Of a stretch of DNA of 30,632 nt, positions 1-30,632 are shown piece after piece; position 1 is the stretch's first letter, and each line of letters starts with the position of its first letter. A program made the translations under genes and the position numbers. Source of the stretch: a virus; the IMG/VR virus record IMGVR_UViG_3300024430_000007, positions 1-30,632 of that record. One strand, 5' to 3'. Below the pieces are notes generated by a model that was not told the origin of the DNA, searched no databases, and saw only the letters and a list, made by a program, of their open reading frames with translations.

Positions 1-482
1 CCGGCGGGCTGCCGGAGCCGTGCCTGCGCGACCGTGAAGAGCTTGTGCGGCTGCCGGTTCGGCTGGCTGACCGGTGTGCGCGCGGTGAACGGCTGCCGCG
101 CCGCGCCGGCGATGGTCGTGCGGACGCCCGCGGGTTGCCGGAGCCGCGTTGTCACTGCGGCGGCGACGGCGTGCGGCTGCTGCAGCCGGCCGGTGATTCC
201 GGCGCGCGCGGCGTGCGGCTGCCGGAGTCGCTGTGAGACTGTCGCGCGGACCGCGGCTGGCTGGCGAAGCGCGCCCGTCAGCGCGGCGCGGATGCCGGCG
301 GGTTGACGGAGCTGCCCGGTCCGGTTTGCTCTGACGCCTGCGGGTTGCCGCAGGGCGGCGGTGACGGCGGCCCTGACGGCGTGCGGCTCGCGTAGGGCGG
401 CGGTGACGCTGGTGCGTGCCGCGTGCGGTTGCCGCGCGCGGCCGGTGATTGCGACGCGGACGGTGTGCGGCTGCCGAAGTCG
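1..482 (-). repeat. 42-bp tandem repeat encoding a 14-residue repeat
   Basis: Eleven complete 42-nt units plus a partial twelfth (20 nt) run in frame from 482 to the left edge. The protein consensus per unit is roughly xLRQPHAVRAAVTG. RQP is nearly invariant (one REP and one QQP), an Arg follows at most units, and a hydrophobic-x-Thr/Ser triplet closes the unit. There are no indels; every unit is exactly 14 codons. DNA units are diverged, so protein-level selection rather than recent slippage seems to keep the period. Confidence 0.9.
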
Positions 483-1214
483 CTGTGAGACCGTCGCAGC
501 GCCACTACCGAAGTTCGGCCCGTAGTCCCCGGCCCCGTACGTCCCGTACCCGTACTCGCCGGGCGCTCCGGGCGGCGCCGCGACACCGAGCAGCGACCAA
601 GCGAACGACGCCCAATCCTGCGACGACGTCGCGCTCGCGTCCTCCGTGACCGCCGCCGCGGTCGCCTGGGTCTGCTCGACGACGGTGATCGCGAACGAGT
701 CGGCGTACGCCTGCTCGATCAGCGCCGGGGGGTCCTGGAGCGCCGGGTCGTCCGGCGTGATCGTCTCGGTGCTCGACCGGTCGATCAGCCACGCCGTCCG
801 GACGATCGCCCCGTCATCCGACGGCGTGATCGAAGGGCTCGCGTGCGGGCCCGACGTGGCGGCCGCGGACTCGTTGGAAGCGAACTCGTCGAACGCCTCG
901 TCCTCGTCGGCGATCGCGAGCGCGGACTGCGTCGCCGCCGCCGACAGCGTCCACGACGTCATCGGGGACGCGCCGACGTCCCCGGCCTCAGCGGTCTTGG
1001 TGTACAGCCAGCAGCGGAAGTCCGTCGCGGCGACCTCGCCGCCGGGGGAAGCCAGCGTCCAGCCGCCGGACGGCGGCGTCTGCATCGTCGCCGACGTCGC
1101 GTTCGACGCGATGATCAGCGTGAGCTGATCGCCCTCCGCCAGGTTCGCGGGCGCGTCGATCGTGCAGGTAGCCGAGGAGGCAACACCGTTGCGGATCTTC
1201 GACCGGAACGGCAC
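1..1214 (-). CDS. Repeat-containing phage fibre/adhesin protein (partial, runs off the left edge)
   Basis: The open frame runs from a GTG at 1214 to the left window edge, at least 404 residues, with no stop. The start lies 4 bases after the stop of the preceding gene. Residues about 1-110 form a Thr/Ser/Gly-rich beta-type domain with a PPSGGWTLAS motif, a pattern I know from actinophage tail or fibre proteins. A Tyr/Gly-rich hinge near residues 215-240 (GEYGYGTYGAGDYG) leads into a tandem array of a 14-residue repeat that continues past the edge. Position at the end of the head module and fibrous architecture suggest a virion surface fibre or receptor-binding protein. The fibre role is an inference; the repeat is directly visible. 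Confidence 0.7.
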   Translation of the reverse strand, partial: MPFRSKIRNGVASSATCTIDAPANLAEGDQLTLIIASNATSATMQTPPSGGWTLASPGGEVAATDFRCWLYTKTAEAGDVGASPMTSWTLSAAATQSALAIADEDEAFDEFASNESAAATSGPHASPSITPSDDGAIVRTAWLIDRSSTETITPDDPALQDPPALIEQAYADSFAITVVEQTQATAAAVTEDASATSSQDWASFAWSLLGVAAPPGAPGEYGYGTYGAGDYGPNFGSGAATVSQRLRQPHTVRVAITGRARQPHAARTSVTAALREPHAVRAAVTAALRQPAGVRANRTGQLRQPAGIRAALTGALRQPAAVRATVSQRLRQPHAARAGITGRLQQPHAVAAAVTTRLRQPAGVRTTIAGAARQPFTARTPVSQPNRQPHKLFTVAQARLRQPA

Positions 1215-1218
1215 GCCG

Positions 1219-1473
1219 CTACCTGCCGAAGACGATCGGCGTCGTCCCCGTGTACGACACCGTGAACTGAACCCCCCCGCGATTCAACGTCAACGTGCGC
1301 GTCGTGGTGCCCGACACCGAAACGACGTCCGCTCGCAGCCCCGGGAGATAGTCGCCCGCCTGCACCTCCGACACGGTGCCGTTCCACCCAGCCCCGTTGA
1401 ACTTGTACCGGTCGTGCCCGGGCCGCCACGCCATCCACGCGTCCCAGACCGCCTGTGACAGTTGCGTAGCCAT
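1219..1473 (-). CDS. Small virion-associated protein, 84 aa (fibre/tail-adjacent)
   Basis: The ATG at 1473 overlaps the TGA of the upstream gene (TGATG), which favours it over an in-frame ATG at 1485. The N-terminal half is Trp-rich (AVWDAWMAWRPG) and is followed by a beta-strand-rich tail ending in Phe-Gly-Arg. It lies between two fibre-like proteins. I do not recognise a named family; a small structural or chaperone role in fibre assembly is a guess from context. Confidence 0.6.
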   Translation of the reverse strand: MATQLSQAVWDAWMAWRPGHDRYKFNGAGWNGTVSEVQAGDYLPGLRADVVSVSGTTTRTLTLNRGGVQFTVSYTGTTPIVFGR

Positions 1474-2096
1474 CAGGGCGCCCACAGCACGCCGAAGGAA
1501 CCCTTCATCACCGTCGCCGTCGATGACGTGCCGCCCGAGCCCTGAGCGGACTGGACCTGCAACGTCCCGGCGCCGTTGCCCTGCGACACGATCCCTCGGA
1601 TGCGAGCGATGTGGCTACCGGTCTGCGCCGCCGCCGACGCAACCGCGTCGCCGCTCGACGTGCCGGTCCCCTGCGTCGTGGAGTCGGTGCCGTCGGCGCC
1701 GATCCCGAAGATCTCGACGGCGTAGGAGATGCGGGTGTTCGTGCCGCTGATCGTGCACGCGAACCGGATGCCGCGCGCCGACCCCGCCGAGTACATGACC
1801 GTGAAATCGAACGCGTAGTCGAGGTTCGCGCCGATCGCGAACGACAGGTCGTTGACGTTCGCGAGCGTCTGATTGGCGAACGTCTGGTCAGCCGATTTGC
1901 GGACCGTGAGCGTCGCGTCAAGGCGCGTCTTGACGTCAGCGGCACTGCCGGACGGGTTCGTCCCGAGCTCAGTCTCGATCTTGTTGACGGCGTCCGCTAG
2001 ATCGTTGTGATGCGCGGGGTGGTCGGTCGGCGCGGCGGTCGCGTCCGCCTTGTTGGTCGCGAGCGAATCGAGAGCCCCTGGGTACGCTGACGCCAT
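1473..2096 (-). CDS. Phage fibre-like structural protein, 207 aa
   Basis: Residues about 1-60 contain the motif HHNDLADAVNKIETELGT followed by a helix ending in KTRLD. This anchor motif is common in actinophage minor tail or head-fibre proteins. The rest is Gly/Ser/Thr-rich and beta-structured, with a RIRGIV segment and a C-terminal GVLWAP, typical of fibre knobs. It lies two genes downstream of the major capsid protein. Head fibre and tail fibre are both possible; the capsid-proximal position allows either. Confidence 0.65.
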   Translation of the reverse strand: MASAYPGALDSLATNKADATAAPTDHPAHHNDLADAVNKIETELGTNPSGSAADVKTRLDATLTVRKSADQTFANQTLANVNDLSFAIGANLDYAFDFTVMYSAGSARGIRFACTISGTNTRISYAVEIFGIGADGTDSTTQGTGTSSGDAVASAAAQTGSHIARIRGIVSQGNGAGTLQVQSAQGSGGTSSTATVMKGSFGVLWAP

Positions 2097-2182
2097 CCGT
2101 GCCCCCTACGGGCTTCGTGGTGGGGCGGGGCGCCGCCGCGCTCCACGGCGACGCCCCACGCGCCGAGCAGCCGCGTGGCCGC

Positions 2183-2476
2183 TCAGGACTTGCCGGAGTC
2201 CCCGGGCGTGCCGAGGACCTCGACGGACTGCGGGCCCGGCGCGGGCCGCAGGTCGAGCGGGTTCTGCTCCGGCGCTCGCACGACCTTCGAGTCGTTGGAG
2301 TCCAGCGACACGGACGCGAGGTCGACGTCGGCGTTCGAGACGTCCGGGCCGGGCTCGACGCCGGTCGGCGTGGTGACGGACAGCGGCGACCCCTCGGGGG
2401 CGCCGTCGCGCGGCGTGACGGTGCGCGTCCCGGCCTTGCGGTCCACGCGCTCGCCGCCGCTCTGCTTCTCGGCCAT
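2183..2476 (-). CDS. Small proline-rich protein after the capsid gene, 97 aa
   Basis: The ATG at 2476 is chosen because GGAAGGAG lies about 10 nt upstream and the sequence begins MAEKQSGGERVDRK. An upstream extension to 2581 lacks support and would overlap the capsid gene. The protein is charged, rich in Pro, Val, Asp and Ser, with no visible domain. Placement between capsid and fibre genes suggests a head-completion or decoration role, but no family is recognised. Confidence 0.6.
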   Translation of the reverse strand: MAEKQSGGERVDRKAGTRTVTPRDGAPEGSPLSVTTPTGVEPGPDVSNADVDLASVSLDSNDSKVVRAPEQNPLDLRPAPGPQSVEVLGTPGDSGKS

Positions 2477-2508
2477 GATGGCTCTGCTCCTTCCTGACGC
2501 GCGCCCGA

Positions 2509-3435
2509 TCAGGCGGCGTCGGTGATCGCGATGACGGCGCGGTTGAGGTCGTGGACGACGAACCCGATCCGCGTGACCCACCGCAGGCCCTGCATGTCCT
2601 CCTGGAACAGGAAGCGGTCGGACGTCCCGTCGTTGACCGTCGCCTCGTTCGTGACGGCGACGGTGACGTCACGCCGGATGCGCAGGTGCAGGTTCGGGCG
2701 GTGGACGAGGAACGCGACGATCTTGCCGGCCGCGGTCGTCGTCGAGATGGTGTTGAGGTTCGTCGAGAACGCGCGCTGGATGCCGTAGAACGGGTCGGCG
2801 TCGTCGTAGACGGGGTTGGTGGCGTCGGCGGCGGAGCGCGCGTCGCGGACGTGCTGGTTGATGTCGGCGGCGAGCAGCAGCCCCATGTTGGCGGGGTTGC
2901 CGTACCCGTTCGCCTCGAGGATGCCCATCGCGGCGCTGATCGCGAGGCGGAGGCGGTCGCCGCCGGTGTTCGCGAGCTCGACGGTCGCCGTGGTGGCGCG
3001 CAGCGCGTTGTCGAAGTTCGTCGTGATGTTGGCGCCGGCGGCCTTGCCGACCATGTTCGCGTCGATGACGTCGCGGATGGCGGTGCGGACGCCGCCGTCG
3101 ACGAGCGCGTCGAAGTCGCCGTTCGCGAGGTCCTCGCGGAGCTCGTCCGTCATCAGGACGATCGTCGCGACCTTCTTGACGGTCAGCGTGGCCTGGCCGA
3201 GCTCGGCGCCGGTGACGGGCTTGCGGGCGCCCTCCCCGACGAACGAGGCGGTCGGCTGGCCGAGATAGATCGGGAACACCTCGCGGCGTGAGCTGGTGGC
3301 GCGGGCGTCGCCGCACAGTTCGATGGCGCCGGCCTCCTTGAGGAGGCCGTTGGTCAGCAGAGCCCCCTGAGCATCCGGCAGCAGGTACGCGCCGGCGGCG
3401 TTGGACGCCCCGCTGAGCGGGATCTGGTTGGCCAT
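2509..3435 (-). CDS. HK97-fold major capsid protein, 308 aa
   Basis: This builds the phage head shell. The 308-residue protein shows the order expected for the phage_capsid family. A flexible N-terminus leads to a segment with FPIYLGQPTASFVGEGARKP, resembling the E-loop/N-arm region. Next come TVKKVATIVLMTDELREDL (the conserved strand and spine-helix start), an A-domain, and a C-terminal DRFLFQEDMQGLRWVTRIGF strand pair. The GGAGGA ribosome site is close to ATG 3435. The scaffold gene lies immediately upstream, the usual order. No separate protease domain is visible, so maturation cleavage cannot be predicted. Confidence 0.9.
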   Translation of the reverse strand: MANQIPLSGASNAAGAYLLPDAQGALLTNGLLKEAGAIELCGDARATSSRREVFPIYLGQPTASFVGEGARKPVTGAELGQATLTVKKVATIVLMTDELREDLANGDFDALVDGGVRTAIRDVIDANMVGKAAGANITTNFDNALRATTATVELANTGGDRLRLAISAAMGILEANGYGNPANMGLLLAADINQHVRDARSAADATNPVYDDADPFYGIQRAFSTNLNTISTTTAAGKIVAFLVHRPNLHLRIRRDVTVAVTNEATVNDGTSDRFLFQEDMQGLRWVTRIGFVVHDLNRAVIAITDAA

Positions 3436-3530
3436 GAGTCCTCCGGCCCGACGCGTGCGCGTGGGGCTGGTAGCTGGTGGGTGCGGCCCGTGGTCGGGTC
3501 GCTCCTGTCAGCCCGCGGGACTGTTTGGCT

Positions 3531-3546
3531 CAGGCGCCGACGCCTG
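3531..3546 (-). other. Perfect 6-bp hairpin between scaffold and capsid genes
   Basis: CAGGCG-CCGA-CGCCTG lies in the 154-base gap between the scaffold stop (3590) and the capsid start (3435). No U-tract follows, so it is more likely an RNA-processing or transcript-stability element than an intrinsic terminator. The role is inferred. Confidence 0.35.
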
Positions 3547-3589
3547 CCCCCTGCGGGTCCGGGGGATGGTGCTGCGGAGTCCTGCGGTA

Positions 3590-4204
3590 CTACTGCACCT
3601 CGGCGCCGAGGAGGCGCGCGAGGTCCTGGTTGAGCGCCTTCGCCGGGTCGGCCTGGGTGCCCGGGCGGCCACCGTTCATCGGGGCGCCGGTGCGGCGGGT
3701 CTGGTCGACGAGCTCGGGCTCGGCGCGAGCGAGGCGCTTCAACGCGGCGTCGGTGAGCTGGTCGTCCGCCAGGGTCTCGGAGGCCTTGTCGGGGCCGAGT
3801 TCGTCGACGAGCAGCGCGTACGCGCGCTTGGGGCGCCGGAAGTTCAGTCGTTCCGCGGCCTGCTCGACGCGGGTGCGCTGGTCGCGCTCGGCGTCGCGGC
3901 GGTCGCGCTCGGCGATCTGCCCTTCCAGTTCGGTGATGCGTTCGGCGCGTTCCTCGGCGAGCTTGCGCCACTCGCCCTGCTCGGCCTTGCGGGCGTCCTC
4001 GGCCTTCTTGGCTTCGGCTTGGGCTTGGCGGCGTTCCTTCTCGCGCTGGGCGGCCTCGCGCTTCAGGCGCTGGTTCTCGGCGCGAAGCCGAGCGGCCTCA
4101 TCGCCGCCGGGCTCCGGGTCGGGCTCAGGGTCCGGGCTCGGCTGCGGGTCCGGCTGGGGCGGATCGGGCTCCGGCGTCGGGTCGGGCGTCGGGTCGTCGG
4201 CCAC
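3590..4204 (-). CDS. Phage scaffolding protein, 204 aa
   Basis: This is the internal scaffold for capsid assembly. Residues 1-33 are a Pro/Asp/Glu repeat (PDPTPEPDPP type). Residues about 35-120 are a highly charged heptad coiled coil (KREAAQREKERRQAQAEAKK). The C-terminal 80 residues include a basic segment (RRPKRAYALL) and end in LNQDLARLLGAEV. Acidic leader, coiled coil and basic C-terminal capsid-binding tail, placed just upstream of the capsid gene, are the usual features of actinophage scaffolds. The GTG at 4204 has AAAGGAG upstream in a block nearly identical to that at 10373. Confidence 0.85.
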   Translation of the reverse strand: MADDPTPDPTPEPDPPQPDPQPSPDPEPDPEPGGDEAARLRAENQRLKREAAQREKERRQAQAEAKKAEDARKAEQGEWRKLAEERAERITELEGQIAERDRRDAERDQRTRVEQAAERLNFRRPKRAYALLVDELGPDKASETLADDQLTDAALKRLARAEPELVDQTRRTGAPMNGGRPGTQADPAKALNQDLARLLGAEVQ

Positions 4205-4241
4205 GATGGGCTCCTTTCGTTCCCCCGGTGCTGTTTGTCTC

Positions 4242-4255
4242 GGCCACCGCTGGCC
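4242..4255 (-). other. Short hairpin ahead of the scaffold gene
   Basis: GGCCA-CCGC-TGGCC forms a 5-bp stem in the 64-base gap between the RHH-zinc-ribbon stop (4269) and the scaffold ribosome site. It resembles the hairpins before the gene starting at 10373. It may be a processing or weak termination element. Confidence 0.3.
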
Positions 4256-4268
4256 GCGCCCTTGGGGG

Positions 4269-4607
4269 TCAGGGCGAACTACTGACCGTCGTCGTCGAGC
4301 GGGTCTCGACGCCCGCCCGTTGGCATGCGGGGCAGATGACTGAAGCGGTGTGGTTCCTGATCCAGTCGACTAGCCCCGGGTCGGCCTCACCCTCGGCCGT
4401 GAGCTTGACGTACTCATAGCCTTTGCGCCCACACTGCAGGCATTCGAGTCGCTGCCGTGTAGGTAGCGCGTTCTCCGGCGCTTCCACCAATGCTTGCTGG
4501 CGGATGTATTCGCTGATGCTGACGCGGTGGGCCGCTGCTGCTAGTTGGATCTGATTCTTCTCGCCGGGTGTAACGCGGATGAAGACGGCGGTGTCTCTAG
4601 CGGGCAT
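4269..4607 (-). CDS. Ribbon-helix-helix / zinc-ribbon fusion protein, 112 aa
   Basis: Residues about 5-42 (AVFIRVTPGEKNQIQLAAAA then SISEYIRQQAL) fit a ribbon-helix-helix DNA-binding fold of the MobC/antitoxin-like type. Residues 56-95 hold CLQC and CPAC pairs (Cys56, Cys59, Cys92, Cys95) spaced as a zinc ribbon. A DNA-binding protein inside the head operon, between an epimerase operon segment and the scaffold, is unusual and suggests a late regulator or a packaging accessory. No hairpin or toxin partner is evident next to it. The domain reading is fairly secure; the role is not. Confidence 0.7.
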   Translation of the reverse strand: MPARDTAVFIRVTPGEKNQIQLAAAAHRVSISEYIRQQALVEAPENALPTRQRLECLQCGRKGYEYVKLTAEGEADPGLVDWIRNHTASVICPACQRAGVETRSTTTVSSSP

Positions 4608-4610
4608 GAC

Positions 4611-4898
4611 TCAGTCCTCTTCTTCGTCGTCGGGCGGATCGTCGTACGCGACAGCCGCGTCGTCGAAGGACTGCGCTGCGCGCCTGAGCATCGCGGCGTG
4701 CATCCACTTCGGGCCCGCCGTGGACGACCACCCGCCGACCTCGTGGTACGCACCGGCGTCGTCGGGGTCTTCGCGGCCGATGGAGTAGACGACGATCAAG
4801 TCAACGCGGTCGGGCGGCGCGTCGAGGTCACGCTCAGCGGCTCCGAGTTGATCGAGCGCCCGCAGCAGCGTGTCCTTCGCTTTCTGCACCGCGCTCAC
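4611..4898 (-). CDS. Unrecognised acidic protein, 95 aa
   Basis: The GTG at 4898 overlaps the TGA of the epimerase gene (GTGA). The sequence begins with a helix (AVQKAKDTLLRALDQLGAAERD), has a central Val-rich strand with Gly/Trp residues (EVGGWSSTAGPKWMHAAML), and ends in an acidic tail DDPPDDEEED. No family is recognised. Coupling to the epimerase gene suggests co-expression with the sugar enzymes. Confidence 0.6.
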   Translation of the reverse strand: MSAVQKAKDTLLRALDQLGAAERDLDAPPDRVDLIVVYSIGREDPDDAGAYHEVGGWSSTAGPKWMHAAMLRRAAQSFDDAAVAYDDPPDDEEED

Positions 4899-5695
4899 GT
4901 GTCCGCCGGGTGCTCGATGCGGATGACGCCCGGCACCCACGGTTCCGCGATCTCCGACTCGGCGACGAGCCGCTCGACGCGCCGGTCACCGCGACGCAGC
5001 GGCACGCGCACCGTCGGGCGCCCCGGGTGCAGGCGTGCCGCCATCGCGAACACGGGCTCCGGCCCGGGCAGGTCGAGCGCGTAGCGGCCGGACGGCCAGG
5101 CGGTCGCCGCGAGCAGCAGCCGGGCGGCTTCCCGGCGGGTCATCCACATGCGGTAGCAGTCCGTCACGGGGACAGGGGCGTGCTCCGGAAGTTGCGCCCA
5201 CTGCTCGACGACGCTGCCTGTGGAGCCGATGACGTTGACGAGCCGGACGACGCGGCCACCGGCGTTCAGGACGACCCGCTCGGCGATCAGCTTCGACGCG
5301 CCGTACACGGTCATCGGGTCCGCCGCTTTGCACGTCGAGGCGAGCACCACGTTCGGGCCGTAGCGGTCGACGACGTTCTGGGTGCCGCGGATGTTGAGGT
5401 CGGCGACGTGCGCCGGCGCGTCCTCGGCCGTGGTGGCGTACTTGTGCGCGGCGAGGTGGATGCACCAGTCGGCTTCGGGCAGCAGCCGCGGGTCGAGCAC
5501 GCACCTATCCGGCGGCTCGCATGACACCGGCCATGCCCAGTGCGCGGTGAGCAGCCCCACCACGCGCTGACCGATGAATCCGCCGCTGCCGGTGACGAGC
5601 ACGTGCGCCCCGTTCACAGCCAACGGAACACCGGGGAGAGTCTCGGGCCGGCTGAGCGCTGCCGTCGTGTGCGGAGCGGAGATGAGCGTCGTCAT
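4895..5695 (-). CDS. NAD-dependent epimerase/dehydratase (extended SDR), 266 aa
   Basis: This probably acts on a nucleotide-activated sugar with NAD(P). The Rossmann motif TGSGGFIG is at residues 35-42. The catalytic set appears as Ser120-Thr121 (LAST), Tyr131 and Lys135 (YGASK). LAAHKYAT (82-89) resembles the LAA-K segment of CapD/polysaccharide-type dehydratases. The start at 5695 overlaps the preceding stop (ATGA); a longer upstream reading to 5767 is Arg-rich and unlikely. The protein is shorter than typical 300-330-residue enzymes and the C-terminal substrate domain is reduced. With the glycosyltransferase two genes upstream it probably supplies or alters a sugar for virion or host-surface decoration. 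The exact substrate cannot be read from sequence. Confidence 0.8.
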   Translation of the reverse strand: MTTLISAPHTTAALSRPETLPGVPLAVNGAHVLVTGSGGFIGQRVVGLLTAHWAWPVSCEPPDRCVLDPRLLPEADWCIHLAAHKYATTAEDAPAHVADLNIRGTQNVVDRYGPNVVLASTCKAADPMTVYGASKLIAERVVLNAGGRVVRLVNVIGSTGSVVEQWAQLPEHAPVPVTDCYRMWMTRREAARLLLAATAWPSGRYALDLPGPEPVFAMAARLHPGRPTVRVPLRRGDRRVERLVAESEIAEPWVPGVIRIEHPADT

Positions 5696-5862
5696 GCCAC
5701 CGTCCCCGCCGCGTCGCGCCAAGCGGCGCGGAGGTCGCGGGCGACGCCGCGCCGAAGTCGCCGCCACCAGGCCAGCGTGTACGGCAGCGCCATGTAGCGC
5801 TGGAACTCGCGCGTCCAGTCCTCGCCGTCGACGACGACGCTCGCGAGGCGAAACGAGGTCAC
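5692..5862 (-). CDS. Small Trp/Arg-rich protein, 56 aa
   Basis: The GTG at 5862 overlaps the glycosyltransferase stop and its own TGA overlaps the epimerase ATG, so the three genes are coupled. The peptide has one amphipathic, Trp/Arg-rich helix (LAWWRRLRRGVARDLRAAW). No family is recognised. It may be an accessory subunit of the sugar enzymes. Confidence 0.5.
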   Translation of the reverse strand: MTSFRLASVVVDGEDWTREFQRYMALPYTLAWWRRLRRGVARDLRAAWRDAAGTVA

Positions 5863-6572
5863 GCCGGCACCCGCTCGATCCCGGTGGCGTCCCGGGCGTC
5901 GCGGTACGCGATCGCGGCCTGCATCCGCTCCGGGGCGCGAAGCCGGTTGCGGTGGTCGATCACCATGTCGCGCACCTGCAGCGGGTCGCCGTACTCGCCG
6001 CCCCACAGGTTCCGGCCGTCCGGCGTGAAGTAGTCGTAGTGCGCCGGCCCGACGACGATCCCCGGGACGGCGCGGATCAGGCCACGGCGCGGCTTCACGT
6101 ACCGCTGCGCGAGGATGATCGGCGCGCCGTCCTCCGACTCGGCGTGCAACGTCGGCGCGGTGTGCTCGAGCGACAGGAAGTCCGCGTAGTCCTTGCCGGT
6201 CGCGGCGAGCCGGTCCTTCAGGTCCGCGGGGGCTTGGAGGATGACTTCGTCGGCGTCGATGACGAGGTACCAGTCGGGGTCGTGGCGCTCGGCGAGCCGG
6301 AAGAGTTCGGTGCGCTTCTCGCACTCGGACTCCCACCCGCCGGGCTTCCCCTCGGCCATCGTCCATTGGAGTCGGGTGTCGTAGGCGGCGTCTACGAGCG
6401 CGTTCCACTGCTCGACGGGGCTCGTCTGCCTGCCTTGTGAGGCGGGGTAGAGCCGGTAGGCGCCGTCGAGCGCGACGAGCGCGTCCACCTGGGCTGCGGC
6501 GAGGCTGCGGACGGTGTCGGCGAGGAACTCGGGTTTCTCGTCGAACCAGCACAGGAGCGCTACGAGGCGCAT
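5859..6572 (-). CDS. Glycosyltransferase-like protein with DxD motif, 237 aa
   Basis: The N-terminus MRLVALLCWFDEKPEFLADT followed by ALVALDGAYRLYP fits the beta-alpha-beta start of a GT-A nucleotide-sugar fold. WYLVIDADEVI places a DAD metal-binding motif at residues 106-108, and YVKPRRGLIR plus a C-terminal DMVIDHRNRLR segment follow. AAGGA sits 5 nt before ATG 6572, supporting this start over one 33 nt upstream. It lies in the head operon just after the MuF/zincin genes and before an epimerase, so transfer of a sugar to a capsid or fibre protein, or to host glycans, is the likely job. Donor and acceptor are unknown. Confidence 0.8.
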   Translation of the reverse strand: MRLVALLCWFDEKPEFLADTVRSLAAAQVDALVALDGAYRLYPASQGRQTSPVEQWNALVDAAYDTRLQWTMAEGKPGGWESECEKRTELFRLAERHDPDWYLVIDADEVILQAPADLKDRLAATGKDYADFLSLEHTAPTLHAESEDGAPIILAQRYVKPRRGLIRAVPGIVVGPAHYDYFTPDGRNLWGGEYGDPLQVRDMVIDHRNRLRAPERMQAAIAYRDARDATGIERVPA

Positions 6573-6674
6573 CGGGTCCTTTCCGCTCACCGCCAGGAGC
6601 GGCACTTGAAGGGCGCCCGGCGAACGTGGCGGCGCTCGCCGGGGTCCCGCCGGCGCAGCGGCCGGCGAGGCTTG

Positions 6675-6839
6675 TCAGGGTTTCTCGGCGTCCCGGTAGA
6701 CGGACGGGCCGGGGAAGATCACCTCGGCGCGCAGCAGTTCCTCGACGGCCGCCGCGAGGTCGCGGTGCGTGAGTTCGATGCCCCGGGCGTCGAGCGCCTC
6801 CTGGAGGCGGGTCGCGATCCGGTCGGCGTCCTCGTGCAT
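6675..6839 (-). CDS. Small helical protein, 54 aa
   Basis: The ATG at 6839 overlaps the upstream stop (TGATG). The sequence reads as two helices (ADRIATRLQEALDARGI, THRDLAAAVEELLRA) with a Pro-containing tail, resembling a small HTH-like or helical-hairpin protein. No family is recognised. About 100 bases without a supported gene separate it from the glycosyltransferase. Confidence 0.5.
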   Translation of the reverse strand: MHEDADRIATRLQEALDARGIELTHRDLAAAVEELLRAEVIFPGPSVYRDAEKP

Positions 6840-7054
6840 CACCGGACGCGCCACCAGTCGCGGCGGAACGCGTGGATGCCGCGCCCGAACCGCTGGCCGG
6901 TACGCAGATCGCGTAGGTGGATGTGCCCGAGCGCGTCGGTCTTGACGACCTCGGCGTGATCACGGCCGTTCGTGTACAGCGCGCCGATGTGGACGCGGCG
7001 GGTGAGCGCCCGCGCGTGGTCGAGCGCGGCAGCGTCCTCGCGCACGGCGGTCAC
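6839..7054 (-). CDS. Small beta-rich protein, 71 aa
   Basis: The GTG at 7054 overlaps the preceding stop. The segment VHIGALYTNGRDHAEVVKT followed by GHIHLRDLRTGQ looks like a small beta-barrel in which a modified or repeated loop carries charged residues. The C-terminus is basic and Trp-rich (FRRDWWRVR). No family is recognised; it is coupled to the zincin-like gene. Confidence 0.5.
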   Translation of the reverse strand: MTAVREDAAALDHARALTRRVHIGALYTNGRDHAEVVKTDALGHIHLRDLRTGQRFGRGIHAFRRDWWRVR

Positions 7055-7785
7055 AGGAGGATCTCGCGGATGCGCGCCGCGATCTCCGGGGTCGTCTCGT
7101 GCGTGAACTGCTGGCGGTCCGCGAGCGGCGTCGGCAATGACGGGGCGAACGCCTGTGTGAAGCCCTCCATGAAGCTCTCGCCGGCCCAGTTCCAGTAGTC
7201 CTGCTCGCCGCTCTCCTCGAACCAGTCGGAGACGTGGCCCTGCTCGTCCGGCTCGTCGTGGTAGGCGGCGGCGATCTGCGCGCGCTGCTCGTCGGTCATC
7301 GCGCCGTAGTCGACGGCGTGCGCGCTCTCGGCGAGGAACACCTCCCGGGCGAGGTCCGGAGCGAGGAAGCAGTCGTCGTGGATCTCGACGCGTCCGGCGG
7401 GGTAGGCCCGGGTCGGCAACCAGTAGAGACCGAGGACGGCGCGACGCGCCTCACCGGGGGTCGGCACTGCGCCGATGTCGTACACGTTCGGGCCGCCGAG
7501 GAGGTGCCCGTGCTCCGTTTCGTGCCCGTGCTTCGTCAGGTCCTCCAGGTCGATGTGCCGATGAACGTGGCCATGCCCGTTCGCGTCGAGCTGCGCGGCG
7601 AAGCGGGACAGGTCCGCGACGGTGCAGGGCACTCGCTTCCCCGTCCTCTTCCTGATCCGGTAGAAGGGGTAGTCGCACGCGTCGAGCGCGCCCTGCAGCA
7701 CCTTGCGCCGTTCCTTGTCGGCGATCCCGCTGAAGTCCCACGCGCGCCGCTGATGGAGCCTGTGGAACAGCTTGAAGACTGTCAT
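7051..7785 (-). CDS. Zincin-fold metallopeptidase-like protein with degenerate active site, 244 aa
   Basis: The middle of the protein (residues about 145-210) matches the layout of phage ATLF/zincin-type domains: REVFLAESAHAVDYG, then a helix, then WAGESFMEGFTQAF. The expected HExxH reads AESAH, with Ala152 replacing the first zinc His while Glu153 and His156 remain; Glu203 is a plausible third ligand. The N-terminal 110 residues include a His-rich stretch (HGHVHRHIDLED). ATG 7785 overlaps the stop of the tiny basic gene (ATGA). Such domains often accompany MuF head proteins. This copy may be a structural or inactive relative, or may bind metal differently. Confidence 0.65.
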   Translation of the reverse strand: MTVFKLFHRLHQRRAWDFSGIADKERRKVLQGALDACDYPFYRIRKRTGKRVPCTVADLSRFAAQLDANGHGHVHRHIDLEDLTKHGHETEHGHLLGGPNVYDIGAVPTPGEARRAVLGLYWLPTRAYPAGRVEIHDDCFLAPDLAREVFLAESAHAVDYGAMTDEQRAQIAAAYHDEPDEQGHVSDWFEESGEQDYWNWAGESFMEGFTQAFAPSLPTPLADRQQFTHETTPEIAARIREILL

Positions 7786-7913
7786 CGGCGCCTCTTGCGC
7801 GGCTTCTTGCGCCAGTCGCTCTTGCGGGTCTTGCGGCCGTGCGCCCACTTCCGAGCGGCCTTCGGGTAGCGCGCCCAGAGGAACCGGCGCTGGCGCTCGG
7901 ACCGGAACGGCAT
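7782..7913 (-). CDS. Tiny basic head-module protein, 43 aa
   Basis: MPFRSERQRRFLWARYPKAA followed by an Arg/Lys tail belongs to a pattern I know well from phage head modules (small MPF-S-x-x-QRR-F-x-A proteins). Most of the C-terminus is basic. It may bind DNA or the portal region; the function is not established here. The stop overlaps the next start (ATGA). It is too short for most gene callers but is well placed. Confidence 0.65.
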   Translation of the reverse strand: MPFRSERQRRFLWARYPKAARKWAHGRKTRKSDWRKKPRKRRR

Positions 7914-7917
7914 GGTG

Positions 7918-8058
7918 CTACCGGGCGCGCGCTCTGCGGGCGCCCTTGTGGCGCAGCGGCCCGACGCGAAGCGCGCGACCGCCGGAGCGGCGCTGCACGC
8001 CCGTCGAGTGGTTGCGGGACTTGGTCGCCTTGCGCGGCGCGACGGAGTTCTTCGGCAT
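7918..8058 (-). CDS. Tiny basic protein, 46 aa
   Basis: ATG 8058 has AGGAGG five bases upstream, a near-ideal ribosome site. The peptide is Arg/Lys-rich and Ser-containing throughout (MPKNSVAPRKATKSRNHSTG and a basic tail). It sits between the MuF-like and the next basic gene. No family is recognised; a DNA-condensing or capsid-internal role is a guess. Confidence 0.55.
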   Translation of the reverse strand: MPKNSVAPRKATKSRNHSTGVQRRSGGRALRVGPLRHKGARRARAR

Positions 8059-8067
8059 CACGGCCTC

Positions 8068-8970
8068 CTACTGCTTCGACGGCTTGGCTTCCTCGAAGAT
8101 CGCTATGGGGCTACACCTGCAGCGCGTGCCGCCGAGGCAGTCCGCGCGGCCGGACGTCGGGAAGTCCGCGAGGACCTCCAGGAGCGAGTCGTACTCCTTG
8201 CCGTCCGCCTGCTCGCAGCGCCGGCAGGTCGCGGAGTCGAGCAGAGCCGAGCTGTAGTACCGCGCCGGAGCGTCCGTGGCGCCCATCACCGTGGTGCGCC
8301 CCGCGTTCATGCCGCCCGTCAGCAGCCCGTTGAACTGGTCGCGCAGGTAGCTGTCCGACAGGCCCTCCAGGTGCCCGGTGACCGCTTGCGCGACGTCGTC
8401 GGGCGCGATGGCGGGACCGGCGAGGTGCACGGATCGGCGGGCGGCGGCCTCGGAGAGTGACCGGGCGAGCAGTGTGGCGGCGGCGTTCGCGCGGGCCTCG
8501 AGCTGCTGCTCCAGCTCGGTCGTGTCGGGCGGCGGGATGGTGACGCCCTGCGCGTTGGCTTCCCGTATCGCTTCGCGCCCGGCGGCCTCGGTGACGGCAC
8601 GCAGCGCGTCGAGGAGGATGTCGGCGCCGCGGGCGGTGGCGGTGATGCCGGCGAGCGCGACGGGGCTGCCGGCCGCGGCGCGTATCTGCTCGGCGAGTTC
8701 CGCGATCTGGTCGGCCTTGATGGCCTTCCAGTCGTCGAGGAGTCCCGCGATGCCACTGTCGAGCGCGCGCTCCAGCGCATCGAAGTTGACGCGCGCTCGC
8801 TGTTCGACGGCGTTCGGCGGCCGGTGCGGGCGTTTCGCGGGCGCGCGGTTCTCCCGCGGCGGCGGCTTCTTGACGGTGGCGGGGAGCTTGGCGGTGCGCC
8901 GGGCGCGCTTGCGGCCCGTCGTGCCGGTCCATCGCCACGTCCCTGTGCGCGACTTGGCGCGTCGCGCCAT
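8068..8970 (-). CDS. MuF-like (SPP1 gp7 type) minor head protein, 300 aa
   Basis: The N-terminal 60 residues are basic. The centre is helical (about residues 60-200). The C-terminus has SATCRRCEQADGKEY, then GRADCLGGTRCRC, the Cys/His pattern (CxxC...C...CRC) that closes MuF/gp7 head-morphogenesis domains. A partly conserved GMNAGRTTVM segment precedes it. MuF proteins associate with the portal and capsid interior. ATG 8970 has AAAGGA upstream. It lies downstream of the portal gene, separated by two genes and a pentamer array. Confidence 0.85.
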   Translation of the reverse strand: MARRAKSRTGTWRWTGTTGRKRARRTAKLPATVKKPPPRENRAPAKRPHRPPNAVEQRARVNFDALERALDSGIAGLLDDWKAIKADQIAELAEQIRAAAGSPVALAGITATARGADILLDALRAVTEAAGREAIREANAQGVTIPPPDTTELEQQLEARANAAATLLARSLSEAAARRSVHLAGPAIAPDDVAQAVTGHLEGLSDSYLRDQFNGLLTGGMNAGRTTVMGATDAPARYYSSALLDSATCRRCEQADGKEYDSLLEVLADFPTSGRADCLGGTRCRCSPIAIFEEAKPSKQ

Positions 8971-8993
8971 CGGACCGTCCTTTCGTTGACCCG

Positions 8994-9275
8994 CCGTGCC
9001 ATGCCCGGCCCAACCGTGCCCGGCCTAGCCACAACCTGCCATTCCGAGCCTGCCACGCCGCGCCGTGCCGATCCCGGCCCTACCAAGCACCACCGAACCT
9101 GGCCTGCCGTGCCGAGTATCGCCACAACGGACCACGCCCAGCCGGTCCGGGCCCTGCCTTGCCCAACCTAGCCCTGCCTGCCGCGCCACGCCTTGCCATA
9201 CCGCACCCAGCCCTGCCGAGCCTGCCGCGCCGTGACCCACCTCACCGCGCCGAGCCGCGCCCTGCGCTGCCTGCC
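8994..9275 (-). repeat. Pentanucleotide-periodic array (GG every 5 nt on the transcribed strand)
   Basis: This fills nearly the whole 309-base gap between the MuF-like gene (start 8970) and the 144-residue gene (stop 9280). On the plus strand CC recurs every 5 bases, as in GTGCC ATGCC CGGCC, for about 57 consecutive units. Only about six units lack CC and there are four one-base phase slips. On the minus strand, the transcribed sense, this reads GG followed by three variable bases, mostly C/T-containing. The three variable bases are not conserved, so ordinary copying of a fixed unit does not explain it. Open frames within it are composition artefacts. Confidence 0.9.
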
Positions 9276-9279
9276 TTCG

Positions 9280-9714
9280 TTACGCCGCTTCGGCGTCCAC
9301 GTCGCGCCGAACCATCTCCATGAACTCGCGGAAGTGCTCCCACCGCGACTTCAACTGGCGCCACTCGCGCTCCATGTCCGCCATGACCAGCCGCGACAGG
9401 AACGGGTCCGCACTGACCTTGTCGAGCGGCTCGTAGACGTGACCCTCGTTGCCGCGTACGGCGTGAAACGCGCGAATAGACTGCTCCGGCTTCTTGTCCG
9501 TCGCCTCGCGGTAGACGACGCGCACCGACCGGATCATCTCATGCGCTTGCTGGCGCCGATGCGCCTCTCCCGCCACGGCATCGTCCCATTCCAGCCTGCC
9601 ACGGAGCAGTTGGCCGGCCTCATCCTGCGCCGCGCGCGCCTCGTCAACAACGATCTGCGGGGTGAGCTTGCCGTGACGGGCGTAGACCGTTTGGAGTGCG
9701 TCGCGGAGGGTCAC
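9280..9714 (-). CDS. Conserved actinophage protein of unknown function, 144 aa
   Basis: GTG 9714 overlaps the upstream stop. The sequence (RDALQTVYARHGKLTPQIVV near the start; EWDDAVAGEAHRRQQAHEMI and SIRAFHAVR in the middle; a C-terminal WEHFREFMEMVRRDV helix) matches a widespread phage hypothetical family I recognise by pattern but cannot name functionally. It is largely helical with conserved Trp/Asp and His. It is always found next to the following 220-residue family in my experience, as here. Confidence 0.7.
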   Translation of the reverse strand: MTLRDALQTVYARHGKLTPQIVVDEARAAQDEAGQLLRGRLEWDDAVAGEAHRRQQAHEMIRSVRVVYREATDKKPEQSIRAFHAVRGNEGHVYEPLDKVSADPFLSRLVMADMEREWRQLKSRWEHFREFMEMVRRDVDAEAA

Positions 9715-10373
9715 TCGATGACCTCGACGTCCCGCGCGGGGTCGATGCGGTACGTGCCGAAGTCACCGTCGCGCTCCGGACGCCACTCGCCGACTCCGAC
9801 GCCCATGCCGCCCGCGTCGATCAACGACAGCACGCTCGCGCGCGTAAGTGCCGACGTGACGTAGACAACCTCAAGCGTGGTCGCCCACTCGGTGAACTCA
9901 GGCCGGTAGCGCAGGTCCGTGCCGCCGCGGCCGACGCGCACGACGTCCTCGCGCATCTTCGGCTCGCCGATGATCCGAGCGAGCGCTTGCCCGTCCTTGC
10001 CGACCTCGCCGCGCATGAAGAGGAACTGCCGCAGGCCGACCTTTGTGACGTCCTTGCCGTAGAAGCGGCTCGCCTCAACCGTGGCAGCCTTGAACGCCAC
10101 GACGGGAATGCCGTCACCGCCGTCATGGAAGCGGTAGCGTGCGGCCTCGTACTCGGCCTCGGGGTCCTTCGGCTGCTTCGGGGTCTTGCGCCCCTGCATC
10201 GCGTCGAGCATCTGCCGCTTCGCCTTCTCGCTGAAGCGGTGCACGATCAGCGGTGTCGTCCCGATGATCGGCACGCTGATGACCTCGACTGCGATGCGGT
10301 CGATGTGGATCGCCGCGACGTCAGGGGTGGCGCTGTTGGCCTTGCCGTTGCTGCTGGTCACCGTGGTAGCCAC
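9711..10373 (-). CDS. Conserved phage protein with Gly-rich C-terminus, 220 aa
   Basis: The motif VPIIGTTPLIVHRFSEKAKR (residues about 34-55) and the C-terminal SLIDAGGMGVGVGEWRPERD followed by FGTY are strongly conserved in a large phage family of unknown function. The repeated Gly/Arg C-terminal loop recalls the glycine-rich loop of RAMP/Cas7-like folds, but this is only a visual resemblance. GTG 10373 follows AAAGGACCCATC, the same block as before the scaffold gene. It is adjacent to portal and MuF, but its role in packaging or DNA metabolism is unknown. Confidence 0.7.
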   Translation of the reverse strand: MATTVTSSNGKANSATPDVAAIHIDRIAVEVISVPIIGTTPLIVHRFSEKAKRQMLDAMQGRKTPKQPKDPEAEYEAARYRFHDGGDGIPVVAFKAATVEASRFYGKDVTKVGLRQFLFMRGEVGKDGQALARIIGEPKMREDVVRVGRGGTDLRYRPEFTEWATTLEVVYVTSALTRASVLSLIDAGGMGVGVGEWRPERDGDFGTYRIDPARDVEVIE

Positions 10374-10385
10374 GATGGGTCCTTT

Positions 10386-10466
10386 CTGCCCTCAGCCCAG
10401 GGCAGAGTTCTCAGATGACCCGGCGAGCGGGGCTGCGCCCGCCGGGGGTTTCCGCCCGTGAGGGCG
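10386..10466 (-). terminator. Cluster of three stem-loops after the portal gene
   Basis: In the 98-base gap after the portal stop, the transcript can form three hairpins: 10453-10466 (CGCCC/GGGCG), 10420-10445 (10-bp stem including one G-U pair, loop of 6), and 10386-10405 (CTGCCCT/AGGGCAG, loop of 6). The last ends just upstream of the next ribosome site. No U-run follows, so this is a probable attenuator, processing site or weak terminator rather than a classical intrinsic terminator. Confidence 0.5.
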
Positions 10467-10471
10467 AAGTC

Positions 10472-12133
10472 TTAGGGGGCGGCTGCAGTGCCGCCCTGCG
10501 CGTTCGCGCCGAACATCGGCGCCCGCCCGTTGCGATCAGGCGGCGGGGACACGCGACCCTCGCCGTCCTCGTCGATGAGCCGCATCTCCTCCTCGACGCG
10601 ATCCTCGTCCCATTCCACGTTGAGTCTTTCGACAGCGGTCCGTCGCGCTTCCAGGCGAGCGCCGACAAGCTGCGCGTGCCGCGTCGCCTCCTCGCCCTCG
10701 TCCTCCGGCAGGATGCTCGTCCGGATCACCACGGGCGGCTCCTCCGGGCGCTTCCAGTCGTGTCCGCACCCACCGGACTCCTCCGCGAGCGCGTCGACGA
10801 GCTGCACGGCGCGCAGGATCTTCGGGAGCGCGTCATCCCACGCCCGGGCCTTCCCGTCCGCCGCGAGCACGCTGTCCATCAGCCGCGCGCGCAACGCCGG
10901 GCCCGTCGCCGCGTCCTCCGTGTGCCGGCCGACCAGCTGCGGCGCGACACGGCAGCGCGTCAGGATCTTGTCCGTCAGGCCGCCGTCCCACGCGAGCATC
11001 GCGTCCGCCCACGTGTCCGAGAACTCCAGCACGCCCATCGGCTTGGAGTCGCCCATGTCGTCCGCGCCGGCCGCGGTCGTCGCCGGGGCCATGAACGCGT
11101 CCGGGAGGCTCATGCGACGCCGCCGCTGGTAGTCCAGGTCGCTCTCGCCCTCCCGCTGCGGTGACGCCATCGCGCTGACGACGTCCGCGGCGATCACGGC
11201 GCGCTTCTGCATCGTCAGCTCGACGTTGCGGCCACCGATACTCGCCACCTTGTTCAGTTCGTACAGCAGGTCGCGGACACCGGCGTACTGGGAGCGGCCG
11301 AGGCGCCCGGCGCGACCGTTCGCGACACGCCCGGCGAGCATCAGCGGCACGGCGCGACCCGACCGGGTGCGGACCTCGAGGCCGTGCTGCCACTCGTCGG
11401 GCAGGTCCGCGGTCGCCTCGTGAGCGGTGAGCGGCTCGCGTTCGCCGAGCTTCGCACGCTCGCCCTTGTAGAGCAGGTTGCGGGTCATGCCGCCGGTCTG
11501 GATCTCGACGTAGCGCCAGCGGGTATCGTCGCCATCCGTGACGCCACGACCGACGCGCCACATGCGCGTACCGGGCGGGTCGGCGTCATCGCCGACGCGG
11601 ACGACGGGAGCGTCGGGGGTGAGGTCGTCGAGGTCGTAGATGAACGCGGCGGCGAGCAGCTTCTTGCCGCGGTAGAGAGGGACGACGTTCGCGCGGGAGT
11701 GCCACTCGACGACGGGGTGCTCGTACGCATCCCGGTCGACGTAGATGCGCCACCACACCTCCCCTTCGGCGACGCACCGGCCGGCGGCGGCCTGCAGCTC
11801 ACCGGGTAGGTCGTTCTCCTCGACGACGTCGTCGAGGAGTTCCTGGTCGCCCTGTTGGCCGTCGCCTTCGGGGGCCTCGAAGTCGGTTTCGGCGCCGAAG
11901 ATCAGGTCGGCGAACGCGTCCTTGATGCGTTCGGGGAGCGGGTCGACGACGTACGGGAGGTGCTGGTGGCGGCCGTCCTGCCAGCCGATGACGGCTTGGA
12001 GGACGTGGCTGTCGCTTTCGCTGAACGCGGCCCATTCGGCGACGCGGGCGATGACGGGCTGCTCGTGCTTGAGTGGCCATTCGTCGCCGGCTTCGAGCAT
12101 GTCCTGCAGCGTGTCGGCGTACTCGCGGCTCAT
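10472..12133 (-). CDS. Phage portal protein, 553 aa
   Basis: The portal forms the dodecameric vertex through which DNA is packaged. Length (553), placement after terminase, and the sequence fit: N-terminal PYVVDPLPERIKDAFADLIF, a beta-rich centre with VEWHSRANVVPLYRG and RWRYVEIQTGGM, GVRDLLYELNKVASIGGRNVELT in the stem/wing, and a C-terminal acidic, disordered tail. ATG 12133 has GGAGG at optimal distance (GGAGGACGGATG). A longer reading to 12256 runs into the upstream gene and is rejected. A hairpin cluster follows the stop. Confidence 0.85.
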   Translation of the reverse strand: MSREYADTLQDMLEAGDEWPLKHEQPVIARVAEWAAFSESDSHVLQAVIGWQDGRHQHLPYVVDPLPERIKDAFADLIFGAETDFEAPEGDGQQGDQELLDDVVEENDLPGELQAAAGRCVAEGEVWWRIYVDRDAYEHPVVEWHSRANVVPLYRGKKLLAAAFIYDLDDLTPDAPVVRVGDDADPPGTRMWRVGRGVTDGDDTRWRYVEIQTGGMTRNLLYKGERAKLGEREPLTAHEATADLPDEWQHGLEVRTRSGRAVPLMLAGRVANGRAGRLGRSQYAGVRDLLYELNKVASIGGRNVELTMQKRAVIAADVVSAMASPQREGESDLDYQRRRRMSLPDAFMAPATTAAGADDMGDSKPMGVLEFSDTWADAMLAWDGGLTDKILTRCRVAPQLVGRHTEDAATGPALRARLMDSVLAADGKARAWDDALPKILRAVQLVDALAEESGGCGHDWKRPEEPPVVIRTSILPEDEGEEATRHAQLVGARLEARRTAVERLNVEWDEDRVEEEMRLIDEDGEGRVSPPPDRNGRAPMFGANAQGGTAAAP

Positions 12134-12438
12134 CCGTCCTCCGTCGTGGTGCGCGCCTCCGGCAGTCGCGCGAGCCTGAGCGCCTCCGCGAGCGCGGACC
12201 GGACCGCCCACCGGACGCGCTCGTCGAGCGGCTCGGGGCCGGGGACGACGCGGCACGCGCTCTCGATCTCCTGTCGGTCCTCGCCGCGGAGGACGACGCG
12301 GACGGCCTGGTAGATGCGGCCGTCGGCGTGGACGACGTCGCCGTCGGTGTCGGTCTCGGGGACTTCGTAGCCGAGGCGGATGGCTTCGCCGACGAGTTCG
12401 GTGAGCGGCGGCGGCATCCGCAGCCGGTGCGTGGTCAC
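12130..12438 (-). CDS. Unrecognised protein before the portal, 102 aa
   Basis: GTG 12438 overlaps the previous stop, and its own TGA overlaps the portal ATG. Residues about 18-60 show DTDGDVVHADGRIYQAVRVV, a short beta-sheet pattern, and the C-terminal half is a helix (VRWAVRSALAEALRLARL). No family is recognised. Coupling to portal suggests a head-assembly accessory. Confidence 0.55.
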   Translation of the reverse strand: MTTHRLRMPPPLTELVGEAIRLGYEVPETDTDGDVVHADGRIYQAVRVVLRGEDRQEIESACRVVPGPEPLDERVRWAVRSALAEALRLARLPEARTTTEDG

Positions 12439-12677
12439 AGTGATCCGCTCGCGGCGAGGATCACCTGAACGTCGGCCGGCAGTTCCCTGGACGGCGTCAG
12501 CGGGTCGATGCCGAGCGCGCGCAGCGTGTTCTCTCGGCGCAGCGCGCGGACCTCGTCGTGGAACTCGCGTGCACGGTCCTCCCAGAAGCAGCCGCGGCAC
12601 TTGCCGTCGAGATGGATCAGCTCGATGCCGCAGGACCCGCAGATCGGCGTGACGGGTTGGCGCTGGCGGCGGAGCAT
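12435..12677 (-). CDS. Small zinc-ribbon protein, 80 aa
   Basis: ATG 12677 overlaps the upstream TGA (TGATG). CGSC at residues 14-17 and CRGC at 28-31 make a compact zinc ribbon, followed by a helix (DRAREFHDEVRALRREN). One of two tandem zinc proteins between terminase and portal. The function is unknown; zinc ribbons in this position may contact DNA or the portal. Confidence 0.65.
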   Translation of the reverse strand: MLRRQRQPVTPICGSCGIELIHLDGKCRGCFWEDRAREFHDEVRALRRENTLRALGIDPLTPSRELPADVQVILAASGSL

Positions 12678-12940
12678 CACATCTCGTCCTGCGGCCCGGC
12701 GCCGGCGCCCGCCGCGGCGCGCGGCCGCCCGCGCTTCGGCTGCTGCTCGCGGATCGCCTGCGCCGCCTGCTCGCGGCGTTCCTTCAGCTCGATGCCGCGG
12801 CAGAACGGGTGGTAGTCGACGTAATGGCCGTGCTCCTCGCCGTCCTGCGCGGGCACCCAGGCGCGGGTGATGCCCTGCTCCTGGTCGTCGATGTTGTTGG
12901 TGTCGATGGTGTGCCCGCACCGCTTGCAGGTCGAGATCAT
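12677..12940 (-). CDS. Small zinc-finger protein, 87 aa
   Basis: ATG 12940 overlaps the terminase stop (TGATG). CKRC at residues 5-8 and later HYVDYHPFCRG supply four possible zinc ligands, though two are separated by about 35 residues. The C-terminus is basic then Ala/Gly-rich (QPKRGRPRAAAGAGAG). It may be a DNA-binding adaptor. Confidence 0.65.
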   Translation of the reverse strand: MISTCKRCGHTIDTNNIDDQEQGITRAWVPAQDGEEHGHYVDYHPFCRGIELKERREQAAQAIREQQPKRGRPRAAAGAGAGPQDEM

Positions 12941-14403
12941 CAGGCCGCCACCTTCCTCGTCGTTTCCACGCCCACCCGGAACCGGTTCGCTGCCGTCACC
13001 ACAAGCGCGACGAGCGCGTCCGGGCCGTGCTGGTCGTCGTCCTTCCACCACGCGCCCGTCGGGTCCTCCGGGTCGCGCTTGATCTGCTTCAGCTGTCGCA
13101 GCAGCACCGGGCAGTGCTGGCTGATCGCGAGCTGCTGCACCCGGCCCTCGTGCGTGTGGCGAGCGAGACGCCGCAGGTAGCTGCAGCCGACGCCCTTGAA
13201 CGACCGCCGCGCCCCGGTCGCGGTCCGTGGCGCCTGCGCGCCGAACGGGATGCTCTTCGCCGCGGGCCGCCGGAACCCGAGCAACCGATCAGCGGTCGCG
13301 TTGAACGTCCGCTGCGACTGCACGCCGGCCGCATCGAAGAACACGCGTCCCCACGGCCACTCCCACTCGTTCAACGCCAGCATCCGGAGCGTCTTCTCGG
13401 ACGGCTCCCCGCCGTAGTCCACGAACTCCCGGGCGACGAAGAACCCGCCGGCCTCCAGCGGCCATCCGAGGATCGCGTGCGTCGACTCCCCCCAGTCGAC
13501 GCCGAGATGCAGCACGCCGCCGGCCGGCTCCGGCATCGTGCCGTCGGCGAGCATGCCCTCGAACTCGCGACCGCGCTCCGCGACGGCGGAGAGATGCTGG
13601 TCATCGAAGTACCAGTCGCCGGGCTGCCGGGCGTCCCAGTCGCCGTGCAGCAGTTGCGCGCGGACCTCCGGTTCGAGCGCGGCGAGCGGCGCAGCGTACG
13701 CGTCCTGGTCGACGCTCGGGTTGTCCGGCAGCCTGGCGGGGATGAAGATGCGGGCGCGAGCCTTCTCCGGCGTGTCCTCCGGGTCGTCGGCGGCGGGGAG
13801 CCGGTCGATGAATCGGCGCTTCACCCAGTCATGGCCGGGCCCGCCGGGGTTGCTCGCGGCGCGCATCCGCAGCGGCACCCGAGCGAGCGGCCCGTCCGCG
13901 GGCTTGCGCAGGCGGCTGAACAGCAGCCGGTACCACGCTTCGGGGAACCCGGTGAGCTCGTCCCAGCCGATGAACTGCCACTCCGACCCGTAGTAGCGGC
14001 GGATGTGCGTCTCGGTCTCGCCGTGCCCGAACACGAGCTTCGCGCCGGACGGGAAGCTGTAGGTGGTCTTGTCGCCGCGCCAGTGCGCGTCCGTGTCGGC
14101 GAGCCACATGTGCGCACGGTGAACCAGGCCGCCGGGAAGCTCGTGCTCCGGCAGCGTGCGGCGCAACAGTAGTGCGCTGTAGCCGGGGACGTGCGCGTAC
14201 TGCAGGGCGGCCATGAGGAGCGCGTCGGATTTGCCGCCGCCGACGGCGCCGCCGTAGAACGCTTCGAGGCAGTCGAGCCAGAGGAACGCTTCTTGCGGCG
14301 GGTGCGGGTAGTGCGGCGTGTACGGGCGGGCAAGCGGGACGCCGAGCGGCGTGACGAGGTAGCGGTCAGTGGCGGCCGTTGCCGTTGTGGTGGCCGTTGC
14401 CAT
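12940..14403 (-). CDS. terL: Terminase large subunit, 487 aa
   Basis: This is the ATPase-nuclease motor that packages DNA into the head. Walker A is GGAVGGGKS (residues 51-59) and Walker B is FIGWDE (Asp148-Glu149). The RNase H-like nuclease shows LGVDWGES (Asp303), FFDAAG (Asp358) and HGPDAL (Asp462), giving the expected three acidic residues. Start at 14403 has GGGAG upstream and overlaps the small-subunit gene by 38 nt. A longer reading to 14718 is only a shadow of the small-subunit gene. Length is normal. Confidence 0.95.
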   Translation of the reverse strand: MATATTTATAATDRYLVTPLGVPLARPYTPHYPHPPQEAFLWLDCLEAFYGGAVGGGKSDALLMAALQYAHVPGYSALLLRRTLPEHELPGGLVHRAHMWLADTDAHWRGDKTTYSFPSGAKLVFGHGETETHIRRYYGSEWQFIGWDELTGFPEAWYRLLFSRLRKPADGPLARVPLRMRAASNPGGPGHDWVKRRFIDRLPAADDPEDTPEKARARIFIPARLPDNPSVDQDAYAAPLAALEPEVRAQLLHGDWDARQPGDWYFDDQHLSAVAERGREFEGMLADGTMPEPAGGVLHLGVDWGESTHAILGWPLEAGGFFVAREFVDYGGEPSEKTLRMLALNEWEWPWGRVFFDAAGVQSQRTFNATADRLLGFRRPAAKSIPFGAQAPRTATGARRSFKGVGCSYLRRLARHTHEGRVQQLAISQHCPVLLRQLKQIKRDPEDPTGAWWKDDDQHGPDALVALVVTAANRFRVGVETTRKVAA

Positions 14404-14884
14404 TCGTGCTCCCGGGGATGGCGCCGGCGGTCGCGAGGAGTTGGGCGGCGCGGGCGGCTCGGTCGGCGCCGTCGGTGGGGACGGTGAGCGTGATGGGGCC
14501 GCCGTCGGGGCCGGTGACTTCGGTGGCTTGCCGTGGCTTGCCGTACGCGCGGTCGAGCAGTTCGCGGGCGGCGGCGATGCGGATCGCGTGGTCGGCGACG
14601 AACTCGACGGTCGCGTCGTCTCCGCTGCCGACGACGACGCCGCGTTCGGCGATGAGCGCGTCGATGAGCGCGGCGATGACGGGTTCCATGTCCCGCTCGA
14701 TGCGTTCGCGGAGGACATCGACGACGCGGGGGCGCGGAGGGCGGCCGGAGCCGGGCTGCGCGCCGCTGAACCTAGCCTTTTCTCGGGCTTCCAGGTCGTG
14801 CGCGAGGCACTTGTCGCCCGTGGTGAGCGCCCATGCGCGGCAGGGCTTCCCGGCCCTTGTTGTGGCGGTGCAGCAGCGCTTCAT
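14366..14884 (-). CDS. Terminase small subunit, 172 aa
   Basis: This probably recognises phage DNA for packaging and hands it to the large subunit, whose gene overlaps the 3' end. The N-terminus holds Cys/His residues (CCTATTRAGKPCRAWALTTG, then DKCLAH) that look like a zinc-binding segment followed by basic GRPPRPRVVDVL. The central helices carry HAIRIAAARELLDRAYGKPR, typical of small terminase oligomerisation helices. The C-terminus is Gly/Asn/His-rich. Confidence 0.75.
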   Translation of the reverse strand: MKRCCTATTRAGKPCRAWALTTGDKCLAHDLEAREKARFSGAQPGSGRPPRPRVVDVLRERIERDMEPVIAALIDALIAERGVVVGSGDDATVEFVADHAIRIAAARELLDRAYGKPRQATEVTGPDGGPITLTVPTDGADRAARAAQLLATAGAIPGSTNGNGHHNGNGRH

Positions 14885-14888
14885 GTGG

Positions 14889-15047
14889 TCATTCCCCGCT
14901 GTCCGGCGCGTCGGGCGCCATCGGCTGTCGCTTGCGTGAGGCGAGTCGCGCCCATCCACCGAAGATGCGGCGACAGGTGCCCGCGGCGAGGAGGTACGCG
15001 GCGATGAGCAGGACGGTGGCGAAGTCGCGGCAGGAGACGGTGGTCAT
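14889..15047 (-). CDS. Small single-span membrane protein, 52 aa
   Basis: ATG 15047 overlaps the upstream stop (ATGA). The hydrophobic stretch FATVLLIAAYLLAAGTC (residues about 9-25) is flanked by basic residues (CRRIFGGWARLASRKR), giving a positive C-side. A small membrane protein directly upstream of terminase is unexplained; a holin-like or anti-host role is possible but not supported further. Confidence 0.6.
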   Translation of the reverse strand: MTTVSCRDFATVLLIAAYLLAAGTCRRIFGGWARLASRKRQPMAPDAPDSGE

Positions 15048-15232
15048 CGCGGGAGTGGGGCTTGGGCGTTGGCGACGCCGACGGGCTTGCCGTGTTTCGC
15101 TTCGCAGTCGAGGACCGCTGAGCCGACTTGCTCGTACCGGTATCCGGTGGCGTAGATGATGGTGTTGCCGCGCGGGTCGGTGTAGGTGATGACTTGTTGC
15201 GGCAGGAGGCCGTCGGGGTCCTGCTGGGGCAC
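15044..15232 (-). CDS. Unrecognised small protein, 62 aa
   Basis: GTG 15232 starts the frame. The segment VITYTDPRGNTIIYATGYRY reads as a beta hairpin. No family recognised. Its TGA overlaps the next ATG. Confidence 0.5.
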   Translation of the reverse strand: MPQQDPDGLLPQQVITYTDPRGNTIIYATGYRYEQVGSAVLDCEAKHGKPVGVANAQAPLPR

Positions 15233-15252
15233 GGGTGCCTCCCGTGGATCGG

Positions 15253-15531
15253 CTACGACACGAGGCGGCGAAGGTGCGGCGCGTCACGCAGAAGCGCTCG
15301 GATGCGCATTCGCTGCTCAGCGGTTCCGCGAATGTCGCGGACGACAAGATGGTCTGCCTCACCGAGCGCGAGCCGGCGCCTGATGTGCACCACGCCGCCG
15401 TGGCCAGCTTCGCGCCACTCGCCGAGTGCCGCGTCGCCGACGCCTTGGAGCATTCGCTCGGCCATAGCCCAGGACATCGCTGGAGTTGCTCCTCGTGCGC
15501 TTGCGTGCCACACGGGCCCGCCGAATCCCAT
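15253..15531 (-). CDS. Unrecognised protein, 92 aa
   Basis: ATG 15531 begins MGFGGPVWHASARGATPAMS. The mid-section GGVVHIRRRLALGEADHLVVRD has a beta-strand character, and the C-terminus is an Arg-rich helix (MRIRALLRDAPHLRRL). No family recognised. Confidence 0.5.
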   Translation of the reverse strand: MGFGGPVWHASARGATPAMSWAMAERMLQGVGDAALGEWREAGHGGVVHIRRRLALGEADHLVVRDIRGTAEQRMRIRALLRDAPHLRRLVS

Positions 15532-15537
15532 GTCGAG

Positions 15538-15666
15538 TCACTCGTAGCCCGCGTTGACGGTGAGAACGACCGACCCGAGGGGTGTTCTCGTGCCGAAACG
15601 AGGGTGGGCGCATTCTTCGGCGAGTAAAGCGACGTGCGCGAGTGCTGTCCGCTGCGCCTTGGTCAC
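15538..15666 (-). CDS. Small protein, 42 aa
   Basis: GTG 15666 overlaps the upstream stop (GTGA). Helical N-terminus (KAQRTALAHVALLAEECAHP) with one Cys/His pair, then a short beta segment ending in NAGYE. Unrecognised. Confidence 0.4.
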   Translation of the reverse strand: MTKAQRTALAHVALLAEECAHPRFGTRTPLGSVVLTVNAGYE

Positions 15667-15890
15667 GCGTTCGCCTCCGTGTGCCGCCGGAGCGCTTCGA
15701 TGTCCGCGATGGTCAGCAGCGCGGCGAGCGCGCGGAGCGCTTCGTCGGGGGTCGCGCCGTACGCCTCCGGGCTGCCGATCGCGGCGACGTCGATGCGGGC
15801 GGCCCACCGGGGGCGGGTCGGAGTGTGGAAGCGGTAGAGGCGGATGGGGACGCTTCCGAGGTGCCCGCTCGCGGCGTCGCGCGGGGTCAT
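15663..15890 (-). CDS. Unrecognised protein, 75 aa
   Basis: ATG 15890 gives MTPRDAASGHLGSVPIRLYR; the remainder has FHTPTRPRWAARIDVAAIG and a helix ADIEALRRHTEAN. Extending to 16187 enters the ASCH gene and is rejected. About 100 bases without a gene precede this start. Confidence 0.5.
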   Translation of the reverse strand: MTPRDAASGHLGSVPIRLYRFHTPTRPRWAARIDVAAIGSPEAYGATPDEALRALAALLTIADIEALRRHTEANA

Positions 15891-15993
15891 GCGGGCAGGG
15901 GCCGGGTACGGCGTGCTTCGGGGCGACCCGCGGTACGCGCGGGCGAAGGGCCTCTGACGCTCGCGGTGCAGTGTACCCACCAGTCGGACGGCT

Positions 15994-16944
15994 TCATGCA
16001 GCCTCACGGTGAGCCTTGCGTTCCGCGCGCCGCAGCTCCATGAGAACGGCACTATCGGAGCGGCCGTGCTGAAGCATCTTGCGGACGAGTTTGATCTCGT
16101 CCGCGGCATTGCGGTAAGCGACCGGATTGTCGTACAGGGCCCTGAGGCGATCCTCCGCCGCGAGAAGCTCCCGGTCGCGTTGCACACTGCGATGGTGCTT
16201 CAACCGCCGCTGATCGGCCCGGGCGCGCTGCCGCGCGAGTTCCTGGTCGTCTACCGCCTCGTGCTCGGAGCGGACCGCGCGAGCGGGGTTGATGGTGTAG
16301 CCGCGGTCCTGCTCTGAGTCGCCGGCGCGGCCGGGCTTCGCGTCGAGGAACCGCTGCGTGAGCGGGGTGAGCGTGAGGACCCACGCCTGCTTGTGGCCAT
16401 GACGGGCCTGGAAGCGCTCGAGGGCCTGCGCGGGAGTGACGGTCCAGCACAGCCGGCGCCCGTACGGGGCGGCGACGGCGTCGAGCGCGACGAGAGCGGT
16501 GACGCGAGCGGGGCGCGTGAGGGCGCCCATGTCGCAGTGCGGGCACGCAACCCATTCCTCGGAGTCGGGGTCGCTCGGGTCGTGGTCGGGATTCGGGACG
16601 ATGGCCTGGTCGGCGTCGCAGACGTCGCACGGGACGGTCTCGGCGGGCGGCCAGCCGCGGTCGTAGCGGCACAGCCAGTGCTCAGCGAACGCGTGGAGAG
16701 TCGGGTGCCCTTCGGCGCGCGCGTCGGCGGCGGTGATGGTGTTGAGCGTCTGCCGGGCGCGGGCGGCGACGCGCACCCACCCGAGCTCGGGTTCGCCTTG
16801 GGCGGACCGGAGCGAGTGGACCTCGCCGACGTCGTACGGGCAGGGGTGGGGGCAGTTGAACTCGCGGTTGATGCGCAACGGGATGCGGTGCTCGGTCTTC
16901 TCGCCGCGCAGGACCTTCCGGGCGAGGGCTGCCGGGAGGATCAC
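15994..16944 (-). CDS. ASCH-domain protein with zinc ribbon, 316 aa
   Basis: Residues 1-100 fit an ASCH domain: ILPAALARKVLRGEKTEHR, PYDVGEVHSLRS, VAARARQTLNTITAADARAEGH and FAEHW, the usual order of strands with a conserved Lys-x-x-x-x-Arg element. ASCH domains are linked to RNA binding. A zinc ribbon follows (CDVC at 106-109, CPHC at 134-137), then a beta region (PYGRRLCWTVTPAQ) and a C-terminal charged helical half. GTG 16944 overlaps the upstream TGA. A likely RNA- or nucleotide-modification-related binder; the target is unknown. Confidence 0.75.
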   Translation of the reverse strand: MILPAALARKVLRGEKTEHRIPLRINREFNCPHPCPYDVGEVHSLRSAQGEPELGWVRVAARARQTLNTITAADARAEGHPTLHAFAEHWLCRYDRGWPPAETVPCDVCDADQAIVPNPDHDPSDPDSEEWVACPHCDMGALTRPARVTALVALDAVAAPYGRRLCWTVTPAQALERFQARHGHKQAWVLTLTPLTQRFLDAKPGRAGDSEQDRGYTINPARAVRSEHEAVDDQELARQRARADQRRLKHHRSVQRDRELLAAEDRLRALYDNPVAYRNAADEIKLVRKMLQHGRSDSAVLMELRRAERKAHREAA

Positions 16945-17012
16945 GCGTCTTCCTTCGGTGCGGCGCCGCGGGCGATGGCTCGAGCGATGTACGCCGGCAC
17001 GTTCGTGCTCAT
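16941..17012 (-). CDS. Micro-ORF, 23 aa
   Basis: The ATG at 17012 overlaps the preceding TGA, and its own TGA overlaps the ASCH start. The peptide MSTNVPAYIARAIARGAAPK forms one amphipathic helix with a basic end. It may be translated only to couple its neighbours. Confidence 0.35.
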   Translation of the reverse strand: MSTNVPAYIARAIARGAAPKEDA

Positions 17013-17185
17013 GGCGCGGGCTCCGGGGGACGCCACCGGCAGCGATAACACCCGACGATGGTGGCGACCGTTGCCGGAACCGCTGGGCTCCACAGTTCGT
17101 CTTCGTCGCAGCGCGGGCAGTACGGCCACCCATCGGGTCGGAAACGCTTGTAGCTCACCTCTCCGCCCCTGTTCTCCGTGCTCAT
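17009..17185 (-). CDS. Small zinc-ribbon protein, 58 aa
   Basis: ATG 17185 lies in a 27-base cassette shared with the start at 22472. CPRC near residue 23 and CYRC near 48 form a zinc ribbon around a Val/Thr-rich core (SPAVPATVATIVGC). Function unknown; one of many such proteins here. Confidence 0.6.
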   Translation of the reverse strand: MSTENRGGEVSYKRFRPDGWPYCPRCDEDELWSPAVPATVATIVGCYRCRWRPPEPAP

Positions 17186-17352
17186 GGCGTTGGCTCCCCG
17201 GGGGAAACGGGTCCGGAGAGGACGCAGACGAGCCAGCCGACATGCCCGGCGGTCTCGCCACAGACGCACTTGTCACTCGCCGCAGCCACCCGCAGGAGCT
17301 CGGCTACCTCAGCGAGCGACTTCGTCTTCCCAGAAGATGGGTTAGCGGACAT
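17182..17352 (-). CDS. Small protein with CxC motif, 56 aa
   Basis: ATG 17352 gives MSANPSSGKTKSLAEVAELL, a helix, then DKCVCGETAGHVGWLVCVL. CVCG, a His and a later Cys could bind zinc. It ends in PGEPTP, the same C-terminus as the gene ending at 22469, because that end falls in a shared cassette. Unrecognised. Confidence 0.5.
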   Translation of the reverse strand: MSANPSSGKTKSLAEVAELLRVAAASDKCVCGETAGHVGWLVCVLSGPVSPGEPTP

Positions 17353-17668
17353 TGAGGTCCACCAGATCGAGCGGCAGTAGTTCGTAGGACGGCACCGGAT
17401 AGGACTCCGAGTAGGCGTCGGGCACATGCGGGATCACTACGTACACGCCATCGACGGCCGGTGGCCCGCTCATGCCGCAGAGCCACTGATGCACCGGGCA
17501 CGCCTCAGTGTTCGTGCCCGCCTCACGCTCGTCGTCGGTGTGCGCGAGGCGGAAATCCTCTCGGCCCACATCGACAAGATGCACATGGCATGCTCGCCGC
17601 TCTCGCTGTAGGGCGAGCAGCGATTCGAGCGAATGCCCGCTCCCCGCCATTCCGTCCCCTTCGGTCAT
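17342..17668 (-). CDS. Unrecognised protein, 108 aa
   Basis: ATG 17668 has GGAG 8 nt upstream; an internal ATG at MAGSGHS is possible. The N-terminal segment HSLESLLALQRERRACHVHL is helical; the C-terminus (VYVVIPHVPDAYSE then YELLPLDLVDLNV) is beta-rich. Single His/Cys residues (ACPVHQWLC) could bind metal. No family recognised. Confidence 0.55.
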   Translation of the reverse strand: MTEGDGMAGSGHSLESLLALQRERRACHVHLVDVGREDFRLAHTDDEREAGTNTEACPVHQWLCGMSGPPAVDGVYVVIPHVPDAYSESYPVPSYELLPLDLVDLNVR

Positions 17669-17699
17669 CGGTGCGGCTCCTTCCTCGGGGGCTCCACGA

Positions 17700-17861
17700 T
17701 CACGACGCCACCGCCCAAGCTGCCATGGCAGGCACAGCAAGCGCAGTCCCGATCACGAGCCAATCCCGTACGAATCCCCGCTCCGGACCATCCGCGTGGG
17801 CAGCTACCCCGGCCATCAACGCCAGGCCGTAGACACACAGCAACACGAACCACCAACTCAC
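17700..17861 (-). CDS. Two-span small membrane protein, 53 aa
   Basis: GTG 17861 follows GGAAGGAG with a 5-base spacer. Residues about 3-20 (WWFVLLCVYGLALMAGVA) and 34-52 (WLVIGTALAVPAMAAWAVA) are hydrophobic, separated by a charged loop (HADGPERGFVRD). Two short spans and small size resemble holin-like proteins, but no lysin is present nearby. A 12-residue leader-like frame follows at 17665-17703. Confidence 0.6.
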   Translation of the reverse strand: MSWWFVLLCVYGLALMAGVAAHADGPERGFVRDWLVIGTALAVPAMAAWAVAS

Positions 17862-18001
17862 GGGGTCTCCTTCCTCGGAGGCTCGACGAGCACCCGCCGG
17901 CCGCGGCCGAGGGCCTCCGCGATCCGGACGGCGCGCGAGAGTTGCGCCCGCGAGTAGAGCGACGGGCGGGAGAGCGTGTCGACGCGGACAGGATCAGGCA
18001 T
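17858..18001 (-). CDS. Small basic protein, 47 aa
   Basis: ATG 18001 begins MPDPVRVDTLSRPSLYSRAQ, followed by a helix LSRAVRIAEALGRGRRV. The C-terminal EPPRKE is encoded by the ribosome-site cassette of the next gene. Possibly a DNA-binding helix; unrecognised. Confidence 0.5.
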   Translation of the reverse strand: MPDPVRVDTLSRPSLYSRAQLSRAVRIAEALGRGRRVLVEPPRKETP

Positions 18002-18305
18002 CAGGATGGTCGAAGACGTTCTGCGCTCGCGCCCACTGCGCGGCGCGGCGGAGATACTCGGCAAGCGCGTCCGCCTCATCGGCGGTCAGAAAAGACCCGC
18101 CGTGAGAGCCATCCCAGGCCGTTGGATGCGCCCGCGCGTAGTCCGGATACATCGCCGTCCCGAACCGCACACCCCATTCGCCGGTAACTTCGCGCTTCGG
18201 AACCGTGCCGGAATCCTGAAGAACGACGCGGCGGCGAGCATTCGACACGGCGAACCCGCGAATACCTCCCCTCCGGCCCGGAAGCGTTTCAGCGATGACG
18301 CTCAT
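17994..18305 (-). CDS. Unrecognised protein, 103 aa
   Basis: ATG 18305 follows AAGGAGG with a 7-base spacer. The sequence has RRRVVLQDSG and GEWGVRFGTAMYPDYA strands and a C-terminal helix (TADEADALAEYLRRAAQWAR), typical of small phage proteins that bind a partner via the helix. Family unknown. Confidence 0.55.
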   Translation of the reverse strand: MSVIAETLPGRRGGIRGFAVSNARRRVVLQDSGTVPKREVTGEWGVRFGTAMYPDYARAHPTAWDGSHGGSFLTADEADALAEYLRRAAQWARAQNVFDHPDA

Positions 18306-18511
18306 GCCATGTCCTCCTTGCCCACGTTGCCCCCGAAGGCGGGCAGCAGATGCCCACCCCCTGACCCCGAGCCATCGCGCCGGATGGCCGCGGGCCCGCA
18401 TTCCTCCGTGGCGCGGCGCGGCGGCTCGCAGCCCGCCGCAGCACACCGCAGCGTGGCCGGCGGAGCACCCTCGGCAGGAACCGCGGCTGCCGCCGTCGGC
18501 TGAGAAGTCAC
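18302..18511 (-). CDS. Unrecognised protein, 69 aa
   Basis: GTG 18511 overlaps the upstream stop. Three Cys residues (LRCAAAGCEPPRRATEECG) may bind a metal. The C-terminus is Gly-rich and reads into the RBS of the next gene. No family recognised and the composition is only moderately coding-like. Confidence 0.4.
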   Translation of the reverse strand: MTSQPTAAAAVPAEGAPPATLRCAAAGCEPPRRATEECGPAAIRRDGSGSGGGHLLPAFGGNVGKEDMA

Positions 18512-18732
18512 GCGGCCTCCTCGGGAGGCAGGGCCGGAGGCGGACCATCAGCCGGATGCCGCAGGCAAGGGTCGTCCTCGGTCCAGCCAAGTCGCCGTCC
18601 TTCGTGGTGCCAACACGCGCACCGCGCGTCAGCACCGGGACTGGGTAGCTGGCGGGCTACCGGCTGGCTACCGCGTCGCCCAGGCCCAGATTCTTGGAGT
18701 TCCTTGGAGCAGCCTTGGATTTCGCTGCTCAC
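18508..18732 (-). CDS. Unrecognised small protein, 74 aa
   Basis: The GTG at 18732 is chosen because a GTG-AGC-AGC start also occurs at 20915 and 22750. A longer frame from ATG 18822 has unusually AT-rich third positions, suggesting its N-terminal 30 codons are noncoding. The C-terminus CACWHHEGRRLGWTEDDPCL looks zinc-binding. Confidence 0.4.
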   Translation of the reverse strand: MSSEIQGCSKELQESGPGRRGSQPVARQLPSPGADARCACWHHEGRRLGWTEDDPCLRHPADGPPPALPPEEAA

Positions 18733-18822
18733 GCCCGAAGTCCCGGGGGCTCCAGTCGCCCCCGGTCGCTCCGAGTCACAACGCGGGGTTGAGTCGGGCT
18801 CGAAGGCTTTGAACCTGCGCAT
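18640..18822. other. Inverted- and direct-repeat region, candidate phage attachment site
   Basis: This region lies between the GIY-YIG/HTH gene and its leftward neighbour, about 500-600 bp from the integrase start. It contains GGTAGC-TGGCGG-GCTACC and a second GGCTGGCTACC copy near 18646-18675, CTTGGAG repeats near 18693-18716, and a palindromic CCCGGGGGCTCC patch near 18742. Third-position composition drops here. Serine-integrase attP sites are imperfect inverted repeats, but no core can be defined without the host site. Confidence 0.3.
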
Positions 18823-19254
18823 CTAGAGCGCCTCCCGCTTGATCGCGTACTGGATCGCGGACCCGACGCGCTCGGTCCTAGCGGCCAGCGTGCCGGCGCG
18901 AGCTAGCCGCCGGATCGCGCCCGACGAGATGCCGAGAATCCGGCTTGCCTCATCGACGGAGACCTCGTCGTCGTGGAGCTCGATGACCCAGTGCTGCCGA
19001 TTGAAGACGGGATGTTCGGTCTGGATGATTTCTCGCTCGCGCGCTACGGCCTCGGTGGCAGTCGGGTAGTGCTCAACGTCGATGCGGGTGACCTGCGGCC
19101 ACCAGTCCTTCTCTTCCGCATGCTTGCGGAATCGGCGCTGACCGGAGCGTGTAATGCCCGCGTAGAGCAGTCGGCCGTCGGCGTCCAAGAAGCGATAGAC
19201 GCTCACGGCCAGACTTGTAGGCGAACCGGCGTTCGTAGTGTTTCGGTCGGTCAT
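18823..19254 (-). CDS. GIY-YIG nuclease-like domain plus HTH protein, 143 aa
   Basis: Residues about 15-80 read as a GIY-YIG-type fold: SVYRFLDADGRLLYAGIT, then FRKHAEEKDWWPQV, AREREIIQTEHPVFN, with LYAGIT in the YIG position and a conserved Glu region. Residues about 95-143 (VDEASRILGISSGAIRRLAR) fit a MerR/excisionase-like HTH. ATG 19254 is close to the divergent integrase. The domain order and place make it a candidate excisionase or recombination-directionality factor, or a homing-like nuclease. A longer minus frame up to 20508 is the antisense shadow of integrase. Confidence 0.65.
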   Translation of the reverse strand: MTDRNTTNAGSPTSLAVSVYRFLDADGRLLYAGITRSGQRRFRKHAEEKDWWPQVTRIDVEHYPTATEAVAREREIIQTEHPVFNRQHWVIELHDDEVSVDEASRILGISSGAIRRLARAGTLAARTERVGSAIQYAIKREAL

Positions 19255-19259
19255 TCGCC

Positions 19260-19265
19260 TATTAT
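19260..19265 (+). promoter_or_regulatory. Candidate -10 element (TATTAT) for integrase
   Basis: TATTAT ends 10 bases before the chosen integrase ATG 19276 and is the most AT-rich spot in the 21-base divergent gap. It would give a nearly leaderless transcript. No convincing -35 is visible. The same bases read ATAATA on the opposite strand, so a minus-strand use is also conceivable. Confidence 0.4.
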
Positions 19266-19275
19266 GCTCCGCGCG

Positions 19276-20715
19276 ATGGCGGAATGGGCCGGAATCGTCC
19301 GCGTCAGCCACATGGGAGCACGACGCGAAGGCGCGCAAGACTTCCACGCCGACCGCGACCAGATCGCGCTCATCAACCGAGCTGTCCCTAAAGGCGACCG
19401 GGTCCACATTCTCGCCCCGGAGCTGAACGTGTCCGGCGGGCTGCCGCTGGAGGAACGGCCGGCGCTGCTCGCCGCCGTCGAAGGCGTGGAGCGCGGCCGG
19501 TACGCCGGCATCATCGTCGCGTACCTCTCCCGGCTCGGGCGCAACCTGAAAGAACAGCTGCGCGTCTACGACCGCGTCCATGCCGCGGGCGGGCAGATCA
19601 TCGTCGCGCAGGAAGGCATCGACGCCCGCACCCGCGGTGGCCGCCTGCAACGCAACATCCTCGCCGCGATCCACGAGGACGAGCGCGAAGCACATGTCGA
19701 GCGCTTCGAGGATCTGCGCCGAGAGGCGACGGCCGCGGGCGTGTGGCAGCGCCGGCAGACGCCGCTCGGCTACAGCCGGGACCCCGGCACCCGGCGGCTC
19801 GCGCCGAACCGCGACGCCAACCGGGTCAGAGCGGCGTTCGCTGCGCGCGCCAACGGCGACAGCGTCTCGAGCATCGCCCGGACGCTCGGAATGACGACGA
19901 GCGGAACGAGGCACCTGCTGCGAAACCGCGTCTACCTCGGCGAGTTGCGCGTCGGGGACCACATCAACCCGAGTGCTCACCCCGCGCTGATCACCGAGGA
20001 CACGTGGGTCGCGGCGCAGATCCCGAGGACCGTCCGGCCCGCGCTGCGTGACCGGGAGGTCGCGCTTCTCGCCGGCCTTGCCCGGTGCTGCGGATGCGGG
20101 CATCTGATGAGCAGGATGAACACGAGCAATGTGGTCTACGCGTGCCACCGTGACCACAGCGCCGGACGGTGCGCGGCGCCCGCGGCGATCACGGCGCGCC
20201 TCGTCGACGAGTACGTTGAGCGTGTCGCGGTCGCGCAGCTCGCGCGGCTCACGACCCGCGCGGTACGCGACGACGGCGCCGTGGAGCGCGCCCGGAGCGC
20301 GGTCGCGTCCGCTGAGCGCGAGCTCGCCGCGTACGTCGAGGCGGTGAGCGCAGCCGACATCGGCGCCGAGGCGTTCCGGGTGGGCGCCCAGGCCCGTCAG
20401 CGCGCGGTCGACGATGCGCGCGCCGGCCTCGAAGCGACGGTCGCCGCGCGGGTCCCGTCCGTGCCGGCTGACATCGCGGACCGCTACCGGGGCATGTCGG
20501 TGACGCATCGCAACCGCCTCCTACGCAGCCTCGTCGAGACCGTGCTCGTCGCTCGGTCGGGCCGCGGGCGTGTCGTGCCGGTCGAGGCGCGAGTTCGGGT
20601 GATCGTCGCCGGCGCGGGCATCGCCGGTGGCCGGCATCATGGCGGCGGCGCGCCGCTCCCGCTCCGCGTCATCGAACTGCCCGACGGTGACGACCCACGT
20701 GTGCTCGGGGTGTAG
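19276..20715 (+). CDS. int: Large serine recombinase (phage integrase), 479 aa
   Basis: This catalyses site-specific integration. Catalytic Ser11 sits in GIVRVSHMG, and YLSRLGRN (Ser85-Arg86, Arg89) is the second catalytic motif. The recombinase domain follows (PLGYSRDPGTRRLAPN, DSVSSIARTLGM, RNRVYLGEL), then a zinc ribbon (CCGCG at 271-275, Cys290, Cys299) and a coiled coil (about 325-400). ATG 19276 is preferred to an in-frame ATG at 19264 because the catalytic domain begins there. The length of 479 fits the family. The 3' 195 bases overlap an antisense gene. Confidence 0.95.
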   Translation: MAEWAGIVRVSHMGARREGAQDFHADRDQIALINRAVPKGDRVHILAPELNVSGGLPLEERPALLAAVEGVERGRYAGIIVAYLSRLGRNLKEQLRVYDRVHAAGGQIIVAQEGIDARTRGGRLQRNILAAIHEDEREAHVERFEDLRREATAAGVWQRRQTPLGYSRDPGTRRLAPNRDANRVRAAFAARANGDSVSSIARTLGMTTSGTRHLLRNRVYLGELRVGDHINPSAHPALITEDTWVAAQIPRTVRPALRDREVALLAGLARCCGCGHLMSRMNTSNVVYACHRDHSAGRCAAPAAITARLVDEYVERVAVAQLARLTTRAVRDDGAVERARSAVASAERELAAYVEAVSAADIGAEAFRVGAQARQRAVDDARAGLEATVAARVPSVPADIADRYRGMSVTHRNRLLRSLVETVLVARSGRGRVVPVEARVRVIVAGAGIAGGRHHGGGAPLPLRVIELPDGDDPRVLGV

Positions 20716-20778
20716 CTCGCTGAGCATGTGCTCCCACGTCCGCGCGGCGTTCGCGAGCGCATCATCCAGGAGGCTCAC
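20521..20778 (-). CDS. Unrecognised protein overlapping the integrase 3' end, 85 aa
   Basis: GTG 20778 overlaps the previous stop. The N-terminus LDDALANAARTWEHMLSELH and HTWVVTVGQFDDAERERRAA look like normal coding sequence. The C-terminal 60 residues are antisense to the integrase end and Asp/Arg/His-rich. The true stop could be upstream in a shorter product, but none is in frame. Unrecognised. Confidence 0.5.
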   Translation of the reverse strand: MSLLDDALANAARTWEHMLSELHPEHTWVVTVGQFDDAERERRAAAMMPATGDARAGDDHPNSRLDRHDTPAARPSDEHGLDEAA

Positions 20779-20915
20779 GCCGCCGCCTCCTCGGCCGCGG
20801 TCTCCTCGCCGTACAACCGCGCGAGCGTCGTCAACGTCTCCCCCGTCGCCTCCGACAACGCCGTGGCCTGGGTGGCTTCCGCGGTGAGGTCCCGGACGCT
20901 GCGCTCGCTGCTCAC
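20775..20915 (-). CDS. Small acidic helical protein, 46 aa
   Basis: GTG 20915 overlaps the upstream stop. One amphipathic, Glu/Ala/Thr-rich helix (SVRDLTAEATQATALSEATG and an acidic end). Second gene of the minus-strand operon that converges on the integrase. Unrecognised. Confidence 0.45.
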   Translation of the reverse strand: MSSERSVRDLTAEATQATALSEATGETLTTLARLYGEETAAEEAAA

Positions 20916-21187
20916 GACGGGTCCTCAGGGTCGGAGCCGAGTTGCTGAACCTTGCCCGTGCCATTGCATCGCGAGCAGGCGTACGTCGCGCGGTCGTCGT
21001 CGCGGTAGCACGCCTTCGGCATCCGCACGACCATCTTCGCGATCCCGATACGTGGGTCCTCGTTGTGCGACAGCGCCCGGCAAACGGCCTCAGCCATCTC
21101 GCGACGCGGAACCACGACCCCGGGGAACACGAACATGGTCAGCGCCATCTCTGCACGCTCCACGGCGCTCTCATCGAGACCGCTCAC
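20912..21187 (-). CDS. Unrecognised protein with CxxCxGxG motif, 91 aa
   Basis: GTG 21187 has GGGAGAGGA upstream. Two helices precede a C-terminal CSRCNGTGKVQQLG (DnaJ-like half zinc motif) with an additional Cys at ACYRDD. First gene of the minus operon that begins in the divergent control region. Role unknown; could be regulatory. Confidence 0.55.
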   Translation of the reverse strand: MSGLDESAVERAEMALTMFVFPGVVVPRREMAEAVCRALSHNEDPRIGIAKMVVRMPKACYRDDDRATYACSRCNGTGKVQQLGSDPEDPS

Positions 21188-21232
21188 GCCGCGTCCTCTC
21201 CCGTCGCGTCCTGCGTCAGGAAACCTACTGCC

Positions 21233-21275
21233 GTGCTTAGCCCCCTTGACGCCCGCGTGCTTAGCCCCCTATTCT
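21233..21275 (+). promoter_or_regulatory. Sigma-70-like promoter with twin 14-bp direct repeats
   Basis: A -35 TTGACG (21246-21251) is followed 18 bases later by -10 TATTCT (21270-21275). The start would fall near the ATG at 21283, so the transcript is leaderless. GTGCTTAGCCCCCT occurs at 21233-21246 and 21257-21270, 24 bases apart, overlapping both the -35 region and the -10. These look like operators for a dimeric regulator, the HTH product of 21504-21701 being the obvious candidate. A minus-strand promoter in the same gap is not clear. Confidence 0.65.
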
Positions 21276-21282
21276 TCCGTCC

Positions 21283-21507
21283 ATGAACACCTCCGCTCAC
21301 AGCCACCACGTCATCCAGTTCGCCGACGGCACTCGCATCGCAGCCCTCGCCGCGAGCGACCGGGAAGCGCGCAGCCGCGCGAGCAACCTCCGCAACGCCG
21401 TCGCGGCCCGCCTCGGCCTCTCCGCCGTGATCGTCGCCGCGCGCGCCATGACCGAGACCGAGCTGCGCGCGTACGTCGAGCGCCACGAACTCCCCGTCAT
21501 CGCTTGA
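21283..21507 (+). CDS. Unrecognised small protein, 74 aa
   Basis: ATG 21283 lies just after a good promoter. MNTSAHSHHVIQFADGTRIA begins with a His cluster, then an alternating strand and a helix (AARLGLSAVIVAARAMTETELR). First gene of a plus-strand two-gene operon; its TGA overlaps the next TTG. Unrecognised; may be a regulator partner. Confidence 0.6.
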   Translation: MNTSAHSHHVIQFADGTRIAALAASDREARSRASNLRNAVAARLGLSAVIVAARAMTETELRAYVERHELPVIA

Positions 21508-21701
21508 CCCCGACAGCCGAACAGCTCCGCGAAGCCGAAGCAGCCCACCGGGCTGCCTTTCGGCGTTACGAGGAAACCGCCCAGCGCCGCAACCAGCTTG
21601 TGCGTGAAGCGCTCGCGAGCGGCGCGTGGACGCAGCGGCAGGTCGCCGCGACACTTGGCGTGACTCCGGGGCGAGTCGGGCAGATCGCGTCACGCCGCTA
21701 G
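21504..21701 (+). CDS. Small HTH DNA-binding protein, 65 aa
   Basis: A TTG start at 21504 overlaps the preceding TGA. The N-terminal helix EQLREAEAAHRAAFRRYEET and the C-terminal WTQRQVAATLGVTPGRVGQI resemble sigma-region-4/HTH modules. Expressed from the leaderless promoter with twin repeats, it is a candidate phage repressor or antirepressor of the switch. It ends 12 bases inside the convergent methyltransferase 3' end. Confidence 0.65.
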   Translation: MTPTAEQLREAEAAHRAAFRRYEETAQRRNQLVREALASGAWTQRQVAATLGVTPGRVGQIASRR

Positions 21702-22472
21702 GTCCCCCTTCGCAACCCTCACAGCGGCGAGGAGATAGTGGCCGATGTACTCCGTGAACGCGGGCGGAATCGCGTCATTCAACTCGTCCTTCGTCATCCA
21801 GTCGATGCCCATCGCGCTCGCCGCCGCGGCCTTTGAGCAATTCCCGCCGCCGGTCACGGAGACGAAAGCGGTCATCTCGTCCAGTTCGCCCTGGTGCAGC
21901 CGCCGCTTGTCCGGCACGTAGAGCAGCGGGTGATGGCCGCACGGCGGGACCATCACGGGGAAGTTCGTCTCGAACAGGCGGTGGCGAATCACCCGAAGCC
22001 CGGGGAACGAGGTGCCGCACAGCCGCACCGGGTTCTCGAGCGGCGCTCCCTCCACGTTCTCGATGACGTACGGCAGGCCCGTGGCCTGCAGCATCTGGCG
22101 GGCTGGCCCGATCAGGTCCGGGTGGTCATCGCGTCGCCCTGCGAGGCCCGTGATGTCGCTGTAACGCGGACACGGCGGGGACGCGTGGACAGCGTCGAAG
22201 CGGCCCAGGCAGTGAGGCAGCATTCCCTCCAGAGCCGATTTGCGTGGCGACTCATGCCAGCACCCGCGGAGCACGTCGCGCGACATGGCGAGCGCGTCGG
22301 CGTGAAAGAACTCGTACGGGTAATTCGGCTGCGGCTCGATGTCCACGCCGACGACATCGAACCCTGCATCGTGGTAGCCCTTAGCCGCCCCGCCGGCGCC
22401 GCAGAAGAGGTCGAGCAACCGGGGTCGGGTCAGGTTGAACTCCGGGCTCGACCCCGGATGCCCCGTGCTCAT
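21690..22472 (-). CDS. C5-cytosine DNA methyltransferase (copy 1), 260 aa
   Basis: This transfers a methyl group from SAM to cytosine C5. Motif I is DLFCGAGGAAKGYHDAGFD (about 21-39). The nucleophile Cys101 is in ASPPCPRYSD, motif VI ENV is at 138-140, and motifs IX-X are likely IDWMTKDELNDAIPPAFTE. Length of 260 is short, with a small target-recognition region, typical of phage solo methyltransferases. The N-terminus is about 14 residues longer than copy 2. ATG 22472 lies in the 27-base shared cassette. It likely protects phage DNA. Confidence 0.9.
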   Translation of the reverse strand: MSTGHPGSSPEFNLTRPRLLDLFCGAGGAAKGYHDAGFDVVGVDIEPQPNYPYEFFHADALAMSRDVLRGCWHESPRKSALEGMLPHCLGRFDAVHASPPCPRYSDITGLAGRRDDHPDLIGPARQMLQATGLPYVIENVEGAPLENPVRLCGTSFPGLRVIRHRLFETNFPVMVPPCGHHPLLYVPDKRRLHQGELDEMTAFVSVTGGGNCSKAAAASAMGIDWMTKDELNDAIPPAFTEYIGHYLLAAVRVAKGDLAA

Positions 22473-22750
22473 GGCGTTGGCTCCCCGGGAGGGACGAATC
22501 GCGCGAGCGCGTCGGTGGCCTGCTGCAACCGCTTGCGCAGACTCTTGACCTCTGCCTCGGCCTTCAGAGCACGTTCAAAGTAGGTCAGTGGCCCAACATC
22601 GTTTGTATCAACGCTCACGTACTCGCGCACCCCAAGCCCCTGCGCGCGCGCTAGGTCAACGAACTCCGGGTCGGTGGTGAACCGGCGCCCATCGGAGAAG
22701 TCAATCGACCAGCAACGCTCGGTTGCCGCCATCCCGTCCCCGCTGCTCAC
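22469..22750 (-). CDS. Unrecognised protein, 93 aa
   Basis: GTG 22750 overlaps the HTH gene stop; an internal ATG (22732) is possible. CWSIDFSDGRRFTTDPEFVD fits a small beta-hairpin followed by a helix, and the C-terminal LKAEAEVKSLRKRLQQATDA is a coiled coil. Ends in PGEPTP from the shared cassette. Unrecognised. Confidence 0.55.
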   Translation of the reverse strand: MSSGDGMAATERCWSIDFSDGRRFTTDPEFVDLARAQGLGVREYVSVDTNDVGPLTYFERALKAEAEVKSLRKRLQQATDALARFVPPGEPTP

Positions 22751-23202
22751 GCCGCGTTCTCTCCCGTCGCGTCCGGCCACCGCCCCGCCTCCAAAGCGTG
22801 CCTCACCTGCCGCTCCGACACCGGCTCGAAATCGAACGACATCACCGTCGCGACCGCCCGCAAACTCAACCCCTCAGCCCTCAGCGCCCGAGCACGAGCG
22901 AGCTTGAACTCCGGCGTCCGCGGCCGGCCGCCGAGCATCCTGCCGCCGCTGCGCTCCGCGCTCCGGCGCGCCTTATGGCGACGCTGCGCCTCCATCTGCG
23001 CCTCGATGTCCAGCGTGCCGCGCAGCCACCACTTCACCGCTCCCGCCGACGGCAACGGGTCAACGCCACGGCGAGCGAGGATGCGAACGATCTCCATCGG
23101 CTTCCAGCCGGCGGCGGCGAGCTCGCGGGCTTCCCGCACGGTCGAGGCGGGGTACGCGCTGACGTGGCCGTTGCTCATGTGGCCGAGCTGGTGGACGGTC
23201 AC
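22747..23202 (-). CDS. Double-HTH DNA-binding protein, 151 aa
   Basis: GTG 23202. Residues 15-65 (STVREARELAAAGWKP then EIVRILARRGV, AVKWWLRG) form one HTH-like region. The C-terminal KLARARALRAEGLSLRAVAT then VSERQVRHALEAGRWP forms a second. The first 35 residues are encoded by a segment duplicated at 23690-23796. A middle basic segment (QRRHKARRSAERSGGR) links them. Probably regulatory, or recombination-related. Confidence 0.65.
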   Translation of the reverse strand: MTVHQLGHMSNGHVSAYPASTVREARELAAAGWKPMEIVRILARRGVDPLPSAGAVKWWLRGTLDIEAQMEAQRRHKARRSAERSGGRMLGGRPRTPEFKLARARALRAEGLSLRAVATVMSFDFEPVSERQVRHALEAGRWPDATGENAA

Positions 23203-23204
23203 GC
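23098..23204. repeat. Direct repeat copy 1 (about 107 bp)
   Basis: This matches 23690-23796 in the same orientation, with roughly 5 mismatches by eye and an exactly identical central part of about 80 bases. It encodes the N-terminus of the double-HTH protein. Confidence 0.9.
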
Positions 23205-23669
23205 CGCCACCGCCTGCCGCTCTCGCGGTCGCCACTGAAGGTCATCCCACCCGCCGCGCCACAGGATCGGGACGGGGCCGTTGTCGAGGGCGATCTCCGG
23301 CCACCACGGCGTGAGCTCGAACCACTCGGCGGCGATCTCCTCGATCACGTGCTGGAGCCAGCACTGCCGGCTCGGGTCGATTCCTTCGCCGCAGCACCTC
23401 TCGCAGTTCGGGTTCGGGTCCTGGTAGGAGTCCTCGCGGCACGAGCACAACAGCAACGACCGGCATTCGCCTTCCGGGCAGATGAGCCGCGGGTACGGCG
23501 ACCCGTAGCGAAGCACGACCGTGAGGCGGTGGCCGTCGTCGCACCACGGGTGCCGCTCCACCTTGAGGCTGGCGTAGGCGTGCTTGCCCTGCCCGGGACA
23601 CGTGAGGTGCTTGCCGGTGTGCTCGGCCTCCGGGGCACCGCAGCAGTCGCAACCGAAGTCGACGCTCAC
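23199..23669 (-). CDS. Cys-rich zinc protein with WxxLxxW-type tail, 156 aa
   Basis: GTG 23669 overlaps the truncated HTH stop. There are many Cys/His (CDCCGAPEAEH, HLTCPGQGKH, LICPEGEC, LLCSCRED, NCERCCGEG), consistent with two or three zinc sites. The C-terminal HVIEEIAAEWFELTPWWPE is aromatic and acidic. Phage family unknown; a nucleic-acid-binding role is plausible. Confidence 0.6.
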   Translation of the reverse strand: MSVDFGCDCCGAPEAEHTGKHLTCPGQGKHAYASLKVERHPWCDDGHRLTVVLRYGSPYPRLICPEGECRSLLLCSCREDSYQDPNPNCERCCGEGIDPSRQCWLQHVIEEIAAEWFELTPWWPEIALDNGPVPILWRGGWDDLQWRPRERQAVAA

Positions 23670-23794
23670 GCCGCCTCGCCTCCCTCGTACGGCTTCCACC
23701 CGGCGGCGGCGAGCTCGCGGGCTTCCCGCACGGTCGAGGCGGGGTACGCGCTGACGTGGCCGTTGCTCATGTGGCCGAGGCGATGAACGGTCAC
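23666..23794 (-). pseudogene. Truncated second copy of the HTH protein N-terminus, 42 aa
   Basis: GTG 23794 overlaps the methyltransferase 2 stop. The frame keeps about the first 35 codons of the double-HTH gene (identical through AAAGWKP) and then diverges to YEGGEAA and a stop. It lacks most of both DNA-binding regions. It may be a decaying fragment or a short product made for coupling. Confidence 0.65.
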
Positions 23795-23796
23795 GC
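23690..23796. repeat. Direct repeat copy 2 (about 107 bp)
   Basis: Second copy of the 23098-23204 repeat. It lies immediately after the second methyltransferase gene. Two copies 592 bases apart, same orientation, allow deletion or duplication by recombination. Confidence 0.9.
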
Positions 23797-24441
23797 CGCG
23801 TCCTCCCACAGGCGCTCGGCGAGCTGATTCCCGATGAATTCCGTGTAAGCGGGCGGGATTGCCTCCGAAAGCTCCTCGAGCGTCATCCAGTCGATCCCCA
23901 TCGCGCGCTGCTGCACGTCGAGCGGGATGCGGTAGACGCCAACCTCGACGGTGCGACGCGTGTTCTTCCCGCGGTTCGTCGCCGCAGGGAAGCGCGGGGC
24001 GTGCCGGCCGTGCGCGCAGGGCATCCCCATGAGTGGCACGTTGCTCTCGAATAGGCGGTGACGCTGCACGTCCAGCCCGAATCCCGTCCCGCAGAGTTGC
24101 ACCGGATTCTCGAGCGGGGCGCCCGGCACGTTCTCGATCACGTACGGGATCGCCGCTGACCTAAGCCGCCTACGCGTCGCGGGGATCAGGTTAGGGTGAC
24201 CACCAACTCGCCTTGTGCGCTGGTAGGCGGTGAACGCTTGGCATGGCGGGGACGCATGTACGACGTCGAACTCACGGACGAAGCTATCGAGGTATCCGAG
24301 CGCGTCGCACTGAACGAACTCAAACGGGTAGTTCGACTGCGGCTCCTTGTCGACGCCGACGACATCGAACCCTGCATCGTGGTAACCCATCGCCGCGCCG
24401 CCTGCGCCGCAGAACAAGTCGAGTAGACGTGGACGCGTCAC
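23791..24441 (-). CDS. C5-cytosine DNA methyltransferase (copy 2), 216 aa
   Basis: Motif I LLDLFCGAGGAAMGYHDAGF is nearly identical to copy 1 (residues 6-25). The nucleophile Cys67 lies in ASPPCQAFTAY, ENV at 103-105 and IDWMTLEELSEAIPPAYTE near the end. It is about 44 residues shorter than copy 1: an insertion between motif I and motif IV of copy 1 is absent. GTG 24441 overlaps the previous stop. Two related enzymes in one phage probably have different target sites. Confidence 0.9.
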   Translation of the reverse strand: MTRPRLLDLFCGAGGAAMGYHDAGFDVVGVDKEPQSNYPFEFVQCDALGYLDSFVREFDVVHASPPCQAFTAYQRTRRVGGHPNLIPATRRRLRSAAIPYVIENVPGAPLENPVQLCGTGFGLDVQRHRLFESNVPLMGMPCAHGRHAPRFPAATNRGKNTRRTVEVGVYRIPLDVQQRAMGIDWMTLEELSEAIPPAYTEFIGNQLAERLWEDAA

Positions 24442-24566
24442 GCCGCCTCGCCTCCCGGGAGCGCCGCGAGAAAGCCCGGGCGGCGCGGACCGAGACGCGG
24501 CCGGCGACCCACCGCGTCCAACGGCAGACCCGCCGCATGGCGGTCGTCGGCGCGGCGCACAGTCAC
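24438..24566 (-). CDS. Small Arg/Gly/Pro-rich protein, 42 aa
   Basis: GTG 24566 overlaps the HNH stop and its TGA overlaps the methyltransferase GTG. The sequence is Arg/Pro/Gly-rich with no domain. Weak but well placed for translational coupling. Confidence 0.35.
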   Translation of the reverse strand: MTVRRADDRHAAGLPLDAVGRRPRLGPRRPGFLAALPGGEAA

Positions 24567-25222
24567 GCCGCCTCCGGTTGCGCGCCGGTGTTGCGAAGCG
24601 CCCGCTGCACCTCAGGCACGGATACGGGACGGTCAGGCCACCGCATCGCCCGCAGCAGCTCGATGACGGCGGATTCCCGGTAGTCGGGGAAGTTGTCGTT
24701 CGCGAACCGCTCGGCGGCGTGCTGCCAATCCGGGCCGCCCATCACATCGCGCCGGCGCTGCTGGATGCTGGCGTGGACGAACGCCCCGTAGCTCACGTTC
24801 CACTCCCTCCTGCTCACTAGCTCACGGTGCTCGTGGAAGAGGGCGTGGCAGTCCTCGCAGAGCACGGTCAGGTCGTCGGGGTGCTCGCAGCCGCGCCGCT
24901 CATAGGTCCGGTGATGCACGTGCAGCCGCTCGTCCGTGTTGCACAGCCGGCAGCGGCCGCCGGCGAGGTCGATGGCGTTCTGTCGGCGCTCTCGCCACTC
25001 CGGCGTGCGCAGGTAGTCGCCGTACGGCATCGCCCGCAGTTCCGCCGCGCGCTCGTCGGCGTTGGTCTCCGGCGGCGGAGGCTGCGTCGACATGAGGTAG
25101 CCATCGACGCGTTCCCGGTGGTTGGACTGCCGGTTGCCGCGGCGCCCACGGCACGGTTGCCCCGGCTCGGCTAGGCAACGAGGGCAGCCGACGGTCTGCA
25201 CTTCAAGCCGGGAAGGTCTCAA
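24563..25222 (-). CDS. HNH endonuclease with N-terminal zinc finger, 219 aa
   Basis: Residues 13-35 (CPRC, Cys24, His35) are a zinc finger seen at the front of many actinobacterial phage proteins. The HNH nuclease spans about 70-135: CRLC (91-94), HVHHRTY (His103/104), HPDDLTVLCEDCHALFHEH with Cys122/125. A TTG start at 25222 overlaps the preceding TGA and has GAGGAG upstream. MSTQ (ATG near 25093) is an alternative. It lies between initiator and methyltransferase genes rather than beside terminase, so cohesive-end packaging is less certain. It may be a free-standing homing or host-cutting nuclease. Confidence 0.85.
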   Translation of the reverse strand: MRPSRLEVQTVGCPRCLAEPGQPCRGRRGNRQSNHRERVDGYLMSTQPPPPETNADERAAELRAMPYGDYLRTPEWRERRQNAIDLAGGRCRLCNTDERLHVHHRTYERRGCEHPDDLTVLCEDCHALFHEHRELVSRREWNVSYGAFVHASIQQRRRDVMGGPDWQHAAERFANDNFPDYRESAVIELLRAMRWPDRPVSVPEVQRALRNTGAQPEAA

Positions 25223-25857
25223 GAGATTCTCCTCAGTGATGGCAGTGGTGGCGCATCAACGAGTCCCTCGTCGCTCATAGCGCCACCACTACTTGAGCTT
25301 GAGCTTGAGTTAGAGCTTGAGCTTGAGACCTGCGCGCGTATACGCGCGAGCGGCATTCCCATAGGCGCCTGCTGGGTATTCGGCTGCGCATCGCCATGGG
25401 TATTGCCATGGGTATTGCCATGGTCATCGGGTGGCGGTTCGTCGGGTTCGCGGATTGCATTCGCAAGCCTGGGGGCGAACTGGTCGCATGCCTCGAGAAA
25501 GGCTTCCCAGAGCGGCGAGTCCGGGACGAGCGCGAGCCGGCGCACCGCGCCCCGGATTTGAAGCGGCGTGTTCGGGCGCTGCCGCTTCAACGCCTTCGGC
25601 AGAAGCACGACCTCCGCATCGGGGTCGTAGAGAGCGAGCCCGTCGGCCGTGACGCGCGCAATCGTCTCGTCCACCTGTCGGGGCGTCCACCCCAGGTCTG
25701 TGGCGATGTAGCCCTTCGGGAGGTGGTAGAGCCCCTCGGTGTTGCGGTGCGCGCATGTGAGCAGGTACAGGCCGAGCAACTTCTCGCGGTCGTTCCATCC
25801 CCGGCGAGCGCCGGACCAGTACCGGGGGCTGACGCGGTGCTGCTGTTCGTCGGCCAT
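25219..25857 (-). CDS. Replication-initiator-like protein, 212 aa
   Basis: The N-terminal domain (YWSGARRGWNDREKLLGLYL, HRNTEGLYHLPKGYIATDLG, TPRQVDETIARVT) fits the winged-helix phage replisome-organiser pattern, about residues 10-110. A low-complexity central/C-terminal region (HGNTHGNTHGDAQ; Ser-rich near 178-192) links to a short tail. DNA encoding that linker holds repeats and a palindrome that look like an origin, the same layout as lambda O. No replicative helicase loader or helicase is visible in the window. Confidence 0.75.
   Translation of the reverse strand: MADEQQHRVSPRYWSGARRGWNDREKLLGLYLLTCAHRNTEGLYHLPKGYIATDLGWTPRQVDETIARVTADGLALYDPDAEVVLLPKALKRQRPNTPLQIRGAVRRLALVPDSPLWEAFLEACDQFAPRLANAIREPDEPPPDDHGNTHGNTHGDAQPNTQQAPMGMPLARIRAQVSSSSSNSSSSSSSGGAMSDEGLVDAPPLPSLRRIS
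25292..25423. other. Origin-like repeat cluster within the initiator gene
   Basis: Six 6-bp units of CTTGAG (one variant TTAGAG) run 25292-25327. A perfect 16-bp palindrome CGCGCGTATACGCGCG lies at 25333-25348. GCCATGGGTATT repeats occur at 25393-25404 and 25405-25416, with partial copies at 25371-25380 and 25417-25423. The local AT content is higher than in surrounding genes. Confidence 0.5.
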
Positions 25858-26094
25858 CTACGCCGCTCTCCGGAGCCGGGGGATGACGTTGTCGCAGCGA
25901 GGGTCGACGCGTCGCCCCTCGCGATGGAAGTCGCCGAGGTTCCGCGGCAGCCGCCGCAGCCGCGGGGTGCGGCTCGTGGCGTACGCGGACGCGGGGCCGG
26001 TGGCGACGTGCCCGTGCCCGCAGAGCAGGCACGTGCCCTCGTTGAGCTCCATGAGGAGCCGGCGGCCGCACTTGCAGTCGCGGACGGTGTTCAC
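25858..26094 (-). CDS. Small zinc-ribbon protein, 78 aa
   Basis: GTG 26094 overlaps the previous stop. CKC at residues 7-9 and CLLC at 22-25 with HGH give a probable zinc site. The basic C-terminus (RTPRLRRLPRNLGDFHREGR) suggests nucleic-acid binding. It is directly upstream of the initiator gene. Confidence 0.6.
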   Translation of the reverse strand: MNTVRDCKCGRRLLMELNEGTCLLCGHGHVATGPASAYATSRTPRLRRLPRNLGDFHREGRRVDPRCDNVIPRLRRAA

Positions 26095-26327
26095 GCCCGC
26101 ACCGCCCTCGACTCGGCGATCTCGCCGTACGTGAGCACGACGTCGTACGCGGCGCCGGGAGGGAGGCCGCGCAGGACCCGGCCCGTCGACCGGCCATCGC
26201 TGCCGCGGCACGCGCGGCACAAGCGGCGGATGACGTCGCGGGCGCGCTCGACGTCGCGGTGCCCGCGGCCACCACAGTCGGGACACGTGACGAGGTCGAA
26301 CTGCGCGGTGAGGTCCTCGGGAGTCAC
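26091..26327 (-). CDS. DnaJ-like zinc-motif protein, 78 aa
   Basis: GTG 26327 overlaps the previous stop. CPDCGGRG and CRACRGSDGR are two CxxCxGxx repeats around a helix, resembling a single DnaJ-type zinc site. A C-terminal strand-helix follows (GAAYDVVLTYGEIAESR). Function unknown; located in the replication block. Confidence 0.6.
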   Translation of the reverse strand: MTPEDLTAQFDLVTCPDCGGRGHRDVERARDVIRRLCRACRGSDGRSTGRVLRGLPPGAAYDVVLTYGEIAESRAVRA

Positions 26328-26491
26328 GACTGTGCTCTCCTGAGGTATGTCCCAGGACAGACGACCCACTCGCCGTTCTCGAACTCGATGAGTCGGTTAC
26401 CGCGATTGCCGTGGATGACGATGCGACAGCGACGCCCGAACCACTCGGGCCGGATGACCTTTACGCGCCACATGAGCGGATAGTCGGTCAC
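26324..26491 (-). CDS. Small beta-rich phage protein, 55 aa
   Basis: GTG 26491 overlaps the winged-helix stop. The sequence MWRVKVIRPEWFGRRCRIVI, followed by RGNRLIEFENGEWVV, reads as a small beta-barrel and matches a common short actinophage protein by pattern. A DNA- or protein-binding role is unproven. Confidence 0.6.
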   Translation of the reverse strand: MTDYPLMWRVKVIRPEWFGRRCRIVIHGNRGNRLIEFENGEWVVCPGTYLRRAQS

Positions 26492-26790
26492 GGCTGCGCC
26501 TTCTCGAGGTAGCGGTCGCCTTCGCGCGTTCGGAGCCACCGCTTCCTGTGCAGCTCCCAGTGCGGTGATGACCTGACGAGCCCACGGTCCTCGAGGCCGC
26601 GGAGTGTCTGCCGGACGTACTTGACGTCCTCCTCGCGAAGGGCTTCAGCGATCCGCCACGTGCTCAGCCAGGTCGCTCGGAGCGCTTCGATGGTCCAGGG
26701 CTCAGGTTCGAGCGGGGTGGCGGCGAGGACACACAGGTCCCACTTGGTGAGGGCTGGGGCGAGCGCGCCGTCGACGGTGTCGGTCTTCAC
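26488..26790 (-). CDS. Winged-helix DNA-binding protein, 100 aa
   Basis: GTG 26790. Three helices (KWDLCVLAAT, TIEALRATWLSTWRIAEALR, VKYVRQTLRGLEDRGLVRSS) and a wing (HWELHRKRWLRTREGDRYLE) form a typical winged helix about residues 15-95. It is likely a transcriptional regulator in the early block. Confidence 0.7.
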   Translation of the reverse strand: MKTDTVDGALAPALTKWDLCVLAATPLEPEPWTIEALRATWLSTWRIAEALREEDVKYVRQTLRGLEDRGLVRSSPHWELHRKRWLRTREGDRYLEKAQP

Positions 26791-27140
26791 GCGGCCTCCC
26801 TCAGCTTCAGCAGCGCGAGCAGTTCGTCAGCCGGGATGGCGACGTACCATTGCGAGCGATTGCGTCGGAAGAACACCGCGGGAAGGTCAGTCGGTCGCGC
26901 CTCGGCCTCGGCCTGCGCGATCCACGACCAAATCTCACAGCGCTCGCGACGCTTGCACTCGATATGCACACCGGGTGGACCGCCGATGATGTCTCCACCC
27001 CCCTGCGAACCTGAGCCGAAATTCCTGTGAGCTGATGTCCAGCCCATCGCGCGGAGCATGTCCACGACTTCTCGCTCACCCGCGTTCCCTTTCCCGCGTG
27101 GACGGGCACGAAGGGGCTTGTGACGTTGCAGCTCGCTCAT
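26787..27140 (-). CDS. PD-(D/E)XK nuclease (Holliday-junction-resolvase-like), 117 aa
   Basis: GKGNAGEREVVDMLR (Glu22/24), then GGGDIIG (Asp50), HIECKRRE (Glu61, Lys63) supply the catalytic D-ExK set with an upstream Glu, as in Holliday-junction resolvase-like and VRR/RecB-type nucleases. A helix (IWSWIAQAEAEA) follows, then a strand WYVAIP. ATG 27140. It may resolve recombination intermediates or process replicating DNA. Confidence 0.75.
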   Translation of the reverse strand: MSELQRHKPLRARPRGKGNAGEREVVDMLRAMGWTSAHRNFGSGSQGGGDIIGGPPGVHIECKRRERCEIWSWIAQAEAEARPTDLPAVFFRRNRSQWYVAIPADELLALLKLREAA

Positions 27141-27277
27141 GCCGACCTCGGCCCTTCCGCGTTGATCAGGGTCAGGAGTGCGCGAATGGCGCGGGCGAGT
27201 CGCTCGGACTCCCGGGTCCCGTGCTCGCGCTGGCGGGCCGCCTCCGTCGCTCGAAGCATCGTCTCGGCGCTAGGCAT
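27137..27277 (-). CDS. Small helical protein, 46 aa
   Basis: ATG 27277 begins MPSAET, the same start cassette as the next upstream gene. A single long amphipathic Arg/Glu helix follows (EAARQREHGTRESERLARAI). Unrecognised; coupling through TGATG. Confidence 0.45.
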   Translation of the reverse strand: MPSAETMLRATEAARQREHGTRESERLARAIRALLTLINAEGPRSA

Positions 27278-27561
27278 CAGAACGGCACCTCGATCCCCGC
27301 GTTCGGATCCTCCTCGTGCTCCACGGGCGGACGCGACGGCTGCCCGAGGTGCGGCATCTTGGATGCGTCGCGCTGCGGCTTCTCCGTGTCGAGCGCCGCG
27401 ACGTATCGGTCAAACGGGCCGCACCACACGAAGTCCGCGCGGCGCCCGTAGTCCGTGTCGCTATAGACGCGGCGCTCGTGCGCGATGGGGTCGCGCTTCG
27501 CGTAGGAGCGCTTGCCGCAGTGTCGGCAGATCCAGACGTGAATTGTCTCGGCGCTAGGCAT
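27277..27561 (-). CDS. Small zinc-ribbon protein, 94 aa
   Basis: ATG 27561 begins MPSAET. CRHC (residues 11-14) plus a further Cys in VWCGPF could form a zinc site. DIAHERRVYSDTDY-type and GIEVPF C-terminal segments are beta-like. Unknown family. Confidence 0.55.
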   Translation of the reverse strand: MPSAETIHVWICRHCGKRSYAKRDPIAHERRVYSDTDYGRRADFVWCGPFDRYVAALDTEKPQRDASKMPHLGQPSRPPVEHEEDPNAGIEVPF

Positions 27562-28045
27562 ACGCCGTCTCCCGCGCGCGATGCAACACCAGCGTGAACA
27601 GCAGGGCACCCGCCACCTTCGCGGTGAACTGACCGACCGTCACCGCCCACATGAAGCCGCCGAAAGCGACTGTCGGGAACACGAGCGAGTCCACCGCGGC
27701 GCCGAAGAAGTTGCTCACGTTCGACCGCTCCAGCCACGCCCAGTGGCGAACCGCGTGATAGACGAGCGCGTCCACCGTCTCCGCAGCTGCGAACGCCAAC
27801 CCCGACGCGAGCCCGATTCGGCCGGCGTCCGGTGACACCAGGAACGCGAGCGCGGAGCCCGCGAGAATCAGGGCGCCCATCTTCACCGCGCGGTGCTCAC
27901 GCCACAGGTCGTGGAGACGGTCGCGCAGCACGAGCGTCAGGCCGATGAGCGCGAAGGCTACGTAGATGCTGGCCTCGGGTCCGTAGTGAGCGGTGATGAG
28001 GTTCGCGGCGGTGATTGCTGCGAGCCACAGGGCGACGAGGATCAT
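27554..28045 (-). CDS. VUT family (YhhQ-like) queuosine-precursor transporter, 163 aa
   Basis: At least four hydrophobic spans are visible: VALWLAAITAANLITA, IYVAFALIGLTLVL, GALILAGSALAFLVS and GLASGLAFAAAETVDALVYH. Then comes LERSNVSNFFGAAVDSLVFP, followed by TVAFGGFMWAV and ALLFTLVLHRA. The RSN-SN-x-x-G-A-x-x-D-S motif is the VUT family signature. VUT/YhhQ proteins import preQ0/preQ1 bases. It is directly downstream of the DpdA-like gene, supporting a shared base-supply role. ATG 28045. Confidence 0.8.
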   Translation of the reverse strand: MILVALWLAAITAANLITAHYGPEASIYVAFALIGLTLVLRDRLHDLWREHRAVKMGALILAGSALAFLVSPDAGRIGLASGLAFAAAETVDALVYHAVRHWAWLERSNVSNFFGAAVDSLVFPTVAFGGFMWAVTVGQFTAKVAGALLFTLVLHRARETAYA

Positions 28046-28650
28046 CAAGCCTCCGTCAGCAGGGTCGGGGTGCCGTTGACGCGACGCGCGTACCGCGGCA
28101 AGTACAGGTCCGGCCACCGGGACAGCGACGTTCCGTCGACCGAGTCGACACCCATCGCCTGGAAGCGGCGGTAGCGCCGGAGCGTGTTGACGCGACCGAC
28201 GTGAACCCACAGGCCGCGCCGGCGCGCGTCCCGAATCAGCGCCGCGGCATCCGGGCCTTCCTTGAACGCGTCGTTTCCGCCGATGAACAGCGCGTCCGCG
28301 CCCTCGGGGATGCCGCGGCACCCGTTCTGCGCGACATACGCGACGGGCAGCCCGTAGCGGCGGATGACCGGCTCCCAGGTCCTGTAGAGCTCGTCGGTCT
28401 GCGCCGCGTCGCCGACGACGTCCGGGCACGCGACGAATAGGCACGACTCGCGGTGCGGTGCGACTCGCTCGAGCATCCGCAGGAACGCGCCGGGGTTGAA
28501 TCCGGTGAAGGCGCCGTTGTCAGCGGCCCACGGCAGCGTCGGCGGACCCTCTGGCTTGTTGCCGGCGCCCGGGACGATGAGTCGCCCGAACGCCCCGGTG
28601 TCCGCGTATCGGCTCAGCGTCCGCGATGCGCCTGAAACGAGCGCGATCAT
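28045..28650 (-). CDS. DpdA-like 7-deazaguanine base-exchange enzyme, 201 aa
   Basis: This is a TGT-superfamily TIM-barrel relative that probably exchanges guanine for a 7-deazaguanine in phage DNA. Visible landmarks are PWAADNGAF (Asp44), ACPDVVGD (Asp77), PVAYVAQNG, ALFIGGNDAFK, LWVHVGRVNT and GVDSVDGTSL (Asp169, Asp172), the usual order in short DpdA relatives. The length of 201 is short, without a tRNA-binding domain. ATG 28650 overlaps the previous stop (ATGA), preferred over ATG 28659. A VUT/YhhQ transporter follows. Confidence 0.75.
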   Translation of the reverse strand: MIALVSGASRTLSRYADTGAFGRLIVPGAGNKPEGPPTLPWAADNGAFTGFNPGAFLRMLERVAPHRESCLFVACPDVVGDAAQTDELYRTWEPVIRRYGLPVAYVAQNGCRGIPEGADALFIGGNDAFKEGPDAAALIRDARRRGLWVHVGRVNTLRRYRRFQAMGVDSVDGTSLSRWPDLYLPRYARRVNGTPTLLTEA

Positions 28651-28850
28651 CCGGTGCATCCGTCGTGGTCGACTGCGAGCGTGGGGTCCTCCACCGGGCC
28701 GACGGCGCGGAGGCGGTCACGCACCCGCCGGAGCATCTGCTCGCGCTCGGAGTCGCGGATGGCCTGCTCGTGCCGGCGGGCGCAGTGCCGTTCGTTGCGG
28801 TGGTCCTCCGCGTCTGCGTGCACGCGAGCGGCGCGGTCTTTGTCGTTCAT
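28647..28850 (-). CDS. Small charged protein, 67 aa
   Basis: ATG 28850. The sequence is rich in Arg/Glu/His (DHRNERHCARRHEQAIRDSE) and reads as one long helix with a C-terminal CTG. Coupled to the DpdA-like gene. Unrecognised. Confidence 0.5.
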   Translation of the reverse strand: MNDKDRAARVHADAEDHRNERHCARRHEQAIRDSEREQMLRRVRDRLRAVGPVEDPTLAVDHDGCTG

Positions 28851-29572
28851 GCGGCGGCCCTCTCGCGTTCGCGGCGGAGGCGGTGCGCTTCGCTGATCGT
28901 GCGGCGCGGCACCCCGGCCTTCTCGAGCCGATATTCGACGGTGTTTGTACTAACGTCGTCCTCGGTCGCGATCTCGCGGCAGCTCATCCCGGCGAGGTAG
29001 CGGCGGGCGGTGTCGGCGATCACGTCGGGTAGTTCGCCGTCGCGGCCGTATTGCCCGGGTCCATAGGTGTCGTAGCCGGCGGCGGCTCGCCCGGCGTTCC
29101 ACGACCCGAAGATGTCTTGCACCGCGCTCACAGCAGGCCACGGGCGGTCGGTCGACTCGTGGCGAGCGACCTTGCGGAGTTGCCCGGCCGCTCGCGCGTG
29201 CGCAGGGCTCCAGTCAGTCACGTTCGGCGGGACGCTGAACAGTCGCTCCCATTCGTGGAAGGACTCGATGATCCACGCGCGCGTCATCGCTCGCTGGTGC
29301 GCTCCGGCGCAAGCCCGGCATCGCTCGGGCGGGATCACCGCTCCACTGTTCTTGGTGGGGGCGCCGCAGTCGCGGCAGGTGCCGTTGCGTGCTGCCTTCC
29401 GCGCGCGCGCCTTCTCCCCCGCCGGGTCGTAGTACGCGTCCGTCACGGCGGACCTGCTGAGCCCCAGCTCGGCCGCGATCTGTTTGAACGTCATGCCGCG
29501 TTCCTTCATCGCGACGACTTGGGCGTGACGCTCAGCGCGAGGCATCCGCTGCCCGTTCGGGTTCGCGCTCAT
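28847..29572 (-). CDS. Multi-HTH protein with zinc ribbon, 241 aa
   Basis: There is an HTH at about 26-47 (MTFKQIAAELGLSRSAVTDA), a zinc ribbon with CRDC (66-69) and CRAC (85-88), and a region about 105-170 with VTDW and DIFGSWNAGRAAAGY, a pattern found in actinobacterial HTH/homing-associated proteins. A second HTH sits at about 195-222 (MSCREIATEDDVSTNTVEYR), with a basic C-terminus. Several DNA-binding modules in one protein suggest a regulator or homing-type protein that contacts a long site. ATG 29572. Closest role uncertain. Confidence 0.65.
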   Translation of the reverse strand: MSANPNGQRMPRAERHAQVVAMKERGMTFKQIAAELGLSRSAVTDAYYDPAGEKARARKAARNGTCRDCGAPTKNSGAVIPPERCRACAGAHQRAMTRAWIIESFHEWERLFSVPPNVTDWSPAHARAAGQLRKVARHESTDRPWPAVSAVQDIFGSWNAGRAAAGYDTYGPGQYGRDGELPDVIADTARRYLAGMSCREIATEDDVSTNTVEYRLEKAGVPRRTISEAHRLRRERERAAA

Positions 29573-29907
29573 CCCACCCTCGCTTCGTCACGCAGCGCGC
29601 TCAACTGCGACTGGCGGCCACTCATCGTGTCCCCTTTGATGCGCGCATAGGACTTCAGCGCCTCAACCTCACGGCGTAGGCGGGCGAGCCGGCCTCGGAG
29701 CTCGACCGGCACCGCGAGCCGAGCCTTCGCCTCGCGCTTCTCTTTCGAGGACTCGTTGACCTCGAGAAGCGCGGCGTCGTAAGCGTCCTGGTGAGCGATT
29801 TCGACTTCGGCAAGTTCTTTCAGCTTCGCGCCGAGTTCGCGGCCGACGGCGTCGAGTGCACGTGCATCAGCGTCAAGTTGGCCCATGAGCGTCGCCGGGT
29901 CAGTCAC
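29569..29907 (-). CDS. Coiled-coil protein, 112 aa
   Basis: GTG 29907 has GGAGGAG upstream. Continuous helices (LDAVGRELGAKLKELAEVEI, RLARLRREVEALKSYARI) form a coiled coil. Possibly a recombination accessory or structural protein in the early block. Unrecognised. Confidence 0.55.
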   Translation of the reverse strand: MTDPATLMGQLDADARALDAVGRELGAKLKELAEVEIAHQDAYDAALLEVNESSKEKREAKARLAVPVELRGRLARLRREVEALKSYARIKGDTMSGRQSQLSALRDEARVG

Positions 29908-30118
29908 GCTCTCGCTCCTCCACTATGTAAGGCATGCGATCGAGCATTACGTCGCATCGACCCTTGCCTACGGGGAGCGATAGCCGCCATCCCCACTCAC
30001 CGAACAAGGTGACCTGCCGGTTACTGCCCACGCCACCCTCGGAGTAACTCTGAACGCGGCCCAAGCCAAGAACGCGATCGCCGGGCTTGACGTCTTGCGC
30101 ACGGACTTGCTCGATCAC
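29900..30118 (-). CDS. Small beta-rich protein, 72 aa
   Basis: GTG 30118 overlaps the repressor-like gene stop. QDVKPGDRVLGLGRVQSYSE, then VTLFGEWGWRLSLPVGKG, reads as a small beta-barrel. The GDRVLG element recalls an intein or Hint-type edge or an SH3-like fold. Unrecognised. Confidence 0.5.
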   Translation of the reverse strand: MIEQVRAQDVKPGDRVLGLGRVQSYSEGGVGSNRQVTLFGEWGWRLSLPVGKGRCDVMLDRMPYIVEERERD

Positions 30119-30549
30119 GCCGCCCCCCAGTCGTCCCAGCAGCCGCACGTCGGGATGGGCTGTCCCGGCAGCGTCATCTCGCCGTGGCGGCACTCTCGGG
30201 CGGCGTCGAACAGCTCCAGCGGGTCGATGCCCTCCGTCGCCAGGTACTCGCGGTAGCGCTCCGCGAACGACACGGGCGCGACCGGCACGGACACGACCGG
30301 CGCCGCGGCGACGAGCGGCGCGGCGGGCCGCGGGGCGCGCGCGCGGGTTGGGACGCTGACGGCGGCCTCGTCGAACAGCGCGCCGACGGGGAGCCCGAGC
30401 GCCCCGGCGAGCTTCTCCGCGGTGCTCCGGACGGGCGTGTACTCGCTGCGTTCGAGCCGCCGGATGGTGTCTTCGCTCACGCGCGCGCGGTTCGCGAGTT
30501 CGTGCTGCGTCAGGCCGCGCTCGCGGCGGGCGGCGGCGAGAGGGGTCAT
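30115..30549 (-). CDS. XRE-family HTH repressor-like protein, 144 aa
   Basis: Residues about 5-60 (RRERGLTQHELANRARVSED then IRRLERSEYTPVRSTAEKLA) are a classical Cro/CI-type HTH. The middle is Ala/Pro/Val-rich. The C-terminal part (FAERYREYLATEGIDPLELF, then CGCWDDWG) contains Cys residues. No peptidase or dimerisation domain of the LexA type is visible. ATG 30549. Located at the start of the early block; a candidate repressor or an early regulator. Confidence 0.75.
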   Translation of the reverse strand: MTPLAAARRERGLTQHELANRARVSEDTIRRLERSEYTPVRSTAEKLAGALGLPVGALFDEAAVSVPTRARAPRPAAPLVAAAPVVSVPVAPVSFAERYREYLATEGIDPLELFDAARECRHGEMTLPGQPIPTCGCWDDWGAA

Positions 30550-30632
30550 CGCGCGCCCCCGAGCGGGCACCTTGACCAGTAGCCGCAGAACCGCTCTGAG
30601 CACCACCAGGAGCCGGGGACGGCGCCGCCCCA
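30546..30632 (-). CDS. Cys-rich protein fragment (partial, enters from right edge)
   Basis: Only the last 28 residues are in the window. They read PGSWWCSERFCGYWSRCPLG and end in AR, with three Cys residues suggesting a zinc site. The TGA overlaps the repressor-like ATG. The whole gene cannot be judged. Confidence 0.4.
   Translation of the reverse strand, partial: WGGAVPGSWWCSERFCGYWSRCPLGGAR

What the first reader, a model, noticed from the sequence alone, without database searches (positions are those of the whole stretch)
8994..9275. Long 5-base periodic array with GG every fifth base on the mRNA strand
About 57 consecutive pentamers keep a CC dinucleotide (plus strand) in phase. Only about six units lack it and there are four one-base slips, while the other three bases drift freely. 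The array fills nearly all of the only gap over 300 bases in the window, between the 144-residue gene and the MuF gene. On the transcribed minus strand this is GG-N3-GG-N3 for 280 bases, the textbook pattern for tandem two-quartet G-quadruplexes, which could form in RNA ahead of the MuF gene or in displaced ssDNA. It may set expression, pausing or RNA stability in the late operon, or be a packaging/recombination signal. Strict dinucleotide conservation with free spacers argues for selection on GG rather than for simple slippage. I know no named family for it.
Basis: partly seen in the sequence, partly recalled or inferred. Interest (0 to 1): 0.78.

Follow-up and report, generated by a model that had tools for sequence, protein, structure and literature searches.

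The report
Phage RNA-guide array with Vipr gene
The odd five-base repeat is a tandem set of guide RNAs belonging to a VIPR system, a recently described CRISPR-like weapon that phages use against rival phages; the gene for its RNA-binding protein sits two genes upstream.

Summary
The period-5 array is real, but the evidence does not favour a G-quadruplex or late-operon element. It is best read as the guide (vrRNA) array of a VIPR system, reported in 2026 (PMC13142463). On the minus strand it reads GGY-NN. The 220-aa gene two positions upstream is Vipr: its family profile matches the solved SUSP1 Vipr (PDB 36pp, E 2.5e-10) and its predicted structure is a Csm3/Cas7-type RAMP fold (Z 11.4). The 144-aa gene between them is the likely accessory gene (vap). 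A search for arrays alone returned 120 phage loci; 67 carry this Vipr family, and all 129 arrays near it lie on its strand. A search for Vipr found an array in 38 of 45 phage loci. In relatives, the best guide matches follow the published 1-nt-skip code with the skipped base at codon position 3, and several hit rival vipr genes. No significant target was found for this window's own guides. Cultured Gordonia and Mycobacterium smegmatis phages carry the same cassette, so it is testable. Verdict: genuine, a new member of a very new kind.

The parts
9711..10373 (-). vipr: 220-aa RAMP protein (PHROG 4652)
   Evidence: PDB 36pp SUSP1 Vipr: E 2e-4 alone, E 2.5e-10 with the profile of 43 relatives; AlphaFold2 model of Csm3/Cas7 fold, Z 11.4
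9280..9714 (-). likely vap accessory gene: 144 aa (PHROG 15946)
   Evidence: Found beside vipr in most relatives; model pLDDT 96, weak winged-helix-like resemblance, Z up to 5.9
8993..9275 (-). vrRNA (guide) array: GGY-NN units with GGCA marks, five modules
   Evidence: Periodicity, parse, same-strand linkage to vipr in relatives
9272..9275 (-). opening GGCA mark
   Evidence: Sequence; many related arrays also begin right after GGCA
9223..9271 (-). module 1: NN = AG AG GC TC GC GA GG AC GC, then GGCA
9179..9222 (-). module 2: NN = TC AG TG GC AT AA GT GC, then GGCA
9105..9178 (-). module 3: NN = AG TA TG AA AG CC CC TG GT CC GT GA TC AC, then GGCA (long; may be two fused)
9051..9104 (-). module 4: NN = CA TC GG TT AG CG TC AC GC GT, then GGCA
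8993..9050 (-). module 5, last: in-phase NN = TC AT AG GT TA CG AC TG CG AT AC GG (no closing GGCA)
   Evidence: Own in-phase reading of the array printed

Best explanation
This is a VIPR locus in a phage: vipr (220 aa), likely vap (144 aa) and a five-module vrRNA array, all on one strand, placed between the portal and MuF head genes. The array is transcribed (inferred). Vipr, a single-domain RAMP like the Csm3/Cas7 backbone subunit, coats the GGY-NN repeats (inferred from the published system). The GGY bases are held by protein and the NN pairs face target DNA, reading two bases and skipping one, so that a module of about 10 units names a roughly 30-bp target. GGCA marks set module boundaries (their regular spacing is shown; what they do is inferred). 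The complex represses genes of competing phages, including rival vipr genes. Shown here: the protein family and predicted fold, the array grammar, strict strand linkage of array and vipr, and code-consistent guide-target matches in relatives. Not shown: expression, RNP formation, or the targets of this window's own guides.
For: Vipr identity: PDB 36pp at E 2.5e-10 and RAMP fold. Array-first search: 67 of 120 loci hold vipr; in the 65 where an array was also called it lies within 1.5 kb, 129 of 129 nearby arrays on the vipr strand; Vipr-first: 47 of 47 and 34 of 34. Grammar G-G-Y fixed, N-N free: entropies 0.39, 0.65, 1.04, 1.95, 1.98 bits over 222 modules. GGCA marks mostly at 5n+4 spacing, modes 49 and 54. 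Skip-1 guide-target matches: 6 guides at score 28 or more, against 0-2 in each of 12 shuffled sets; 5 of the 6 are sense-strand with the skip at codon position 3, and 3 of the 6 lie in vipr genes. The published system has the same parts and code (PMC13142463).
Against: No significant target for the window's own guides. 53 of 120 array-first loci gave no member of this Vipr family, perhaps because other Vipr types lie beyond the profile (not tested). No 3' tail like that of the type II vrRNAs was seen in the flanks. Sequence similarity to SUSP1 Vipr is confined to its C-terminal part. No transcript data.
Confidence: 0.93

Rival explanations
1. Tandem two-quartet G-quadruplexes in the RNA or displaced strand that tune expression, pausing or packaging of the late operon.
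For: GG every five bases for 280 bases; RNA folding of the array is more stable than shuffles, z -2.9 (that program scores ordinary pairing, not quadruplexes).
Against: Third base is held as a pyrimidine and GGCA marks are regular, neither needed for quadruplexes. The neighbourhood is not kept: MuF relatives in 3 of 84 vipr loci, cassette near integrase and excise genes in UmaThurman. Linkage to a RAMP gene on the same strand is unexplained.
Confidence: 0.02
2. A decayed VIPR array: vipr and array are present but the guides are no longer maintained.
For: No target found for its guides; 7 of 41 in-phase units are off consensus; module 3 is unusually long.
Against: The off-consensus rate equals the family mean (GGC plus GGT is 81% over 222 modules); vipr and vap are intact open frames; IMG/VR samples few of the phages it could meet.
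Confidence: 0.08
3. An ordinary degenerate microsatellite spread by slippage, or a repetitive protein-coding tract.
For: Open frames run across parts of the array, and two cultured phages have proteins annotated there. Locally, L132 has a true tandem duplication.
Against: Slippage does not fix three positions while leaving two near-random in 222 modules. Units of 5 and 4 bases do not keep a reading frame. Strand linkage to vipr is 210 of 210 nearby arrays, not all independent.
Confidence: 0.01

Closest known systems
VIPR (Viral Interference Programmable Repeat) systems, studied in Escherichia phage SUSP1 and a Pseudomonas fulva prophage (PMC13142463)
   Same: RAMP protein of about 20 kDa, small accessory gene, non-coding GGY/NN repeat array beside vipr, phage-borne, guide matches by the 1-nt-skip code with the skip at the wobble base, some guides aimed at rival vipr genes.
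   Different: Divergent Vipr clade. Guides are head to tail and divided by GGCA marks rather than separate RNAs with a structured 3' tail as in type II; arrays of up to 659 units in relatives. The preprint mentions staggered and other array forms, but its supplement could not be read, so GGCA marks may already be described.
CRISPR-Cas class 1 (Csm3/Cas7 RAMP subunits)
   Same: Predicted RAMP fold (Z 11.4); an array of variable guide segments next to the gene; arrays change faster than the protein gene.
   Different: No CRISPR repeats and spacers; guide bases are non-contiguous; only two protein genes. Adaptation genes were not searched for.
PHROG 4652 and PHROG 15946
   Same: These two 'unknown function' families hold the window's vipr and likely vap (E 2e-39 and 7e-23).
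   Different: The families carry no function; this work proposes one.

Membership tests
VIPR system | Vipr protein homologous to SUSP1 Vipr | tested here: met
   PDB 36pp_D, E 2e-4 single sequence, E 2.5e-10 profile, next best hit 0.43
VIPR system | RAMP fold of the Vipr protein | tested here: met
   AlphaFold2 pLDDT 87; Csm3/Cas7 neighbours, Foldseek E 1.8e-6, VIA Z 11.4, rmsd 3.6, 154 aligned
VIPR system | Glycine-rich loop and thumb | tested here: inconclusive
   Conserved GMGVGVGEWRP segment (G189, G193, G195-R198 invariant) fits a G-loop; thumb not examined
VIPR system | Non-coding tandem GGY/NN repeats next to vipr | tested here: met
   Window array 8993-9275; entropies over 222 modules; linkage
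VIPR system | 9-16 repeats per vrRNA | tested here: inconclusive
   GGCA-bounded modules hold mostly 7-14 NN pairs, 8-14 in the window; the true RNA ends are unknown
VIPR system | Accessory vap gene | tested here: inconclusive
   144-aa gene co-occurs with vipr in most relatives, weak winged-helix-like resemblance; homology to vap1-6 could not be tested
VIPR system | Target reading by NN pairs with a 1-nt skip at the wobble base | tested here: met
   Met in relatives only: 6 guides against 0-2 per shuffled set, 5 of 6 wobble-aligned. Not shown for the window's own guides
VIPR system | vrRNA expressed and bound by Vipr; represses targets | not testable with these tools
   Needs RNA-seq, pull-down and reporter assays
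CRISPR-Cas class 1 | CRISPR repeat-spacer array | tested here: not met
   The array is GGY-NN pentamers, no CRISPR repeats
G-quadruplex element | Folds into a quadruplex in vitro or in vivo | not testable with these tools
   Needs CD or reverse-transcriptase stop assay

The most novel reading that the evidence does not exclude
A distinct VIPR lineage whose guides are stored head to tail in GGCA-punctuated arrays that can reach about 70 guides, turn over far faster than vipr, and are partly aimed at rival vipr genes: a phage-borne, CRISPR-like memory of competitors with its own way of gaining modules and of cutting or reading them at GGCA.
Probability: 0.35. Interest if true: 0.85.

Novelty: new member of a known kind. 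Interest (0 to 1): 0.66.

Why it matters
VIPR is months old; the only account found here is one preprint, with work on an Escherichia phage and a Pseudomonas prophage. This locus ties a divergent Vipr clade to it, proposes a function for two PHROG families of unknown function, and gives independent sequence support for the two-of-three code. It also shows that cultured phages of Gordonia terrae and Mycobacterium smegmatis (UmaThurman, Pipp, Ecliptus, Saal and others) carry the cassette, with the array annotated as a hypothetical protein in UmaThurman and Pipp, so guide boundaries, processing and array growth can be tested in ordinary laboratory hosts.

Tried and rejected
G-quadruplex, slippage and coding readings: see rivals. 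Targets of the window's own guides: modules 3 (both halves), 4 (two versions), 1 and 5 were scanned exactly in IMG/VR. Hits in L205 (no extension beyond the searched pairs) and L206 (19/20, but the skip falls at codon position 1 by my reading of the frame) are taken as chance. Module 1 hit L335, L336 and L337; L336 and L337 are one gene, 95% identical, matching 18/18 with the skip at codon position 3, but I roughly estimate 2-3 chance hits for so GC-rich a pattern, so it is not claimed. Modules 3b, 4a and 5 gave nothing. Module 3 against L234 (18/20) is not wobble-aligned. Skips of 0 and 2 gave fewer strong real hits than a skip of 1; skip 3 gave as many strong hits from shuffled as from real guides. 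A first local test without extension showed no clear difference between skips. Hammerhead ribozymes: no match in the window or in 13 related loci. PADLOC: no match for vipr or vap. A Hax3 match for vap (E 2e-6, with no stretch passing on its own) was set aside. tblastx of L335-L337 against the window gave only short scattered matches. Promoter and terminator scans around the array found none. Literature searches for pentanucleotide repeats in phages found nothing earlier.

Full report
What was checked. The segment 8994-9275 has a strong period-5 signal: identity at lag 5 is 0.53 against 0.33 +/- 0.026 in dinucleotide shuffles, repeated at lags 10 to 30, and it is the strongest such stretch in the window. 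Read on the minus strand, the strand of the flanking genes, it is a chain of GGC/GGT units each followed by two free bases.

Where it led. A literature search then returned the preprint PMC13142463, which describes VIPR: a mostly phage-encoded RAMP protein (Vipr), an accessory gene (vap) and vrRNAs made of GGY/NN repeats, whose NN pairs read DNA with one base skipped between pairs, with predicted targets mainly in competing phages and satellites.

The protein test. The 220-aa gene at 9711-10373 (minus) is the second gene upstream of the array. Alone it matches PDB 36pp_D, 'SUSP1 Vipr protein', at E 2e-4, the best hit in the PDB. A profile of 43 relatives (alignment A1) matches it at E 2.5e-10, next best 0.43; the matched stretch is the C-terminal part. 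AlphaFold2 gives a confident model (pLDDT 87) whose structural neighbours are Csm3/Cas7-type CRISPR subunits (Foldseek E 1.8e-6; VIA Z 11.4 over 154 residues). The solved Vipr itself did not appear in the fold search, whose library ends in April 2026. The family is PHROG 4652, unknown function. Pfam and PADLOC have nothing.

The linkage test, in both directions. Starting from arrays with no protein information, 67 of 120 loci hold a member of this Vipr family; in the 65 where the array finder also called an array, it lay within 1.5 kb of vipr, and all 129 such arrays are on the strand of vipr. Starting from Vipr, 38 of 45 distinct viral loci and 26 of 37 bacterial-genome loci hold an array, with 47 of 47 and 34 of 34 nearby arrays on the same strand. 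The loci are not all independent (L070 and L166 are one contig). The 144-aa gene between vipr and array in the window (9280-9714) is PHROG 15946 and lies beside vipr in most relatives; it is the likely vap. Its model is confident (pLDDT 96), with only weak resemblance to winged-helix DNA-binding proteins (Z up to 5.9), so its function is inferred.

Array grammar. In 222 GGCA-bounded modules from the window and its relatives, the five positions of the unit have entropies 0.39, 0.65, 1.04, 1.95 and 1.98 bits: G, G, Y held, N, N nearly random. These modules were chosen by their GGCA bounds and in-phase length, which favours the first positions at the module start only. GGCA marks are mostly spaced 5n+4 bases, most often 49 or 54, so a module is about 7-14 NN pairs, close to the 9-16 repeats of published vrRNAs. 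Many arrays begin right after a GGCA and end with GGCA-GGY. Two relatives carry arrays of 659 and 591 units with 69 and 65 marks. Arrays change much faster than the gene: L124 and L125 have Vipr proteins 97% identical and share no 30-base array word; L134 and L164, 98%, share 27%.

Does the code hold in this clade? All in-phase NN runs (662) were compared with 3.8 Mb of phage and prophage DNA, arrays masked, under skips of 0-3 bases. With a skip of one, six guides reach score 28 or more; twelve shuffled sets gave 0, 1 or 2 each. Five of the six are sense-strand with the skipped base at codon position 3: an L193 guide covers the first ten codons of vipr in L190 (20/20) and L191 (19/20); an L185 guide lies in vipr of L191 (19/20); an L141 guide lies in the codons after the conserved GVGEWRP of vipr in L134 and L164 (19/20), while by my own count its own vipr fits less well (about 15/20); an L124 guide hits a DUF1360 protein gene of L125 (20/20 over ten units); an L195 guide hits an SNF2-type helicase gene of L186 (22/24). 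The sixth (L078) is not wobble-aligned. [quoted passage not shown] The numbers are small; the case rests on the combination.

The window's own guides. No target is claimed. Six exact scans of IMG/VR gave hits at about the level expected by chance. Two leads remain: module 1 fits 18/18 with the skip at codon position 3, on the antisense strand, in a 140-aa gene shared by L336 and L337; module 4 fits a portal gene of a relative 17/20, also with the skip at codon position 3 by my reading and antisense.

The array does not stay with the MuF gene: the window MuF has relatives in only three of the 84 vipr loci searched, and in Gordonia phage UmaThurman the cassette lies near excise and integrase genes. 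Quadruplexes need neither the pyrimidine nor the GGCA marks. Slippage does not hold three positions and free two. Coding is disfavoured by units of 5 and 4 bases that do not keep frame; UmaThurman gp40 and Pipp gp43 are arrays annotated as proteins.

Reach. Cultured phages hold the family: Gordonia phages Pipp, Ecliptus, ODay and UmaThurman (61-64% identity) and a set of M. smegmatis phages such as Saal (47%), annotated as hypothetical proteins; arrays with GGCA marks are beside it in the six records read. Bacterial records with relatives include Thermoactinospora, Streptomyces, Microbacterium, Rhizobiales and Clostridia. The window phage is probably temperate: it has an integrase of PHROG 95 that also resembles DNA invertases (18973-20715).

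Limits. The preprint's supplement was not readable, so the type of this locus and whether GGCA marks are already described are open. Expression, processing and binding are inferred. The chance expectation in IMG/VR is my own rough estimate, since the tool does not state its size in bases.

Noticed in passing
L338:3131-3454 (UmaThurman gp40) and L341:3117-3386 (Pipp gp43): Annotated hypothetical proteins that lie on the guide array and are probably not genes.
   Followed up: yes
L134:6790-10650 and L164:6723-10183: Giant arrays of 659 and 591 GGY-NN units (about 69 and 65 GGCA marks) in phage contigs of 114 and 177 kb from one metagenome; they share about a quarter of their array words.
   Followed up: partly
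L132:7104-7591: Inside the array a 14-nt block (GGCAC GGCTA GGCA) is repeated ten or more times in tandem, a possible trace of how arrays grow or of slippage.
   Followed up: no
222 modules in related arrays: Off-consensus units are not random: GTC is the commonest (5.4%), then GGA, GTT and CGC, often near the middle of a module. Unexplained.
   Followed up: no
array-first loci (L001-L120): 53 of 120 loci with GGCNN arrays had no match to this Vipr profile; they may hold other Vipr types or contigs cut before the gene.
   Followed up: no
window 21690-22472 and 23791-24441 (-): Two DNA methyltransferase genes of the same PHROG (363) within 3 kb.
   Followed up: no
L185:7962-9748: Two vipr-like genes in tandem in a Lachnospiraceae contig, with an array between them and another after the second.
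   Followed up: no
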